DNA of 64,000 bases. Origin: an uncultured bacterium. GTDB taxonomy: Bacteria > Desulfobacterota > BSN033 > UBA1163. Numbering within the stretch: the stretch's first letter is position 1; each line of letters opens with the position of its first letter. The position numbers and the translations under genes were made by a program. The notes beneath the pieces are model-generated. The model saw nothing but the letters and a program-made list of their open reading frames with translations, did not search any database and had not been told where the DNA came from. Positions 1 through 64,000 of this stretch are shown here, in pieces. The stretch covers positions 1 to 64,000 of the forward strand of contig CALLAL010000040.1 in assembly GCA_938002255.1 (NCBI GenBank), written 5' to 3'.

Positions 1-132
1 TACAATCAGGTGATCTCCGTCCGCCTCCAGGACCGTGCCGGTCCACTGATAATCGCTTTTCGGAGCCCGAGCAAAGGCAAATGCCACTACCACCAACAAC
101 AGACCGACTACGATTAGGACCCGTTTCATCAT
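1..132 (-). CDS. N-terminal part of a small secreted protein (cut by window edge)
   Basis: Only the first 44 codons are in the window; the gene runs off the left edge. The start is ATG at 132 (a second ATG follows directly at 129), preceded by a good GGAGGT ribosome site. The visible protein has two residues then Lys-Arg, a hydrophobic core of about 15 residues and an Ala-Phe-Ala-Arg-Ala stretch, a typical Sec signal peptide. The mature start (after residue ~23) contains SDYQWTGTVLEADGDHLIV, which looks like the first strand of a small beta-barrel or OB-like domain. Family unknown; no function is proposed. Confidence 0.6.
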   Translation of the reverse strand, partial: MMKRVLIVVGLLLVVVAFAFARAPKSDYQWTGTVLEADGDHLIV

Positions 133-211
133 AGACCTCCTTTTTTCGAATGTTTTATAAACCCCATACAATGTTTATAAAAAGTTTTCAATTAAAATTT
201 GTATCGTCTGG

Positions 212-437
212 GTAACCCCTCAGTGAGAGAAATAAAAAAGGGGTGGGAGGGTGCTTCGGAAAAACCTTGAAGCGAAACCTCTGTTCGTCAAAACGACCCA
301 ACCTGATTGAAAAAAATCCGATTCAAAGGGCATGAGGGCCCCGATGAGGGTAACCTTTGATAACCGCTCTTCAAGGTTTTGGAGGGGGAACGTTCCAACC
401 CTTTTCAACCGAAAACACCCCATCACTGAGGGGTTAC
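212..437 (+). mobile_element. MITE-like element, copy 1 (226 bp)
   Basis: The element begins GTAACCCCTCAGTGA and ends with the exact inverted complement, a perfect 15-bp terminal inverted repeat. It is flanked by a perfect 9-bp direct repeat, ATCGTCTGG, at 203-211 and 438-446, as expected of a target-site duplication. No transposase can be encoded. The interior is an imperfect palindrome (for example AACCTTGAAG near the left side against CTTCAAGGTT on the right), so a long hairpin can form. A near-identical copy lies inverted at 2053-2277. The parent transposase is not in the window and the insertion-sequence family is not assigned. Confidence 0.85.
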
Positions 438-446
438 ATCGTCTGG

Positions 447-485
447 GTACCCCTTGGTTAAAGAAATAAAAGAATCGGGAGATTC
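447..485 (+). repeat. Degenerate solo end of the same MITE family
   Basis: Directly after the right target duplication of copy 1 comes GTACCCCTTGGTTAAAGAAA then a T/A-rich stretch and a G-run. This aligns with the end of the element (GTAACCCCTCAGTGAAAGAAA in the outer end of copy 2) with a few mismatches and a one-base gap. No matching opposite end is seen within the next 300 bases, which are inside the ATPase gene, so it seems to be a relic end. Copy 1 apparently inserted immediately beside it. Confidence 0.5.
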
Positions 486-495
486 CCATGGATGG

Positions 496-1962
496 CTATC
501 GCCTTCGGCTACTTCCAAAAAGGGAGCCCAGAACCCCCCGGATAATCTGGCGTCCCAATTGGCTTCCAATCGCATGGGCAGCACTTTTGACAGCGGCTCC
601 AATGATCTTCTCTGTTTGCGATTTTGGTTCAGCGGCTCGGCGTTTTGAAATTTCCTTTGAGAACTCTCCTTGCATCTGTTCGGCTTTTGCTTTCAGTTTT
701 TCGTAGGCCGATTCACGGTCGATCGTCTTTTCATAATGACCGTATAGCACAGAATTTCGTATGAGCGGATGTCGTTCTTCCGGTGTCAGTGGGGTCAAAC
801 GACTTTGAGGAGGAAGGATAAAAGCCTGCTCCACGACGGTCGGAGTTCCTTTCTCATCCAGCACTGACACCAATGCCTCTCCCACAGACAGTTCAGTGAT
901 CGCCTTGGCCACATTCAGTTTAGGGTTTGCGCGAAAGGTCTCAGCCGCCGCCTTCACATTTTTTAGATCTTTGGGAGTAAAAGCACGGAGCGCATGCTGG
1001 ATCCGATTCCCCAGCTGTCCCAGGACCTCGTCCGGAAGATCAAGCGGATTTTGGGTAACGAAGTAAACCCCCACTCCTTTCGAACGAATCAGGCGAACCA
1101 CCTGCTCAATCTTCTCTCCGAGGACTTTGGGAAGATCATCGAAAAGCAGATGGGCCTCGTCAAAAAAGAAGACCAATTTCGGTTTTTCAGGATCGCCCAC
1201 CTCGGGAAGTTGTTCAAACAACTCAGCAAGCAACCAGAGAAGAAATGTAGCGTAAGCTCGAGGAGATTGAATCAACCGATCTGCCACCAGAATATTGATT
1301 ATTCCCCTTCCTTTGGGTCCTGTCTGAAGCAAATCTTCGATCATCAGAGCAGGTTCTCCAAAGAGTTTGTCTCCTGCCTGACCCTCGAGGGTGAGGAGAC
1401 TTCGCTGGATGGCACCTATGCTGGCGGCAGAGATATTTCCGTACCGGGTTTTAAATTGTTCTGCCTGATCTCCTACAAATTGAATCATTGCCCGAAGGTC
1501 TTTCAGGTCAAGGAGTAACAGGCCATGATCGTCTGCAATTTTGAAGGCCATATTCAATACGCCACTCTGGATGTCGTTCAGCATGAGGATTCGACTCAGA
1601 AGGAGAGGGCCCATTTCCGAAATGGTCGTGCGAACTGGATGCCCATGTTCACCAAAGAGATCCCAGAAGACAGTAGGGTAACCCTCGAATCGGAAGTCTT
1701 CCAACTTTAGTTTTTGAATCCGCTCGACCACCTTGGGATGATCTCCGCCTGGAAAAGGGAGGCCTGAAAGGTCGCCCTTAACGTCGGCCATGAAAACAGG
1801 CACACCTAACTGGCTAAACTGTTCTGCCAGGACGCGCAGCGTGATGGTCTTTCCGGTTCCTGTAGCGCCTGCGATGAGCCCGTGGCGATTTGCCATTTTG
1901 GGGATCATCACAATATCGTGCTTTCCTTTCGCGATGAGAAAGGGTGATGAAAGGGTTGCCAT
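496..1962 (-). CDS. HerA/YjgR-like P-loop ATPase (DUF853 family)
   Basis: A 488-residue cytosolic ATPase of the HerA/FtsK superfamily, closest in design to E. coli YjgR. Visible motifs are Walker A GATGTGKT (residues 32-39), Walker B LVFFFDEA (263-270) and a conserved QNPLDLPDEVL stretch after it. The C-terminus ends in a glycine/serine patch and RRR, as in YjgR-type proteins. The start ATG has an ideal GGAGGT ribosome site. HerA relatives act as hexameric DNA-translocating motors, but the exact role of the DUF853 branch is unsettled. The gene is monocistronic, has its own promoter at 2004-2033, and is bracketed by two MITE-like elements; its stop codon is only 10 bases from a relic element end. 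Confidence 0.88.
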   Translation of the reverse strand: MATLSSPFLIAKGKHDIVMIPKMANRHGLIAGATGTGKTITLRVLAEQFSQLGVPVFMADVKGDLSGLPFPGGDHPKVVERIQKLKLEDFRFEGYPTVFWDLFGEHGHPVRTTISEMGPLLLSRILMLNDIQSGVLNMAFKIADDHGLLLLDLKDLRAMIQFVGDQAEQFKTRYGNISAASIGAIQRSLLTLEGQAGDKLFGEPALMIEDLLQTGPKGRGIINILVADRLIQSPRAYATFLLWLLAELFEQLPEVGDPEKPKLVFFFDEAHLLFDDLPKVLGEKIEQVVRLIRSKGVGVYFVTQNPLDLPDEVLGQLGNRIQHALRAFTPKDLKNVKAAAETFRANPKLNVAKAITELSVGEALVSVLDEKGTPTVVEQAFILPPQSRLTPLTPEERHPLIRNSVLYGHYEKTIDRESAYEKLKAKAEQMQGEFSKEISKRRAAEPKSQTEKIIGAAVKSAAHAIGSQLGRQIIRGVLGSLFGSSRRR

Positions 1963-2003
1963 TAACTACCTCCAAGAGATCGATGGTCAGGAATTTAAGA
2001 TTC

Positions 2004-2033
2004 AATATAGGGGGGAGGAGGGGAGCCTGTCAA
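2004..2033 (-). promoter_or_regulatory. Sigma-70-type promoter of the HerA-like gene
   Basis: On the minus strand a perfect TTGACA (-35, 2028-2033) is followed after 18 bases by TATATT (-10, 2004-2009), about 42 bases before the ATPase start codon. The -35 box lies 20 bases from the inner end of MITE copy 2. Confidence 0.6.
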
Positions 2034-2052
2034 GATCAATAAAAAGGTTTTT

Positions 2053-2277
2053 GTAACCCGTCAGTGATGGGGTGTTTTCGGTTTAAAAGGGTTGGAACGT
2101 TCCTCCTCCAAAACCTTGAATAGCGGTTATCAAAGGTTACCCTCATCGGGGCCCTCATGCCTTTGAATCGGTTTTTTTTAAATCAGATTGGGTCGTTTTG
2201 ACAAACAGAGGTTTCGCTACAAGGTTGTTCCGAAGCACCCTCCCAACCCTTTTTTATTTCTTTCACTGAGGGGTTAC
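2053..2277 (-). mobile_element. MITE-like element, copy 2 (225 bp), inverted
   Basis: Reverse-oriented copy of the element at 212-437, with about 90 percent identity by eye and a few small indels. Its ends are GTAACCCGTCAGTGA and the complement of GTAACCCCTCAGTGA (one mismatch). An 8-bp direct repeat AGGTTTTT lies at 2045-2052 and 2278-2285. That duplication differs from the one at copy 1, so the two copies inserted independently and do not form a composite transposon. It sits exactly between the divergent promoters of the ATPase gene and radA. It encodes no protein. Confidence 0.85.
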
Positions 2278-2285
2278 AGGTTTTT

Positions 2286-2314
2286 TTGACCTCTTGAGGG
2301 TTTTTTGTTAAAAT
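2286..2314 (+). promoter_or_regulatory. Sigma-70-type promoter of radA
   Basis: TTGACC (2286-2291), a 17-base spacer and TAAAAT (2309-2314). The expected transcript start is near 2321, giving a leader of about 75 bases. The first two bases of the -35 box overlap the T-run next to the target duplication of MITE copy 2, so the insertion replaced all sequence immediately upstream of this promoter. Confidence 0.6.
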
Positions 2315-2396
2315 GCCCCCGTCCCTTTCTCAAGAAAGTTGTTTTGGGCAACAACCTTCATATCCATAAAAGTGAGAATCGTCAATCGATTATCCT

Positions 2397-3758
2397 ATGG
2401 CTAAAATCAAAACTCAATTCGTCTGTCAAGCTTGTGGATACTCTGCTCCCAAATGGTTAGGCAAATGTCCGGGATGTCAGGAATGGAACACTTTTGTGGA
2501 GGAGCGAATTGTTGAAGAGAAGCAAACAGAACGAGACCCCCTTGGTTTTGAGACCACAACAGTTCCTATCCCTCTTACCGAGGTTGTTCCAGAGGAAAAG
2601 GGTAAACTTCTGACAGGCATCGGAGAGTTTGATCGGGTATTGGGAGGGGGCATCGTCCTCGGTTCTGTTATTTTAATCGGTGGGGATCCGGGGATTGGGA
2701 AATCCACCCTCCTTTTACAGGCCATGAAGGGACTGGCCTCCAAAGGAAACAAGATTCTTTATATCTCCGGAGAAGAATCCCTCCAGCAAACCTGGATGAG
2801 GGCAGAGCGGCTCGGGATGGTTTCGGGCAATCTTTACGTCGCCTCTGAAACCTCCCTCGAGAAGATCCTTCAGGACATCCAGAAACTCAGACCCACCGCC
2901 GTGGTGGTCGATTCGATTCAAACCATCTACTCTGGGGACCTACCGGCTATGCCGGGAACCATTACCCAGATCAGAGAAGTCTCAAGCCGTTTAATATATC
3001 TGGCTAAGCATCTTTCGATTCCTCTCTTTCTGGTCGGCCATGTCACCAAAGAAGGCTACATGGCAGGTCCCAAGGTTCTCGAACATATGGTCGATACAGT
3101 TCTCTATGTGGAGGGAGAGGGCCAACATGCCTTCCGGATTTTAAGGGCAACCAAGAACCGATTTGGATCAACCAACGAAATTGGTATCTTTGAGATGAAG
3201 GATTCCGGGTTAGTGGAAGTGAACAACCCCTCCGAATTCTTCCTTTCCGGTCGCCAAGCCACATCAGGCTCTGCCATCATTGCCAGTCTCGAAGGCTCAA
3301 GACCCATTCTCCTGGAACTTCAGGCACTCGTCGTTCCCACTCCCTTCGGGGTTCCGAGGAGGACCTCTCAGGGCGTGGATGTAAACCGCGTCTCCCTGCT
3401 GGTTGCGGTGATGGAAAAAAGGCTGGGGCTCCACCTACTCCATCAGGATATCTTCCTGAATATTGCGGGTGGCATCCGGGTGGAAGAGACAGGCGCAGAT
3501 CTCGGTGTCATTGCCTCGATCTTCTCAAGTTTCCAGAACCAACCCCTTCGACCCGACCTTGTTCTTTTCGGAGAGGTTGGACTGGGAGGAGAAGTGAGGG
3601 CCGTGAGCCGTTCGGAGATTCGGGTTAAAGAGGCAGCAAGACTTGGGTTTCATCAATGCCTTTTGCCAAAAGCCAACGAAGAAAAGATGAAGGCCATTGA
3701 AGGGATCGAATTGATCGGTGTGAAGACCGTCCAGGAAGTGGTTGAAAAGGTGTTTTAA
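2397..3758 (+). CDS. radA: DNA repair protein RadA (Sms)
   Basis: 453 residues, the usual length. Domains in order: a four-cysteine zinc finger (C10, C13, C24, C27), a RecA-like ATPase core with Walker A GDPGIGKS (96-103), the RadA-specific KNRFG motif (253-257), and a Lon-protease-like C-terminal domain. RadA is a hexameric helicase that promotes branch migration and processing of recombination intermediates. The start ATG has no strong ribosome site; it was chosen because the zinc finger begins right after it. A promoter lies at 2286-2314. The next gene starts 70 bases after the stop and may be cotranscribed. Confidence 0.95.
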   Translation: MAKIKTQFVCQACGYSAPKWLGKCPGCQEWNTFVEERIVEEKQTERDPLGFETTTVPIPLTEVVPEEKGKLLTGIGEFDRVLGGGIVLGSVILIGGDPGIGKSTLLLQAMKGLASKGNKILYISGEESLQQTWMRAERLGMVSGNLYVASETSLEKILQDIQKLRPTAVVVDSIQTIYSGDLPAMPGTITQIREVSSRLIYLAKHLSIPLFLVGHVTKEGYMAGPKVLEHMVDTVLYVEGEGQHAFRILRATKNRFGSTNEIGIFEMKDSGLVEVNNPSEFFLSGRQATSGSAIIASLEGSRPILLELQALVVPTPFGVPRRTSQGVDVNRVSLLVAVMEKRLGLHLLHQDIFLNIAGGIRVEETGADLGVIASIFSSFQNQPLRPDLVLFGEVGLGGEVRAVSRSEIRVKEAARLGFHQCLLPKANEEKMKAIEGIELIGVKTVQEVVEKVF

Positions 3759-3828
3759 AGAAGCAATCTCTTCCCCCTCGAGACGATTTTCTTACCCAAA
3801 GCAAAGGGGGAGGGAAAGGGGAAATGGA

Positions 3829-5574
3829 ATGAAGAAAAGGGTCTTTCCATTGTTTCTTATATTCTCGGTGATACTGGCTTTCTTTCCTGTTCAGGCGGAC
3901 GAGAAACTTCCCGGACCTGGAGAAGTTTATGATCGGGCCATCGAGCACTTTCATCGGGGGAGATATCTGGAGGCTTTGGAAGGATTCAATAGAGTGATCC
4001 GGTCTTTTCCTACAAGCAGGCTGGTTCCTTATGCTCAGTTTATGATAGGCCAGACATTCCTGGACATGAAAAAATATGAGGAAGCTATAGAGCAATTTGA
4101 ATTTTATCTCAAAACCTACCCAGAGGGAGATCGAGTCAGAGAATCGGAGCAGGGATTGAAAGAGGCGCGAGAGAAGATTCAACAGAGAAAACAAATCAGC
4201 GGAACGATCGTAACAGGAAAACCTCCTGGTCAGGAACCGAGAAAGTTAGAGGTTCTAAAAGCATCCGAACATTCCACTCAAAGAGGCATCTTTCAAGACA
4301 GTGAGAGAGCGATGGGAGCAACCGTTATGGAAGCGACCCATCCCAAAGAGACCACGACGATTCCCTCAAAGGTGGAGACGCCTTCCCTCCGAACATTAAA
4401 GGAGTCGACAGAGAGACCGACAGAAGAAATTGCTCCAAAGACCCAAAAAGTGAAAAGGCGAATCTGTGCTCAGATTACGTATCTTGATGGACGGAATTGG
4501 GTTGACGTGGAGAAAAGGATCAAGGAATTAAAGGAGGCTGGAGTGGACACGATCATCTTCCGGGTCTTTCAAAATAAAGGAGACCGGATCTATAAGTTCG
4601 TGAAAACCAGCCAGGAGGAAGGGGTCCTTTTCAACACTCAACATGCGTTCGTCCTTGAGGATATCCTGGAGAAGGTTGCAGAAATCGTCCATCGTCATGG
4701 ATTGGAACTTTTTGCCTGGATGACCACACGGTACGCCACCTATGGCACAGAAAAGAAACCAGAGTACTGGTCGAAACATTACAACTTTGAAACAAAAAAG
4801 ATGGAAATCGGGAGAGGGTTGAATCTGTTTCATCCAGATGTCCTGAGGCGCCTTGAGGGAATTTTTCGAGATCTGGGGCGTTACCCAATTGACGGCATCC
4901 TGTTTCAGGATGACCTGATCTTCAGACACAACGAAGACTTCAGCCTCGAGGCGAACAAGGCCTTCTTTAAGGAGTTTGGATACTCCCCTCATCCGGATAT
5001 CTTCTATATTGAACCTTATCAATCCGATTCAGGGAAGTATTATGTGAAGGGATATACAGAACAGTTCTGGACATGGGCGACATGGAAGAACCGCTATTTA
5101 ATGGAAGTGGCTGAACGGTTAATGGCGGCCGCCAAAGCATCTAACCCAAAATTGCAGTTTATGATCAATCTCTATTTTGAAGCGGTTCTAAACGATTTGA
5201 ATGGAGTGGCCTGGTTTTCACAGGTCCTGTCAGAGGCAGTAGGCAGGGGATTCGACTATTATGCGGTCATGGCCTACCACCGTCAGGCAATGAAAGGCAG
5301 GAATATCGAATTAAAGGAAGCCATCGATTTGATGGCCGAGGCCGCTCAGAAAACGATCCAATCCACGGGCGATCCCCATCGGGTGCTGATGAAGATCTGG
5401 ATCCTTGACTGGAAGAGCAATGAGGCCGTGGGTCTGGATCTAGCTCCGACAAAAGAGATCGAGGAGGTTCTGGAAAGCGTCTTGAAACAAGGAAACGTTA
5501 GCCTGGCTTTTGTTCCCTACACCCCCCAGTTTCCCCTCCACCAGTTGAAAGAAAGATGGAGGGCTCCGAACTAG
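3829..5574 (+). CDS. Secreted TPR protein with PgaB-like glycoside hydrolase domain
   Basis: 581 residues from the ATG at 3829, which is preceded by a G/A-rich ribosome site (AGGGGAAATGGA) and begins a clear signal peptide (KKR then a hydrophobic core ending around VQADE). Residues ~30-125 form TPR-like repeats of the YbgF/BamD type (ALEGFNRVIRSFP; AIEQFEFYLKTYPEG). After a Ser/Thr/Pro-rich linker, residues ~225-575 resemble the GHL13 domain found in the C-terminal half of the exopolysaccharide deacetylase PgaB: a TIM-barrel-like start (AGVDTIIFRVF), FAWMTTRY, and the acidic DGILFQDD motif. The N-deacetylase half of PgaB is missing. It likely binds or cleaves an exopolysaccharide in the periplasm; the substrate is unknown. 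Confidence 0.7.
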   Translation: MKKRVFPLFLIFSVILAFFPVQADEKLPGPGEVYDRAIEHFHRGRYLEALEGFNRVIRSFPTSRLVPYAQFMIGQTFLDMKKYEEAIEQFEFYLKTYPEGDRVRESEQGLKEAREKIQQRKQISGTIVTGKPPGQEPRKLEVLKASEHSTQRGIFQDSERAMGATVMEATHPKETTTIPSKVETPSLRTLKESTERPTEEIAPKTQKVKRRICAQITYLDGRNWVDVEKRIKELKEAGVDTIIFRVFQNKGDRIYKFVKTSQEEGVLFNTQHAFVLEDILEKVAEIVHRHGLELFAWMTTRYATYGTEKKPEYWSKHYNFETKKMEIGRGLNLFHPDVLRRLEGIFRDLGRYPIDGILFQDDLIFRHNEDFSLEANKAFFKEFGYSPHPDIFYIEPYQSDSGKYYVKGYTEQFWTWATWKNRYLMEVAERLMAAAKASNPKLQFMINLYFEAVLNDLNGVAWFSQVLSEAVGRGFDYYAVMAYHRQAMKGRNIELKEAIDLMAEAAQKTIQSTGDPHRVLMKIWILDWKSNEAVGLDLAPTKEIEEVLESVLKQGNVSLAFVPYTPQFPLHQLKERWRAPN

Positions 5575-5626
5575 TTCGGATTTTTATCGGTTTAAAAATC
5601 ACATGGCGAATCATGTTCCTATCCAT

Positions 5627-6610
5627 CTATGTCCACGAAGCCCCGTTTTTGTTTGATTGCGGGAAGAGTCTTTTGGGAACCCACCACAGGTAAACTCCCA
5701 TCCCAAGTAACTCCACCAACGACTGAAAAACGATTGCAACGACTGCCAGATCGTAGGAGGGGGGTAAGGCAAGGGCAAGAGGCAACACCACAAAAGAATT
5801 TCTTGTGCCGAAGCTAAATGCTAATACGCGACCCTGCAACGTGGGCAATCCGAAAAATAGGGCGAGCAAGCGCGCTAAGAGTCCTGCTACGAAGAGAAAG
5901 CCGACATAGATTAAAAGTAACTGGCTTAGGAATTTATAGGAGGCAGTGACCAGATTCACCTGCGTTGCGGCAATCGTGAAAACCACCAGACTGAGAAGGG
6001 GGACGGGTAGCCATGCCAAAGCATAGAGCCATCCGGCTTTGCGAGGAGTGCCCTCAGCCCACTTTTGTGTAACGAAAGCCCCTATCAGAGGTAGAACAAT
6101 GAAGCCAGCAAAGGCGGTCATCATTTCTTGACGCGCCACAGTGATGGTAAAGGTTTCTCCAAGGAAGAGATAGAGATAAGCTGGCAGAAAGACCATTTGA
6201 AGAAGCAAACTGATGGGAGCGAACGCGATGGCCAGCTTTGTATCCCCACCTCCTAAGTGTGTGAACGTGATAAACCAGTCTGTACACGGCACGAGCAAAA
6301 CTAATAGAATACCAAGCCGAATGGCCGGGTCAGCCGGCAGGAGATGCTTAACTCCCCAGAGGAGTGCTGGAATGATCAGAAAATTTCCAATGACGGCTGA
6401 CTTTATGAAACGAATGTTGGATATTGCTTTTCGTAGATGCAATAATGGCACTTGCGTGAAAGTTGTATAGAGCAGCAGGGCGAGGATAGGCCAGAGCAGC
6501 CTCTCCACTACGCCTACCCAGCCCGGCAGGAATATTCCGGAGGTCAAACCACAAGCGATCGCCACAAGGTAGATCCATACTTGGTATTTTTCAAGATTCT
6601 GGCGCGTCAA
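5627..6610 (-). CDS. ACR3-type arsenite efflux protein (bile acid:Na+ symporter superfamily)
   Basis: 327 residues with about nine to ten hydrophobic helices. The segment LLVPCTDWFITFTHLGGGD (residues ~105-123) holds the conserved cysteine of the fourth helix that ACR3 proteins need for arsenite transport, and a late FSFGTRNSFVVLPLALALP stretch matches the second conserved half. The predicted start is TTG at 6610, with an AGGAAAGG ribosome site six bases upstream. No arsR, arsC or arsM gene is nearby, so arsenic specificity is inferred from sequence alone; some relatives of this branch are annotated only as arsenic-resistance-like. It is convergent with the preceding glycosidase-like gene. 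Confidence 0.75.
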   Translation of the reverse strand: MTRQNLEKYQVWIYLVAIACGLTSGIFLPGWVGVVERLLWPILALLLYTTFTQVPLLHLRKAISNIRFIKSAVIGNFLIIPALLWGVKHLLPADPAIRLGILLVLLVPCTDWFITFTHLGGGDTKLAIAFAPISLLLQMVFLPAYLYLFLGETFTITVARQEMMTAFAGFIVLPLIGAFVTQKWAEGTPRKAGWLYALAWLPVPLLSLVVFTIAATQVNLVTASYKFLSQLLLIYVGFLFVAGLLARLLALFFGLPTLQGRVLAFSFGTRNSFVVLPLALALPPSYDLAVVAIVFQSLVELLGMGVYLWWVPKRLFPQSNKNGASWT

Positions 6611-6703
6611 TCGATACCTTTCCTGTAGTCCTGAGTGGTTTGAACCCGGAAATCATTTTCCAAAAACATGATGATAGAAAGGATAGGGAGGAAGCTTATT
6701 CGA

Positions 6704-7273
6704 TTACTCTTCGGGTTTGAGCCAGGCAGGGTCTGCCTTGTAATCTTCTGCCTCCTTGGGTAAGACCTTTTCCACCATATTTTTTGCTTCGTCTCTCTCT
6801 TTTTCTCGCTCTTTGAGTTTTTCTGCGAGGGCTTTAATCTCTGCCTTCAATTTCCTCTTCAGGCTGTCTGGCTTAAATTTTGCCTCCTCCAGTTCTTTTT
6901 CCTTCTGCTTTAATTCAGAAGAAGTGAGATCATAATTCTTCTGAGCGGTCTGAAGTTTATCCCTCCCCTCTTTCATCCTGGCTTTCCACCAATCCTCCCC
7001 CCTTCCCAGAAGGTCCTTTTTTTCAGGCGTGGATTGGGTGGGAGTTGGTTCTGAAGGTCCTGACCTCACAGATGGTTTGGCAGGAGTGGCAGAAGGTTTC
7101 TGAGGCAGTTCTTTCTTTTCAACTTGGTTTCGATATCTTTCTGGAACGAGTGTGATGTCATCAGCGAAATGGACGGTCCCCTTCTCATCAACCCATCGGT
7201 AAATCTCCTGGCCCACACTTATTCCCCAATAGCCAATCCACCCCACCAAGAATATAAGTGCCATTCTCTTCAT
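6704..7273 (-). CDS. DUF4124-domain envelope protein with coiled coil
   Basis: 189 residues from the ATG at 7273 (GGAG six bases upstream). A longer open frame reaches 7420, but its extra N-terminus is translated from short repeats and is probably not coding. The protein has an N-terminal hydrophobic segment (MALIFLVGWIGYWGIS), a DUF4124 domain (EIYRWVDEKGTVHFADD, residues ~23-40), a Pro/Ser/Thr-rich linker (~55-85) and a long charged coiled coil (~95-175). DUF4124 proteins are periplasmic and mostly of unknown function. It lies downstream of polA on the same strand. No specific role is proposed. Confidence 0.6.
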   Translation of the reverse strand: MKRMALIFLVGWIGYWGISVGQEIYRWVDEKGTVHFADDITLVPERYRNQVEKKELPQKPSATPAKPSVRSGPSEPTPTQSTPEKKDLLGRGEDWWKARMKEGRDKLQTAQKNYDLTSSELKQKEKELEEAKFKPDSLKRKLKAEIKALAEKLKEREKERDEAKNMVEKVLPKEAEDYKADPAWLKPEE

Positions 7274-7288
7274 CGGCATCTCCATGTG

Positions 7289-7386
7289 TTCAATTTCCAA
7301 TTTCGGATTGTGGATTTCGGAATGTTTTTCATTCGATATTTTTGGGTTTTCATTCCAATCTACATTCCCCATTCCCCATTCCGCAA
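7289..7386. repeat. Short degenerate tandem repeats between polA and the DUF4124 gene
   Basis: Two patches of low-complexity repeats. 7289-7322 is built from CAATTTC and GGATT(T)CGG units. 7351-7386 is built from four to five CATTCC-like hexamers. They fall exactly between the polA stop and the likely start of the next gene, and they create a spurious N-terminal extension if the longer open frame is accepted. Confidence 0.5.
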
Positions 7387-7391
7387 TCGAG

Positions 7392-10046
7392 TTAGTGGGC
7401 TTCTGCCCAATTTTTACCAACGCTGATGGAAACTTTCAGAGGAATGGCAAGTTCCATGACCGTCTCCATCTCCTTCTGAATCATGGAAAGGGCCTTGTGA
7501 ACCTCCTGTTCGGGGACTTCAAAAACCAGTTCGTCGTGGACCTGCATGATCATTTTAGTCGAGAGATGAAGTTCTTCTAATCGATTCTGGATGCGGATCA
7601 TGGCAACCTTAATGATATCCGCCGCTGTTCCCTGCAGAGGGGTGTTAATGGCCATCCTTTCAGATGCCTGACGAATGACTACCGTTGGGGAGTTTATCTC
7701 TGGCAGGTAGCGCCGCCGATTAAGAAGGGTGGTGACAAACCCTTTGCTCCGGGCCTCCTCTAAACTTTTCTGAATATAGGCCTGCACACCCGTATATTTT
7801 TTAAAATATTCCTCGATGTAGGATTGAGCAACCCTGGGTTCTGTCCCTAACTGCTGGGAGAGACCGTAGGCGCTCATTCCGTAGATGATGCCAAAGTTAA
7901 TCACTTTAGCCTCTCGTCTCATGGATGGGGTCACCTGTTCCATTGGCACGCCAAAGATTTCTGAGGCCGTGCGACGATGGACGTCCTCATCCCTGTGAAA
8001 AGCCTCCATGAGAACCTCATCCCGGGAGAGATGCGCAAGGATCCGCAATTCAATCTGTGAGTAGTCTGCGGAAGCGATGAGGCATCCCTTCTCAGGGATG
8101 AAAGCCTGACGAATTCGATTTCCCTCCTCTGTTCGAATGGGAATGTTCTGGAGGTTGGGATCACTTGAGGAGAGCCGTCCTGTTGCGGTCACCGTTTGAT
8201 TGTAAGAGGTATGAATGCGACCTGTTTCCGGGTGGATTAGCCTGGGGAGGGCGTCGATGTAAGTCGATTTTAATTTAGAGAGGTTTCGATAACCAAGAAT
8301 CTCCAGAGGGAGTTCATGATGGAGGGAGAGTTTTTCCAATACTTCCACATCGGTTGAAAATCCGGTCTTGGTCTTTTTAATGACAGGCAGTTTCAGTTTT
8401 TCGAAGAGGATCTTTCCCAGCTGCTGAGAGGAGTTAATATTGAAAACTTCACCCGCCAGGCGATGAATTTTCTCCATTTTTGCATTTAACTGATTTTCGA
8501 TCTCCTTTGAGAAGTCATTCAGGAGGTCGATGTCAATCTTGACTCCATTCATCTCCATCTTAGCAAGGACGACGGCAAGGGGCATTTCCACGCTTACAAA
8601 AAGAGGTTCCAACCCTTCCCCTTTCAATTTCGGCAGCAGGAGGTTGAAGAGTTGAAGGGTCACGTCCGCATCCGCACAGCTGTAATCCCTGGCCCGCTCA
8701 AGATCGACCTGGTCAAACGTTACCGATTTTCCTCCGGTCACCTCCTGATAATGGGTCATCTCGCGATCAAGATACTCCCGGGCCATTTCACTGAGGTTGT
8801 GATTATGTTTCGTTGGGTTGAGCAGATAGGAAGCAATCATTGTGTCGAAGAAAACTCCCTTGAGTTCAATGCCATGATGCTTCAGGACGATCCAGTCATA
8901 CTTGATGTTCTGTCCTACCTTCTTGACCTCTTCATCCTCCAGCAGAGGCTTCAAGGTCTCAAGTGCCCAGGCAAGGGGGAGTTGTTCGCCCTGCTGATGA
9001 GCGAGAGGAAGATAGAAAGCCTGGTGAGGGGTAAAGGAGAGGCTGAGGCCAACCGGTTTTGCCCACATCGGATAAGGAGAAGTGGTCTCGATATCGATGG
9101 CAAAACATTTGGAGGATTCCAAATCCCTCAGGAGAGACAGGAACGCCTCCCGGCTCGTAATCAGATGATAATGACGATTCTTCAAATCGTTCGGATGGAC
9201 TGCCGGAAGCTCTCTTAACAGTTTATGAAACTCTAACTCTTTAAAGAGTTCTCTCAATTGTCCTACATCCGGAGGTTTCCGTCTAAAATCTTCTTTTCGG
9301 AAGGCAAGAGGGACATCGGTACGGATCGTTGCTAACGTTCGGCTCAATCGCGCCCATTCCCCGTAGTGTTCCAACTTTTCTCTCAATTTTTTCTGAGGGA
9401 TCTGATCTAAATGAGCGAGGAGGTTGTCAATCGATCCAAAAGCCCTGATCAATTCAATAGCGGTCTTCTCTCCAATGCCCGGAACACCAGGGATGTTATC
9501 AATCGCATCACCAGCAAGCCCCATGACCTCTACCATCTGTTCGGGAGATACGCCGTAACGCTCTTTGACTTCTTCCACCCCGATTCGTTTCTCTTTCATC
9601 GTATCGTAAATCTGGATACGATCACTCACGAGTTGTAGCATGTCCTTGTCCCCGGTGATGACGACCACATCCACTTCTGTCTCCAATGCTTTAGCCACTG
9701 TCCCGATCAGATCATCGGCTTCGTATCCCTCCATTTCCAGCGTGGCGATCCGATATCCTTCGACCATCCTTTTGATGTAAGGGATCTGCGGGATCAGGCC
9801 TTCAGGCATGGCAGGCCGGTTGGCTTTATACTCTTTGAAGACCTCGCTCCGGAAGGTGGGAGCCTTGGAATCAAAGACTACAGCCAGAAAGTCGGGGTGA
9901 TGATCTTTGAGCACTTTCAGGAGCATCTGGGTGAAGCCATAGATGGCATTTGTCGGGAGTCCCTTAGAATTGGAGAGATGGCGGATAGCATAATAAGCCC
10001 GATAGAGATAGGAAGACCCATCGATGAGAAAAAGTTTGGGGCGCAT
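7392..10046 (-). CDS. polA: DNA polymerase I
   Basis: 884 residues with all three domains: the N-terminal 5'-3' exonuclease (start RPKLFLIDGSSYLYRAYYA; GDKDMLQLV), the 3'-5' proofreading exonuclease with its DIET motif intact (FAIDIETTS, about residue 320), and the family A polymerase with motif A (SADYSQIELR), motif B (RREAKVINFGIIYGMSAYGL) and motif C (QVHDELVFEVP). It fills gaps and removes RNA primers in replication and repair. Both nuclease and polymerase catalytic residues are present. The ATG start lacks a clear ribosome site but matches the family N-terminus. Confidence 0.96.
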   Translation of the reverse strand: MRPKLFLIDGSSYLYRAYYAIRHLSNSKGLPTNAIYGFTQMLLKVLKDHHPDFLAVVFDSKAPTFRSEVFKEYKANRPAMPEGLIPQIPYIKRMVEGYRIATLEMEGYEADDLIGTVAKALETEVDVVVITGDKDMLQLVSDRIQIYDTMKEKRIGVEEVKERYGVSPEQMVEVMGLAGDAIDNIPGVPGIGEKTAIELIRAFGSIDNLLAHLDQIPQKKLREKLEHYGEWARLSRTLATIRTDVPLAFRKEDFRRKPPDVGQLRELFKELEFHKLLRELPAVHPNDLKNRHYHLITSREAFLSLLRDLESSKCFAIDIETTSPYPMWAKPVGLSLSFTPHQAFYLPLAHQQGEQLPLAWALETLKPLLEDEEVKKVGQNIKYDWIVLKHHGIELKGVFFDTMIASYLLNPTKHNHNLSEMAREYLDREMTHYQEVTGGKSVTFDQVDLERARDYSCADADVTLQLFNLLLPKLKGEGLEPLFVSVEMPLAVVLAKMEMNGVKIDIDLLNDFSKEIENQLNAKMEKIHRLAGEVFNINSSQQLGKILFEKLKLPVIKKTKTGFSTDVEVLEKLSLHHELPLEILGYRNLSKLKSTYIDALPRLIHPETGRIHTSYNQTVTATGRLSSSDPNLQNIPIRTEEGNRIRQAFIPEKGCLIASADYSQIELRILAHLSRDEVLMEAFHRDEDVHRRTASEIFGVPMEQVTPSMRREAKVINFGIIYGMSAYGLSQQLGTEPRVAQSYIEEYFKKYTGVQAYIQKSLEEARSKGFVTTLLNRRRYLPEINSPTVVIRQASERMAINTPLQGTAADIIKVAMIRIQNRLEELHLSTKMIMQVHDELVFEVPEQEVHKALSMIQKEMETVMELAIPLKVSISVGKNWAEAH

Positions 10047-10119
10047 AGGCTTAGAGGTCTGTTAGGGTGCCGGACATTATAAGTGGTTCGTCTTCATCCC
10101 AGAAACATTCCATCATTCC

Positions 10120-11034
10120 TCAGGAGTTTGCCGTCTGGATTTGGTTTCCTCCAGCATGCTTGGCCTGGTACAGGGCATCATCCGCCGCTTTGACAAATCC
10201 TTCGAGGTCGAAATGCTCCTTGAACTCGGCCAGACCGATACTGACCGTGATCTTCTCAAAGCCAGCCTCTTCAATCGTCGTTCGAATTCGTTCTGCGATT
10301 TGGAGGGCTTGATCTCGGGTAGCGCCAATCAGGAGAGCGGCAAATTCATCTCCTCCATAGCGATATCCAGAATCGACATTGCTTCTGATCGAATTTTTAA
10401 TAATCTCTCCGATCTTTCTCAACACCCGATCTCCCTCCAGATGGCCGTACCGGTCATTGTAATTTTTAAAATTGTCGAGGTCGAACATCAATAGAGAAAG
10501 GGAGGTTCTCTGCCGTTCTCGACGAACCAGTTCTGCTTCAAGCGTTTTAAAGAAATGGCGGTGATTGTACAGGCCGGTCAGATCATCCGTAATGGAAAGT
10601 CTCCGAACCTCTTCCTCCAATTTCTGTTTTTCCTTCAGGGTGAGGTATTTTTCCATCGTTTGGTTGACTATATGGATCAAATGTTCATTTTCAAAGGGTT
10701 TTTTAATGAAATCGGATGCTCCCTCCTTTAGGGCCTGGATCGCATTATCGAGCGTGGCATAGGCTGTTAACATGATGACGCACTGAATGGGGTTGTTCTC
10801 TTTGATCTTTCGAAGGGCTTCCACGCCATCGATTCCCGGGAGGTTGATATCCATCAAAATAATATCCGGTTTCTCCTCTTTTGCCTTGCTCACCCCTTCT
10901 TCGCCGGTGGAGGCCATAATGACATCGTAACCTTCATAACGGAGGAGCTTCTGAATAATCTCCCGGGTATCCTGAGCGTCATCCACGACCAGAGCCTTTC
11001 CTTTTGCGTCATGAGGAACGGATGGAACTTCCAT
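10120..11034 (-). CDS. Response regulator with GGDEF domain (REC-diguanylate cyclase)
   Basis: 304 residues. A receiver domain (residues ~12-125; acidic pair VVDD at 16-19, phospho-acceptor D62 in MDINLPG, and K111-K112) is joined by a helix to a GGDEF domain with an intact GGDEF motif (227-231), so it should make cyclic di-GMP. The inhibitory site five residues before GGDEF reads SNVD instead of RxxD (the arginine is displaced by one), so product inhibition may be weak. The start ATG overlaps the end of the upstream kinase gene by 26 bases and has an AAGGAG site. It is probably the output partner of that kinase. Confidence 0.88.
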   Translation of the reverse strand: MEVPSVPHDAKGKALVVDDAQDTREIIQKLLRYEGYDVIMASTGEEGVSKAKEEKPDIILMDINLPGIDGVEALRKIKENNPIQCVIMLTAYATLDNAIQALKEGASDFIKKPFENEHLIHIVNQTMEKYLTLKEKQKLEEEVRRLSITDDLTGLYNHRHFFKTLEAELVRRERQRTSLSLLMFDLDNFKNYNDRYGHLEGDRVLRKIGEIIKNSIRSNVDSGYRYGGDEFAALLIGATRDQALQIAERIRTTIEEAGFEKITVSIGLAEFKEHFDLEGFVKAADDALYQAKHAGGNQIQTANS

Positions 11035-12280
11035 CTTCTTTCTCCTTAAAAGCGGGGAGGGTAAAAAAGAAAGCCGAGCCTTTTCCAGAAGACGATTCTA
11101 CCCAGATCCTACCTCCATGGACTTCGATCATCCGTTTGGCGATTGAAAGTCCCAGTCCTGTCCCGCCGTATTTCCCTCCTTCGGCCTGATAAAACTCTTC
11201 GAAAATTTTTTTCAGTTTGTCCTCTGAAATTCCAATTCCGGTATCCCGAATTTCGAAAAGAATATCGTTTTCTGTTTGAGTGGCGGTTGTGAAAACCTTT
11301 CCTCCTTCAGGCGTGAATTTAAAGGCATTGGAAAGAAGATTGACAAAAATGTCATGGAACCGATTTCGATCCGCATAAACTTTCAACCCATCCGGTATCT
11401 CTATCTGGATGGTCAGGTTTTTGTCCACGGGTTTAACCTCGTGAAGGTATGCTACCACAGCCTCTGAGAGAAGAATCGGTTCGGGTTCGATGAGGAGACG
11501 ACCCGATTTGATCCGGGTGAAATCGAGCATATGATCCATGGTCCCCTGGATTCGATTCGTATTTCTTTGAATCGTAAGGAGATGGGGCTTCAACTCTTCA
11601 GGAACGTTTCCAGCCTTTCCCGAGAGAATGAAGTCAATATTCGCCTTAATCGCCGTGAGAGGGGTTTTCAATTCATGGGAGGCCATCCCAATGAATTTCA
11701 TTCGGGTTTCATCGGCCTCTTTGAGTTCGCGATTCACCCGTTCCAACTCCCCCTTAGCCAATTGAAGATTTTCAAGCATTTTTAAAGTGACGGTCCTGGC
11801 ATTGTTAAGCTGGGTGATATTCTCTTCCAGTTGACGGGTCCGTTCCTCCACTTTCCTCTCGAGATATTGCCGGGAATCTCTCAGTTGAAGGATCATCTGA
11901 TTGAAAGCCCTGGCTAAATCTCCAATCTCATCCCGGGAATGGATATTCAACGTCTGCGAGAGATTGCCCTCTGAGATACTTTCGGTCGCAGAGGCGAGTT
12001 GTTCAATGGGTTTCAAAAGAATTCGGGTGAAAATGAGGGTCAGCAAAAACCCAATCCCGGTCACCCCCAGCGTGACCCAGAGGATCTCCCTCTTTAATTG
12101 GGAGAGTCTTTCTTGCAGAACAGGTTCCTCTACCATCCCTTGCAGAAGAGCGGTTTCTCTTCCAAGAAAAAACCATCCGAAAGCTCCAGAGGTGATGAAA
12201 ACCAGAGCGATCATGGCCATAAGAAACTTGAAGGTGAGACTTACCCGAAAACGGAAGAAGTTTTTGAAGAACGATTTCAT
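11009..12280 (-). CDS. Membrane sensor histidine kinase (HAMP-HisKA-HATPase)
   Basis: 423 residues from ATG 12280, chosen because a longer open frame would run deep into the upstream ahbD gene. Two membrane helices (~18-38 and ~68-88) enclose only about 30 periplasmic residues, so it may sense the membrane or an internal signal. A HAMP domain (~88-140), a coiled coil (~140-195), the HisKA box MASHELKTPLTA with H202, and an ATPase domain (FVNLLSNAFKFTPEGG, DTGIGI, GGTGLGLSIAK) follow. It starts 13 bases after ahbD and overlaps the REC-GGDEF gene, forming a kinase-regulator pair. Confidence 0.88.
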   Translation of the reverse strand: MKSFFKNFFRFRVSLTFKFLMAMIALVFITSGAFGWFFLGRETALLQGMVEEPVLQERLSQLKREILWVTLGVTGIGFLLTLIFTRILLKPIEQLASATESISEGNLSQTLNIHSRDEIGDLARAFNQMILQLRDSRQYLERKVEERTRQLEENITQLNNARTVTLKMLENLQLAKGELERVNRELKEADETRMKFIGMASHELKTPLTAIKANIDFILSGKAGNVPEELKPHLLTIQRNTNRIQGTMDHMLDFTRIKSGRLLIEPEPILLSEAVVAYLHEVKPVDKNLTIQIEIPDGLKVYADRNRFHDIFVNLLSNAFKFTPEGGKVFTTATQTENDILFEIRDTGIGISEDKLKKIFEEFYQAEGGKYGGTGLGLSIAKRMIEVHGGRIWVESSSGKGSAFFFTLPAFKEKEDGSSIRSS

Positions 12281-12293
12281 AATCCGTTGCGAT

Positions 12294-13403
12294 TTAACCC
12301 GGTTGATAGATACAGTAGGGTTCCTCTGCCATGTAGTCTCCAGAGATTTCATAAGCTCGGGCTCGACATCCTCCACAGACCTTTCTGAACTCACACCGGC
12401 CACATTTGCCTCCGTATCCATCGAAGTTTCGAAGGTCCTGAAAAATGGGAGACTTTTCCCAGATCTCCGGAAAAGATTGCTGGCGGACATTCCCGCAGTT
12501 TAACTCGAGATACCCACAAGGCTGAACCTGTCCGAGATGGGAGATAAAACAGAACGAAATGCCTCCCAGACAACCCCGTGTGACTGCGTCCAGCCCGTGT
12601 GTTTGGAAAGAGAGCTTTTTGCCCTCTTTTTTGGCTCGCTGTCGGAGAATCCGATAATAGTGAGGTGCGCAGGTGGCTTTGAGTTGAAGATTCACTTGGT
12701 CGTTCTGTTCATAAAACCAGTGAAGGGTCTTTTCATAATCCAGGGCAGAGATTTCCTGATCCTGCAGGTCTTTGCCTCTTCCTGTTGGGACAAGCAAAAA
12801 GATATGGTGTGCGACAGCACCGAGATCCATGGCCAAGCGAAGGATTTTTTCAATCAAGTGAAGATTGGATCGAGTGATGGTCGTATTAATCTGGAAGGGA
12901 AGGCCATGTTTTTTGGCAATCTCTATTCCCCGAAGAGCTCCTGCAAAGGCTCCTTTCACCTTCCGGAAGGCGTCATGGGAGTCGGGGTCGGGTCCGTCCA
13001 GACTGATGCTGATTCTTTGGATCCCGGAGGCTTTCATCAACAGTACCTTTTCGTCAGTCACCAGCGTTCCATTCGTGGCCATCACCATCCGGAACCCTTT
13101 CTTCGTTCCATATTGGGCGAGTTCAAAGATGTCGGTACGAAGAAGAGGTTCTCCTCCCGTAAGAATGATCACAGGTTGAGCGATGGTTGCCATCTCATCC
13201 ATCACGCGAAAGCATTCCTGGGTCGTCAATTCTCCTGGGTAAGGACCCCGTTCGGAAGAGGCGCGGCAATGGACACAGGCGAGGTTACAACTACGGATCA
13301 ACTCCCAGGCGACCATCCTTAACGCAGGAGGCGTGGCATGTGAGGCGTGAGGCGTAGAGGGGACATGAGAAGATTGATTCTGATCCATCTTATTCTTCAA
13401 CAT
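12294..13403 (-). CDS. ahbD: AhbD-like radical SAM heme synthase
   Basis: 369 residues. The radical SAM cluster motif is C39-x3-C43-x2-C46 in SCNLACVHCRAS. The C-terminal half carries a cysteine-rich SPASM-type region (CLGGISFCF, QPCGYLELNCG, CGRCEFRKVCGGC) for extra iron-sulfur clusters. Lengths and phrases such as VIILTGGEPLLR and FRMVMATNGTL match AhbD, which decarboxylates Fe-coproporphyrin III to heme b in the siroheme-dependent pathway of sulfate reducers and archaea. It lies 100 bases downstream of hemB on the same strand, which supports the call. The first ~25 residues are low-complexity (repeats in the DNA at 13335-13365), so translation may start later. ahbA, ahbB and ahbC are not in the window. 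Confidence 0.8.
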   Translation of the reverse strand: MLKNKMDQNQSSHVPSTPHASHATPPALRMVAWELIRSCNLACVHCRASSERGPYPGELTTQECFRVMDEMATIAQPVIILTGGEPLLRTDIFELAQYGTKKGFRMVMATNGTLVTDEKVLLMKASGIQRISISLDGPDPDSHDAFRKVKGAFAGALRGIEIAKKHGLPFQINTTITRSNLHLIEKILRLAMDLGAVAHHIFLLVPTGRGKDLQDQEISALDYEKTLHWFYEQNDQVNLQLKATCAPHYYRILRQRAKKEGKKLSFQTHGLDAVTRGCLGGISFCFISHLGQVQPCGYLELNCGNVRQQSFPEIWEKSPIFQDLRNFDGYGGKCGRCEFRKVCGGCRARAYEISGDYMAEEPYCIYQPG

Positions 13404-13503
13404 ATTACCAACGGCTAAGCATCCCTCTCATGAGGTTCTCCCTTTTTAAGAAGAGGGAAATTTCCTATATTGGATCTGATAATGGGGATGTTCATCATGA
13501 TAT

Positions 13504-14475
13504 TTATCCCAATTTCTTCGCTGCTTCTTTGGCAAAGTAGGTTAATATCAGATCTGCTCCTGCCCGCTTGATGGCGATGAGAGATTCCATCATCACCTGG
13601 TCTCCATCAACCCACCCCAGCTTCGAGGCGGCCTTGATCATTGAAAACTCACCGCTCACGTTGTAGGCAGCAACAGGAATGTTAAATGTCTGTTTGACTC
13701 GATAGAGGATATCCAGATAGGGAAGAGCAGGTTTGACCATAATCATGTCCGCCCCTTCTTCGAGGTCGAGCCAAACCTCTCTCAAGGCTTCCTCCCCGTT
13801 GGCGGGATCCATCTGATACGATTTTCTGTCGCCAAACTGGGGTTTTGATTCTGCTGCGGCGCGGAAAGGTCCGTAAAATGCAGAAGCGTATTTTGCCGCA
13901 TAGGAGAGAATGGGAATGTCCTGAAACTGATTCTCATCGAGAATCTTTCGAATGGCAGCTACTCTTCCATCCATCATATCAGAAGGAGCCACGATGTCAG
14001 CGCCTGCCTCGGCATGGGAGAGGGCTTGACGGCTGAGGACTTCGAGCGTCTCATCATTGAGGACTTTCCCTTCGTTCACCACACCGCAATGGCCATGACT
14101 GGTATATTCACAGAGACAGACATCGGTGATGACCAGGATGCCATCCACTTTTTCTTTGATCTGCCGAATTGCTCTCTGGATGATCCCATTGCTGGAATAG
14201 GCTTCCGATCCCTGCTCATCTTTTTTTTCGGGGATCCCGAAGAGGATCACTCCAAGAATTCCCATGGACCTGGCCTCCTTCACTTCTTTGATCAGGAGGT
14301 CGATGGAGAGCTGGAAATGGCCGGGCATGGATGAAATCGATTTTTTTACCCCTTTTCCAGGACGGACAAAGAGGGGAAGGACAAAGTCATCCGGCCTTAA
14401 ATGGGTCTCCCGTATCATCTCCCGGAACAACTCATCCTTACGCAACCGTCTCGGTCTGTATGTTGGAAACTGCAT
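13504..14475 (-). CDS. hemB: Porphobilinogen synthase (delta-aminolevulinate dehydratase)
   Basis: 323 residues. It condenses two 5-aminolevulinate molecules to porphobilinogen, early in tetrapyrrole synthesis. The metal-site cysteines are present ([14 protein letters not shown]), as are the two active-site lysines ([12 protein letters not shown] and [10 protein letters not shown]). ATG 14475 is preceded by AGAGGA; an in-frame TTG just before it (14478) is the alternative. It heads a minus-strand run with ahbD. An A/T-rich region upstream is shared with the divergent kinase promoter. Confidence 0.95.
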
Positions 14476-14546
14476 CAAATCCTCTTCTTTCTTAGGGTTT
14501 TACTTCATTTCTACAATATTTTAAACCAAATGTCTATAAAGGGATT

Positions 14547-14575
14547 TTGACTTTCTCGGAGGTAACTGATACATT
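14547..14575 (+). promoter_or_regulatory. Sigma-70-type promoter of the NtrB-like kinase operon
   Basis: TTGACT (14547-14552), a 17-base spacer and TACATT (14570-14575), about 30 bases before the GTG start at 14609. It lies in the 133-base divergent gap with hemB. Confidence 0.5.
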
Positions 14576-14608
14576 GAATAGGGTCGGTTAGCGTCCAGGG
14601 AGTTTAAA

Positions 14609-16099
14609 GTGAAATTAAATACGAAACTCTCCCTTTGTCTCTCGCTTGTCATCATTCTGGTTCTCACCGGATATGGATATTTCCATGTCCTCTCCCGACG
14701 GGATATCCTCATTCGAAAGATGAAAGTCGAGGTGAGGAGTATTGGTCAAACTCTTCGGGTTCCTCTTGAAAAGATTTCCATCCCGAAGGAGATGGAGTAT
14801 GTTCAGGAGTTGATCGATGCCGTTGAAGAGTATGAGAGAACTCTGGGCGTGGTGGTCTACCATGGAGGAAAAGATCTTGTCTTTTGCTCCCGTTCCATTG
14901 GCGATGCCTTCGAGCCTTATGTGGAAAAGATTCGAAAAGCCATGGAGGAAAATCTCTCCCAGGAATCCTTTGAGGTTTATCATAAGACGCCTGTGTTTTC
15001 CTATGCCTTCCCATTGAAAGACCGAAGGGGACGAAGCATTGGAGGCGTCTGTGTTCTTCAACATACCTCTTTCATGGAAGAGGAGATCCGGAAAGCCAAA
15101 TGGAGCATTTTGCTCACGCTCTTGATCCTCGTCGGTGGGATCGTGACCCTGATCCTCCTGATGACGAAACACTGGATTTCGACGCCTATCTCCAGATTGA
15201 TGCAAGGGATTCAGGAACTGGGCAAAGGGAATCTCGACTTTCAGATCGATTTGCAGGGAAAGGATGAACCCTCTCAGTTAGCCCAGGCCTTTAACCAGAT
15301 GGCTTCTGCTTTAAAGAAGGCTCAGGAGAAGATCATCCGAGAGGCGAACACTCGGTTGGAGCTGGAAGAAAGTCTCCGGCGATCGGAAAAACTGGCTATC
15401 ATTGGCCAACTGGCTTCCGGTTTGGCTCATGAGATCGGTACTCCCTTGAATATCATCAGCGGAAGAGCCGAGTTGACGATGAAAAAGGTAAAAGGACAGA
15501 AGGAGGCTCAAAAAAATTTAGAGATCATCTTGCTTCAATCGGAAAAAATTTCAAAAATTATCCGGCAACTCCTCGGGTTTGTGAGAAAGAAACCTCCGGA
15601 GAAGAGACGATTAAACCTCCCCGCTTTGTTGGAGACGACACTCGACTTTCTTGATCCGCAGATCCGGAGACAAAAGATCCAGTTATATAAACAGGTGGAG
15701 GCCCCTCTTTCCTTGGTGATGGGTGACCCTGACCAACTCCAGCAGGTCTTTTCAAACCTTATCGTCAATGCGATACAATCGATGCCCGAGGGAGGAGAAC
15801 TCCGGTTGACCGTCCATATGGAACAGACTTCGAAAAAGGGATTAGAGGATGAGCAACGGGCTTACCTCGTCGTTCATATTGAAGACACGGGTGTGGGGAT
15901 GGATCGAGAGACCCTTGAAAATATCTTTAATCCTTTTTTTACGACGAAGGATACGGGAACAGGATTGGGTTTAATGGTGAGTCAGGGAATTTTGCAAGAC
16001 CACGAGGGGTGGATCGAAGCAGAGAGTGAAAAGGGGAAGGGGTCTTCTTTTAAGGTCTATCTTCCTGCGATCCAAGAGGAGGTGTGCCATGAGACCTAA
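14609..16099 (+). CDS. NtrB-type membrane sensor histidine kinase
   Basis: 496 residues from a GTG start (CAGGGAG about eight bases upstream). The first membrane helix is at ~7-25 and the second at ~168-187; between them lies a periplasmic region of about 140 residues, large enough for a ligand-sensing domain. A HAMP domain (~188-240), HisKA box GLAHEIGTPL with H274, and an ATPase domain (NLIVNAIQSMPEGG, DTGVGM, TKDTGTGLGL) follow. The design resembles ZraS/HydH, kinases that sense envelope or metal stress and signal to NtrC-type regulators. It overlaps the regulator gene by 11 bases. Confidence 0.88.
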   Translation: MKLNTKLSLCLSLVIILVLTGYGYFHVLSRRDILIRKMKVEVRSIGQTLRVPLEKISIPKEMEYVQELIDAVEEYERTLGVVVYHGGKDLVFCSRSIGDAFEPYVEKIRKAMEENLSQESFEVYHKTPVFSYAFPLKDRRGRSIGGVCVLQHTSFMEEEIRKAKWSILLTLLILVGGIVTLILLMTKHWISTPISRLMQGIQELGKGNLDFQIDLQGKDEPSQLAQAFNQMASALKKAQEKIIREANTRLELEESLRRSEKLAIIGQLASGLAHEIGTPLNIISGRAELTMKKVKGQKEAQKNLEIILLQSEKISKIIRQLLGFVRKKPPEKRRLNLPALLETTLDFLDPQIRRQKIQLYKQVEAPLSLVMGDPDQLQQVFSNLIVNAIQSMPEGGELRLTVHMEQTSKKGLEDEQRAYLVVHIEDTGVGMDRETLENIFNPFFTTKDTGTGLGLMVSQGILQDHEGWIEAESEKGKGSSFKVYLPAIQEEVCHET

Positions 16100-17441
16100 G
16101 GGCTATCCGGTGCTGGTGGTAGATGATGATGGGGAGATGTGCCGGTTGCTCTCCGAGGTCCTTGAGGAAGAGGGGTTTTCTGTGACTCCTCTCAACGATA
16201 GTCTGGAAGCCTCCAGATTATTGAGGAAGGAAGAGTTTGATGTTGTGATCACCGATCTAAAGATGAAGGGACTCAAAGGGCTGGATCTTCTTGAAGAGGT
16301 TCGGCAGATGGCTTCCATGACGCCGGTAATTATCATTACTGCTTTCGGAACCATTGAATCCGCTATCCAAGCCATGAAGATGGGAGCGTTTGACTATCTC
16401 ACCAAGCCCTTTCAAATGGAAGAGCTGGTATTGACCGTTAAAAAGGCTCTGGAAAATCGACTCCTCAGAAAAGAAGTCCTTCGACTCAGGAAGGAGGTTG
16501 CCTCTCGATACGATTTCCATCACCTCATCGGGAAAAGTTTCCCCATGCAGAAGATCTACGACCTCATTGAGCGGATCAGTCATACCTTCAGCAACGTCCT
16601 GATTACCGGAGAGAGTGGAACCGGCAAAGAGTTAGTCGCCAAAGCCATCCATTACAGCGGAATCAGAAAAGAGAATGCTTTTGTTGCCATTAATTGTGCA
16701 GCGATTCCAGAGGCGCTCCTTGAAAGTGAACTGTTTGGGTATAAGAAGGGAGCCTTTACAGATGCCCGATCGGACAAAAGAGGCCTCCTGTTTGAAGCCC
16801 ATGAAGGGACCCTCTTTTTAGATGAGGTGACTGAGATGCCACTGGCCCTCCAGGCGAAATTGCTTCGGGTCATTGAAGATCGGGAGGTTCGTCCCCTCGG
16901 CGATACCACCTCTTATCCCCTTGACGTGAGAATCATCTCGACATCGAACCGTGACGTGGAGTCTTTCATCAAACAAGGTCAATTTCGGGAAGACCTTTAT
17001 TACCGATTGAAGGTTATTGATATCGAGATGCCCCCTCTTCGGGAACGAAAAGAAGATATCCCTCTGTTGATCCAGCATTTTATTCATCGGTTTAACACAG
17101 AATTAAAAAAGAACATCTCTGGAGTTTCTCCAGAAGCCTTGAGACTCCTGCTCAATTACTCCTGGCCAGGAAATGTCAGGGAACTGGAAAATGTCATTCA
17201 GAGGGCTATTACTCTGAGTCGAAACGAATGGATTGTTCCTGAAGATCTGCCATCCTCTCTCCTTCCAAAAACAGATGATCGGATCTTTGAAAAGGCCATC
17301 GAAAATCAAATGACTCTCGCTCAATTGGAGCAAGAGTATATTCGAAGGGTGTTAATCAAAACCAGGGGAAACAAATCAAAGGCTGCTGCTCTCCTTGGGC
17401 TTGACCGAAAGACCCTCTATCGAAAACTTCAAGAAAAGTAA
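16089..17441 (+). CDS. NtrC-family sigma-54-dependent response regulator
   Basis: 450 residues from ATG 16089, with an AGGAGGTG ribosome site inside the kinase gene; a longer frame upstream is ignored. Domains: receiver (D56 in ITDLKMKG), AAA+ core with Walker A GESGTGK (174-180), GAFTDA (221-226) in place of the usual GAFTGA sigma-54 contact loop, Walker B TLFLDE, arginine-finger region, and a Fis-type helix-turn-helix at the C-terminus (NKSKAAALLGLDRKTLYRKL). It should activate RpoN promoters when phosphorylated by the upstream kinase. A matching sigma-54 site lies about 140 bases after its stop. Confidence 0.9.
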   Translation: MRPKGYPVLVVDDDGEMCRLLSEVLEEEGFSVTPLNDSLEASRLLRKEEFDVVITDLKMKGLKGLDLLEEVRQMASMTPVIIITAFGTIESAIQAMKMGAFDYLTKPFQMEELVLTVKKALENRLLRKEVLRLRKEVASRYDFHHLIGKSFPMQKIYDLIERISHTFSNVLITGESGTGKELVAKAIHYSGIRKENAFVAINCAAIPEALLESELFGYKKGAFTDARSDKRGLLFEAHEGTLFLDEVTEMPLALQAKLLRVIEDREVRPLGDTTSYPLDVRIISTSNRDVESFIKQGQFREDLYYRLKVIDIEMPPLRERKEDIPLLIQHFIHRFNTELKKNISGVSPEALRLLLNYSWPGNVRELENVIQRAITLSRNEWIVPEDLPSSLLPKTDDRIFEKAIENQMTLAQLEQEYIRRVLIKTRGNKSKAAALLGLDRKTLYRKLQEK

Positions 17442-17578
17442 TTTTCTATCACATTTTATATAAGACTGATTGTCCCAATTTGACCCAGACCGTTTCGTTT
17501 TGCCCCGTTTGATTTTGTTTCTAAAATCTGCCGCTTTTTCAATTCTTTGAAATTTAAAGAGAATTTATTCTTCAGCAT

Positions 17579-17595
17579 TTGGTATCCTGATTGCT
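17579..17595 (+). promoter_or_regulatory. Sigma-54 (RpoN) promoter candidate upstream of hflK
   Basis: TTGGTATCCTGATTGCT: GG at 17581-17582 and GC at 17593-17594 with exactly 10 bases between, matching the -24/-12 rule. The predicted start is near 17606, leaving a leader of about 150 bases before hflK. It lies in the 313-base gap after an NtrC-type gene. Two near-identical sites occur at 48243-48259 and 54440-54456. The rest of this gap (17442-17578) is A/T-rich, with a loose direct repeat CCGTTT..TTTTG at 17490-17518, but I see no clear palindromic activator site. Confidence 0.65.
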
Positions 17596-17607
17596 ATTAA
17601 TAAAATA

Positions 17608-17686
17608 GAAGAAGGCCGGGTCAGTTTTTTCACCTCCTCGAGTCGGGTGTGAATTTGGCAGAACCCTCTCTGACCAGGCCTTCTTC
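17608..17686 (+). promoter_or_regulatory. Long stem-loop in the hflK leader
   Basis: A 17-base inverted repeat: GAAGAAGGCCGGGTCAG (17608-17624) pairs with CTGACCAGGCCTTCTTC (17670-17686) with one G-T type mismatch. The loop is 45 bases and contains CACCTCCTCGAG, whose CTCCTC is complementary to the GAGGAG ribosome site of hflK (about 17744-17749). The stem would begin only 2-3 bases after the predicted RpoN start, placing it at the 5' end of the transcript. It could stabilise the RNA, regulate hflK translation or be a separate small RNA. Confidence 0.5.
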
Positions 17687-17754
17687 AAGTTCAAATATGG
17701 CCCATCAAAGATCGCTGATGATAATAAGATGGTCATTTGATAAGAGGAGAGACA

Positions 17755-18795
17755 ATGGCTTGGCAGGATGAAAGTTTTGGGAGAGGAGCAGGATATGGTC
17801 CTCCCTCCATGGAGGATGTGGTCCGCGATGTTCAAAATAAAATTCGAAGATGGGGATCAAGAAAGTTTCTCCTCATTCTATTAGCGATCCCCATCATCAT
17901 CTGGCTTGCTTCTGGAATTTATATCGTGGGTCCAGGAGAAGAGGGCGTTGTCAGGCAGTTTGGCAAAGAGGTTGATCGCACCCCTCCTGGTTTGCGGTAC
18001 CGTCTTCCCTGGCCTATTCAGACCCACGATGTGGTGCATTTGACCAAGGTTAGAAGGGCTGAAATTGGGTTTAGGACCGATCCGTACTCCGGAAAGGTGA
18101 GAGCAGAACCCAAAGAGGCCCTGATGCTCACCGGCGATGAAAACATTGTGGATGCTCAGCTTTTTGTCCAGTATGTGGTGAAAGATCCATCCCAATTTTT
18201 ATTCCGAGTTCGACACGCCGAGGGAGTCCTGAAATCTTCTGCTGAAGTGGCTCTCCGAAGTGTGGTGGGGCGAAATACCATTGACTTCACGATGACAGAG
18301 GGTCGCGTGGTTGTTCAGGATGAGGTGAAGAAATATCTTCAGACGCTTTTGGATGACTATCAAACAGGGTTAATGGTGACCGAAGCCAGACTGTTGGTGG
18401 TAGATCCGCCTGAGGAGGTCAAAGATGCCTTTCACGATGTCGTTAGGGCGTGGGAGGATCGAGAACGTTTGATGCGTGAAGCCGAGGGCTATCGAGAAGA
18501 TCTGATTCCCAAGGCTAAAGGAGAAGCGGCCCAGATGCTTCGAGCAGCAGAAGCCTATAAAGAGCAGAGAGTCATTCGGGCCCAGGGCGATGCCGGAAGA
18601 TTTTTAGATGTGCTCAAAGCCTACCGAAAGGGCAAAGAGGTCACTCGAGAGCGACTCTATCTTGAAACCCTGGAGAAGATTTTGCCCGGCAAAGAGAAGT
18701 ATATTCTTCCTCCGGAGGGAGGGTCATCAGTGCTGAAGTGGCTCCCCTTGAAAGAAGGTGTTTCGATTAAAGAGAAAGAAGGAAAAAAGGAGTAA
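17755..18795 (+). CDS. hflK: FtsH protease modulator HflK
   Basis: 346 residues from ATG 17755 (AAGAGGAGAGACA before it); an in-frame TTG at 17737 is the less likely alternative. A short Gly-rich N-terminus is followed by one membrane helix (~43-62) and an SPFH/band-7 domain (IVGPGEEGVVRQFGKE, TGDENIVDAQLFVQY), then a long helical segment with the RAAEAYKEQRVIRAQGDAGRF pattern. HflK and HflC form a large cage around FtsH in the inner membrane and control its proteolysis. It is followed by hflC after 6 bases. Confidence 0.93.
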   Translation: MAWQDESFGRGAGYGPPSMEDVVRDVQNKIRRWGSRKFLLILLAIPIIIWLASGIYIVGPGEEGVVRQFGKEVDRTPPGLRYRLPWPIQTHDVVHLTKVRRAEIGFRTDPYSGKVRAEPKEALMLTGDENIVDAQLFVQYVVKDPSQFLFRVRHAEGVLKSSAEVALRSVVGRNTIDFTMTEGRVVVQDEVKKYLQTLLDDYQTGLMVTEARLLVVDPPEEVKDAFHDVVRAWEDRERLMREAEGYREDLIPKAKGEAAQMLRAAEAYKEQRVIRAQGDAGRFLDVLKAYRKGKEVTRERLYLETLEKILPGKEKYILPPEGGSSVLKWLPLKEGVSIKEKEGKKE

Positions 18796-18801
18796 GGACA
18801 G

Positions 18802-19674
18802 ATGGATAGCAAAAGGCGAATGGCCGTTTTGATTCTCCTCCTCTTTGTTTTACTCGTCCTTTCAGGATCCGCTTTTACCATCGATGAAAGGGAACAGGCG
18901 ATCATCACCCAATTTGGGAAATACGTCCGAACGATTCAGGAACCCGGACTACATTTTAAAATTCCGTTCGTTCAGAAACTTCATCTCTTTGATAAAAGAG
19001 TTCTCACAACAGATGCGGTGGCCGTGGAGTATATCACCCTCGATAAGAAGAGGGTGGTTGTGGATCATGTCTCTCGATGGAAGATTGAAGATCCCTTAGA
19101 ATTTTATCGGAGCGTCAGGACGGAGGCAGGGGCGTTGGCCCGCCTTGAAGATATTTTAGTGGCACGGCTGAGACAGGAGATTGCCAAGCATCCATTTATT
19201 GGGTTCATTCGAGAGGAGAGGGAAAAAATTGTGGAGACGGTGGCTAAGGATGCCCATGAACAAGCGAAACGGTTTGGAATCAAGATTATTGATGTCCGGA
19301 TCAAACGAGCCGACCTCCCGAAGGAAGTGCAGGCGAGTGTCTATGCCCGAATGCAGGCCGAACGCCACCGGATTGCCAAACGGTATAGAGCCGAGGGGGA
19401 ACAGCGAGCCAAAGAGATTAAGGCTGAAACCGATAAAGAGAAAGAGATCATTCTTGCCAAAGCTTATAGTCAGCAGATGAAACTATTTGGGGAAGGGGAT
19501 GGGCGCGCGACAGAGATTTACATCGGTTCCTATGAGCAAGACGCAGAGTTTTATTCTTTCCTGAGGAGACTCCAACTGTATGAAAAACTTTTCGAGGGGA
19601 AGACCACTCTTCTTCTGGAGTCAGATTCTGAATTGTTAAAATATTTCAAAAGTCCCCGGGTGTCGGGAAAGTGA
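18802..19674 (+). CDS. hflC: FtsH protease modulator HflC
   Basis: 290 residues. One N-terminal membrane helix (~6-25), an SPFH/band-7 domain (FTIDEREQAIITQFGKYVR; DVRIKRADLP) and the HflC C-terminal helix with RAEGEQRAKEIKAETD. Partner of hflK in the same operon and RpoN-type promoter unit. The start ATG follows the hflK stop closely (translational coupling likely). 120 bases separate it from the next gene. Confidence 0.93.
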   Translation: MDSKRRMAVLILLLFVLLVLSGSAFTIDEREQAIITQFGKYVRTIQEPGLHFKIPFVQKLHLFDKRVLTTDAVAVEYITLDKKRVVVDHVSRWKIEDPLEFYRSVRTEAGALARLEDILVARLRQEIAKHPFIGFIREEREKIVETVAKDAHEQAKRFGIKIIDVRIKRADLPKEVQASVYARMQAERHRIAKRYRAEGEQRAKEIKAETDKEKEIILAKAYSQQMKLFGEGDGRATEIYIGSYEQDAEFYSFLRRLQLYEKLFEGKTTLLLESDSELLKYFKSPRVSGK

Positions 19675-19792
19675 GGACGGTCGTCCGCCCGTTTCAACAA
19701 TGGGAAAGTCACCGACTCCCTTTACCAGGCTTCGAAGGATCATGGATCGGTTGTTTGAAAGAGAATCTCCAGACTTCGTCATTGGTTAAGAT

Positions 19793-20200
19793 GTGGAAAC
19801 TCACAAAAAGATACTGATTGTTGAAGACGATGAAGAGATGAGGGCCTTGTTAGAGGACTTCTTTCTGGAAGAGGGATTCGAGACCGAATCGGTCAGCGAT
19901 GGCTCGGAGGCCTTCCGTAAGTTGGTCCATGAATCATTCCTTCTGGTTTTGACTGACGTTCGGATGCCCGGTTTAACCGGATTGGACATTTTGCCTGGGA
20001 TTAGAAAACTTCAGCCGGAGGTTCCCATTGTTGTGGTCACAGCGTTTGGAAGTGAGGATATTCGGGAAAAAGCCTTTATAAGAGGTGCAACAGCCTATTT
20101 GGAAAAACCTATTCAATTTTACAAATTAAGAGAAATCCTCCATGAGACCCTCTCTTCTTCTAAAAGCCTTGTCAAAAGAAAAGACACCTATAGTGTTTGA
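19793..20200 (+). CDS. Stand-alone receiver-domain response regulator
   Basis: 135 residues consisting of one CheY-like receiver: acidic pair EDDEE, phospho-acceptor aspartate in LTDVRMPG, VVVTAFGS and the conserved lysine in LEKPIQF. No output domain follows. It begins with GTG at 19793, directly after an in-frame stop, with no good ribosome site; an ATG about 15 codons later would delete the acidic pair. It could relay phosphate or bind a partner protein. It sits between hflKC and the glucosylglycerate operon on the same strand. Confidence 0.8.
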   Translation: METHKKILIVEDDEEMRALLEDFFLEEGFETESVSDGSEAFRKLVHESFLLVLTDVRMPGLTGLDILPGIRKLQPEVPIVVVTAFGSEDIREKAFIRGATAYLEKPIQFYKLREILHETLSSSKSLVKRKDTYSV

Positions 20201-20248
20201 ACCAATGGAGCACTCCGTCAGCAAAATAAAACTAAAAGGAGTCGTTTT

Positions 20249-21457
20249 ATGAGCGATTTTTTCCAGCCCGGAGTCATTACCACCTTACATCGCTTTAAGA
20301 GAGAAAACCTCGAACGAATGGAGATGGAGCTCGAATTCTTTTCAAGATACAACCCCATTGCACTGGTCCTGCCTTCCCTCTATTCCGAACTGAAAGAGAA
20401 AGCCCTCAAAGGCATCATTTCTGAGATTAAACGGGTCAAATACATTAACCAGGTGATTGTGACCTTGGGAAGGGCCAGTCAAAAAGAGTTTGAACACGCC
20501 CGAGAATTTTTTTCGGTCCTGCCCCAGGAGACGATTGTCATCTGGAATGACGGAGAACGTGTTCAATCCCTCTATCACATCTTAACACAGAACGATATCT
20601 CAGCAGGGGAGGACGGAAAGGGACGATCCACCTGGATGGCTTTTGGATATGTCCTAGCCAGTGGAAAGAGCGATGTCATTGTGCTTCACGATTGCGATAT
20701 TGTCAGTTATGATCGTGAGTTCTTGGCACGACTCTGTTATCCGGTAGCCAACCCTAATTTAGGATATGAGTTCTGCAAAGGTTTTTATGCACGGGTGACG
20801 AACAAAATGCATGGACGCGTGACCCGACTGTTTGTCACCCCCCTCATCCGATCCCTTGAGAGATTATTGGGTTATCTTCCCTTTTTAGTTTACTTGGACA
20901 GTTTCCGATACCCTCTCGCAGGAGAATTTTCGATGATTACGGATCTGGCACGGATCAATCGGATCCCCTGGGATTGGGGGCTGGAGGTGGGTGTCCTTTC
21001 CGAAGTGTTCCGCAACTGTTCCCTCAGGCGAATCTGTCAGGTTGATTTGACAGACAATTATGAACACAAGCATCAAGAGCTTTCTCCGGATGATCCGAGT
21101 AAAGGTCTTTTAAGGATGTGTACTGATATCGCGAAGAACCTCTTTCGAAACCTCGCCAGTGAAGGCATTGATCTGTCGGAGAGCCTCCTCAAAACCCTTA
21201 AGGCGACCTACCTACGAACTGCCCAGGAAGCCATTACCAAATACCATGACGATGCGGCCATCAATGGCCTCGATTTTGATCGTCATGAAGAAGGGGTCGC
21301 TGTTGAAACCTTTACCAAGGGGATTGAACTGGCAAGCCGGGCCTTTGTCGATGATCCCCTGAGCATTCCTCTCATTCCGAATTGGAGCCGGGTGACCTCT
21401 GCGATTCCAGATTTTCTGGAAAGATTGAAAAACGCTGTTGACGATGATAACACGTAA
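20249..21457 (+). CDS. gpgS: Glucosyl-3-phosphoglycerate synthase (GT81-like)
   Basis: 402 residues; start ATG with AAAAGGAG site. It transfers glucose from an NDP-glucose to 3-phosphoglycerate, the first step to the compatible solute glucosylglycerate. Sequence features match the bacterial and archaeal GpgS family: a GT-A fold with the metal-binding DCD motif (148-150, IVLHDCDIVSYD), GKGRSTWMAFGY, the YPLAGEFSM acceptor region, and DWGLEVGVLSEVFRN with YEHKHQ near the end. The phosphatase gene follows with a 14-base overlap, supporting the pathway call. Sugar specificity (glucose or mannose) cannot be fixed by eye. Confidence 0.82.
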   Translation: MSDFFQPGVITTLHRFKRENLERMEMELEFFSRYNPIALVLPSLYSELKEKALKGIISEIKRVKYINQVIVTLGRASQKEFEHAREFFSVLPQETIVIWNDGERVQSLYHILTQNDISAGEDGKGRSTWMAFGYVLASGKSDVIVLHDCDIVSYDREFLARLCYPVANPNLGYEFCKGFYARVTNKMHGRVTRLFVTPLIRSLERLLGYLPFLVYLDSFRYPLAGEFSMITDLARINRIPWDWGLEVGVLSEVFRNCSLRRICQVDLTDNYEHKHQELSPDDPSKGLLRMCTDIAKNLFRNLASEGIDLSESLLKTLKATYLRTAQEAITKYHDDAAINGLDFDRHEEGVAVETFTKGIELASRAFVDDPLSIPLIPNWSRVTSAIPDFLERLKNAVDDDNT

Positions 21458-22259
21458 GCGAGTCATTTTTACCGATCTGGATGGAACCCTGCTGGATCAA
21501 GAGACCTGTTCCTTTGAAGCGGCACAGACCGCCCTTCGTTTGATTCGCTCGGAAGGGATCCCTCTCATTCTATGCAGTAGCAAGACCCGGAGCGAGATCG
21601 AACGCTACCGAAGGAGGCTTGAGAATACCCACCCCTTTATTTCAGAGAACGGAGGGGCTATTTTTATTCCGAAAGGGTACTTTTCTTTCCCGTTTCCTTA
21701 TGGTAAAGAGTTGAATCAGTATGTTGTGTTGGAGTTGGGGACCTCTTACCCTGCTATCCTTGATGCGTTAGAGTCCATCAGAAGAGAAATAGGAGTGAAG
21801 ATCACAGGCTTCTCCGATCTCACTGAAGAAGAGCTGAGCGCCCTTACGGGAATGGGATTGGATGAAGCTCGATATGCTAAACAGAGGGAATATGATGAAG
21901 CCTTTATGGTGGAGGGTGGGAAAGAGGAGATCGAGAGAGTTAAAAAGAAGATCCAAGAAAAGGGAATGAATTACACCTGGGGAGGAAGATTTCACCATAT
22001 CCTCGGAAAGAACGACAAAGGAAAGGCGGTTCGGATCCTGAAAGCATTATATGAAAATGAATACTTTTCCGTCTTGACCATAGGCATTGGGGATAGCCTG
22101 AATGACCTACCAATGTTACTCGCTGTCGAGAAACCTGTTTTCCTTCAAAGAGAAGGAGAGCCAACTCCGTCAGAGGTTCCGAATCTCACCCTTATTCAGG
22201 GAGTGGGCCCCAGGGCCTGGAACGAAGCGATGTTAAGAGTCATTTTAAACGCCCATTGA
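21444..22259 (+). CDS. Glucosyl/mannosyl-3-phosphoglycerate phosphatase (HAD family)
   Basis: 271 residues from ATG 21444; an in-frame TTG at 21438 is possible. It is a HAD-IIB phosphatase: nucleophile motif FTDLDGTLLD at the start, CSSKTRSE as motif II, a late lysine (LGKNDKGKA) and GIGDSLNDLPML as the metal-binding motif. The SSKTR and SENGGAIF phrases are typical of mannosyl-3-phosphoglycerate phosphatases. It removes the phosphate from the product of the upstream synthase to give the free glycosylglycerate. The overlap with gpgS indicates coupling. Confidence 0.82.
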   Translation: MITRKRVIFTDLDGTLLDQETCSFEAAQTALRLIRSEGIPLILCSSKTRSEIERYRRRLENTHPFISENGGAIFIPKGYFSFPFPYGKELNQYVVLELGTSYPAILDALESIRREIGVKITGFSDLTEEELSALTGMGLDEARYAKQREYDEAFMVEGGKEEIERVKKKIQEKGMNYTWGGRFHHILGKNDKGKAVRILKALYENEYFSVLTIGIGDSLNDLPMLLAVEKPVFLQREGEPTPSEVPNLTLIQGVGPRAWNEAMLRVILNAH

Positions 22260-22328
22260 GCCTTTTCCCTTTCATCGAAAAGAGAGGGGGTCATCGGTTC
22301 ATATCAGCTTTAAAAGGGAGGGTGAACC

Positions 22329-22634
22329 ATGCAATTCTTTTACTGGTTGGTGTTGTTCATGGTGATCGGTCTGGCCGTTTTTGCCGTTCAAAATTCAAGC
22401 GCTCCACCGGTGGTGATCAAATTTTTATTATGGAGGATGGAAACCTCCCTCCTCTATACGCTTTTGGGATCTGTAGGCGTAGGGATCTTGATCGCCCTTT
22501 TCTTCTGTATCCCTAAGATGGTTCGTTCTTCCCTCCGATCGAGAGATTTGAGGAAGCAGGTTGGCAATCTTGAAAAAGCCGTCCATGGGCTTCCTCCTTC
22601 CGGTTCGGGCCGAGAGATGAACGGAGACCTATGA
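22329..22634 (+). CDS. LapA-domain (DUF1049) small inner-membrane protein
   Basis: 101 residues with a GGGAGGG ribosome site. Two membrane helices (~4-21 and ~41-63) separated by a short loop containing AVQNSSAPPVVIKFLLW, the hallmark of LapA/YciS-type proteins, then a basic cytosolic coiled-coil tail. LapA homologs work with LapB to control LpxC and lipopolysaccharide synthesis through FtsH. Here it sits inside the glycosyltransferase operon without a LapB neighbour; its stop overlaps the next start (ATGA). Confidence 0.72.
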   Translation: MQFFYWLVLFMVIGLAVFAVQNSSAPPVVIKFLLWRMETSLLYTLLGSVGVGILIALFFCIPKMVRSSLRSRDLRKQVGNLEKAVHGLPPSGSGREMNGDL

Positions 22635-23794
22635 AGAAAGCGATTATCATCCCTGCCTATCTTCGTTTTTCCCACCCCGATGCCTTGCTCACGTCAGAAG
22701 GGTTTGGGTTGACGAAAAGGGCGATCCAGAGTTTAGAGATTCTAAACGATCGTGATCATACGCTGATTCTTCTGGTTTCTATGAATCCTGCCGAAGGAGG
22801 AGGGGAACACTCCTTTGGGGAGATGGACCAATGCCTTCGGAAAGAAATCAAAAACCTTCGAGCCGGGAAGACCTTTCTATTTTCTAACCTTCACCTTTCC
22901 GGGGTGAGACAACACTTAAAACAAAGGGGTTTCCCATTCCTTTCAGCCTTTGTGGATCTGCAGGGCTTCTCAAACATTCGTAACACCGGCCTCCTGCTGG
23001 CTTATGTTTTATCCATGGAAGCGGTCATCTTCATTGACAATGATGAAGTTGTGGAAGATCCACTCTACTTGAAAATCGCCTGCGAACATCTGAACGAGCC
23101 TTATGAGGGCAAACTCCTCCAGGGCAAAGGAGGGTTTTATCTCGATGCCAATGGAGACATCCTTCTCCCCTCTCCCCGTCTCTGGTGGAGAATCCTGTGG
23201 AACAAGACTAAATGGATGAATGAGGTTTGGAAATCCCTCCTTGCCTCACCAGAACGATATCTCCCCTCCCCGATCCTTTTAGGGGGGAACCTCGTTCTTC
23301 ATCGCCAGCTCTACAGTCAAATTCCCTTTGATCCTTATATCCCCAGAGGAGAAGACACGGACTATTTGATCAATGCTCATCAACAAGGCTTCTGTATCCT
23401 GTTCGATAAAGAACTGAAGGTAAAACACCTTCATCCGCCCCGAACAGGGGAATTTTTTTATGAGGAATTACGGGGAGACATCGAGCGCTTTCTCTACGAA
23501 CGGGAAAAAGTAAGCAGTGGGATGCCCCTCTCCCTCGATCCTTACCCAGGATATTTCCTGAGGAGAACCCTTTATCTGAAGGCTTTTCTCACCGCCCTCT
23601 TGCTGGCCATGGATTATTTCAAAAAGCGAAAATGGAAGGAGGGTGCCAAATGCCTTGATCTGATGTCTCTTCTCATTCAAAAAAGAAAACAGGCCCCAAT
23701 GTCCTATGTTCCCTTTTGTGCGGAATGGGGGAGATGGATGGCAACCTTCCACGAAAAGACATTGGGTCCTCTCTTAGAATCCTGTTGGGTTTGA
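22631..23794 (+). CDS. GT-A-like glycosyltransferase of the glucosylglycerate operon
   Basis: 387 residues. The start KKAIIIPAYLRF, the acidic metal motif IFIDNDEVVED (~residues 134-144) and PRGEDTDYLINAHQQG (the ED motif of the second half) indicate an inverting-type GT-A fold. There is no signal peptide; the helical C-terminal region could associate with the membrane. The family is not one I recognise by name. Four-base overlap with the LapA-like gene and 3-base spacing to the next glycosyltransferase show one operon. It may extend the glucosylglycerate head with another sugar or act on an envelope glycan. Confidence 0.65.
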   Translation: MKKAIIIPAYLRFSHPDALLTSEGFGLTKRAIQSLEILNDRDHTLILLVSMNPAEGGGEHSFGEMDQCLRKEIKNLRAGKTFLFSNLHLSGVRQHLKQRGFPFLSAFVDLQGFSNIRNTGLLLAYVLSMEAVIFIDNDEVVEDPLYLKIACEHLNEPYEGKLLQGKGGFYLDANGDILLPSPRLWWRILWNKTKWMNEVWKSLLASPERYLPSPILLGGNLVLHRQLYSQIPFDPYIPRGEDTDYLINAHQQGFCILFDKELKVKHLHPPRTGEFFYEELRGDIERFLYEREKVSSGMPLSLDPYPGYFLRRTLYLKAFLTALLLAMDYFKKRKWKEGAKCLDLMSLLIQKRKQAPMSYVPFCAEWGRWMATFHEKTLGPLLESCWV

Positions 23795-23797
23795 TCT

Positions 23798-25063
23798 ATG
23801 TCAGAAGAGATGACCAAACTCTCGTTTGAGAAACAGATTGAAAAAATTCAACAGGCGGATCTCGTGGTCGGCATTCCAAGTTACAATAACGTCCGGACCA
23901 TTGGTCATGTCGTTCGGGCGGTCATCGCTGGCCTCGCCAAATATTTTCCTAAGGCGAGGGCGGTTTTGATCAATTCCGATGGTGGATCCACCGATGGAAC
24001 ACAAGAGATGGTCAAGCGAGTTCAAATTGAGGACTTTAAAACGATTCTCACGTCTCACCCTGTTCACCCGATCCAAAAGATTGTGACTCCCTACCATGGA
24101 ATCCCTGGCAAGGGAAGTGCTTTTAAAATGATTTTTGCAGGGGCCACCTCCCTCCGTGCTAAAGCCTGTGCCGTAGTGGATTCGGATTTAAGATCGATTA
24201 CCCCAGAGTGGGTGGAACTTCTTATTCGACCCATTTATGAGGAAGGGTTCGATTACGTGGCGCCCCTTTATGCCCGACATAAATTCGATGGGACAATCAC
24301 CAACAGTATTGTCTATCCTATGACGAGGGCTCTTTATGGCAAAAGGGTTCGGCAGCCCATTGGAGGGGATTTCGGCTTTTCAGGAAACCTGGCCCAACAT
24401 TATTTAACCCAAGAGGTATGGGAGACCGATGTGGCTCGATTTGGGATCGATATCTGGATGACAACCCTCGCCATTGCCGAGGGGTACAGGGTCTGTCAAT
24501 CCTACCTGGGAGCTAAAATTCACGATGCCAAAGACCCGGGAAGCGATCTGGGCCCTATGTTCACTCAGGTGGTCTCTTCGGTTTATCGGTTGATGGAAGA
24601 TTATGAGCCTCTCTGGAAAGACGTCAAAGAATCCCAATCGGTTCCGACCTTCGGGTTTCATTACGAGGTGGGACTGGAACCGATAGCGGTCAAATTGGAA
24701 CGGATGATCGCGAATTTTCGATTGGGGGTGAAAGACCTGATGGAAATCTGGATCAAGGCACTCTCCCCTGAGACCGCCCATTGGCTGAAATCGATCAGTC
24801 AATTATCCGATGAGGCTTTCTCCTTTCCACAAGACCTCTGGGTTCGTATCATTTACGATTTTGCAGTGGCTTATCACAAAGGGTTCGTTCATCGGGATCA
24901 CCTATTAAGATCGATGATTCCCCTCTATTTGGGGAAGGTGGCCTCCTTTGTGAAAGAGAACATCGATTGTTCAGCCAGTGAAGTGGAGGAAAGGATTGAG
25001 CACCTCTGCAAGACGTTTGAGGAGATGAAACCTTACCTCATTGAACGTTGGGGTGAAGGTTAG
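23798..25063 (+). CDS. GT2/GT81-like glycosyltransferase
   Basis: 421 residues. GT-A features: VGIPSYNNVRTI near the N-terminus, INSDGGSTDGT, GKGSAFKMIF, metal motif VVDSDLRS, and QPIGGDFGFSG with DVARFGIDIWMTT, which recalls the acceptor region of glycosylglycerate-forming transferases. It is soluble. The context beside gpgS and its phosphatase suggests a second glycosyl transfer, for example to a di-glycosyl glycerate such as mannosylglucosylglycerate, but this is inference. Alternative: synthesis of a glucosylglycerate-capped polysaccharide. Confidence 0.65.
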   Translation: MSEEMTKLSFEKQIEKIQQADLVVGIPSYNNVRTIGHVVRAVIAGLAKYFPKARAVLINSDGGSTDGTQEMVKRVQIEDFKTILTSHPVHPIQKIVTPYHGIPGKGSAFKMIFAGATSLRAKACAVVDSDLRSITPEWVELLIRPIYEEGFDYVAPLYARHKFDGTITNSIVYPMTRALYGKRVRQPIGGDFGFSGNLAQHYLTQEVWETDVARFGIDIWMTTLAIAEGYRVCQSYLGAKIHDAKDPGSDLGPMFTQVVSSVYRLMEDYEPLWKDVKESQSVPTFGFHYEVGLEPIAVKLERMIANFRLGVKDLMEIWIKALSPETAHWLKSISQLSDEAFSFPQDLWVRIIYDFAVAYHKGFVHRDHLLRSMIPLYLGKVASFVKENIDCSASEVEERIEHLCKTFEEMKPYLIERWGEG

Positions 25064-25078
25064 GAGGAGGTGAGTCGA

Positions 25079-25789
25079 ATGGGAGAGGTCTGGAAGGTTG
25101 CTGTGATTGAATCTTTTAATAAATTTTTGGGGAAAGTCATTACCTTTCTTCCCAATTTATTGGCTATGATCACCATTCTCATCCTGGGTTGGGTCATTGC
25201 CTGGTTCGTCAAAACGATAGTCTTTCTTTTTCTGAAGGCCATCCAATTTGATAAAATAAGTGAGCGATGGGGTCTAACCCTTCTCTTCGCTCAACGGGGA
25301 ATCACCTATTCTCCTGCTCATTTACTCAGCCGTTTTTTCTACTGGGTGATTATCCTGATTACCCTCATTTTAGGGATTAATGCCCTTGAGGTAGCCGCCA
25401 CCCAGCAGGCAATCTCCCAGTTCTTCAATTACCTTCCCCACCTGTTTGCTGCGCTGATCCTTCTGGTCATCGGTTATCTCATCGCCATCTTCCTGGGACA
25501 GGCGATTTTAATCTCAGCCGTCAACGCTCAGATGGAATCTGCGAAATGGATGGCCCGTTCGGTGCGCTGGTTCATCATTATCCTTTCCTGGACGATGGCT
25601 CTCTATCACCTCGGTATCGCTGAGAAGGTGATCGTGGCGGCTTTCTCCATTACCTTTGGGGGCATTGTTCTCGCCCTTGCCATTGCCTTTGGATGGGGAG
25701 GAAAGGATCTGGCAAAAGATTTTTTGGAGAGGCATTACAAGAGGAAAGAGAAAGAAGAGGGCACGAGGGATGATCTTTCTCATCTCTAA
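25079..25789 (+). CDS. CmpX-like membrane protein with conserved TM-helix repeats
   Basis: 236 residues from ATG 25079, 8-10 bases after AGGAGG; a GTG at 25070 would overlap that site. There are four to five membrane helices arranged as two copies of the short conserved-TM-helix unit (FNKFLGKVITFLPNLLAMI and FFNYLPHLFAALILLVIGY), followed by a Gly-rich helix (FGGIVLALAIAFGWGGKD) like the pore helix of MscS. Such proteins are related to mechanosensitive channels. As last gene of the compatible-solute operon it may release solutes or sense membrane tension. It converges with tamB with only 3 bases between the stops. Confidence 0.65.
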   Translation: MGEVWKVAVIESFNKFLGKVITFLPNLLAMITILILGWVIAWFVKTIVFLFLKAIQFDKISERWGLTLLFAQRGITYSPAHLLSRFFYWVIILITLILGINALEVAATQQAISQFFNYLPHLFAALILLVIGYLIAIFLGQAILISAVNAQMESAKWMARSVRWFIIILSWTMALYHLGIAEKVIVAAFSITFGGIVLALAIAFGWGGKDLAKDFLERHYKRKEKEEGTRDDLSHL

Positions 25790-25792
25790 GGA

Positions 25793-28700
25793 TTATCTGA
25801 ATTCAATTCGATAAAACAGGGTCGCCCCTGTTTCAGTTCCTGTGGCGGCCTCCACCTCCAATCGTTTTGAAAGGGTATATCGGAGCGTCACGAGAGTGGT
25901 GTCTGTGAAGAGAGAGCGACCCAGACTGATATAAAGTTTGGGTGTCAGATATTTCCCAATGGTGACCATAGAGCGGGAAACCTCACTCTCTCCAGGCGGG
26001 ATGGTGATATCCAGTGTATCCAGACCAAACATTTTTTTGAGCTGGCCCTGGAGGATGACCGATTCTCCCGCTGTGAGAAAAGCTCCTGCGGCCTGAATGA
26101 GGGAGGGGCTGGCCTCTACCCCCTTTCCAAGGGGTTGACCGAGAACAATATAGGAAAGGATATCCGTATCTGGCATCGAAGGTCTCGAATATAGCCTTAC
26201 CAGAGGTTTTTTTAATGTTCCCGTTACTGCAATCCCTGCCTGTATATCCCCAACCTTTCTTACTGCAATTCCATCGAGGGAAGGGTTATCCACTGGGCCG
26301 CCGGTGAAAAAAAGACGTCCCCTGATGAATTCAAGTTTTTGACCAAAGGCGGTGTAATGACCCCGAATGGCACGAATCTCTCCTTCAGCATTCATCCTTT
26401 CCATATCGTGAGCTTTTAGGGTTAATTGTCCAGTTAACCGGGCCTCCAGACCTTCTATCTTAATCGATACCTTTTCCCCTAATAACAACCGAACCTGCAT
26501 CTCCAGAGCGAATGGAAATTTTCTTTTTGCAATCTCAGGCGCATCGACAATGATGACATCCGGGCTTGGCCGTATCCTATCTTGTGAGGGTTGCCCTGAA
26601 AGTAAAAATTCTGGAATTCCGATATCCCCCGTGATCGCAATGTTTTGAGGAGTGCCTTGAAACTTGAGGTGAGGATTACTTAACACCTGAAGCTCCGGGA
26701 GGTGAATGGTTTGAAAACGATCTCCTTTCAGATGTCCTTCATAGTGATTGACCTTCCAATTCTTCAATCCAATCGTGACAATTCCTTCGAGGGAGCCCTG
26801 GCCCGAACGGATCTTAATGGATGTGAGACGGATCTGATCTTTCATCCATTCTGCCTCAACACGGATGTCCTCAAGCCGAATCCCTGCTGAGGGCAGATAC
26901 CCTTGGGCTTTCTCCAATGTCAACCGGCCTTTGAGATTTGGCTCTTCCCATGTTCCATTGCCTGTCAGGTTTACCTGAAGTTGTCCTTGACTCTCTTGAA
27001 CCATTCCCGGCAAGAGGGCCGGAAGCAGGCCCTTCTCTTCAAACTTCCCCTCTAATGAGACCTTGATGGATCCCTTCTGTTGAATCGCAATCGGAAACCG
27101 GGAAGGAAGAGGCAATTGAAATTCTCCCTTAAGATACCCGTGTTCCTGTAGCGCAAGCGAGATTTCTCCTGAAAGATATTCTTTTTGCCAAGTCCATTTG
27201 ACCTCTGCCTTCTGAAGCATGGCTTTCATCATTCCTTCTTCATTTCGAAAGCCTATCGCCCCATAGGCCACCCTTAATTCTCCTGTTGTTTCAAATTGAT
27301 CCTTCATCCACTTCCCGGAGAGGTGACCATTAACTCCGCCCTCGAGCATGACCTGCCTTGGCAGATAGGATTTAAAGAGGCCGAGGTCTATCCCTGACCA
27401 GTTGGCTAAAAGGGTTCCCCTTTCAGGAAAGGCCATCTGAGCAGGCTCAGGCGATGAGACACTGGCCAGGAACCGAACGCCTTTTCCAAAATCAAGGTCA
27501 CAAGAGGAGAGTAGCCTTGTTTCATTCCAGTTCAATTTGATTATTCCCTGCTGAATCTCCATCTTCAAAGAATCGGTCGAACCATGATGCTTCGAAAACA
27601 AGAAAGGGACTCGACCTGAAGGAAGCTCGAGTTGAGCTTTCTTTATTTTGATCAGACCTTCAAGACGAGGTCTTCCCCAGGTTCCATGGGCCTTCAGATC
27701 GAGTTCGATGTTGCCCTGACTTTTTCGAATCTTCTCCGGGAAGAGAGAAGGAAGCAGTCCTTTTTCATTCATCCATCCCTGCAGAGAAAAGTGGAGGGGA
27801 CCTTGAGAATCAATCATCCAGGGCCGTTGGGGTTTCACCGGCACATGGAAGGTGCTTTTAATCCTGGCATAGTCTGAGAGCATGAAGGAAAGGTCCCCTT
27901 TGAGGGTTTCCTTTTCCCAGATCCAGTTCAAGTCCACCGTCTGTAAATCGGTTGAGACTTCATCTTTTTGGTCTTTCCACTTCAGTCTGCCCTGAAACAC
28001 TCTAAGAGATCCTGAATGGTCGAATCGAGAATCCTGTGTGTAATGCCCTGAAAGCCTGCCTGAGAGTTTTCCCTCGAGGACCATATTCTTGGGAAACCAG
28101 GGTTTGAAAAGCAGGAGATCGATCGATTCCCAGTGACCCTCCATCTGAACCTGTTTGGGGACCTCCATTCGTGCGGGCTGGTCTGAAAGGATGTTTATCT
28201 TTAGCCTGCCTCCCGTTGAAAACTCAATGACGGTTGAAGCCTGAAGCCGTTTTTCATCCCAGTGGAATTTTATCCTGCCTTCTGCCCGATCGACCTTTAA
28301 AAAAGAGGTATCCCTGATTCCCCCTTCCATGAGGGCTTCGCCAGCCATTTTCATCCGATCCTGTGTCCCCCACTGGAAGATCAAATCTCCCCGGGTCTGT
28401 CCTTCCAGAAGGATCTCTTTTAGAAATGGATTTGCCCGGGCAAGATTCAGTTGATGCCATTTCATCTCGACTGTCCCCTGAAACGGATTGAGGGTCAGAT
28501 CTGCATGGAGAGAAAGGGTTTCCCCCCTGGAACTTACCAACTTGAAGGACTTCAATGTTAACCGGTGAGAGGAAACACCAACCTCCGCATCTGTGTGGAG
28601 TTTCCATAAGCCCATCGAATCGGTTCCGGTCCATTCAAGGAGGCTCCCCCGCCAGCTCTTCCCATCGTAGCCTCCTTTTAAAACGGCTTTGATCCGGGTC

Positions 28701-30442
28701 TCCGGATGTTGAGCAAAGAGGATCAACCGATGTTCTGAGAGTTTGCCAGAGGCTTCTACCCTGATAGAGTCGAATCGGATCGATTGATAGATCACGTTAT
28801 GTAGTTTACCTTTCAGTTCAATCGGACCGTCCTCATTTTCATCAAAGCGGGCAAACAGTTCTCCTGATCCCAGGAAGATCTCTTTGAAAAAGAGATCTTT
28901 TCCCTTGCCGGTCACATCGAGGGCTAATCGGTGAGGATCCTTCCAGTGGAATACCCCCTTTGATTGAAGCTGACCCCGGGCACCTGGAATCACTCCTGAG
29001 AGGTCGTCTATCTCTGCATGGAAGACGATCTGTTCACGGAAGGTCCCTCGGGCAAAGAGATCCACCCCTCTTCCTTTAAGGTCTGCTTTGATAACGTGCA
29101 GAAAGGATTTTTCAAGATGCAGATCGATCTCTCCCGTGATGGGTTGACCACGGAGATGGCTCTGGAAAAGGCGAATTTTCAGCTTTGCTTCAGGGGATTT
29201 TCCCTTAAGCCAGAAGATCATTCCTTTAAGATTGAGATGGATATTCCCCTTCCACTCCGGAGTGATTCGGGCAGGATTGAGATGGGTGGCTTCAAGGTCT
29301 CCTTCAAGGGATAGACCGTTTTCCCATCCTGCTTTCAGATGACCCTTAACATTTCCGTCGAGGAGTGAACCGTCGAGAATGGTGAGATGGACTTCGTGAA
29401 GATTCCCTTTGAATGTCCCTGAAAGAAATCCAGAATACCATTTGTTTTTCTCATGTTCAACCCTCAACGTTCCCCGATAGTCATGGAATGATCCTTCAAC
29501 ATCGAGTGCTCCAGAAACTGGGGTTTTAAGACCCGTCTCTTGGGAAAGATCCATATTTGTAAAATTTGTTTTCATCTTCAGTATCGGGTCTTCGGCAGAA
29601 AAGAGGATGGAGCCCTGACCGGTTAACGATCCTTGCCGTCCGGGTCTTGACATACGAACGTTGGGAAACTGGAGAGTGTCTCGGGTCAAGGCTATTTCTG
29701 ATTCCAAGAGAAATGTTTTGGCAGTTCCAGCCATTGCTTCGACGAAGGCATTGCCTTTCATCTGTTCGGCTCCTCTGACGGAAAGAAGCCTTGAGTTCAC
29801 CTGAACGCTGTCAATACCCAGGATGGGCCTGGAAGGTTTAACATGAAGATGGAAATGAAGCCCTGGTTTGGCCAGCCCCAGTTCGACCGATCCTTTAATC
29901 GTACCCGAAGCCAATCTAAAATCGATCTCTTCCAGCGTTAACAGGCCTTCGGTCCAGGCAAGGCGGGCCGTCAGTCTTTCAATTTCAATAGACTGGCGAT
30001 CCAATCTTCGATAAACAAGGTTTTCGATATGGAATTTTTTTATCTTACTGTGAACCCAATAAGCGAAACCCGGAGCGGTGGGCCATTTAAAATCTGGAGT
30101 TGTCTTTATCTCAGGTCGCTGGTCTTGAAGGTTAACCTCCTGCAAGATCAGCTCTTCGATCATCACCTTTCCTGTCAACAGAAATAAAGGTCTCCAGCGA
30201 ATTTGAAAATTTTTTACTTTCATTCCACCCTGGGCCCAGGAAAGTTGAAGTTCCTCCAGGGTGAGGTGGTGCCCTAACTGCCCGGAAATCTTTTGGGTCT
30301 CAATCCTGACAGACGTCCATCGGGAGATGCTGGACAATACCCAACGGACACCTCCGGGGGTCGTCAGGAGCCAGTAAAAGCTCCCGAGGAATGCAGCAAC
30401 CAATAAAAGAATCAGAATAAAAAGAATGGTCCAGCGTCTCAT
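25793..30442 (-). CDS. tamB: TamB, inner-membrane component of the translocation and assembly module
   Basis: 1549 residues. An N-terminal membrane anchor (WTILFILILLLVAAFLGSFYWL) is followed by over a thousand residues of beta-rich repeats (AsmA-like beta-taco), with recurring phrases such as KGxLHL and LEGRLxGHL showing internal repeats. The C-terminal ~350 residues are the TamB (DUF490) domain (GQLTLKAHDMERMNAEGEIRAIRGHY; LGQPLGKG; DTLDITIPPGESE; FTDTTLVTLRYTLSKRL) ending in RIEFR. TamB spans the periplasm and moves lipids and/or helps insert outer-membrane proteins. It overlaps tamA by 4 bases. Confidence 0.9.
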   Translation of the reverse strand: MRRWTILFILILLLVAAFLGSFYWLLTTPGGVRWVLSSISRWTSVRIETQKISGQLGHHLTLEELQLSWAQGGMKVKNFQIRWRPLFLLTGKVMIEELILQEVNLQDQRPEIKTTPDFKWPTAPGFAYWVHSKIKKFHIENLVYRRLDRQSIEIERLTARLAWTEGLLTLEEIDFRLASGTIKGSVELGLAKPGLHFHLHVKPSRPILGIDSVQVNSRLLSVRGAEQMKGNAFVEAMAGTAKTFLLESEIALTRDTLQFPNVRMSRPGRQGSLTGQGSILFSAEDPILKMKTNFTNMDLSQETGLKTPVSGALDVEGSFHDYRGTLRVEHEKNKWYSGFLSGTFKGNLHEVHLTILDGSLLDGNVKGHLKAGWENGLSLEGDLEATHLNPARITPEWKGNIHLNLKGMIFWLKGKSPEAKLKIRLFQSHLRGQPITGEIDLHLEKSFLHVIKADLKGRGVDLFARGTFREQIVFHAEIDDLSGVIPGARGQLQSKGVFHWKDPHRLALDVTGKGKDLFFKEIFLGSGELFARFDENEDGPIELKGKLHNVIYQSIRFDSIRVEASGKLSEHRLILFAQHPETRIKAVLKGGYDGKSWRGSLLEWTGTDSMGLWKLHTDAEVGVSSHRLTLKSFKLVSSRGETLSLHADLTLNPFQGTVEMKWHQLNLARANPFLKEILLEGQTRGDLIFQWGTQDRMKMAGEALMEGGIRDTSFLKVDRAEGRIKFHWDEKRLQASTVIEFSTGGRLKINILSDQPARMEVPKQVQMEGHWESIDLLLFKPWFPKNMVLEGKLSGRLSGHYTQDSRFDHSGSLRVFQGRLKWKDQKDEVSTDLQTVDLNWIWEKETLKGDLSFMLSDYARIKSTFHVPVKPQRPWMIDSQGPLHFSLQGWMNEKGLLPSLFPEKIRKSQGNIELDLKAHGTWGRPRLEGLIKIKKAQLELPSGRVPFLFSKHHGSTDSLKMEIQQGIIKLNWNETRLLSSCDLDFGKGVRFLASVSSPEPAQMAFPERGTLLANWSGIDLGLFKSYLPRQVMLEGGVNGHLSGKWMKDQFETTGELRVAYGAIGFRNEEGMMKAMLQKAEVKWTWQKEYLSGEISLALQEHGYLKGEFQLPLPSRFPIAIQQKGSIKVSLEGKFEEKGLLPALLPGMVQESQGQLQVNLTGNGTWEEPNLKGRLTLEKAQGYLPSAGIRLEDIRVEAEWMKDQIRLTSIKIRSGQGSLEGIVTIGLKNWKVNHYEGHLKGDRFQTIHLPELQVLSNPHLKFQGTPQNIAITGDIGIPEFLLSGQPSQDRIRPSPDVIIVDAPEIAKRKFPFALEMQVRLLLGEKVSIKIEGLEARLTGQLTLKAHDMERMNAEGEIRAIRGHYTAFGQKLEFIRGRLFFTGGPVDNPSLDGIAVRKVGDIQAGIAVTGTLKKPLVRLYSRPSMPDTDILSYIVLGQPLGKGVEASPSLIQAAGAFLTAGESVILQGQLKKMFGLDTLDITIPPGESEVSRSMVTIGKYLTPKLYISLGRSLFTDTTLVTLRYTLSKRLEVEAATGTETGATLFYRIEFR

Positions 30443-32229
30443 AACCCAAACCCCACACTCAGATGGATCCTAAAATCTGGATCCTTCACGCCCAACTGGT
30501 AGGCAAGATCGAGACGAATGGGACCAATCGGGGTATAAAGCCTGAGACCCAAACCAATCCCCTGCTGAGGATCAATGTCCTTAAAATCATTGAAAGCGTT
30601 GCCAACATCATAAAAGACGGCTAATGCCAGTATGTTGCTAAGGGCTCGCTCAATCTCGATGCTCCCGACCAGAAGATGCTTGCCACCCACGACTTTGCCA
30701 CTTGCGTCCCTTGGTCCAAGAGACTGATAGGCATAACCACGTATACTTCGATCGCCTCCAGCAAAAAATCGAACAGAAGGAGGAAGTTCACGAAGAGGAT
30801 CGCTCAGAAGGGTAAACCCGGCCTGGCCACGCGAAAAGAGAGTAAACTGAAGCGGGAGGGGAAGGATCAGATCCCCTCCAGTTAAAACTTGTAAAAAACG
30901 GGTATCCGATCCAAGAAATTCACCTGTTCCTCTTAACTCCAGCTCGTAACGATATCCTTTTTTAGGACGGATGAGGTCATCATAACGCCTTTCAATAAAA
31001 CGGAGTCCAGGCATCACAAGACGGGAGCGACCTTCCTGAATTCCAACTTCAAAATCTTCTCGGCGAATCCTGAGATAACCCGATCCAAGTCGCCCTTTTC
31101 CCAGGCTGCGCGTATGTTCAAACTCAAGTGTGAAAGCCTGACTTTCAAATGTCTTCACCCGTTCATGCTCGATTCCTCCTTTGAAGGATGTAAAGCTGTC
31201 AAGGTCCGAGAGGCTTGGTATGACATAGCGGGAGACAAGATTTTGAAGACGTTCGGAGACATTGGCTTGGACATGCCACTCATGTCCCCAATGATTAAAA
31301 TTTAGGTCCTGATAATTTCCGGTCAACCTTGCTCCGGAGTCGGTACTGTAACCCACCCCCATCCTCAACCGTTTGGGTCGAGAAGGAACCAGTTTCACCT
31401 TGACCGGGATGTGATGCTCCCTGGCCACTTCTTTTTCTGCAATCAGAACGACTTCTCTAAACCGATCTGAATTGTTGAGGTTGATCTGGGTCTGGAAGAT
31501 TTTCGGATAAGAAAAAGTTTCTCCGCTCTGGAAGGTAAAGTATCTCATCAAGAAACGCTCAGGGTATTCCGGGGCGCCTTCGAGGTGAATCTCTCCAAAA
31601 TAATATCTTGGACCTGTCTCAAGGATGAGTTCGATTTCGGCGCTGAGGGTGGTTTTAAAAACCCGGATGGTATGGACAGAGAAATCCGCATCAAGGTATC
31701 CCAAATTCAGAGCCTCTGTCCGGAGACTTCCTTTTGCCCCTTCGTAGGTCGGGTGGTGGAGGGGGTCCCCCTTTTTTAGCGGAAAAACAGCCAGTTGCTC
31801 TCGTAATGCCTTCTCTTCTGCTCCAGGACCCTGAATGGATATCTTCACTGAAGTTACCCGAACTGGAGGTCCTGGTTCAACTTGAACCTGGATTCTAAAG
31901 ATTCCTTCTTCGACGGTCTCCATAGAAACTTCTACCTTTGCCTGATAATAACCAAAAGGCTCAAGGGCCCCTTGGACTCTTTGAGGGATCTGGTTCTTGA
32001 AACGTTCCAGCCAAAACCTATCCACTTTTCCTTCGCGGATTAACCCGGTAGGAAGTCTGAGTGCGGTTTGAACGTTTTGCAGTTCCTCCCCTTTCACTCC
32101 GTGGATCAGGACCTCTATAGGGTCTCTCAATTCTATTTGGGGAGGGCTCTCATCGTTACCATTTGCCATTCCTATCACCGCATTGAAAAGGCAGAATAAG
32201 ATCATCCCTCCAAAGAAAATTATTCTCAT
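30439..32229 (-). CDS. tamA: TamA, BamA-family outer-membrane protein
   Basis: 596 residues with a signal peptide (RIIFFGGMILFCLFNAVIGMANG). Three POTRA domains cover ~35-265 (for example PVRVTSVKISIQGPG and YYFGEIHLEGAPEY), followed by a 16-strand surface-antigen barrel with FFAGGDRSIRGYAYQSLGPRD, the conserved lid-loop motif, and a C-terminal DFRIHLSVGFGL strand ending in a hydrophobic residue. It partners with TamB, encoded next. The gene follows the Kef-type antiporter by 22 bases, so they may share a transcript. Confidence 0.9.
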   Translation of the reverse strand: MRIIFFGGMILFCLFNAVIGMANGNDESPPQIELRDPIEVLIHGVKGEELQNVQTALRLPTGLIREGKVDRFWLERFKNQIPQRVQGALEPFGYYQAKVEVSMETVEEGIFRIQVQVEPGPPVRVTSVKISIQGPGAEEKALREQLAVFPLKKGDPLHHPTYEGAKGSLRTEALNLGYLDADFSVHTIRVFKTTLSAEIELILETGPRYYFGEIHLEGAPEYPERFLMRYFTFQSGETFSYPKIFQTQINLNNSDRFREVVLIAEKEVAREHHIPVKVKLVPSRPKRLRMGVGYSTDSGARLTGNYQDLNFNHWGHEWHVQANVSERLQNLVSRYVIPSLSDLDSFTSFKGGIEHERVKTFESQAFTLEFEHTRSLGKGRLGSGYLRIRREDFEVGIQEGRSRLVMPGLRFIERRYDDLIRPKKGYRYELELRGTGEFLGSDTRFLQVLTGGDLILPLPLQFTLFSRGQAGFTLLSDPLRELPPSVRFFAGGDRSIRGYAYQSLGPRDASGKVVGGKHLLVGSIEIERALSNILALAVFYDVGNAFNDFKDIDPQQGIGLGLRLYTPIGPIRLDLAYQLGVKDPDFRIHLSVGFGL

Positions 32230-32251
32230 TCTGGATGTTCGTCCTTTTGAG

Positions 32252-33904
32252 TCAACCCTCTTCTATAGACCCCAGCAATTCGGCGGCCTCCTTTGCAGCA
32301 TCTGCAAACGGGAAAAGGATGAGGTCAGCGCCGGATTCCTTAAGTATTTCCGCATCGCGTGGATTATGAGCCGTTACAATTTTCTGTCCATCAAAACCAT
32401 GGTGACGCAGGGCATCAAGAAGGGCAAGATTGACCTCTCGTTGGGGAATGGTACTAACGATCCACCTTGTGTCTTTTAAAGGCAGGGTGGGAGGGAAATC
32501 AGGGTCTTCTGCATCTCCATAAAGAGCCTGAAGTCCCTTCTGGTTCCACTCTGCGACCGTTTTTGAATTGATATCCACGCCAAGGACTTTCAACCCTCGT
32601 TGATGAAGATGTTGGGCGAGGTTCGATCCATAACGTCCCAGGCCAAAGAGAATCACATCGACGGATGGGGAAACTTTTTCTCCTTCCTCAGCCTTTTCTC
32701 GGTAGGGAACACTTCGCTCGAAGAGGGTTAACCACCCGGCGAGCCGTTCGTACAGGAAATGGGAATAGAGGATCAAATAAGTGGAAAGACCAATGGTGAT
32801 CAGTCCCACAAGGGTGATCAGCCCAAGGGTTTCCTTTCCAATGTGTCCGATGCTTACCCCTAAAGCGCCAAGAATCAATGAAAACTCACTGATCTGTGCA
32901 ACCGTTAATCCAGCCAGGAATCCGGTTCTCCGTCGGTATCCCATGACCCCCATAATGATCAACACGATCAACGGATTGCCAATCAAGACAAAGAGAGACA
33001 GAACAACTGCCGGGAGCATTTGTCCCCCGAGAAGGCCCAAATCTAATTGGGCTCCCAGATCAATAAAAAAGAAGAGGAGCAAGAAATCTCTAAGACTGAC
33101 CAGGCGAGCCCCAATGGCTTCGCGATAACTGGTGGAAGCCAGTGAAATTCCGGCTAAAAAAGCACCCACCTCTTTACTGAATCCAATGGATTCGCTGAGG
33201 AGGGCAAACGAGACTGCCCAGGCGATCGAAAAAAGCATCAGGAGCTCAAGGGAACGGGCCAGATGATGCAATAACCAGGGCAGGATGAAACGCATAAGTA
33301 CTCCAATGACGGCCAGAAATGCCGCTCCTTTCAATAGAAGCAACATGAGAGTTCGCGCCAGTTGATCAGAAAGACCTGCCTGACCATAAGCGGAAAGTCC
33401 AATCATCACCAGGATGACAACGATATCCTGGACGATGAGAAATCCAACAGCGATCCGTCCATGAAGTGTATCTAATTCCCGCTTATCTGAAAGGAGCTTG
33501 ACGATAATAATTGTACTTGAAAAGGTTAAAGCCACCGCTACGTAGATGGCCTCAACCTCCTCCAATCCAAGGGCAAGGGATAAAAAGTAGCCGATGGCAG
33601 AGGTGAAAAAAACCTGTCCCAGGCCGGTCGCCAACGCCACAGGCCCAAGGGTCCGAATCAAATGGACATCCAGTTTAAGACCGACCACAAAGAGCAAAAT
33701 GGCAATACCCATTCGGGCTAACAGGTCAATCTGGTCACGGGAGGTGACCCACCCTAACATCGATGGGCCTACCAGTATTCCTATCAGGATATATCCCAGG
33801 ATAAGAGGCTGTTTCAGCTTAAGGCAAAATGCGCCAATCAAAGCAGCGCCAAGGAGCAACACGGCTATTTCCGTAAAGATGTTTTCAAAGGGAGGAATGG
33901 GCAT
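32252..33904 (-). CDS. Kef-type monovalent cation:proton antiporter with TrkA-N domain
   Basis: 550 residues. About twelve to thirteen membrane helices form a CPA2 antiporter (GYILIGILVGPSMLG near the start; FFFIDLGAQLDLG; EVGAFLAGISLAS), and the C-terminal ~120 residues form a Rossmann RCK/TrkA-N domain (DVILFGLGRYGSNLAQHL; LGVDINSKTV; YGDAEDPDF) that would bind a nucleotide or NAD(H). It probably exports K+ or Na+ in exchange for protons under stress. The RCK-C domain is absent. No KefF or KefG partner is adjacent. Confidence 0.82.
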   Translation of the reverse strand: MPIPPFENIFTEIAVLLLGAALIGAFCLKLKQPLILGYILIGILVGPSMLGWVTSRDQIDLLARMGIAILLFVVGLKLDVHLIRTLGPVALATGLGQVFFTSAIGYFLSLALGLEEVEAIYVAVALTFSSTIIIVKLLSDKRELDTLHGRIAVGFLIVQDIVVILVMIGLSAYGQAGLSDQLARTLMLLLLKGAAFLAVIGVLMRFILPWLLHHLARSLELLMLFSIAWAVSFALLSESIGFSKEVGAFLAGISLASTSYREAIGARLVSLRDFLLLFFFIDLGAQLDLGLLGGQMLPAVVLSLFVLIGNPLIVLIIMGVMGYRRRTGFLAGLTVAQISEFSLILGALGVSIGHIGKETLGLITLVGLITIGLSTYLILYSHFLYERLAGWLTLFERSVPYREKAEEGEKVSPSVDVILFGLGRYGSNLAQHLHQRGLKVLGVDINSKTVAEWNQKGLQALYGDAEDPDFPPTLPLKDTRWIVSTIPQREVNLALLDALRHHGFDGQKIVTAHNPRDAEILKESGADLILFPFADAAKEAAELLGSIEEG

Positions 33905-33922
33905 AATCTAAACCTTTATGGT

Positions 33923-35044
33923 TTATTGAGTGGGTCTGTCCTCTGAAGGCCAGAGGTGTCTATGGATATAGTGGAACATCTCTTCACACCGCTTTGCCTC
34001 TTTTAACCGACCCACGTCTCGGAAGACTTTTGTCAGGGCCTCCCAGGCAGGGATGAAAAAGGGATCCCTTCTGAGGCAATGTTCGAACTGGGCAATGGCC
34101 TCTTCCATTCTATGCTCTTTTGTGAGTTCGAGCCCCTTTTGGTAGTGAGCCCTCAGATGATTCACTTCCTGTTCTATGGGAATCCGAAAGACATGTTCCT
34201 GCTTCAGGATCAAAGAAGAACAAGGCAAAGCTCTCACTGCCTTTTCTGTTGTGCTTCCTAAAAGCATTCGGGTCAGCCCTGTTTTTCCTGCGGATCCCAT
34301 GACCAGCAAGTCTGCTCGAATGTCTTGAACGGTACGAAGGATTTCATCACCAGGCTTTCCCCTTCGGATCAGTTTTTTATAAGAGACTTCTTCAAGCGGA
34401 AATCCCCGCAGAAATCGGTCAAATTCCTGTTGTTGTCGCCTCACCGTAAGCTTCTCTTTGGATTCGCCGGGGGTAGCGCCTATGCCGAAGTAGTGGCTTA
34501 ATAAGGGTTCAAAGACTGTCTGAACGGTGAGTCGGGCATGGAACCTCTTTGCCAATAAAATGGCATTTCTTAGGGCCCTCCGGGAGGATTCTGAAAAATC
34601 AACCGGACAAAGAATATTTCTTATCCTTGGAGGAGTTCCCCGTTTCACGATCCATACAGGTTGGGACGCATAGGTCATGACCTTTTCAGCCACTCCCCCC
34701 AGAGTGCTGCGATGCGACTGATTGCCTGATCCCAGGACGATCAGGTTGACGTCCAGTTCTTCAGAATATTCGATCACTCGCTCAAAAGGGATGCCAAATC
34801 GAATGATGGGATCCACGACGGAGATTCCTTCTTTTTGGATTTCTTTTCCCAAGGCATTCATCTTTTTGGATACGTGATTTCTAATCTGGCTTCGGATCAT
34901 TCGGAAGTCTTTTATTTCAGGGATGACATGGATGAGGAGAATCTCGGACTCAAAGGTACTTGCCAAAAGCGTCGCCAATCGAAGGGCATTTTGAGAAGCC
35001 TGTTGAAAATCGGTGGCTATCAAAATTTTTTCAAGCTGTTTCAT
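33923..35044 (-). CDS. Tandem universal stress protein with TPR-like tail
   Basis: 373 residues: two UspA domains (~1-140 and ~145-285) followed by ~85 residues with a TPR-like pattern (GLELTKEHRMEEAIAQFEHCLRRDP; PAWEALTKVFRDVGRL). The second domain has the nucleotide-binding signature GSAGKTGLTRMLLGSTTEKAV; the first has a similar GSGNQSHRSTLGGVAEKV. A GGAG site precedes the ATG. The added TPR points to a protein partner. It sits between the antiporter and a membrane protease, in a run of stress genes. Confidence 0.82.
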   Translation of the reverse strand: MKQLEKILIATDFQQASQNALRLATLLASTFESEILLIHVIPEIKDFRMIRSQIRNHVSKKMNALGKEIQKEGISVVDPIIRFGIPFERVIEYSEELDVNLIVLGSGNQSHRSTLGGVAEKVMTYASQPVWIVKRGTPPRIRNILCPVDFSESSRRALRNAILLAKRFHARLTVQTVFEPLLSHYFGIGATPGESKEKLTVRRQQQEFDRFLRGFPLEEVSYKKLIRRGKPGDEILRTVQDIRADLLVMGSAGKTGLTRMLLGSTTEKAVRALPCSSLILKQEHVFRIPIEQEVNHLRAHYQKGLELTKEHRMEEAIAQFEHCLRRDPFFIPAWEALTKVFRDVGRLKEAKRCEEMFHYIHRHLWPSEDRPTQ

Positions 35045-35101
35045 GATCTTTTTTCTCCAGAGGTATTTAGCTTCGATGGGAACCTCGATTTGAAACCCGT
35101 C

Positions 35102-36214
35102 TCACTTTCCCATGAGCTGGATATACCGGGCAATCCCATTCCGGGTGATCAATCCGATGATCCGGTCCCTTTCGGTCACGACAATCCTGCCCTTATCCTC
35201 TTTGATCATCAATTCGAGAGCTTTCGCCACCTCCGCCTCCGGGGGAATCTCCCATCTCTTCTCGTGAGGCACATAAGCCTCAGATACCTTCACCCTTGCC
35301 CAGTTTTCCCTCGGAACATCTTTCACTTCTTTGAGGGTGAGAATGCCAAGGAATTTCCCTTCGTCAACAACTGGGAATCCACCGTATCCGAATCTAAGAA
35401 AATAGTCATCCACCACCCTCTGAATGGTCATGGATGGATCTACTGTTTGCATCTCCCTGACCATGATGTCTTTGACTTTCACTCCTGCAAGCACTTCCTG
35501 GAGCGTTGATTGTTGATAACTTGCCTGAGCCGCGCTGAAAAGAAACCATCCCACCAACATCAACCATAACCCCCCAGGACCACCGGTAAAAATGGAGAAA
35601 AGTCCGAAGAAGATGAAGAATAAAGCGATCATCCTACCAACGGAGGACGCTTTTTGGGTGGCGTAGAAATAATCTTTTTTCTTTCCCCAGATAGCTGATC
35701 TTAAAACTCTTCCGCCATCCATTGGGAAACCGGGAATGAGATTGAAGATTCCTAATATGAGATTAATCTGCGCCAGATAAGCAAAGAGGGCACGAACCCC
35801 ACCCGATGTATTGATCATCGTTAGAAAGAAGACCGCTGAGAGAAAGAAACTGGAAAGCGGTCCTGCGATGGCGATCCAGAACTCCGCCCTTGGATGAGGA
35901 GGGTCTCCCTTAAGTTGAGCTACCCCTCCGAAGATGAAGAGGGTGATACTTTCAATCGTCAGATGGTATTTCCGGGCGACGTAAGAATGGGCCAGTTCAT
36001 GAAAGGCTACAGAGGCAAAGAGGAGCAACGCCGCCAGGATCCCACTGATCCAGTAGGAGACAAAGGGAAGATCAGGCGTCACCTGCGGGAAGTAACGAGA
36101 AGAGAGCAACCAGGTGAGCAAGCCAAAAATGATAAGCCACGAAAAATGAATGCGAATAGGAATGCCCATGATCGTGGCCACTTTCCAAGCGCCTTTCAAT
36201 GAGTCTCGATTCAT
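35102..36214 (-). CDS. Site-2 protease family (M50) with CBS domains
   Basis: 370 residues from ATG 36214 with AGGAGGAAAGGGT upstream; a longer frame to 36262 overlaps the previous gene and is rejected. There are about six membrane helices, the zinc motif HELAH (VAFHELAHSYVARKY, residues ~67-75) and the partner motif GFPMDGGR. Two CBS domains (from ~240: VKDIMVREMQTVDP and LELMIKEDKGRIVV) form the C-terminal regulatory half. Such proteases cut membrane-embedded substrates, often anti-sigma factors; CBS domains bind adenine nucleotides. No anti-sigma gene is adjacent. Confidence 0.85.
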   Translation of the reverse strand: MNRDSLKGAWKVATIMGIPIRIHFSWLIIFGLLTWLLSSRYFPQVTPDLPFVSYWISGILAALLLFASVAFHELAHSYVARKYHLTIESITLFIFGGVAQLKGDPPHPRAEFWIAIAGPLSSFFLSAVFFLTMINTSGGVRALFAYLAQINLILGIFNLIPGFPMDGGRVLRSAIWGKKKDYFYATQKASSVGRMIALFFIFFGLFSIFTGGPGGLWLMLVGWFLFSAAQASYQQSTLQEVLAGVKVKDIMVREMQTVDPSMTIQRVVDDYFLRFGYGGFPVVDEGKFLGILTLKEVKDVPRENWARVKVSEAYVPHEKRWEIPPEAEVAKALELMIKEDKGRIVVTERDRIIGLITRNGIARYIQLMGK

Positions 36215-36246
36215 ACCCTTTCCTCCTTCTGTGAGACCTTTTCTTT

Positions 36247-37248
36247 TCACTCTAACCGGCAAGGCAGTTCAATCCTGACTTCCGTCCCCATATGGGGACG
36301 GCTTTTGATGTGAATCTTTCCCTGGTGTCCATCGATGATTTTCTTGACGATCGCCATTCCAAGCCCTGTTCCTGTATGCTTCTTTGAATAAAAGGGAATG
36401 AAGATGTTTTCAAGGGTTTCCTTATCCATGCCTGACCCGGAATCTTTCACACGGACCACGGTATCATGTCCTTTAGGTTCCACACAAACGACCACCCGTT
36501 GTCCTTTAACAGAGGCCTCGATGGCGTTATTGATCAGATTGATGATGGCCCTTTGAAGATTGAAGCCATCGATTCTGGCGATTACGGCTCCACCGGAAAC
36601 CTCTGTGGAGAGCATCACTCCTCGCTCTTCAGCTTTCATTTTACATAAATCACAGGCTTGCCGGACAATTTTGGAAACATCTTCTTCTTTTAACTCCAAC
36701 TGTATCGGCCTGGCGAAGTCAAGGACCCCGTCTACCATTCTTTGCATGTTCTGGGCAGAGTCAATGATCGACTCGGCCGCTGTCTGAAGATCACCTTTAT
36801 TCTCTTTGATTCTTTTTGCAAAGCCTAATATTGAAATGAGCGGGTTTCTCAGGTCATGAACTATGGTGGTGGCCGCTTCTCCGAGTCCTGTAAGGTATCG
36901 GTCTTTTTCGATCTGTTTCATTCGTCTCTGGTTCCAATCAACCAGGAAGCCGGCGATGAACACAAAAACCCCTGAAAATAAAAGATGAAGTCCCCTATCC
37001 AGATAATCTAAAAAGGTCGTCGTCCATTGTCCGAAAAAAAAGGGGAGATAACACACCGAGACAAAGAGATAGGTCACGAGCCCCCCTTTTAACCCAAAGT
37101 TCAGGGCTCCCAGGAAAAGTGGAATATAATAGAGTTCTTCGAGAACAACGTGGGAGGGGAGCCTTCCAAGCATGACATAGTGGAGAACCGTGATCAGCAA
37201 TGTCGAAACGATAATCAAAACGATACAGATTCTCTTTCTTTCAAGCAT
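36247..37248 (-). CDS. Membrane histidine kinase (atypical sensor)
   Basis: 333 residues from ATG 37248, with GGAGG eight bases upstream; the start overlaps the end of the upstream AI-2E gene. Four predicted membrane helices in the first ~115 residues with almost no periplasmic loops, no HAMP domain, then a HisKA box TIVHDLRNPLISILGFA and an ATPase domain (NLINNAIEASVKG, DSGSGM, KKHTGTGLGMAIVKK). It lacks a genetic partner regulator, so it may phosphorylate one of the free receivers elsewhere in the window. Confidence 0.82.
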   Translation of the reverse strand: MLERKRICIVLIIVSTLLITVLHYVMLGRLPSHVVLEELYYIPLFLGALNFGLKGGLVTYLFVSVCYLPFFFGQWTTTFLDYLDRGLHLLFSGVFVFIAGFLVDWNQRRMKQIEKDRYLTGLGEAATTIVHDLRNPLISILGFAKRIKENKGDLQTAAESIIDSAQNMQRMVDGVLDFARPIQLELKEEDVSKIVRQACDLCKMKAEERGVMLSTEVSGGAVIARIDGFNLQRAIINLINNAIEASVKGQRVVVCVEPKGHDTVVRVKDSGSGMDKETLENIFIPFYSKKHTGTGLGMAIVKKIIDGHQGKIHIKSRPHMGTEVRIELPCRLE

Positions 37249-38290
37249 GGCTGGACGCCTCCATGCTACTGAAGATCTCAATGACCGAGATAAAAATGGC
37301 CAGCACCAGAGGCCCCAAAATGAATCCGATCAATCCAAATAGCCTAATCCCTCCCAGGAGACTGAAGAATACGGCAAGAAAGGGCATTTTCGTCCGGTTA
37401 CCTATAATCATCGGTCTCAGGAGATTGTCCACAGTGCTGACTCCGAGGGCTCCCATCAGGGCGAGGGCGATTCCTTTCAGAATTGATCCTTCCACAATGA
37501 GAATGATGGCTGCCGGGCCCCAGATGATGAACGGGCCAATCAGTGGCAAAAAGGAAGCCACAGCCATGACACCTCCCCAGAGGACAGGGGAGGAAATGCC
37601 CACAATATAAAAGGCGATCCCACCCAGTGTCCCCTGAACAAGGGCGACGATCACGCCTCCGTAAATGGTGGTGATGATCATATCCCGGATCTGTTTCACC
37701 AGCTTCTCTTTTTGTGGTTCCGGAAAGGGTAAAAGATCTCTTCCCTTTTTAAAGAGGACAGGGCCGTCTTTGAGAAAGAAAAATATGGAAAAGGCCATAA
37801 TAAAGAAATGAAAAGTGACGGTCAGGATTTCACGCACCCCTTTGGTCAGATAGGTGGCCAGGTCCTTTCCAAATCGTGAAAGATTTTCAGCAAACATTTT
37901 GTCCAGTTCAGTGGGAGTCAGGTGTAGAAACGAAGTCATCTTTTCAAGGAGGGGCAGAAGGATGGGATGGTGAAGCAGGTTTTTAAGGGTCTCCATCTTT
38001 CCGCCTGCCATATATTCGGAGAAATCTTTAAGCTCCATGATGAGCATGAAGACAAGATAAGAAAAGGGACCGATGATGAGGACCAGGATCAAACCGAGGA
38101 TGAGAGCAGAAGTGACCGCCCTTTGGCGGATCAGTTTGAGCATAAACGCATAAAGGGGATAAAAGAGGATCGACAGGACGATTGCCCAGGCGATCGGGGT
38201 CAGGAAGGGCTTCCATATCTGGTAGTTCAAATAACCAAGAAGAAAGGCGAAAACAATAAGTGTCAATAAATAGAATCGGTTCCCTGCCAT
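37241..38290 (-). CDS. AI-2E family transporter (PF01594)
   Basis: 349 residues with about eight membrane helices, a conserved N-terminal pair, a long cytosolic/periplasmic middle segment and late motifs GGVMAVASFLPLIGPFIIWGPA and LGGIRLFGLIGFILGPL that are typical of the family. Members export various small molecules or act as Na+/H+ antiporters; the E. coli TqsA member was linked to autoinducer-2. The substrate here is unknown. It overlaps the kinase gene by 8 bases. Confidence 0.8.
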   Translation of the reverse strand: MAGNRFYLLTLIVFAFLLGYLNYQIWKPFLTPIAWAIVLSILFYPLYAFMLKLIRQRAVTSALILGLILVLIIGPFSYLVFMLIMELKDFSEYMAGGKMETLKNLLHHPILLPLLEKMTSFLHLTPTELDKMFAENLSRFGKDLATYLTKGVREILTVTFHFFIMAFSIFFFLKDGPVLFKKGRDLLPFPEPQKEKLVKQIRDMIITTIYGGVIVALVQGTLGGIAFYIVGISSPVLWGGVMAVASFLPLIGPFIIWGPAAIILIVEGSILKGIALALMGALGVSTVDNLLRPMIIGNRTKMPFLAVFFSLLGGIRLFGLIGFILGPLVLAIFISVIEIFSSMEASSHA

Positions 38291-38297
38291 AGGGATT

Positions 38298-39647
38298 TCA
38301 CCTCCAGACTCCTAATATCCAGGTAGCCATAGAAAAATAGATGATCAAACCGACCACGTCGGCAATCGACGTGATCAAGGGACCGCTTGCCACTGCAGGG
38401 TCTAAACGGAGCCTTGTCAACAGAAAAGGTAGCATGACACCGATCATATTGGAAACAACCACAATGGTTAACATGGCTAAACCGACAACGATTCCAATTT
38501 CAAACCCACCCCTGAACAAACCGAGGAACCACGTTGCCAACCCTATGGTCAACCCTAAGAGTATTCCTAAGCCCATTTCCCTTCCTATAGCCCATATCCA
38601 TTGTCTCAATTCAACATCACCGGTAGCAATGGCACGGACCATCAGGGTTGCTGATTGAGCCCCGGTATTCCCGCCACTGTCAATCAGAAGGGGGATAAAA
38701 AATGCAAGGGCGATCGCAGAGGTCAATACCTCTTCATAAGCCGCAATGACCCCTGAAGACGCAAGGTTGACCAGAACCAATCCAATCAGCCATCCGATCC
38801 GTTTACGATAAAGCGTCCAAAGACTTGATTCACTGTAGCTCGTCTTGAGAGGAACTATGGCGGCCACCTTCTGAAAATCTTCCGTGGTCTCCTCTTGTGC
38901 GACATCCATGACGTCGTCAACGGTAACGATTCCAAGCAGGATTCCCTCCGAATCTACCACCGGCAAGACATCAAGGTCATAGTGCTGGATCATCTGGACA
39001 GCCTTTTCCCGATCCTCGAACGCAGAAATGCTGACAAAGGTGCGGTCCATGATCTGCTCGACCGTCAGGTCAGGCGGGGCCAGAATAAGCCGGCGAAGTT
39101 CCAGCGCATCGATCAGTTTCCACAGGGGATCGACGACATAAATCACATTGATCGTTTCGCTGTCTCTCCCTTTGTGGCGGATGTGTTCGAGGGCTTGCGC
39201 GATGGTCCAGTCTGAACGGACCGCGACATAATCAGGCGTCATCAACCTCCCAACACTCTCCTCCGGAAATCCCAGAAGCTGAACGGTCTCTCGGCGATCT
39301 TCAGGGGTTAAAAGGTTAAGCAGCTTCTGGATTGCTTGCCCGGGCAGTTCCTCTAAAAAATGTGTGCGGTCATCGGGGGGTAAATTGGCCAGGAGTTGCC
39401 GCATTTCTTCGTCGGTCATATCCCGCAGTAATTCATCCTGCTGTCTCGATTCCAGGTAGGAAAAAACTTCCGAGGATAGGGGACGAGGCAACAGCCGAAA
39501 GACCAGGACGCGATCGCGCTTCTTCAGTTGAAGCAAGAGTTCTGCGATGTCCGGAGAAGGCCACTCCTTCAAAGCTTGTCTTAAGTCATGCCATCTTTGA
39601 TCTTGAAGGAGTTCTTCGATTTTCGAGTTTTTTAATAAAGGTTCCAT
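38298..39647 (-). CDS. mgtE: Magnesium transporter MgtE
   Basis: 449 residues from ATG 39647, the family's usual length; a longer open frame upstream is not supported by homology. An N-terminal helical superhelix domain (LLQLKKRDRVLVFRLLPRPLSSEVFSYLE), two CBS domains (~130-255), and five membrane helices with the pore signature FIPLLIDSGGNTGAQSATLMVRAIATG are visible. MgtE is a Mg2+-gated channel; its N and CBS domains sense cytosolic Mg2+. No strong ribosome site is seen. It follows the yihY gene by 41 bases. Confidence 0.9.
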   Translation of the reverse strand: MEPLLKNSKIEELLQDQRWHDLRQALKEWPSPDIAELLLQLKKRDRVLVFRLLPRPLSSEVFSYLESRQQDELLRDMTDEEMRQLLANLPPDDRTHFLEELPGQAIQKLLNLLTPEDRRETVQLLGFPEESVGRLMTPDYVAVRSDWTIAQALEHIRHKGRDSETINVIYVVDPLWKLIDALELRRLILAPPDLTVEQIMDRTFVSISAFEDREKAVQMIQHYDLDVLPVVDSEGILLGIVTVDDVMDVAQEETTEDFQKVAAIVPLKTSYSESSLWTLYRKRIGWLIGLVLVNLASSGVIAAYEEVLTSAIALAFFIPLLIDSGGNTGAQSATLMVRAIATGDVELRQWIWAIGREMGLGILLGLTIGLATWFLGLFRGGFEIGIVVGLAMLTIVVVSNMIGVMLPFLLTRLRLDPAVASGPLITSIADVVGLIIYFSMATWILGVWR

Positions 39648-39688
39648 GGTTGAAACAGAAGCTTTCCGAATCCATCGAGAAATAGGAA

Positions 39689-40498
39689 TTATCTTCCTTT
39701 TGGATTTCCAAGATGACGAACCAGTTCTGCTCCGACAAGAAAAATGCTGGAGGAATAGAAAAGCCACATCAAAAAGGTGATGATCGCTGTTAAGGATCCG
39801 TAGATGGCTCCCAACCGTGAAATTTTAATTGACATGTAAAAGGTGAAAATATGTTTTGCTATTTCAAGGAAGATCGCCGTAAACATTCCTCCCCAGAGCG
39901 CGTGACGAATTCGGATCTTTTTCCGAGGTAAAACCAGGTAAAGGGCAGCCGTGAACAGAAACAGGAGGAGAGCTGGGAGGATGAACCGTGAGAAAAAGCG
40001 TGTGGCTACTCCCACCTTTAATTGAGGAAAGAATTCCCGAAGAAACTCGAGGGAAGAAATTGCCCATGTGGCTCCAAACGAGAATAGCAAAAAAATAGCC
40101 AGCAGGGTGATCGTTAGAAAGGAGAGAAGAACCGAAAACAAAAACGGTCTCTTCTCCTTGACCCTGAAGATATGGTGGAGGGCTGTTTCAATGGAGACGT
40201 AAAGCTGGTAGGAAAAAAGGGCATAGACCGCCAGAGTGAGGACACCGATTTCCCTGTAACGGACAATGGATTCCAGCTGTCGGGTGATTTGATGAGTCAC
40301 GCGCGGGAAAAGGCTTACCACCTGCGACATAAAAAAATGGTAAAACTGGTTTTCATGACCCAATACATAACCAAAAATGGAGATCAGGAGTATTAAAAAA
40401 GGAATCATGGCCATTAAAAAAAAGCAGGAAATCGCACCTGCAAACATGGGCCCGTCATCTCTGAAGTAGTCCACGAAACTTTTGATCAGGATCTTCAT
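39689..40498 (-). CDS. YihY/UPF0761 (BrkB-family) inner-membrane protein
   Basis: 270 residues from ATG 40498, which begins a conserved MKILIK..YFRDDGPMFAGAISCFFLMAMIPF segment; upstream frame is discarded. Six membrane helices, with the family motif YGSLTAIITFLMWLFYSSSIFLVGAEL near the C-terminus. It was once misnamed ribonuclease BN. Function is unknown; it is often linked to envelope stress. The C-terminus ends after RHLGNPKGR. It lies downstream of the mla genes. Confidence 0.8.
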   Translation of the reverse strand: MKILIKSFVDYFRDDGPMFAGAISCFFLMAMIPFLILLISIFGYVLGHENQFYHFFMSQVVSLFPRVTHQITRQLESIVRYREIGVLTLAVYALFSYQLYVSIETALHHIFRVKEKRPFLFSVLLSFLTITLLAIFLLFSFGATWAISSLEFLREFFPQLKVGVATRFFSRFILPALLLFLFTAALYLVLPRKKIRIRHALWGGMFTAIFLEIAKHIFTFYMSIKISRLGAIYGSLTAIITFLMWLFYSSSIFLVGAELVRHLGNPKGR

Positions 40499-40518
40499 AT
40501 GAATGGATGATATAGAAT

Positions 40519-41103
40519 TCAAGACACCCTTTGTCTGAGCATTCTTAACAGCGCTTCCGGGCTTTCTCTGGCCAAAATCCCCCTGAACTGACTTCGATAG
40601 TTCTGGACCAAGCTGACTCCTTCGATCACCACATCGTAGACCTTCCACTGGCCCTGCCGAACAATCATCCTGTACCCAATCGGAATGGTCCTCGAAGGCA
40701 TCACGATTTGGCTTTCCACTTCCACCCTGTTTTCTGAAAGCTTTACTTCTTTGGCAAAAACGACCTTCTCATGGGTATGGGCAAGGATACGATCCATATA
40801 AATCCTTCTGAGCAATTTTCCGAAAAGATCGGTGAATTCCTTCCGCTGATCGGGCGTAAAAGAATTCCAGTGAACGGCCAGGGTTCTTCTTGAAAGTTCC
40901 GTGTAGTCAAAAATTTCATCCACGATGGACTGGACGTTTGCTTCTTTTTCCGTCCTGTCTTTCATCGAGGGGTCGTTAACCACCTCAAGGACTCTGTTAA
41001 CCCGACTTTCGATCACGCGAAGGGCGCTCTCTGCCAGGACTTGAGCCGGTTGGACCACCAGGAAGATCAGAAGAAATCCGGTAGAGATCCTTAGAAGCTT
41101 CAT
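40519..41103 (-). CDS. mlaC: MlaC/Ttg2D-like periplasmic phospholipid carrier
   Basis: 194 residues with a signal peptide ending near VLAESA. The MlaC fold is seen in VLEVVNDPS, the FTDLFGKLLRRIYMDRI helix and YRMIVRQGQWKVYDVVIEGVSLVQNYRSQF, the conserved late segment. It shuttles lipids between the outer-membrane complex and the MlaFEDB transporter. It is the last gene of mlaE-F-D-C; mlaB and the outer-membrane mlaA are not adjacent. Confidence 0.85.
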   Translation of the reverse strand: MKLLRISTGFLLIFLVVQPAQVLAESALRVIESRVNRVLEVVNDPSMKDRTEKEANVQSIVDEIFDYTELSRRTLAVHWNSFTPDQRKEFTDLFGKLLRRIYMDRILAHTHEKVVFAKEVKLSENRVEVESQIVMPSRTIPIGYRMIVRQGQWKVYDVVIEGVSLVQNYRSQFRGILARESPEALLRMLRQRVS

Positions 41104-41552
41104 TACTTCACCTCGCCAAAAGCATATCTTTTAATGAGTCCTTCGATGTCCACAGGTGATTCGGTCTCTGTAATAATCTGACCCGGTTTCAGGATGTCCC
41201 CCCCTCCACCCGGATCAATGCTAACATATCGATCGCCGATCAAGCCAGCGGTCTTGATGGAGGCGATCGCATCGTCATAAATCTGGATTCCTTTTTTAAT
41301 CCTAAAGGTCACGATAGCCCTCTGATTTGGTTGATCAATCTCCATCGCTTCTACCCGGCCGATTTCAATCCCATGCATCTCCACAGGGCTGCCGATCCTT
41401 AACCCTGAAACCGATGTAAAATGTGCGAATAGTGTGTAGGCGTCTCTGCTGAAGAGGCTGACTTCTCCCAGTCGAATCACCAGATATGCGACACACAGCA
41501 ACCCAATGAAGACGAAAATGCCTGCGACGGTTTCATGACGATATTTTTTCAT
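41103..41552 (-). CDS. mlaD: MlaD-like MCE-domain lipid-binding protein
   Basis: 149 residues: one membrane helix (VAGIFVFIGLLCVAYLVIRLG) and one MCE domain (GLRIGSPVEMHGIEIGRVEAM; GLIGDRYVSIDPGGGGDILKPG). MlaD forms a hexameric ring on the periplasmic side of the transporter and passes phospholipid. Its stop and the mlaC start share one base. The length is typical for a short MlaD without the extra C-terminal region. Confidence 0.87.
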   Translation of the reverse strand: MKKYRHETVAGIFVFIGLLCVAYLVIRLGEVSLFSRDAYTLFAHFTSVSGLRIGSPVEMHGIEIGRVEAMEIDQPNQRAIVTFRIKKGIQIYDDAIASIKTAGLIGDRYVSIDPGGGGDILKPGQIITETESPVDIEGLIKRYAFGEVK

Positions 41553-41558
41553 GCCATC

Positions 41559-42800
41559 CTACCTCCGTTCTCCACAAAAAACACGAGCGACTTCTCTTTG
41601 ATTTTTCCGTGCCTGGTCGAGAATATGGTCAATTTCTTTAACGCCAAACTGGCTTTCCGCGAGTCCGCCGAGGATGATGAATTCATAGCAGCTCTCGCGA
41701 TAGAGGCGGGCCTCCGTCTGAATCGTTCTCAACCCCTCTTCCCGTAACTCCCTTGAGAAGTCTTTGAGAATTTCTTCTGCCTCGTGAAGATCTGAAAAAG
41801 GAAGGACAATTGAAAATTGGCTTCTTCCCTGCCGTGCTGAAAATCCTCCTACCGTCCCAAAATGTTTGTTGATATATCTGCCAAGGGAGTCCAAGACTTT
41901 TTGTCCGGTGGTATGTCCAAGAGAAGCACAGAGTCCATCAAAGTCCTCAAGGGTAAAGAGACCCACGACAAACTTCTCCTGAGACCGTTTTCGATGAAGC
42001 ATCTGTTGGTATCGGACCTTAAAATGGCGTTTTGAGTAAATCCCGGTCAGATGTTCCTGTAATTCTTCGAGGCTTTCGACAAATTCATCCTGAAAAGGAT
42101 GTTGAAATGTTTCAAAGGCTTCAGGCGTCCCCTGAAAGATTATCTTTCCTTCATCGAGGGCAAGAATCCGGTTTGAGATAAAGAAGACATCAGGGACATC
42201 ATGACTGATCAGAATGGCGGTAAACCCCAATCGTTTCTGATATTCCGAGATCATGCTTAAAATCGCATTTCTCCGGATCATGTCCTGACCGGTAGTGGGC
42301 TCGTCAAAAAGGATGATCTTGGGGTCTGTGACCAGAGCCCGACTCAAAGCGACCCGTTTTTGCATCCCCCCTGAAAGTTCGGAGGGATATTTCTTTTCTA
42401 CTTCATGGAGTTCCATTTGCTCCAACCTCAGCCTGACCTTTTCCTCAATGACCCTTCGGTTGAGATGGGTGGTCTGACGAAGGGGAAAAGCAATGTTTTC
42501 GAAAACGGTCATCGAATCGAAGAGGGCATTGTTCTGAAACATATAACTGACCTGCCGGATATATTGATCCCATTCCCGCTTGTTCATTTGATGGATGGGT
42601 TGACCTTTATAAAGAATATAGCCCTCATCCGGTTGAAGGAGACCGACAATATGCTTCAGAAGGACACTCTTGCCTCCTCCGCTCTTCCCGATGATCGTGG
42701 CCACCTCTCCCTCGTAGATCTGAAGATCGATCTGATCGAGGACGGTATGGTGGCTGAACCGTTTGGTTACCCCTTTGAATTCAATCAATGGCTGTACCAT
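41559..42800 (-). CDS. mlaF: MlaF-type ABC ATPase fused to a degenerate GGDEF domain
   Basis: 413 residues, about 150 longer than a normal MlaF. Residues 1-~240 are the ABC ATPase: Walker A GKSGGGKS (38-45), LSGGMQKRVALSRAL signature, Walker B IILFDEPTTGQD. The added C-terminal ~165 residues begin LTGIYSKRHF and continue with VVGLFTLEDFDGL, GHTTGQKVLDSLGRYI and SARQGRSQFSIVLP, the layout of a GGDEF domain with GGDEF replaced by GRSQF and the metal aspartate lost. It cannot be a diguanylate cyclase but may bind a nucleotide or serve as a docking part. It drives the mlaE-D-C lipid transporter. Confidence 0.85.
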   Translation of the reverse strand: MVQPLIEFKGVTKRFSHHTVLDQIDLQIYEGEVATIIGKSGGGKSVLLKHIVGLLQPDEGYILYKGQPIHQMNKREWDQYIRQVSYMFQNNALFDSMTVFENIAFPLRQTTHLNRRVIEEKVRLRLEQMELHEVEKKYPSELSGGMQKRVALSRALVTDPKIILFDEPTTGQDMIRRNAILSMISEYQKRLGFTAILISHDVPDVFFISNRILALDEGKIIFQGTPEAFETFQHPFQDEFVESLEELQEHLTGIYSKRHFKVRYQQMLHRKRSQEKFVVGLFTLEDFDGLCASLGHTTGQKVLDSLGRYINKHFGTVGGFSARQGRSQFSIVLPFSDLHEAEEILKDFSRELREEGLRTIQTEARLYRESCYEFIILGGLAESQFGVKEIDHILDQARKNQREVARVFCGERR

Positions 42801-42812
42801 AACCTTTTTCGA

Positions 42813-43640
42813 CTATAGAAGCAGTGAGGTGACGACATAATCACTGATTAGAATTAAAACGCATGAAAGAACAACGGCCGAGGTGGTAGAGACTCCTACG
42901 GCCTTGGCGCCATAACTGTCTTTCTGCATATGGGTAAAATAACCTTGAAAACAGCAGACCGTTGAGACGATCACGGCGAAGACCACCGCCTTAACAAAAC
43001 CGCTTGTGATGTCTTCCATCTCCACACTTGACTGGACGCGATAGAAATAAGAGCCTGCATTGACCCCCAGAAGCAAGACACCGGTAAGGTACCCGCCGAT
43101 GATTCCGATGAGATCGAACATAGCCGTCAAAAGAGGAAAACTGATGATGGAGGCGGCGATTCTTGGGCTCACCAGATAACGGACAGGATCGATGCGCATG
43201 GTGAAAAGGGCATCAATCTGCTCGGAGATCCGTTGACTTCCAATTTCAGCAGCCATGGCAGATCCTGCCCTCGCCGTCACCATGATGGCGGTTAATACAG
43301 GCCCGAGCTCTCGTACCAACGAGAGAGCGACCGCAGAACCCAAGACTCCCGCTGACCCAAATTTCACCAGCGTGTGAAAGAGTTGGAGCCCCAATACCAT
43401 GCCCGTAAAAAGGCCAACCAGCAGGACGATCAGGGTAGAACGAGCTCCAATCGAATAAATATGTTCAAGGATCAGGGGGAGTTGTTTTGGCTGGAAAATC
43501 ATGACCATTGACTTAACCATAAAAATAAACAATGCTCCTGAATCTTGAATGACATAGATTGCTCGTCTGCCTAAGAGAGAAATCAAGGGCAAAGGATTTT
43601 TTTCAGCTGAGGTGTGGGTTTTCCCGCGTGTGATGTTCAT
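42813..43640 (-). CDS. mlaE: MlaE-like permease of the lipid transporter
   Basis: 275 residues; first gene of mlaE-F-D-C. A MlaE fold with about five membrane helices, the conserved GLFTGMVLGLQ..L entry, SLVRELGPVLTAIMVTARAGSAMAAEIGSQRISEQIDAL motif and VVFAVIVSTVCCFQGY in the later half are seen. An N-terminal amphipathic extension precedes the first helix. It forms the membrane dimer of the transporter that maintains outer-membrane lipid asymmetry. Confidence 0.87.
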   Translation of the reverse strand: MNITRGKTHTSAEKNPLPLISLLGRRAIYVIQDSGALFIFMVKSMVMIFQPKQLPLILEHIYSIGARSTLIVLLVGLFTGMVLGLQLFHTLVKFGSAGVLGSAVALSLVRELGPVLTAIMVTARAGSAMAAEIGSQRISEQIDALFTMRIDPVRYLVSPRIAASIISFPLLTAMFDLIGIIGGYLTGVLLLGVNAGSYFYRVQSSVEMEDITSGFVKAVVFAVIVSTVCCFQGYFTHMQKDSYGAKAVGVSTTSAVVLSCVLILISDYVVTSLLL

Positions 43641-43682
43641 CTTGGTCTCCTAACGGAAAGTAAATCAAGACCGTGTCGAAAG

Positions 43683-44567
43683 TTATGCGAGATGGATTGC
43701 CTTTGAAAGGGATTCCCAGGCTTGCTCTGCCGTCTCAACGTATTGAAAGAGTTGAATATCTTCTGGAGAGATGGTTCCTTCCTCCACCAGGGCCTCAAAG
43801 TTCACGACTTTGTTCCAGAACTCACGACCAAACATTAAAACCGGAATGGGTTTGATCTTTTTCGTCTGAATCAATGTCAACGTTTCAAAGAGTTCGTCCA
43901 AGGTTCCATATCCCCCGGGGAAAACCACCAGAGCTCTGGCTCGCATGAGGAAGTGCATCTTTCGAATGGCGAAGTAGTGAAACTGAAAGCAGAGTTCGGG
44001 GGTAATATATTCGTTTGGTTTCTGTTCATAGGGAAGCACGATATTGAGCCCGATGTTTTCTGCTCCGACTTCATGGGCGCCCCGATTGGCAGCTTCCATA
44101 ATACCAGGGCCCCCTCCGGTGATGACCACCCATTTGGGTTTCTCTGACCTCTGATGGTTTTTTGAAATGAGGGAGGCAAGCTTTCGCGCCTCTTCATAAT
44201 ATTTTGATTTTTGGAAGAGGTTTTGGGCAATTCTCACTTTTCGAACGAGGGAATCATTGGTAGGATCCTTTTCCAATTCGGTCTCTGCTATCGTGAGGTG
44301 TTCTTTGGCAGCCGCTGGCTCGACCACACGAGCCCCCCCGAAGATGACGATCGTATGTTCAATCCCGTGGTCTCTCAAGATGAGTTCGGGTTTGAGCAAT
44401 TCAAGCTGAAGGCGCACCGGACGAAGGTCGTCCCTGAGTAGGAAATCCTGGTCGGCATAGGCGAGCCGGTAAGAGGGGGAAAGCGTCTGAGGGGAAGGCA
44501 CGCATAATTCCGCCGCCTTTGCATCCTCCAGGGCTGAGGGGAAGGGTTCGCTTTTGACTTTTTTCAT
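43683..44567 (-). CDS. LOG-family nucleotide phosphoribohydrolase (TIGR00730)
   Basis: 294 residues. The LOG Rossmann domain covers ~60-290 with GGGPGIMEAANRGAHE and the catalytic-site motif FPGGYGTLDELFE. An extra ~60-residue N-terminus is present. LOG enzymes cleave nucleoside monophosphates to free base and ribose phosphate (cytokinin activation in plants; purine nucleotide salvage in bacteria). Its place between mlaE and a UspA gene suggests no specific pathway. Confidence 0.78.
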   Translation of the reverse strand: MKKVKSEPFPSALEDAKAAELCVPSPQTLSPSYRLAYADQDFLLRDDLRPVRLQLELLKPELILRDHGIEHTIVIFGGARVVEPAAAKEHLTIAETELEKDPTNDSLVRKVRIAQNLFQKSKYYEEARKLASLISKNHQRSEKPKWVVITGGGPGIMEAANRGAHEVGAENIGLNIVLPYEQKPNEYITPELCFQFHYFAIRKMHFLMRARALVVFPGGYGTLDELFETLTLIQTKKIKPIPVLMFGREFWNKVVNFEALVEEGTISPEDIQLFQYVETAEQAWESLSKAIHLA

Positions 44568-44588
44568 AAGGCAATCTCCTTACCTCTT

Positions 44589-45041
44589 TTATTTAGAAGA
44601 CTGAATCAGAAGGACGGCACAGGAGGCAGTCTTTAAAACCTTCTCAGTGACCGACCCCAGCATGAAGCGTTTCCAGCCTGTCATCCCGTGACTGGCAATC
44701 ACAATCAAGTCTACCTGTTCCTCATCTGCCTGTTTGAGAATCTGTTCTGCAGCATCATCACCGGTCAGGACGGTTGAACGAACCCGAAGGTCTCTGGAGA
44801 TTTTCTGATTGATCATCTCATCGAGAGAACGTTTCAGGAGTGCCACCGACTGGTCTTGATATCCAGAGCCGTCTTCTTTAGGGACCGCTGTCGAAGGAGG
44901 CATAAAACGAACTCTGGGAGCCACATGGACCACGGACAACTCTGCCGAGAAATACATCGCCAGTTGGTTGGCGGCTTCAAAGGCCTTATAAGACAGCTCA
45001 CTAAAATCGGTTGGACAGAGAATCTTCTTTAAAGGGAACAT
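44589..45041 (-). CDS. Single-domain universal stress protein
   Basis: 150 residues, a standard UspA domain with the nucleotide-binding signature ASHGMTGWKRFMLGSVTEKVL. It begins with FPLKKILCPTDFSELSYKAFEAA, nearly identical to the start of the 47.0-47.8 kb gene. It lies between the LOG gene and pgi. Confidence 0.85.
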   Translation of the reverse strand: MFPLKKILCPTDFSELSYKAFEAANQLAMYFSAELSVVHVAPRVRFMPPSTAVPKEDGSGYQDQSVALLKRSLDEMINQKISRDLRVRSTVLTGDDAAEQILKQADEEQVDLIVIASHGMTGWKRFMLGSVTEKVLKTASCAVLLIQSSK

Positions 45042-45115
45042 CTTTTCCTCCTTTCTTTGTTTTCCATTTCATCCCTCATGGGGATCGAAAATCGATTCAT
45101 CTAAAAGGTCGTCAG

Positions 45116-46795
45116 TCAAAGGTTAGAAGTTCTGGTGTCCTCTTTCTTCATCTTTTTGTAGGCATTGAGGAGGCCATTCGTCGAAGAGTCATGGGAAAAG
45201 ACCTTTCTGGGGTGCTTTAACTCTAAAAGAATCTTTTGAGCCAACTGTTTTCCCAGCTCCACTCCCCACTGGTCAAAACTGTAGATGTTCCAGATGACTC
45301 CTTGAACAAATATCTTATGTTCATACATGGCGATCAAGCTTCCAAGGGTTTTCGGCGTGATCTTTTTCATGAGGATGGTGTTGGTGGGCTGGTTTCCTTT
45401 TGTGGCCTTGAAAGGCGTTAATCTGTTGATCTCTTCCAGACTCAAGCCGGCTTCCTTGCATTCTTTGATGACCTCTTGTTCGGTCCTTCCCCTCATTAAG
45501 GCTTCGGTCTGAGCAAAGCAATGGGATAGAAGAATCTCATGGTGTTCTTCAAGAGGGTATGCGCTGTTTGACGTAGCGATAAAATCACAGGGGACAAATC
45601 TCGTTCCCTGATGGAGGAGCTGGTAAAAGGCATGCTGTCCGTTGGTTCCAGGTTCACCCCAGAGGATGGGACCTGTTGAATAATTGACAAAGCGTCCATC
45701 TCGGTTGACCGATTTCCCATTACTCTCCATGTCTAACTGCTGAAGGTAGGCAGGGAGCCGATGGAGGTTCTGGGCATAAGGGAGTATGGCTATCGTTGGA
45801 GCGTCAAAAAAGTTGATATACCAGAGGCCGATTAAGGCAAGAAGGACAGGGATATTTTTTTCAAAGGGAGATTCTTTAAAGTGAAGATCCATGGCATGAG
45901 CCCCGTCCAGAAAATCGAAAAAATGTTTGAACCCAATCATGCAGGCTACAGGAAGTCCAACCGAGGACCAGACGGAATATCTCCCTCCTACCCAATCCCA
46001 GAGCTTGAACCTGTTTTCTGGAGGAATTCCAAACCGGTCCATTTCCTGTTCATTGGAAGAGATCGCGACGAAATGATGCCTGAAGAAAGATTCCTTTCCG
46101 GCCCGGTCGAGGAACCATCTCCTTGCCGTCTGGGCATTGGTCATGGTTTCCTGAGTCGTAAAGGTTTTTGAAGCAATAAGAAAAAGGGTGGTTTCAGGAG
46201 ATATGGTTTTAAGAGTCTCTCCAATCTGAGCGCCATCCACGTTGGATATAAAATGGGGACGAAGACGAGGATTCCAGTAAGGTTTCAAGGCTTCTGTGAC
46301 CATTTGTGGTCCGAGATCAGAGCCGCCGATCCCGATGTGGACAATATCCCGGATCGGTTTGCCCGTATAGCCTTTCCACCGGCCAGAAAAGACCCTGTTT
46401 GAAAATCTTTCCATTTGTTCCAGAACAGCCTTGACTCCAGGCATCACATCCACGCCGTCCACCAAGAAGGGTTGATGAGAACGATTTCTTAATGCCACAT
46501 GGAGGACAGCTCGATTCTCGGTTTCATTAATCTTTTCTCCAGAGAACATGTGCTCTATGGCTTCTTTCAATTTGCACTCCAGGGCTAATTTGATTAGAAG
46601 TCTGATGGTTTCTCGCGTGATGATATTTTTTGAATAATCGAAAAGCATTTCTTCAAATCGGATAGAGAAGGTTGAGAAACGGTTGGGATCCTTTCGAAAG
46701 AGGTCTACCATATGGCGGTTTTTCATGATTTGATAATGGGCCCTTAACCTTTTCCAGGCCCTGGTCTTCGTTGGGTCGATTCTGGGAAATGCCAT
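45116..46795 (-). CDS. pgi: Glucose-6-phosphate isomerase
   Basis: 559 residues, the long bacterial/eukaryotic-type Pgi. Signatures: [33 protein letters not shown] and the late motif [11 protein letters not shown]. The active-site histidine is in [15 protein letters not shown]. It interconverts glucose 6-phosphate and fructose 6-phosphate, feeding phosphoketolase encoded downstream in the window. A 75-base gap to the UspA gene holds nothing recognisable. Confidence 0.94.
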
Positions 46796-47027
46796 TGCTC
46801 ATGTCCTTCCTTTTCCATCGGCGTTTCTTCCATCATATACCGAAATAAAATATTTTAATAGAGGAGAAAACGCCCATACCCATGTCACTGCAAACCCAAG
46901 AGGCATCGCGTTTCATACGCCATGGGATCTAAAAATATTCTCAATCCCTGCCATCACCTCTTTATTCAGTGTGTCACCTGAAACGTTCTCTTTGGACAAA
47001 AGAATATGCCAATCTTCTTGGATTCTT

Positions 47028-47834
47028 CTAAGATTTCTTAAACCGCGAAACCGCTTGTTTCAGGGCTTCCTTCATGTCTTTCATAGCCTCTTCGAAACCT
47101 TTTTTGAAGTCTCCCCAGGCTTCATCTCCTGATTCCTTCAGTTTGTTCAGTTTTTGTCTTGTCATTTCATGTTTGTTTCTCAATTCTTGAACCTGTTCAA
47201 GATACTTTGTTTTGACTTCTGCCTTTGACTTTTCCACCTTGGCTTTCAGGACATCCAGTTGCACCCCCCATTCTTTCAATTCAGCTTCCATCCTATTTAC
47301 ATAAGTGTTTTTCTTTTCGGGTGTTTCTTCCTGCCGCTCATCTTCTTCCCTTTTCTCCCGAAGGGTTTCTTGCTCGGCTTCCTCAAGGGACTTGCCAGTG
47401 ACAGTTAGGACAGGGCATTTCGCGAAACGGACCACCTTTTCTGCTACCGAGCCAAAGAGCAGACGGTCCAATCCCGTGCGGCCCTGTGTCGAAATAACGA
47501 TGAGATCCACATTCTCCTCGTGAGCCGTTCGAATAATTTCATCGGCCGCATTGCCCCGCAAAACAATCAACCGCCCTCGCAATTCATCCCATTCAAGATG
47601 GTTGATAATTTCCGCAAGAGTTCTTTTTGAGGCCGTTTCCAATTCCTGTTCATACAATGAAACATCGAATGCAGACGGTCCATCTCCCATGGGAATAACC
47701 GGAACTGGAGGGACGACGTGAAGCAAACAGAGTTCTGCTCCAAAATGAAAGGCCAGTTCTCCTGCGATCTTAATGGCTTCATAAGACGGTTCACTAAAAT
47801 CCGTTGGACATAAAATTTTTTTGATGGGCAACAT
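47028..47834 (-). CDS. Universal stress protein with C-terminal coiled-coil extension
   Basis: 268 residues. UspA domain at 1-~150 with signature STQGRTGLDRLLFGSVAEKVV, followed by a long, highly charged helical region (~155-268: EEAEQETLREKREEDERQEE... then heptads such as KAKVEKSKAEVKTKYLEQVQ). Such a tail is not usual for UspA and suggests assembly into a rod or scaffold. It lies downstream of the RpoN-controlled zinc-ribbon gene on the same strand and may be in the same transcript. Confidence 0.78.
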   Translation of the reverse strand: MLPIKKILCPTDFSEPSYEAIKIAGELAFHFGAELCLLHVVPPVPVIPMGDGPSAFDVSLYEQELETASKRTLAEIINHLEWDELRGRLIVLRGNAADEIIRTAHEENVDLIVISTQGRTGLDRLLFGSVAEKVVRFAKCPVLTVTGKSLEEAEQETLREKREEDERQEETPEKKNTYVNRMEAELKEWGVQLDVLKAKVEKSKAEVKTKYLEQVQELRNKHEMTRQKLNKLKESGDEAWGDFKKGFEEAMKDMKEALKQAVSRFKKS

Positions 47835-47898
47835 CTTTTTTCTCCTTGTGTGGGAATAGGGTTATTCTATGACGTTTAGAAACATCCCATCATAAAAT

Positions 47899-47920
47899 GC
47901 CGGGCATTCAGCAGGCCCGG
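47899..47920 (-). terminator. Weak hairpin after the zinc-ribbon gene
   Basis: CCGGGC and GCCCGG form a 6-bp stem with a 9-base loop; on the minus strand it is followed by CATTTTATG, only a partial T-run. It could reduce transcription from the zinc-ribbon gene into the stress-protein gene. Confidence 0.25.
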
Positions 47921-47994
47921 TTAAATCATTGAGCTTGGGCTTAAGGAATAAGGGTTGAGTCAACGATTCGATCCATTCATCCTATAGATCTTCT

Positions 47995-48228
47995 TTATAT
48001 TCTGTAAAAGGAATCCTCATTCCTTCCATGTTTAAAAATAAAATTCCTTACACTTCTTCTTATCTTACTGAACCTGGTTCGTTTATTTCTTTTGTTATAC
48101 TTTCGATTTTTTAAGATCACTTCATCAATGATATCGCCACAAAAAAGGCATTTCCAACCATGGAAATATCCTTGATGGGTAAAAAACCTATCATAAAGCA
48201 TCTTTCCTTGACACCGGATACACTCCAT
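47995..48228 (-). CDS. Small double-CxxC zinc-ribbon protein
   Basis: 77 residues: MECIRCQGKM..., a second CLFC at ~27-30 (HGWKCLFCGD), then a basic C-terminal half rich in Lys/Arg (NKRNKRTRFSKIRR). The two CxxC pairs predict a zinc ribbon or treble clef. Similar short proteins are widespread in deltaproteobacteria in several copies per genome; function unknown, perhaps RNA or protein binding. A sigma-54-like promoter ends only 15 bases before the ATG, so the mRNA would start about 4 nt before the start codon and have no ribosome site. A frameshifted relative lies at 54188-54424. Confidence 0.65.
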   Translation of the reverse strand: MECIRCQGKMLYDRFFTHQGYFHGWKCLFCGDIIDEVILKNRKYNKRNKRTRFSKIRRSVRNFIFKHGRNEDSFYRI

Positions 48229-48242
48229 ATAAACAATCTTTC

Positions 48243-48259
48243 AGCAATAAAGATACCAG
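48243..48259 (-). promoter_or_regulatory. Sigma-54 (RpoN) promoter candidate of the zinc-ribbon gene
   Basis: Minus-strand CTGGTATCTTTATTGCTG, with GG at 48257-48256 and GC at 48245-48244, exactly 10 bases apart. It shares TGGTATC-N-T-N-ATTGCT with the hflK site, and TGGTATCTTTATTGCT with the 54.44-kb site. The predicted start is near 48232. Confidence 0.65.
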
Positions 48260-48343
48260 ATTTTTGAGTTGGTAGTTCTTTAGTAAAATTAATAGGTTAA
48301 GAGATAAACACAAATAGAAATGATCGTAGAGTTGCGGTATAAC

Positions 48344-48357
48344 GCTACATATGTAGC
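48344..48357. promoter_or_regulatory. 14-bp palindrome, candidate enhancer site
   Basis: GCTACATATGTAGC is a perfect palindrome about 100 bases upstream of the sigma-54-like site, a normal distance for an NtrC-type activator. The rest of 48260-48417 is A/T-rich with no gene. Confidence 0.35.
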
Positions 48358-48417
48358 AAAATAGTACAGAGGTAAAAAAACCGTCTTTAATTTAAATAAT
48401 CAAATTAACCCATTCAG

Positions 48418-50118
48418 TTAACGTGGGTAATAAGCATTGAGAATATATTCCTGGATCATTCTGTGGGTATTGAAGAATGAACCATTAATGGCGATGGAAA
48501 ATACCATGACATCCATGAACCGTTCCCTTTCGTGGTAGAAAAGGGGAACGATGGTATGTTCCAGCTTGTTGTAGAGCAATAACGCATCCTGTGAATGATT
48601 ATGATTCTCTCCTCTGCCCTGTGGAATATCGCCGATAGCCCATCCTGTGATTCCCTCAATATGCCCCTCGATCCACCAGCCATCCAAAACACTTAGATTT
48701 GGAACGCCATTTAAGGAGGCCTTCATTCCACTGGTCCCGGAGGCCTCCATTGGAGGTTGAGGAGTATTCAGCCAGAGATCAACACCGGAGGTGATCATTT
48801 TCCCAAGGGTCATGTTGTAATTCTCGAGATAAACCACTTCAAGATCATTCCCGAGTGCCTGCTTGGCCTGGAAGATTCTTTTGATGAGTTCCTTTCCCCC
48901 ATGATCTCGGGGATGGGCTTTTCCGGCAAAGATGATCTGGAGTTTGCCCGTTTCGTTGGACAATCTTCGTAAACGTTCAACGTCTTTAAAAAGAAGATCA
49001 GCCCTTTTGTATGGAGTGGAGCGCCTCGCAAAACCAATGGTGAAGGTATGGAGATCCATCTGGAGGCCTGTCTCTTTTTTGACAAATTCCAACAGGTGCT
49101 CTTTATTCTGCATATGGGCATTCCAGATCTCCTGTTTCGGAATACTTAAGGCATAGCGAAGACAGAAATTGTCCTGACGCCAATGAGGTATATACCGGTC
49201 AAACAATTTTTGAAAAGGTTTCGAGGTCCAGGTGAGTGCATGCACCCCATTCGTGATTGCCTCGATAGAGTATCCAGCAAACATCAGCCTTGAAACTTCG
49301 CCATGTTTTTTGGCGACGCCATTGATATACCGGCTAAGATTGAGAGCCAGATAGGTCATGTTCAGGGTTGCTCCATCGAACAGGACACCTTTTAACCCAA
49401 AAAAATCATTCCTTTCTCCAATAACCTTACGCGCGAGATCTACGGGGAATTGGTCATGCCCCGCTGGGACAGGTGTATGGGTTGTAAAAACACATTGGTT
49501 TCGAACCGTTTCTGCATCCTCCTGGGTCACCCATCCTCTTCCTGCTTTTTTGGCTGTTTCATCTAACAGTTCCAGGGTCAAAAGCGCCGCATGCCCTTCA
49601 TTAAGATGGAAGGTCCGAATCTGTTGATAACCCAATGCACGGAGCATCTTGACGCCGCCGATTCCCAGGATGACCTCCTGTGAAATCCGGTAATGATCAT
49701 CCCCGCCATACAGGGATTGTGTGAGGCGTCGGTCAAAATCTGAGTTTTCGGGTAGGTCCGCATCGAGAAAGTAAATCGGAACGATGTAATCACTCACTCC
49801 CCTCACATCATACCGCCAAGCCCGAAGATGAACATTTCGGCCCTCCACCGAGACGTTGATTCGTGCGGATTCCTCTTGAAGGAATTCCTCGACAGCCCAT
49901 AGGGCCGGCTCTTCCTCCTGCCATCCATCTGGTAGGAGTTTCTGGCGGAAGTAACCCTTTCGGTAGAGAAGCGTGACCGCAACCATTGGAACTCTGAGAT
50001 CGGCTGCAGAACGAATTGTATCGCCGGCCAACACTCCTAAACCTCCGCTGTAGGTGCATATTCTTTCGTCAATCCCTATCTCCATCGAAAAATAAGCCAC
50101 CGATCTTTCCTTGTTCAT
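48418..50118 (-). CDS. glgP: Alpha-glucan (glycogen) phosphorylase, short bacterial type
   Basis: 566 residues, matching the short prokaryotic GT35 family rather than the ~800-residue type. It releases glucose 1-phosphate from glycogen or maltodextrin. The start [27 protein letters not shown], the [13 protein letters not shown] motif, RYANKRADL-like [10 protein letters not shown] and the PLP-lysine motif [12 protein letters not shown] are present. The GGGG(T) site before the ATG is modest. It follows pgm on the same strand (105-base gap) and its product is the substrate of Pgm. Confidence 0.92.
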
Positions 50119-50223
50119 TGCACACCCCTATTTCTCTCCCCTTGACATTGGCCGCGAGTGGCCCCTTTGTATCCCCGTGTTCATCGGGAATGATTCCGCT
50201 CACAAATCGAAAGATCGCCTTGT

Positions 50224-51876
50224 CTATACCCCCGCTGTTCTGAAAGCAGCCTCGATCATTGCCTTGGCTTCCTCCTGGATCTTTTCGAGATGCGATCTGC
50301 CTTTAAAGCTTTCGGCATAAATTTTGTAAACATCCTCTGTCCCCGAAGGACGAACGGCAAACCAGCCATTCTCAGTGATGACCTTGATTCCGCCGATTGG
50401 AGCGCTATTTCCCGGGGCCTCTGTCAGCTTGGTCAGGATGACCTCCCCGGCTAAAATGGTCCCAGTGATGTCTTGGGGGGAAAGCTTGCTAAGAACTTCT
50501 TTCTGCTCCGGTGTGGCGGCAACATCGATTCTTTCATAGATAGGTTGGCCGTACATCTCCACAAAATGCTGATACAGGCTCCCGAGATCGTTGCCAGTTT
50601 TGGCAGTAATTTCCGCTGCCAGGAGGTTTAAGATAAGGCCATCCTTATCCGTAGTCCACACGGTTCCATCCTTTCGTAAAAAGGAAGCCCCCGCGCTCTC
50701 CTCTCCTGCAAACCCAAGAAAGCCACCCAACAAGCCCTGCACAAACCACTTGAATCCAACCGGGGTCTCGGATAATGTTCGCCCCAAATGATTTGTGATC
50801 CGATCGATCATACTACTGGAGACCAAGGTCTTTCCGATTCCCGCTTCTCTCTTCCACTCAGGCCGGTTGTGAAACAGATACCAGATAGCAACGGAAAGAT
50901 AATGATTAGGGTTCAAAAGCCCATTGCCGGGGGTGACGATGCCATGGCGATCACCGTCAGGATCGTTTGCAAACGCAACATGGTATTTATCCTTCAGTCC
51001 GATCAGACTTGCCATCGCATAGGGGGAGGAGCAGTCCATTCGGATCTTTCCGTCATGATCAAGCGTCATGAAGCCAAAAGTTGGGTCAATGACCGAATTG
51101 ACCACCTCCATTTGAAACCTGTAGGTCTGGGGGATTTGCTCCCAAAAGGGCAGAGTGGAACCTCCCATTGGATCAACTCCAATCCGTATGCCAGAGGCCC
51201 GAATGATCTCAATGTCTATGACATGTTTCAGATCTTGGACATAAGGTGTGACGTAGTCATATGGGTGTAGAAAGTTTGTTTGTACCGCTTTTTGATATGG
51301 GATCCGTCGCACTTCTTTAAGATCAGAACGTAAAATCGCATTGGCTCGAACCTCTATCCATCGAGTGATATGGGTGTCCGCGGGGCCACCATGAGGAGGG
51401 TTATATTTCAAACCTCCGTCATCAGGAGGATTGTGAGAGGGTGAGATAACAATACCGTCCGACAGACCCATACTTCTTCCCCGGTTATAGACGAGAATAG
51501 CATGAGAGATCACAGGGGTGGGTGTAACATTAAGATTTTTATGGACCATCACATGAACCCCATTGCCGGCCAAAACTTCAACCGCTGTCACATGGCTTGG
51601 TTCTGAGAGGGCATGGGTATCCATTCCGAGAAAAAGAGGCCCGTCAATATGGGTTTTCCTTCTGTAGTCGCAAATGGCTTGGGTGATGGCTAGGACATGC
51701 TCCTCATTAAAACTGCTTAAATAAGAGGAACCTCTGTGTCCGGAGGTTCCAAAGGCCACCCTTTCTGTGATATGATTTACATCGGGGTGTCTGACATAAT
51801 AGGAACTCACCAACCGAGGAACATTGACCAACATCGATTTGGGTGCCGGCTCACCGGCAAAAGGATGGATGTGCAT
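50224..51876 (-). CDS. pgm: Phosphoglucomutase (alpha-D-glucose specific)
   Basis: 550 residues. The phosphoserine motif is ISPSHNPPDDGG (Ser147), the metal loop DPDGDRHG, and the sugar-phosphate motifs GEESAGASF and AVRPSGTEDVYKIYAESF follow. It converts glucose 1-phosphate to glucose 6-phosphate, linking glycogen phosphorylase to Pgi. The first ~40 residues (HPFAGEPAPKSMLVNVP) are family-typical. The 186-base gap upstream (51877-52062) is A/T-rich with no gene; a loose GG-N10-GC match there is too weak to call. Confidence 0.94.
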   Translation of the reverse strand: MHIHPFAGEPAPKSMLVNVPRLVSSYYVRHPDVNHITERVAFGTSGHRGSSYLSSFNEEHVLAITQAICDYRRKTHIDGPLFLGMDTHALSEPSHVTAVEVLAGNGVHVMVHKNLNVTPTPVISHAILVYNRGRSMGLSDGIVISPSHNPPDDGGLKYNPPHGGPADTHITRWIEVRANAILRSDLKEVRRIPYQKAVQTNFLHPYDYVTPYVQDLKHVIDIEIIRASGIRIGVDPMGGSTLPFWEQIPQTYRFQMEVVNSVIDPTFGFMTLDHDGKIRMDCSSPYAMASLIGLKDKYHVAFANDPDGDRHGIVTPGNGLLNPNHYLSVAIWYLFHNRPEWKREAGIGKTLVSSSMIDRITNHLGRTLSETPVGFKWFVQGLLGGFLGFAGEESAGASFLRKDGTVWTTDKDGLILNLLAAEITAKTGNDLGSLYQHFVEMYGQPIYERIDVAATPEQKEVLSKLSPQDITGTILAGEVILTKLTEAPGNSAPIGGIKVITENGWFAVRPSGTEDVYKIYAESFKGRSHLEKIQEEAKAMIEAAFRTAGV

Positions 51877-52062
51877 ATTTATATTTTAAGATCCATTTTT
51901 TAACACAGATATTGCATAATGTTTGCCCATGCCCGTTTTAGCACTGATTAAAAGGCAGGTGAAGACTTCTTAGACCTTGAAGCGTTTTTTCGAAGGGGAT
52001 TCTAACTCCTCTTCATGGAGTAAAATATCCAAAGCAGGGACTCCTTTTTGTCATTTTTGAAC

Positions 52063-52482
52063 TTACCACAAAACAGAAATTACTTTGGAATCCCTTTCGG
52101 GAACACTGATCCCTGAAATTCTCTTCCGATCTCCTCTCACACTTGCTTCCAGGTGGTAAGTCCCGGAAGGAAGGTCTATATAAAGCCACGGGCCATTTGT
52201 CACAGTAGTCAATATATTTTTATTCATATGGTCAAATACCTCCACGTTGACATTGGACAGGTATTCTCCTTTTTTATTTGAAAAGATGAGTTTCAGTGAG
52301 TAAAACCTTCCCATTTCTTTTAGAATCTCCCTCTCCGATAAACCGACTCCACCGCTTAAAAAAGCGATGCCTCCCTCTCTCCCCTTTTTTATAAATTCCC
52401 CTTCTGCCAAACTGATGGAAAGTAGAAAGAACGTCACTAAAATTCCTGATATGGGAACCCATAACCCTTTCGATCGTCTCAT
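52063..52482 (-). CDS. Small secreted protein with a possible Ig-like/carboxypeptidase-regulatory fold
   Basis: 139 residues from ATG 52482, with a strong AGGAGG site eight bases before; a longer frame overlaps the degP stop. The signal peptide is MRRSKGLWVPISGILVTFFLLSISLAEG. The mature part has strand-rich phrases (VNVEVFDHMNKNILTTVTNGPWLYIDLPSGTYHLEAS) like carboxypeptidase regulatory-like domains. It follows degP closely in the same orientation and probably shares its transcript. Function unknown. Confidence 0.6.
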   Translation of the reverse strand: MRRSKGLWVPISGILVTFFLLSISLAEGEFIKKGREGGIAFLSGGVGLSEREILKEMGRFYSLKLIFSNKKGEYLSNVNVEVFDHMNKNILTTVTNGPWLYIDLPSGTYHLEASVRGDRKRISGISVPERDSKVISVLW

Positions 52483-52511
52483 CTTTTCAACCTCCTTTCC
52501 GAGAAAACCCT

Positions 52512-53978
52512 TCACCTCTCTTCTTTCAATGAAACAAAGAACATTGATCCCCTCCGGTTGATTAAAAAGAGTACCCCCTGATCCGGTTTTGCCTTTTCCA
52601 TAGCCACACGGTAGTCATTTTCGTTCCTTATCCGTTCACGGTTCACCTCAACGATCACATCCCCATTTTGTAAACCTCGCTCTCGGGCAACCGATCCCTC
52701 CTCAATCTGTTCGATGAACACCCCTTCCGTTTTCGGGATACCTAACTGCCTTGCGATCTCAGGGGTCAGGGTTTTCACCCTGAGACCAAACCAGGTTTCG
52801 GTTTTGGGTTGAACGGTTTTTCTCTCCTCCAAGTCCAATGGCATTGCCGCCGTTGTCAATGAAACTTTGATTGATTTTTCTTCCCGTATGACAACGAACG
52901 CCACCTTCTCTCCTATCCTTTTTTTCAAAACCTCACGGATCACTTCCTGACTGTTTCGGACTTTTTTCCCATCAATCTCAACGATGATGTCACCCGGTCG
53001 CAGGCCGGATTTTTCAGCAGGGCTTCCTTCATATACCTGGCTGATTACCACTCCGTCCCTTTCCTTTAGATTGAATGATCTCGCCAGATCCTCGGTAAGA
53101 TCCTGAAGTCCCAGGCCAACCCAGGGACGCACCACCTTGCCAGTCTGGATCAGTTCTGTCATGATGCTTCTGGCGAGGTTGATCGGAATGGCAAAGCCGA
53201 TTCCCTGACCCGGTTGAATGATCATCGCATTGATTCCAATCACCTCTCCATCGACATTCACAAGCGGGCCGCCACTGTTCCCTGGATTGATAGAGGCATC
53301 GGTTTGAATGAAGTCTTCATAGCTGCCAGTCCTCAAGCCTGTTCGTCCTTTCGCGCTGATAACCCCAACGGTCACCGTCTCTTCCAGTCCGAAAGGGGAA
53401 CCGATGGCGATCGCCCATTCTCCTACTTCGATCTGATCCGAGTCTCCAAGGATGGCCGCAGGTAGATCCTTTGCTTCCACCTTTAACACGGCAAGGTCAG
53501 TCTTCGGATCCGTCCCACGGACTGTCCCTGTCAATTCCCTGCCGTCATACAAACGAATGGTAATTTTATCGGCCCCCGCAACCACATGATGGTTTGTGAG
53601 GATGTGTCCTTCTGAATCCACGATGACTCCTGATCCTCCTCCCATCTGTCTCCGCCTCTGTGGGGGTTCCTGACGAAATCTGAAAAAATCTTCAAAGGGA
53701 GTTCCTCTAAAAAAATCTTCACCGAATCCTCTCCAGGGTGTGACCGTGACGGTTCGTTCAACCCGGATGGAGACCACCGAAGGTTTCACCTTTTTGGCTA
53801 CCTCCACAAAAGCCTTCCCCAACTCTTTTACAGATGGGGTGGTGGAGTCCGGGCCCACACCAGTTGGTTTCTCTTGTATCTTTCTTTCCTGCCCTTGACA
53901 ACTCCAGGCTGGAACCATAATCATTATCAAGACCAACAGCGTAAAGAGGATTCCTTGATAGTCATTTTTTCTTTTCAA
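52512..53978 (-). CDS. DegP/HtrA-type periplasmic serine protease
   Basis: 488 residues from TTG 53978, which has a very strong AAGGAGG site and begins a proper signal sequence (KRKNDYQGILFTLLVLIMIMVP); the ATG 54068 would put 30 odd residues before it. A trypsin-like domain shows the triad histidine (LTNHHVVAG), aspartate (TDLAVLKV) and serine (NPGNSGGPL). Two PDZ domains (PAEKSGLRPGDIIVEIDGKKV; ARERGLQNGDVIVEVN) follow. It degrades or refolds damaged envelope proteins. Upstream on the same strand is a sigma-54-like promoter with a broken zinc-ribbon gene between, suggesting stress control. Confidence 0.9.
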   Translation of the reverse strand: MKRKNDYQGILFTLLVLIMIMVPAWSCQGQERKIQEKPTGVGPDSTTPSVKELGKAFVEVAKKVKPSVVSIRVERTVTVTPWRGFGEDFFRGTPFEDFFRFRQEPPQRRRQMGGGSGVIVDSEGHILTNHHVVAGADKITIRLYDGRELTGTVRGTDPKTDLAVLKVEAKDLPAAILGDSDQIEVGEWAIAIGSPFGLEETVTVGVISAKGRTGLRTGSYEDFIQTDASINPGNSGGPLVNVDGEVIGINAMIIQPGQGIGFAIPINLARSIMTELIQTGKVVRPWVGLGLQDLTEDLARSFNLKERDGVVISQVYEGSPAEKSGLRPGDIIVEIDGKKVRNSQEVIREVLKKRIGEKVAFVVIREEKSIKVSLTTAAMPLDLEERKTVQPKTETWFGLRVKTLTPEIARQLGIPKTEGVFIEQIEEGSVARERGLQNGDVIVEVNRERIRNENDYRVAMEKAKPDQGVLFLINRRGSMFFVSLKEER

Positions 53979-54187
53979 CGAGAATACCTCCTTACCATCT
54001 CTTTCCTGCTTATTTTTATGATCCGGATTTTTTCCACAAATCCTCCTCCACCCCTGCGGCTTCTTCATGATGGCCTCTTTGCCTGAAAACAGAAGGTCCT
54101 TCGGATGAGTCGCCCTGTTAAAAAACCTCGGAGGTTCCGTCTTTCAAAAGGGTGGGTCTATTCATTGCTTTCTAAAAATGCTATTTT

Positions 54188-54424
54188 TCATTTTCGGATT
54201 CTCAGTGAAAAAAATATTGTTTTTAGATTATCCAGGGGTGTTAGAAACTGGTCCGTTTTGTCCTCCGTCTCCAGAACCACGATTCTGTCTCCAACCCATT
54301 TTGTGATAATCCTCTTCAAACAAACTGATCCGGAATCACAAATGAGGCATTTCCATCCATAGAAATTTCCTTGAGGGCTATAAACCCTTTCATTATAAAT
54401 CTTTTTTACACCGATAGCACTTCA
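54188..54424 (-). pseudogene. Frameshifted copy of the small zinc-ribbon gene
   Basis: Reading from ATG 54424 gives MKCYRC, then a run of six A bases shifts the frame and a stop follows. Removing one A restores KKIYNERVYSPQGNFYGWKCLIC, aligning with the intact protein at 47995-48228 (both CxxC pairs, QG-x-F-x-GWKC), and the frame runs to a TGA at 54188. The C-terminal half has diverged. Its upstream 15 bases and sigma-54-like promoter are conserved with the intact copy. Either a true pseudogene, a sequencing error in a homopolymer, or frameshifting. Confidence 0.6.
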
Positions 54425-54439
54425 TAGATACAGGGACTT

Positions 54440-54456
54440 AGCAATAAAGATACCAA
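54440..54456 (-). promoter_or_regulatory. Sigma-54 (RpoN) promoter candidate upstream of the broken zinc-ribbon gene and degP
   Basis: Minus-strand TTTGGTATCTTTATTGCTAA: GG at 54454-54453 and GC at 54442-54441, 10 bases apart. Same sequence as the 48.25-kb site over 16 bases. Predicted start near 54429. Confidence 0.65.
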
Positions 54457-54529
54457 ATCTTGGTATAAAGGATTTAAATTGTGATAATCATAGGTTAGCC
54501 TAATTCTCTAAAAACAGAGAAAGATGTGA

Positions 54530-54569
54530 GTTGTGGCAGACCGCTCCTGTTGTGGCAAACTGCCACAAC
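54530..54569. promoter_or_regulatory. Dyad with GTTGTGGCA half-sites, candidate enhancer
   Basis: GTTGTGGCA (54530-54538) is repeated at 54549-54557 and answered by its exact complement TGCCACAAC (54561-54569) with a 3-base gap, giving a 9+3+9 palindrome plus an extra direct half-site. It lies about 100-115 bases upstream of the sigma-54-like site, typical for an activator binding region. Confidence 0.45.
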
Positions 54570-54650
54570 CTTTAAACACAATAAACCTCCATATTTCTGT
54601 ATCATTAAATGATGGTTTAATCACGTTCAGGCCGGGAATTTTTTCAGGGT

Positions 54651-54908
54651 CTAACAACGGTGATCACGAGTGACTGGGTAGGTTATATGTGAAGTGATTT
54701 TTCTCTCGAAAGCAGATGACCTCACCTTGAAGAGGCGAATATATTCATTTTGGGTTTCCTCCTCCTCTTTCTCTTTCGGTTCAAACGTCAGTGTTTCCCC
54801 CGGGTTGAGTTTATAGATCTTTCCCTCGAAACCGATTTTCATTGGCTCCATCTTGCATTCGTCGCAGGCGATAGCCAATGCAATAGAGCGCAGTTTTTTA
54901 TCCAGCAT
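54651..54908 (-). CDS. Hypothetical small protein
   Basis: 85 residues; the start overlaps the upstream receiver gene's end by 11 bases and has AGGAGGGC before it. It has a CDEC motif (~16-19: IACDECKMEP) and an acidic patch (EPKEKEEEETQ), and the C-terminus ends in RC. Not recognised. Tight overlap suggests coexpression with the response regulator. Confidence 0.45.
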   Translation of the reverse strand: MLDKKLRSIALAIACDECKMEPMKIGFEGKIYKLNPGETLTFEPKEKEEEETQNEYIRLFKVRSSAFERKITSHITYPVTRDHRC

Positions 54909-55278
54909 TGCCCTCCTGCCTTTTTCTTTCTAAGAGCTCCTTAATTTTTTGCTTCAGTTCGCTGAGATCTGCTGACTTCAATAAATAAGCATTCGCTGCC
55001 CAGCTCATGAAATCTTCCTGATAACCCGGATGAGAGGTGTGAAGGATGATCGGGACGGTCTTGTCTTTGCCGATAATTCGGCCGAGGGCTTCCATCCCAT
55101 CCATGACAGGCATGACAATATCAAGGACAACCAGATCGGGCTTCTCTTTCCCTAATGCCTGGAGCGCCTCTTTCCCATTTTTCGCGGTGAGAACTTCGTA
55201 TCCTTCCTCTTCCAGTTCTTCTTTGTAAAGGCCCCTCAGTCCATCATCATCCTCTACAACCAGAACTTTCTTTTTCAT
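54898..55278 (-). CDS. Single receiver-domain response regulator
   Basis: 126 residues. CheY-like: VVEDDDGLRGLYKEE, phospho-acceptor in VLDIVMPVMDG, LHTSHPG in place of the usual TA segment, and K-containing LLKSADLSEL. It lacks an output domain. The gene is followed with overlap by a small hypothetical gene. Confidence 0.82.
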   Translation of the reverse strand: MKKKVLVVEDDDGLRGLYKEELEEEGYEVLTAKNGKEALQALGKEKPDLVVLDIVMPVMDGMEALGRIIGKDKTVPIILHTSHPGYQEDFMSWAANAYLLKSADLSELKQKIKELLERKRQEGNAG

Positions 55279-55554
55279 AGCACCTCTCTCTCACAAATCT
55301 TTCTATGTGTTGCAAACATCAAATGCCTTGCGAAGAAACGTAACCGTTTCGAGAAGGACTCGTTTCTTTTTTAAAACGCCTCATCCATTTCGATTGTTTG
55401 GGTGGTTTTGGAGGCGGCTCAAACCGCGGTGCCGCTTTCCATCCAAACCATCCAGCCAACGATGATCGCCGTCCTTCACTCACCGAATGTGAAGCTCTCC
55501 GCCCATATAAGACGGGGCTTAAGGTCCACTTGCCGGTCAAATATCGGATACTGG
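55279..55554. other. 276-base gap without a convincing gene
   Basis: Open frames on both strands here give proteins with no recognisable composition or ribosome site. A small hairpin, GAAACG-TAAC-CGTTTC, lies near 55333-55348 and is followed on the plus strand by a T-rich stretch, so it may be a weak transcription end or an RNA structure. Confidence 0.4.
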
Positions 55555-55812
55555 TCAGTGGCACTTCGTGCAGCTCTCATCATTCCACCCGAGATGATTC
55601 AGGGGGTATGGCTTGATTCCCTTAAGACTATGACAGGAACTGCAATGCTCATGTTCCTCAATCGGGTGGGGTACCACCTGCCCAACCGTCACCGCGATGA
55701 TCCCTGGCGATTCCAAGACTTCCGGGGACTGAATCAACGCAAAAGCCACTGCGATGAAAAGGACCGGGATACCGGTCACCCACGCTAACTGGGTCGAATA
55801 GGTCTGTCTCAT
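55555..55812 (-). CDS. Small membrane-anchored diheme cytochrome c
   Basis: 85 residues: an N-terminal membrane anchor (LAWVTGIPVLFIAVAFALIQ), then two c-type heme sites, CSSCH (~57-61) and CTKCH at the extreme C-terminus, plus HPIEEHEH upstream of the first. Heme attachment requires periplasmic location. It follows a ferric-reductase-like pair by 23 bases on the same strand, and may pass electrons from or to it. Not matched to a named family. Confidence 0.65.
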   Translation of the reverse strand: MRQTYSTQLAWVTGIPVLFIAVAFALIQSPEVLESPGIIAVTVGQVVPHPIEEHEHCSSCHSLKGIKPYPLNHLGWNDESCTKCH

Positions 55813-55835
55813 AATACACCTTCTCTTCTCACAGG

Positions 55836-56705
55836 TTAAATATAATTGAAGCTCTCTGATTGAACTTTTTCGAGAGGCAAGCCCAGCTCTTCAAGGGCTC
55901 TCTTTACCGCCATCTGCAAGGGATCGGGCCCGCAGATGAAGTACTCACACTCCACCCGGTTTTCCGGAAGATACCGAGCCATCATCTTCGAATCAATACG
56001 ACCACGCTCCCCCTCCCATTTTTCTTCGGGATCGGTCAGGGTATAAACCACTTGAAGATTCAAACGGCGGGAGAGGTCCTCCAGTTCCTCCCTGAATGTC
56101 ATCTCTTCCCACGTCTTGTTGCTGTAAAACAACAGGAGAGGTCGCTTCTCCTGCCTGTCCGCAAGGGTTCGGAGCATGCTGATAATGGGAGTAATGCCGA
56201 CTCCGCCAACGAGAAAGACATAACCGGGAGCCTTATGACGGTCGACCGTGAAGGTCCCGTGAGGTCCATCAAGATAGGCTCGCGTCCCCGGGCTCACCTC
56301 GCCGATGTTCGATGTGAAATCTCCTAATTCTTTGATTGATATCTCTATTCTATCCCGTCTCATGGCGCTTGATGAAAAGGAGAAGGGATGTTCTCTGACC
56401 GCAAAGGGTGATTTTCCGATTTTCAGCCATGCAAACTGTCCGGGCCTGAAGAACATCCCCGTGTGGCCTTCGGGTCGGAGGACCAGTGTCCAGGTTTTCC
56501 CTCTTTCCTTTATCACCTCTTCAATCGGATATGGACGTCTTAACATCCATGCAGGTTTTAGAATGCGAACATATACCAGAGAAAGGACCCATGCCGTCAC
56601 CAGGCCGATCCAGAACCAGCGTTTCAACGGCCCCTGAACAATAATAACCGACCCCCTCGATGTGAAGCAGGGAAAGGGCCACCACACCGATAGAAAGTAG
56701 GGCAT
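55836..56705 (-). CDS. FAD/NAD(P)H half of a ferric-reductase-like protein (C-terminal part of a frameshifted gene)
   Basis: The frame is open from 56705, but real homology starts near 56653 (VQGPLKRWFW). It contains the last membrane helix, an FAD domain (REHPFSFSSS) and an NAD(P)H domain (LVGGVGITPIISMLR; YFICGPDPLQMAVKRAL). The upstream frame (56521-57153) codes for the heme-binding membrane half and the two join with a one-base shift around 56645-56655. The full protein would move electrons from NAD(P)H through FAD to membrane heme. The reference frame may be a sequencing error, pseudogene or programmed shift. Confidence 0.75.
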   Translation of the reverse strand: MPYFLSVWWPFPCFTSRGSVIIVQGPLKRWFWIGLVTAWVLSLVYVRILKPAWMLRRPYPIEEVIKERGKTWTLVLRPEGHTGMFFRPGQFAWLKIGKSPFAVREHPFSFSSSAMRRDRIEISIKELGDFTSNIGEVSPGTRAYLDGPHGTFTVDRHKAPGYVFLVGGVGITPIISMLRTLADRQEKRPLLLFYSNKTWEEMTFREELEDLSRRLNLQVVYTLTDPEEKWEGERGRIDSKMMARYLPENRVECEYFICGPDPLQMAVKRALEELGLPLEKVQSESFNYI

Positions 56706-57153
56706 GGGTAAGGCGCCAGGTCTCGTAACGGATTTTCCATGCTTGGCGTTTAATGGAGGTCAGGATTAAAACCGCCAGGACAACCAATCCTCCCGTTGCT
56801 GCGGTCATCCACCATGGAGCAGAAACCGGATTGAGAAAGAACAGTGTTTCAGGGGATGAGATAAAGAGGATCAGGGGATGAAGGAGAATAAGAAAAAAGC
56901 CAACGATCGAAATCTGGCGATGAAAATGATAGACCACATCAATTCCATAGGGTGAGGTGATATGCCGGAAACGGCCAGTGAGGAAAAACTGTAATCCCAT
57001 CATCGATAGCCCCACGAAGCCAATGCCAACCGAAAATTCCCTCCAGAATCCCCGCCCTGGCGGCACGGGACCGATGAGCAGGACGAGAAGAGGCGCGACA
57101 ATGATGATAAGATATATCGCGATCCAGAATGTCCCATAAAGCAGAGGTCTCAT
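56521..57153 (-). CDS. Heme-binding membrane half of a ferric-reductase-like protein (N-terminal part of a frameshifted gene)
   Basis: The open frame is 210 residues, but only about the first 167 are genuine; after GVGYYC it reads out of phase. Five to six membrane helices of the ferric reductase/NOX type are seen, with histidines in FHRQISIVGFFLILLHPL and RLTHALLSIGVVALSLLHIEG as likely heme ligands. An extra T in GTTATTATTGTTCAGG would explain the break, as TAT-TAT-GTT-CAG continues smoothly into the downstream frame. The gene lies 18 bases after phosphoketolase. Confidence 0.7.
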   Translation of the reverse strand: MRPLLYGTFWIAIYLIIIVAPLLVLLIGPVPPGRGFWREFSVGIGFVGLSMMGLQFFLTGRFRHITSPYGIDVVYHFHRQISIVGFFLILLHPLILFISSPETLFFLNPVSAPWWMTAATGGLVVLAVLILTSIKRQAWKIRYETWRLTHALLSIGVVALSLLHIEGVGYYCSGAVETLVLDRPGDGMGPFSGICSHSKTCMDVKTSISD

Positions 57154-57171
57154 ATAATCGTCTCCTCCCGA

Positions 57172-59646
57172 TTAAACCAGAATCCCCTCTGGGGAAGTTT
57201 TTCCTCCCAGCGCGGCAAGCTCCTCCGAGGTGAGCAGTTCTTCTTGAAGCATTCCTAATATGCGGGCAACCTCCAGAAGGATATGGCCCCAGTTGCATCG
57301 ATTGACAAAAAGCATCCCGGGGACGTTCAGGGTGCCTCCCTGGTTGATAAAACCGAGACCGACCGTCTGATGGCTCCCGGTATTTAGAGGGTGAAGGATT
57401 CCTAACAGGATCTCCGGACGCGTATGCGTCACAAAGAGGCGTGCGGGGACCTCTCTGGGGTAGAGTTGGTTTTGAAGTTCTGCCGGAGCGAGATGGGTTT
57501 TTTCGCGATCGGTTCGAGGAAACCTGAACCTGCCAGGCTCGATCATGTAATTGACGGAGTGCGAAACCTGCCTTTCCTTCAATCGAGACGATGCCTTAAG
57601 AACCTCTTCTAACTGATAAGCACCAACTGCCGTCAAGATGACGCGAGGTCGATCCGCTTCATATCCTGCCCAGTCGAGGCGCAGGGCTCCCTGTTCAAGC
57701 AGTGTGGCTCCTTCTTCGAAGGTAAACAGCTCGGGGATATTTTCCGCCTTGGGAACGACCAGTATCCAGATCTGCCCGTGGGTCTGGTAAAGTTGATGAA
57801 TCACCACGGATGCGGTATTGTAATCGGGAACGAAAAGCACACGCGAGACATCTGATGGCTCTCCTAACATGGCCTCAGCCATGGAGGGATCCTGATGGGA
57901 GCGTTCATTTTTTGCATTCTCCCAGGTATGGGAGGTGAGGACGAGTGGCACAGTAAGCCAGCCCTGCCTCCGCCCCACTTCATTGCAGTGGTCTGCAAAG
58001 ATGATTTCCTGACGGACCACGCCGTGCATTTTCGTGCCAAAGGCTTCATAGGTGTGAAAGAGATTGATCCCTCCTTTATTTGCCAAGGCGGCGGATGCCA
58101 CCGCCTCTTCATTCAAAGCCGTAATGACTCCTCCATAGATATCCTCGGGAATCCCTGGCTCAGGATCTGTGACGCGGAATTTTAGATATTCGAGGGTCTT
58201 GATGAATCGGTTGGATCGCATCTCGTCCGGATTTCCCACCCTGGGTCGAAGATGAGGATTAGCCTTTAGAACGGCTTCAAACATTAAATCCACAGCTACC
58301 ATGGGAGAGCTTCTCGTCCATGTGGAGCGGTCCTGACGGTTTTTGGAGACCGATCGTAGAATGGGTGCAGGGATCTGTTTGAGTGTCACGTTTCGGTCAA
58401 CCAGGGCATGGTCACGCTCTCTGGGACGACCGGAGATGTGATGCTTTTGAAACTGGATGATGCTCTCTTCCAATTCAGAAAGTCCTACCCACAGTTTTTT
58501 TGCACTCTCGTTGAAATTCTTTGCCGCTTCGGGATCGAGGTGGGGATTCGACATTAGGGGAAGGTTGTGAGCAAGGTTCGTTCCTTCTCCATAGAAGCCG
58601 GCTCCTTTTGGGGCAATGGCGATCCCATAAGGAATGGGAACAGGATAACGATTGTTCCGAGAACGAATCGCTTCTGCCCTGGCCTCAAGCCTCGACTCCA
58701 TCTCAAAAATGGCCCAGACAAAGGCCGCTGGGTCTCTGCCATCAAAAACAATGGGATCAAAATGATTCAGTTTTAGATGTTCTACGAACCACTCCGCCCC
58801 GCCCTGCTGGGACATGGTGGTCCTCTGGTCAATGCGGCGGCCATTTTTGATCATGATGGGAGTGACCCAACCACTATCTTCACATCGCCACCATCGTGGA
58901 ACCCAATCACTTCCTCGCTGTTCTTCAAAGGCACCATCGCTCAGGAAGACCACCAGCCTCTCGCCAGGCAAAGGCATATGGACATACTGAAGTTCGGTGA
59001 AACCCAGGTATCCCCCTTCGGAGATCCCTCCAGCCGTATGAACATTCACATGACTTCCAAGAGGTGAATCCTGTTTTCCATCTGCTCGCAATTTATAAGA
59101 GTAGAAATCCCTCACATAACGAGTTAGGCCTTCGTCAGAAAGGGAGTAACGCTCAGCATGTGCCGGTGTCATATTGTTGAGCAGAAGATTGACCGTGTCG
59201 ATGGCCGCCACGCAATGACCCTGACCCATCACCCATGCCCTGGTATGCCCGGTGATGGCGTTAATGGCCATATATCCTGCATAAGCGGGTACCATATTGA
59301 GTGCGCCACCGGTGTGGCCCTCCGGATTCGGTTTGAAATCCTCCTGTAACAGTTCTCTTCCATCGAGATAGACATTTCGAGCATAGGTTTCATGAACGAC
59401 GACCCACATGGCAGCGCTCGTAATTCGATCCAGAGCATAGAGCAAGTCCAAAATCTGAACACCGTCTCCCTGAACGCCCATCACTTCAAGATGTTCCACC
59501 ATGGAGAAGACCCTAAACTGTGTTTCAATAGAATGACGAATTGGACCATACCCATTTGCCCAACGGTCCGCCTTTAAGTTCATTTTTCGATATTCGGTAA
59601 CCCATCTCTCACTTTTGAGTTTTTCCATCTCTTCTGGGTTGATCAT
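57172..59646 (-). CDS. xfp: Phosphoketolase (xylulose-5-P/fructose-6-P)
   Basis: 824 residues from ATG 59646 with AGGAGGAAGGC; a frame reaching 59739 runs over the ackA end. Thiamine-diphosphate enzyme cleaving fructose 6-phosphate or xylulose 5-phosphate to acetyl phosphate plus erythrose 4-phosphate or glyceraldehyde 3-phosphate. Signatures: PEGHTGGALNMVPAYAGY, GHCVAAIDTVNLLL, DGAFEEQRGSDWVPRWW, FADHCNEVGRRQGWL (partner of the ThDP site), and NRCNWGH near the end. Acetyl phosphate is used by the adjacent acetate kinase. Confidence 0.94.
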   Translation of the reverse strand: MINPEEMEKLKSERWVTEYRKMNLKADRWANGYGPIRHSIETQFRVFSMVEHLEVMGVQGDGVQILDLLYALDRITSAAMWVVVHETYARNVYLDGRELLQEDFKPNPEGHTGGALNMVPAYAGYMAINAITGHTRAWVMGQGHCVAAIDTVNLLLNNMTPAHAERYSLSDEGLTRYVRDFYSYKLRADGKQDSPLGSHVNVHTAGGISEGGYLGFTELQYVHMPLPGERLVVFLSDGAFEEQRGSDWVPRWWRCEDSGWVTPIMIKNGRRIDQRTTMSQQGGAEWFVEHLKLNHFDPIVFDGRDPAAFVWAIFEMESRLEARAEAIRSRNNRYPVPIPYGIAIAPKGAGFYGEGTNLAHNLPLMSNPHLDPEAAKNFNESAKKLWVGLSELEESIIQFQKHHISGRPRERDHALVDRNVTLKQIPAPILRSVSKNRQDRSTWTRSSPMVAVDLMFEAVLKANPHLRPRVGNPDEMRSNRFIKTLEYLKFRVTDPEPGIPEDIYGGVITALNEEAVASAALANKGGINLFHTYEAFGTKMHGVVRQEIIFADHCNEVGRRQGWLTVPLVLTSHTWENAKNERSHQDPSMAEAMLGEPSDVSRVLFVPDYNTASVVIHQLYQTHGQIWILVVPKAENIPELFTFEEGATLLEQGALRLDWAGYEADRPRVILTAVGAYQLEEVLKASSRLKERQVSHSVNYMIEPGRFRFPRTDREKTHLAPAELQNQLYPREVPARLFVTHTRPEILLGILHPLNTGSHQTVGLGFINQGGTLNVPGMLFVNRCNWGHILLEVARILGMLQEELLTSEELAALGGKTSPEGILV

Positions 59647-59683
59647 GCCTTCCTCCTGAAGTTTCTTTTCCCTGGGTTTGTTC

Positions 59684-60898
59684 TCATCTGGTTTTTTGGA
59701 GACACGTGATCGTTTCACGGGCGATGATAATTGCCTCATTTACGGGGATGACGTAAATTCCCATCGTTGATTCGTCTGCGCTGATCTTTCCTTCCTTCCC
59801 TGCCATTGCCTTATTTCGATCTTCATCCATGACCATGCCGCACCATCTCATTCCTTGACAGATGCGATTTCTCACGGCCGGAGAATTTTCTCCAATGCCT
59901 CCTCCGAAGATCATTGCCTCTGCTCCTCCAAGAGCCGCCAAATAGGCGCCGATCAGTTTTTTCACCCGGTAGGAGAACATCTCGACTGCCAGGGCGGCTC
60001 GTTCGTTCCCCAGGGCTTCTGCCTCCAGGAGCTCGCGCATATCCGAAGAGAGACCTGAAACGCCTAATAGGCCTGATTTTTTGTTTAACCAAAGGTCTAC
60101 TTGCTCGAGATCAACACCTTCCCGCTGCGCCAAAAAAATGGGTAGATGAGGATCGATATCTCCTGATCGGGTGCCCATCATCAGCCCTTCCAAAGGGGTG
60201 AACCCCATGGAGGTATCCACGGACCTGCCCCGATCGATGGCCGCCCCTGAACATCCGTTTCCCAACTGCAATGTGATCAGTTTAACTTTATCCAACTCCT
60301 TGTTTTCCATCGATGCATAGCGCTCAGCCATATACTGATGAGCCAAGCCGTGAAAACCGTAACGCCGGATATGATGTTTTTCCTCCCATTCCCTCGGAAG
60401 CGCATACCGGGCAGAATGTTCAGGCATTCCTGAATGAAAGGCGGTGTCAAAAACGGCTACCATTGGAAGGGGACGATCAAGAATCAGATGGGTGGCGCGG
60501 ATTGCCTTCAAAGAGGGTTCATTATGAAGAGGCGCCAGGTCTTTCATTGCCTCGATGGCTTCAATGACGCTGTTTGTGATCGTCGTGGGTTCAATGAACT
60601 GGTGGCCTCCGTGGACGACCCGGTGACCGACCGCCTGGATCCCATCCGATTTTAAAAAGCCATGAGATCGAAGCCATTCGATAACCCGTTGAGTAGCCAT
60701 GCCATGATCAACGATCTCATCGTTCATCTGATAAACTTGCCCACCTTCTGAGATGAACCTGACCTCTCCTCGTCGGCCGATCCGATCCACCAGACCATAG
60801 GCCAGGGCCTTTTCATGTCCTAACGTCGTGGTTTCTTCAAGCTCGAATACATGAAATTTCAGGGTCGAACTTCCGCAATTGATAACGAGAACTTTCAT
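59684..60898 (-). CDS. ackA: Acetate kinase
   Basis: 404 residues. Makes ATP and acetate from acetyl phosphate. Signatures: VLVINCGSSTLKFHV at the start, FDTAFHSGMPEHSARYALP, RRYGFHGLAHQY and GGIGENSPAVRNRI. It overlaps the upstream mscS stop by 4 bases, and xfp starts 37 bases after its end, so the two form a phosphoketolase-acetate operon. No pta gene is present; the route would rely on phosphoketolase-made acetyl phosphate. Confidence 0.95.
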   Translation of the reverse strand: MKVLVINCGSSTLKFHVFELEETTTLGHEKALAYGLVDRIGRRGEVRFISEGGQVYQMNDEIVDHGMATQRVIEWLRSHGFLKSDGIQAVGHRVVHGGHQFIEPTTITNSVIEAIEAMKDLAPLHNEPSLKAIRATHLILDRPLPMVAVFDTAFHSGMPEHSARYALPREWEEKHHIRRYGFHGLAHQYMAERYASMENKELDKVKLITLQLGNGCSGAAIDRGRSVDTSMGFTPLEGLMMGTRSGDIDPHLPIFLAQREGVDLEQVDLWLNKKSGLLGVSGLSSDMRELLEAEALGNERAALAVEMFSYRVKKLIGAYLAALGGAEAMIFGGGIGENSPAVRNRICQGMRWCGMVMDEDRNKAMAGKEGKISADESTMGIYVIPVNEAIIIARETITCLQKTR

Positions 60899-61782
60899 TT
60901 CTCTTCTTTTAGAACTCGAAGAGGAGGGGCCTGCCCCTGTTTATCCTCTCCCATGTAGAGTGTGAGGTGAGGAAAAGGAATCTGAATATTTTTTTCATCA
61001 AATTTCTTCTTCAACCTTCGGTTGAACTCCCGGCCTACACGCCACTGTTGGATGGGTTTGGTTGTGGTGCGTGCCCGGATGATGACCGCAGAATTGGCAA
61101 ATTGATCCAGACCCATGATTTCGATTGGTTCCAGGATATCGTCCTTAAAATTAGGGTCGTTCCTAAGTTCTTCGTCCACTTCCTTGATAACTTCCATCAC
61201 TTCATCAACGTCTTCCCGATAGGCTACACCGATGTCAAAAATATAGCGGGAAAACTCTTTTGTCATATTGGTTACGACATCGATCTGACCATTCGGGACA
61301 TAGTGGACATTTCCTGATAGGTCCCTGAGGATTGTCGTCTTCAGACTGATTTTTTCCACCAATCCTCCCTTACCTGCGATTTGAACAACATCTCCTACAC
61401 GGATCTGGTCTTCGAGAAGGATAAAAAATCCGCTGATGACATCTTTCACCAAGCTTTGAGCCCCAAAGCCTACTGCCAAGCCCACAATGCCTGCGGCGGC
61501 GAGCATGGGGCCAATTTCAACGCCAAATTCCTTCAGAACCATCATCGCGGCAACAAGTAGAATGCCCAAAGAGGCGGCGTGCCATACGATGGAAACAAGG
61601 GTCTGTGTCCTTTTTTGAAATTCCACATCCTCTTTCTGCCGGACGACAAGGTTGACCAGGCGCTTTGAAAGCATTTTACTTATTTTGAGAGCGATTAAAG
61701 TAAAAACCAAGATCAAAAGAATATGGAGCCCACTCGTCAAAAGCCAGTTGAGAATTTTTTGGAGATAAAGATTCGTGTCCAT
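60895..61782 (-). CDS. Small-conductance mechanosensitive channel (MscS family)
   Basis: 295 residues from ATG 61782 with AAGGAGTTCCT upstream; a longer frame to 61890 overlaps the ATPase gene. Three membrane helices, with the Gly/Ala-rich pore helix AAAGIVGLAVGFGAQSLVKDVISGFF, then the beta domain (DVVQIAGKGGLVEKISLKTTIL) and the mixed C-terminal domain. It releases ions on hypo-osmotic shock. It sits directly before ackA. Confidence 0.9.
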   Translation of the reverse strand: MDTNLYLQKILNWLLTSGLHILLILVFTLIALKISKMLSKRLVNLVVRQKEDVEFQKRTQTLVSIVWHAASLGILLVAAMMVLKEFGVEIGPMLAAAGIVGLAVGFGAQSLVKDVISGFFILLEDQIRVGDVVQIAGKGGLVEKISLKTTILRDLSGNVHYVPNGQIDVVTNMTKEFSRYIFDIGVAYREDVDEVMEVIKEVDEELRNDPNFKDDILEPIEIMGLDQFANSAVIIRARTTTKPIQQWRVGREFNRRLKKKFDEKNIQIPFPHLTLYMGEDKQGQAPPLRVLKEEK

Positions 61783-61795
61783 AGGAACTCCTTCC

Positions 61796-64000
61796 TCAAT
61801 TTGATCGGTGTGACTGAACGGATCCATCTGGAGTGGATGGCACCAACCTCCGCTGCTTTTGTCTCCGGATGAACTTATCGATTTCAACAAGGACCACTAC
61901 GGAGAGGCTGACCAGGACAATTCTTCCCCACTCTCCCAAGCTTAAAGATTCCGTCCGGAAAACCCACTGAAGGGCTGGAACATAAACCACGGCAATCTGG
62001 GCGAGAAACGCCGCCACCATGCTGTAAAAGAGAAAGGGGTTGCTTAATGGACTGATCGTAAAAATGGAGCGGAGTTCAGAGCGGGAGTTCCAGGCCTGAA
62101 AGAACTGAAATAGAACCATCGTCGTTACAGCAATGGTTCTTGCCCGTTCGAGGGGGACACCGTCATCAAGGGCTGCGACGAAGTTGAAGATGACTCCAAG
62201 GGAGATGATCAATCCCACCAGAACGCTTCTTTCATACATGAGCCTTGACATGATCCCTTCCTTCAGCCTTCTGGGTTTCCGTTTGATCACATCCTTTTCA
62301 CCTGGTTCAAATGCCAATGCGACATCCTGGAGGCCATTGGTAACCAGATTGATCCAGAGGAGTTGGGCCGCCACATACGGGATGGGAATATCTAAAGCCA
62401 TGGCGATCAGGATAGAGACGATGGCAGCAAACCCTGTGGGGATGAGGAAGAGAGTGACCTTTCGAATGTTGTCGAAGACGACCCGTCCTTCTTCAACAGC
62501 ATGGAAGATACTGGCGAAGTTATCATCTGTGATCACCATATCGGCTGCTTCTCTGGCGACATCGGTGCCCGTCTTACCCATCGCCACACCGATATGGGCG
62601 GCCTTGAGGGCAGGGGCATCGTTGACGCCATCGCCGGTGACGGCCACCACTTCGCCATGTTTCATTACCTGCTGGACAATTCTTAATTTGTGTTGAGGGG
62701 AGACTCTTGCAAAAACAGAGACGTCTTGGACCTTGTTAAATAATTCTTCATCACTGATCGTCTCGAGTTCTTTTCCTGTAAGCACTAGGGAATCCTTCTG
62801 AGTGATTCCCATCATCTTCCCGATCGCCCTTGCCGTGATGGCATGGTCTCCTGTGATCATGGCCACTCGAATCCCCGCCTGGTGACAACCCTTAATCGCT
62901 TCGATCGCTTCCGGACGGGGAGGATCGATCATGCCCTGCAGACCCGCAAGGGTTAAATCGGCCCCAAGGCTCTCATGGGTGAGTTCTTCAACCTTTGAAG
63001 GCACTTCTTTATAAGCCATGGCCAGAACTCTCATGCCATCCTGAGCAAAATGCTCTGCAGTTTTAAGAACTTTTTGTCTATCGATCGAGGAACCGTCAGC
63101 GATTTGATGACACATCTCTAACACCTTTTCGGGGGCTCCCTTGGCAAAGATCCACTTTTTTCCATCGTGCTCGTGAAGGGTAGCCATGAATCCCCGTTCC
63201 GATTCAAAAGGGATGATAGCCAGTTGAGGAAAGAGGCGCTTTTCCTCTTGTGGGTCAAGCCCTGCCTTCATTGCAGCGACGATGAGAGCTCCCTCCGTTG
63301 GATCCCCATCGACCCGATACTGTCCTTCCTCCTCAACGAGAGTTGACTCATTACAGAGCATTCCAATACGCAAAAGGCCACAAACCCCCTCCAATTTGTT
63401 AATCTCGCAGGATTCCCAATCCTGGAGGATTTCGCCTTTGGGGTCATAACCACTCCCCGTCACTTCGTAGGTGTGTTGAGTGTCATGAATCACTTTGACG
63501 GTCATCTCGTTTTTCGTCAGGGTACCTGTTTTATCCGAACAGATGACGGTTGTGCTCCCGAGGGTTTCCACTGCGGGGAGCTTCCGGATAATGGCGTTTC
63601 GTTTTGCCATCCGGCTAATGCCAATGGCCATGGTGATCGTGACGACGATAGGCAGTCCTTCTGGGACTGCGGCGACCGAGGCAGCGACTGCAATTTTAAA
63701 TATTTCAGCGATCGACATCCCGAGGAAAAATCCAAGAATAGCAATGGCCAAAGCACTTCCAAGGACAAGAAAACCAATGAAATGGGCAAACTTCGTGATC
63801 TTTTGCTGGAGGGGAGTTTGAGTCACGGACAACTCTTTGACTTCTTTTGCAATCTGCCCGAGAACCGTTTTTGAACCTGTCTCAACAACGATCCCTTTTG
63901 CTCGGCCATTGACCACCACTGTTCCCATAAAAGCCATATTGGTCTGATCACCTGGCGTCAGATTTTCTTCGGTGATTAGACCAGTTTTCTTTTCTACGGG
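61796..64000 (-). CDS. Cation-translocating P-type ATPase, type II (start outside window)
   Basis: 734 residues are visible; the frame is open to the right edge, and reads PVEKKTGLITEENLTPGDQTN before MAFMGT, so the true start is outside. The catalytic phosphorylation motif DKTGTLT, VAASVAAVPEGLPIVVTIT in the fourth helix, GDGVNDAPALK, and the C-terminal membrane region are present. The PEGLP pattern fits Ca2+/Mg2+- or Na+-type IIA/IIB pumps. The sixth helix reads NLVTNGLQD, with Asn where SERCA has Asp, so the ion is uncertain. Confidence 0.88.
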   Translation of the reverse strand, partial: PVEKKTGLITEENLTPGDQTNMAFMGTVVVNGRAKGIVVETGSKTVLGQIAKEVKELSVTQTPLQQKITKFAHFIGFLVLGSALAIAILGFFLGMSIAEIFKIAVAASVAAVPEGLPIVVTITMAIGISRMAKRNAIIRKLPAVETLGSTTVICSDKTGTLTKNEMTVKVIHDTQHTYEVTGSGYDPKGEILQDWESCEINKLEGVCGLLRIGMLCNESTLVEEEGQYRVDGDPTEGALIVAAMKAGLDPQEEKRLFPQLAIIPFESERGFMATLHEHDGKKWIFAKGAPEKVLEMCHQIADGSSIDRQKVLKTAEHFAQDGMRVLAMAYKEVPSKVEELTHESLGADLTLAGLQGMIDPPRPEAIEAIKGCHQAGIRVAMITGDHAITARAIGKMMGITQKDSLVLTGKELETISDEELFNKVQDVSVFARVSPQHKLRIVQQVMKHGEVVAVTGDGVNDAPALKAAHIGVAMGKTGTDVAREAADMVITDDNFASIFHAVEEGRVVFDNIRKVTLFLIPTGFAAIVSILIAMALDIPIPYVAAQLLWINLVTNGLQDVALAFEPGEKDVIKRKPRRLKEGIMSRLMYERSVLVGLIISLGVIFNFVAALDDGVPLERARTIAVTTMVLFQFFQAWNSRSELRSIFTISPLSNPFLFYSMVAAFLAQIAVVYVPALQWVFRTESLSLGEWGRIVLVSLSVVVLVEIDKFIRRQKQRRLVPSTPDGSVQSHRSN

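Follow-up and report, generated by a model that had tools for sequence, protein, structure and literature searches.

By sequence and predicted structure, the product of one gene in the window (the whole 64,000-nucleotide stretch of DNA analysed here) is an MlaF-type ABC transporter ATPase with an added C-terminal GGDEF-fold domain, a fusion that recurs across the Thermodesulfobacteriota. The gene is a single uninterrupted 413-aa frame, organized as follows.

41559..42800, minus strand: mlaF-GGDEF fusion gene, 413 aa (open reading frame, Pfam, full-length AlphaFold model)
42096..42800, minus strand: MlaF-type ABC ATPase domain, residues 1–235 (Pfam, PDB matches, alignment to E. coli MlaF)
42051..42095, minus strand: linker helix, residues 236–250, FQDEFVESLEELQEH (AlphaFold model, conservation, alignment to E. 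coli MlaF)
41562..42050, minus strand: degenerate GGDEF-fold domain, residues 251–413 (PF00990, AlphaFold domain model, VIA-align)

The MlaF identity proposed in a preliminary description of this DNA was borne out. The Pfam model ABC_tran matched residues 21–170 (6e-36), the Walker A (GKSGGGKS), LSGGM, Walker B (ILFDEP) and H-loop (SHD) motifs are intact, and the Met of LSGGM is a hallmark of Mla/TGD-like ATPases (PMC7367683). E. coli MlaF chains (6xgz, 6xgy and 6xbd) were the top PDB matches for the full-length AlphaFold model (pLDDT 84.8, pTM 0.66; linker pLDDT 66–70), and E. coli MlaF is the closest structural match of the ATPase domain; the fused and E. coli MlaFEDB systems share LSGGM-type ATPase motifs and the mlaE, mlaD and mlaC partners. 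The NCBIfam MlaF equivalog model NF008809 was the best-scoring model, yet at 196.9 bits the fusion protein falls below its cut-off of 441 bits; the model is narrowly fitted to E. coli-like MlaF.

Beyond the last ATPase helix, the window protein continues through a conserved helix (E245 is kept in 47 of 51 family members) into the GGDEF fold, with no counterpart of the E. coli handshake tail; in the alignment, the helix sits where that C-terminal extension of E. coli MlaF would begin. The additional C-terminal part is real but longer than the ~165 residues initially estimated, amounting to ~178 residues from about residue 236 when the conserved helix is included, as compared with the ~25-residue handshake tail of E. 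coli.

A GGDEF fold with a degenerate active site

The fold of the added domain is established by several comparisons. Pfam GGDEF (PF00990) matched residues 250–355 of the window protein (1.1e-12; 48.5 bits against a cut-off of 23.8) and all 43 of the 43 family members scanned, and a PDB profile search with these 43 members gave low E-values to GGDEF structures only (best 3.4e-17). An AlphaFold model of the domain alone, built on the family alignment (pLDDT 85.5, pTM 0.80), was aligned by VIA-align to PleD over 161 residues (Z 16.1, rmsd 2.8 Å), reached Z 15.2 against the GGDEF domain of FimX (3hva) and was grouped with diguanylate cyclases by both Foldseek and VIA-align. The GGDEF layout read earlier from the letters, with an unrelated fold as the outcome that would count against it, has held: the predicted structure is a GGDEF fold. 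The best-conserved domain residues are mainly structural GGDEF ones (L251, T252, G253, R323 and G379), and the fold and structural residues are shared with the diguanylate cyclases PleD, DgcR and SadC. Mean column entropy is 2.25 bits in the domain versus 1.08 in the ATPase; such faster evolution is as expected of a regulatory module, and equally of a loosely used one.

To score the active site, 51 family members were aligned with the three other strong GGDEF proteins of the host genome, all of which keep GG(D/E)EF, DxD and the guanine-binding N and D in this common alignment. Two substitutions in the window protein, both already noticed in the preliminary description, stand out.

41814..41828, minus strand: GRSQF, residues 325–329, in the GGDEF position (context RQGRSQF; alignment)
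41952..41954, minus strand: Thr283 in place of the metal aspartate (PleD D327; alignment)

The guanine-binding positions are likewise altered in the window protein (C for N335 and Q for D344), and across the family neither the GG pair nor the metal Asp is found in any member (0/51 each). An active diguanylate cyclase is ruled out, as GG(D/E)EF, the metal Asp and the guanine-binding Asn and Asp are all gone, and on its residues the domain is catalytically dead. Unlike PleD, DgcR and SadC, it is also joined to an ABC ATPase. FimX and LapD similarly retain a dead GGDEF fold as a regulatory module, although these are GGDEF-EAL signalling proteins, whereas the fusion has a transporter ATPase as partner and no EAL domain. 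A second degenerate GGDEF, with RSNGEISLL replacing RxGGDEF, was observed in the host genome in a 295-aa frame with no ABC ATPase (L122, G000:C7:10162-10461).

A dead domain might nevertheless bind c-di-GMP or GTP and gate transport, like some degenerate GGDEF signalling proteins. The nucleotide binding suggested in the preliminary description finds some footing among relatives: seven of the 51 members (L033, L077, L078, L085, L087, L090 and L094), all early-branching in the ATPase tree, retain RxxD, the motif of the c-di-GMP inhibitory site, and the three intact-motif GGDEF proteins of the host genome mean that c-di-GMP may be present. The suggestion is weak for the window protein, where the metal and guanine-binding residues are gone and GTVGGFSAR occupies the expected RxxD..R position of the I-site. 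With RxxD missing in 44 of the 51 members, the window protein included, and the GG pair and metal Asp missing in all, we regard a cyclic-dinucleotide or GTP sensor as quite unlikely.

Two cysteines are recurrent features of the family and are absent from the aligned canonical GGDEF proteins.

41688..41690, minus strand: Cys371 (Cys within 3 columns in 36/51 members)
41574..41576, minus strand: Cys409 (Cys within 2 columns in 42/51 members)

These residues lie on either side of the domain's final two strands and, judging by strand order, could be neighbours in space; they are a possible redox or metal site. A co-varying cysteine pair was rejected: both residues occur together in 31 of the 51 members, with no statistical coupling (Fisher p 0.42).

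An mla operon without mlaB

The fusion gene lies in an operon with mlaE upstream and mlaD followed by mlaC downstream.

42813..43640, minus strand: mlaE, 275-aa permease whose short N-terminus lacks a STAS domain (PF02405, 2.4e-76)
41103..41552, minus strand: mlaD, 149-aa short MCE protein (PF02470; exceeds the NCBIfam equivalog cut-off for MlaD)
40519..41103, minus strand: mlaC periplasmic lipid carrier, 194 aa (PF05494, 1.2e-45)

This operon is established by sequence, and mlaA is present in the host genome at G000:C2:73049. As the preliminary description had stated, mlaB is missing. STAS_2 had no match above its cut-off anywhere in the host genome, and PF01740 matched only a 580-aa and a 144-aa frame, both on other contigs. 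In 47 genomes with the fusion, no listed STAS_2 match lay closer than 10 kb to the operon; STAS_2 matches do occur in many of these genomes, away from the fused operon. The E. coli MlaB query matched solely beside MlaF in three operons (L111, L112 and L116), and MlaF is without a GGDEF domain in all three. The fusion and MlaB are mutually exclusive in the operons examined.

One explanation, also advanced in the preliminary description, is that the domain replaces MlaB, folding back onto the side of the ATPase at the helical subdomain and stabilizing MlaF in cis. The mutual exclusivity agrees with this, as does the observation that E. coli MlaF leaves the complex without MlaB (PMC7367683). However, mlaB was also not seen with the unfused orthologues L034, L079, L082, L086 and L107, and MlaEFD without MlaB has been reported as the ancestral state (PMC10665443), so the absence of MlaB is the background state and not a consequence of the fusion. 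Two of these orthologous operons (L034 and L086) have no GGDEF domain, no mlaB and no long tail, hence the domain is not an absolute requirement. The predicted placement of the domain, itself weakly determined, is below the ATPase in a MetN C2-like position and not at the MlaB site. We therefore consider replacement of MlaB rather unlikely.

Distribution and history of the fusion

A search for the same fusion elsewhere, which the preliminary description had proposed, was made in a sample of 395 Thermodesulfobacteriota genomes by a domain-only search followed by reading of the loci, and recovered it in no fewer than 50 genomes and 18 families. Chance or misassembly is ruled out by this recurrence, as is a fusion confined to the window's genus. 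A scan of contigs with the full protein returned mostly plain ABC ATPases, plus L031–L034. The order mlaE-mlaF/GGDEF-mlaD-mlaC was found in nearly all fused loci readable end to end, and mlaA directly follows mlaC in 33 of 47 fused operons as read from coordinates, which indicates complete Mla systems; the resulting order E-F-D-C(-A) differs from the F-E-D-C-B of E. coli. Conservation of the domain across these genomes is likewise established. Genome G135 has a pair of distinct MlaF fusion genes on a single contig (L041:474-1829 and 4728-6032). Lone close MlaE relatives were observed at L080, L098, L099, L100, L103 and L105, with MlaF, MlaD and MlaC not found within ~5 kb.

The domain search covered two phyla, the second being Pseudomonadota (398 genomes), for which at most 8 candidates per genome were scored in the first pass. 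It yielded 21 domain-like matches at E ≤ 1e-20, and the fusion was not seen among the eight of these that were read (L131–L138), which are ordinary GGDEF proteins with GG(D/E)EF and no ABC signature, suggesting that the fusion is missing from Pseudomonadota.

Scaffolding pseudoenzymes commonly lose catalysis and keep their fold, and the domain might accordingly be a docking platform, an interface that puts the transporter in contact with an active diguanylate cyclase or with some other regulator. An intact GGDEF protein is encoded within the window (match 10141-10593). Against such an interface, no conserved partner gene was found beside the fused operons apart from mla genes (mlaA), and the non-mla neighbours of the window operon recur only in close relatives, so docking seems distinctly improbable to us.

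In a tree of the ATPase part, 49 fused proteins and 5 unfused orthologues group apart from other MlaF groups (100/99). Among the unfused orthologues, L079 encodes a 286-aa MlaF (L079:5798-6658) whose GGDEF-like domain is lost except for its beginning, and it nests among fused members (99/88); judged from this position, it is a secondary loss of the domain. The tree fits a single old fusion followed by losses, but its well-supported branches force at least two changes, and repeated gain of the fusion is therefore possible. The fusion is found in only 6 of 17 genomes of the window's family, and a genome of the window's own genus (G215) has a divergent fused version that groups with family f56; this patchy presence and grouping suggest transfer within the phylum.

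Where dS was not saturated to infinity, dN/dS of the domain was about 0.04–0.13, values that are rough because several dS exceed 1, and from these ratios the GGDEF-like domain is under purifying selection. A functionless appendage still awaiting loss would be in keeping with the lost or shortened domains of the five unfused orthologues named above. Retention in so many genomes and families, the low dN/dS and the conserved fold residues make it very hard to credit.

Proposed role of the domain

Active GGDEF domains function as dimers. In E. coli, the MlaF tail embraces the neighbouring MlaF and contacts MlaB; when it is deleted the complex loses MlaF, and function is largely restored by fusing on a GCN4 dimerization domain (PMC7367683). 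The GCN4 rescue indicates that a dimerizing C-terminal domain is, in principle, a sufficient substitute for the tail.

MetN of MetNI (3tuz and 3dhw) has an alpha/beta regulatory domain, C2, on the C-terminal side of its ATPase, and placement of the added domain is similar in our one monomer model, whose pTM of 0.66 determines it weakly. The full-length model aligned with MetN including C2 (3tuz_H) over 320 residues (model residues 4–381, Z 30.1), loosely at an rmsd of 5.0 Å, and with E. coli MlaF (6xbd_I) over 241 residues (Z 29.7). MetN C2 is a small methionine-binding domain, and upon methionine binding the C2 domains prop the ATPases apart (PMC10710835). Unlike MetN C2, the domain described here derives from GGDEF, is part of a lipid transporter and is without a known ligand.

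From the models and these analogies, we infer pairing, placement and any response to a ligand as follows. The dead GGDEF domain that replaces the tail may serve as a C-terminal dimerization or regulatory domain of the Mla ATPase, placed like MetN C2, a reading to which we give about an even chance. Two copies of the domain would lie below the ATPase dimer, and their pairing, either mutual or with the adjacent subunit, would keep the MlaF dimer on MlaE, as the handshake tail and MlaB do in E. coli. Altered pairing may also gate ATP hydrolysis. Were there a gating signal in the window's clade, neither GTP nor c-di-GMP, bound where these normally bind, would be a likely one.

A bolder version, which we think unlikely, is that the pseudo-GGDEF domain in the Mla motor gates outer-membrane lipid traffic on a cytoplasmic signal, which could be c-di-GMP in the early-branching RxxD-bearing members; the window's clade would have lost that site and switched to another input, possibly thiol/redox or metal via C371/C409. 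If true, gating would directly link second-messenger-derived machinery to membrane lipid asymmetry. Control of Mla activity is an open problem even in E. coli, whose MlaB has a debated role, and the phylum offers a natural alternative in which the transporter lacks MlaB and the handshake tail but has a folded domain attached to its ATPase. Should the domain dimerize or sense, it would reveal the purpose of MlaB and the tail, and would represent a signalling enzyme turned transporter part.

A search of openly licensed PMC papers found no description of an MlaF-GGDEF fusion; the kind of transporter and the kind of fold are both known, in a combination that we could not find described. Veillonella parvula MlaEFD shares with the fused system a core without MlaB, but its MlaD is long and bridging, its MlaF has a shortened tail and no extra domain, and MlaC and MlaA are missing (PMC10665443).

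The host genome holds further transporters of this kind. A second complete mlaE-F-D-C-A operon (L123, G000:C2:70045-73650) encodes an unfused 251-aa MlaF, with MlaB not detected, and together with the unfused orthologues it provides natural controls for the fused system. At a third MCE transporter locus (L124, G000:C3:33900-36600), a 385-aa MCE protein is encoded along with MlaE and MlaF-like proteins.
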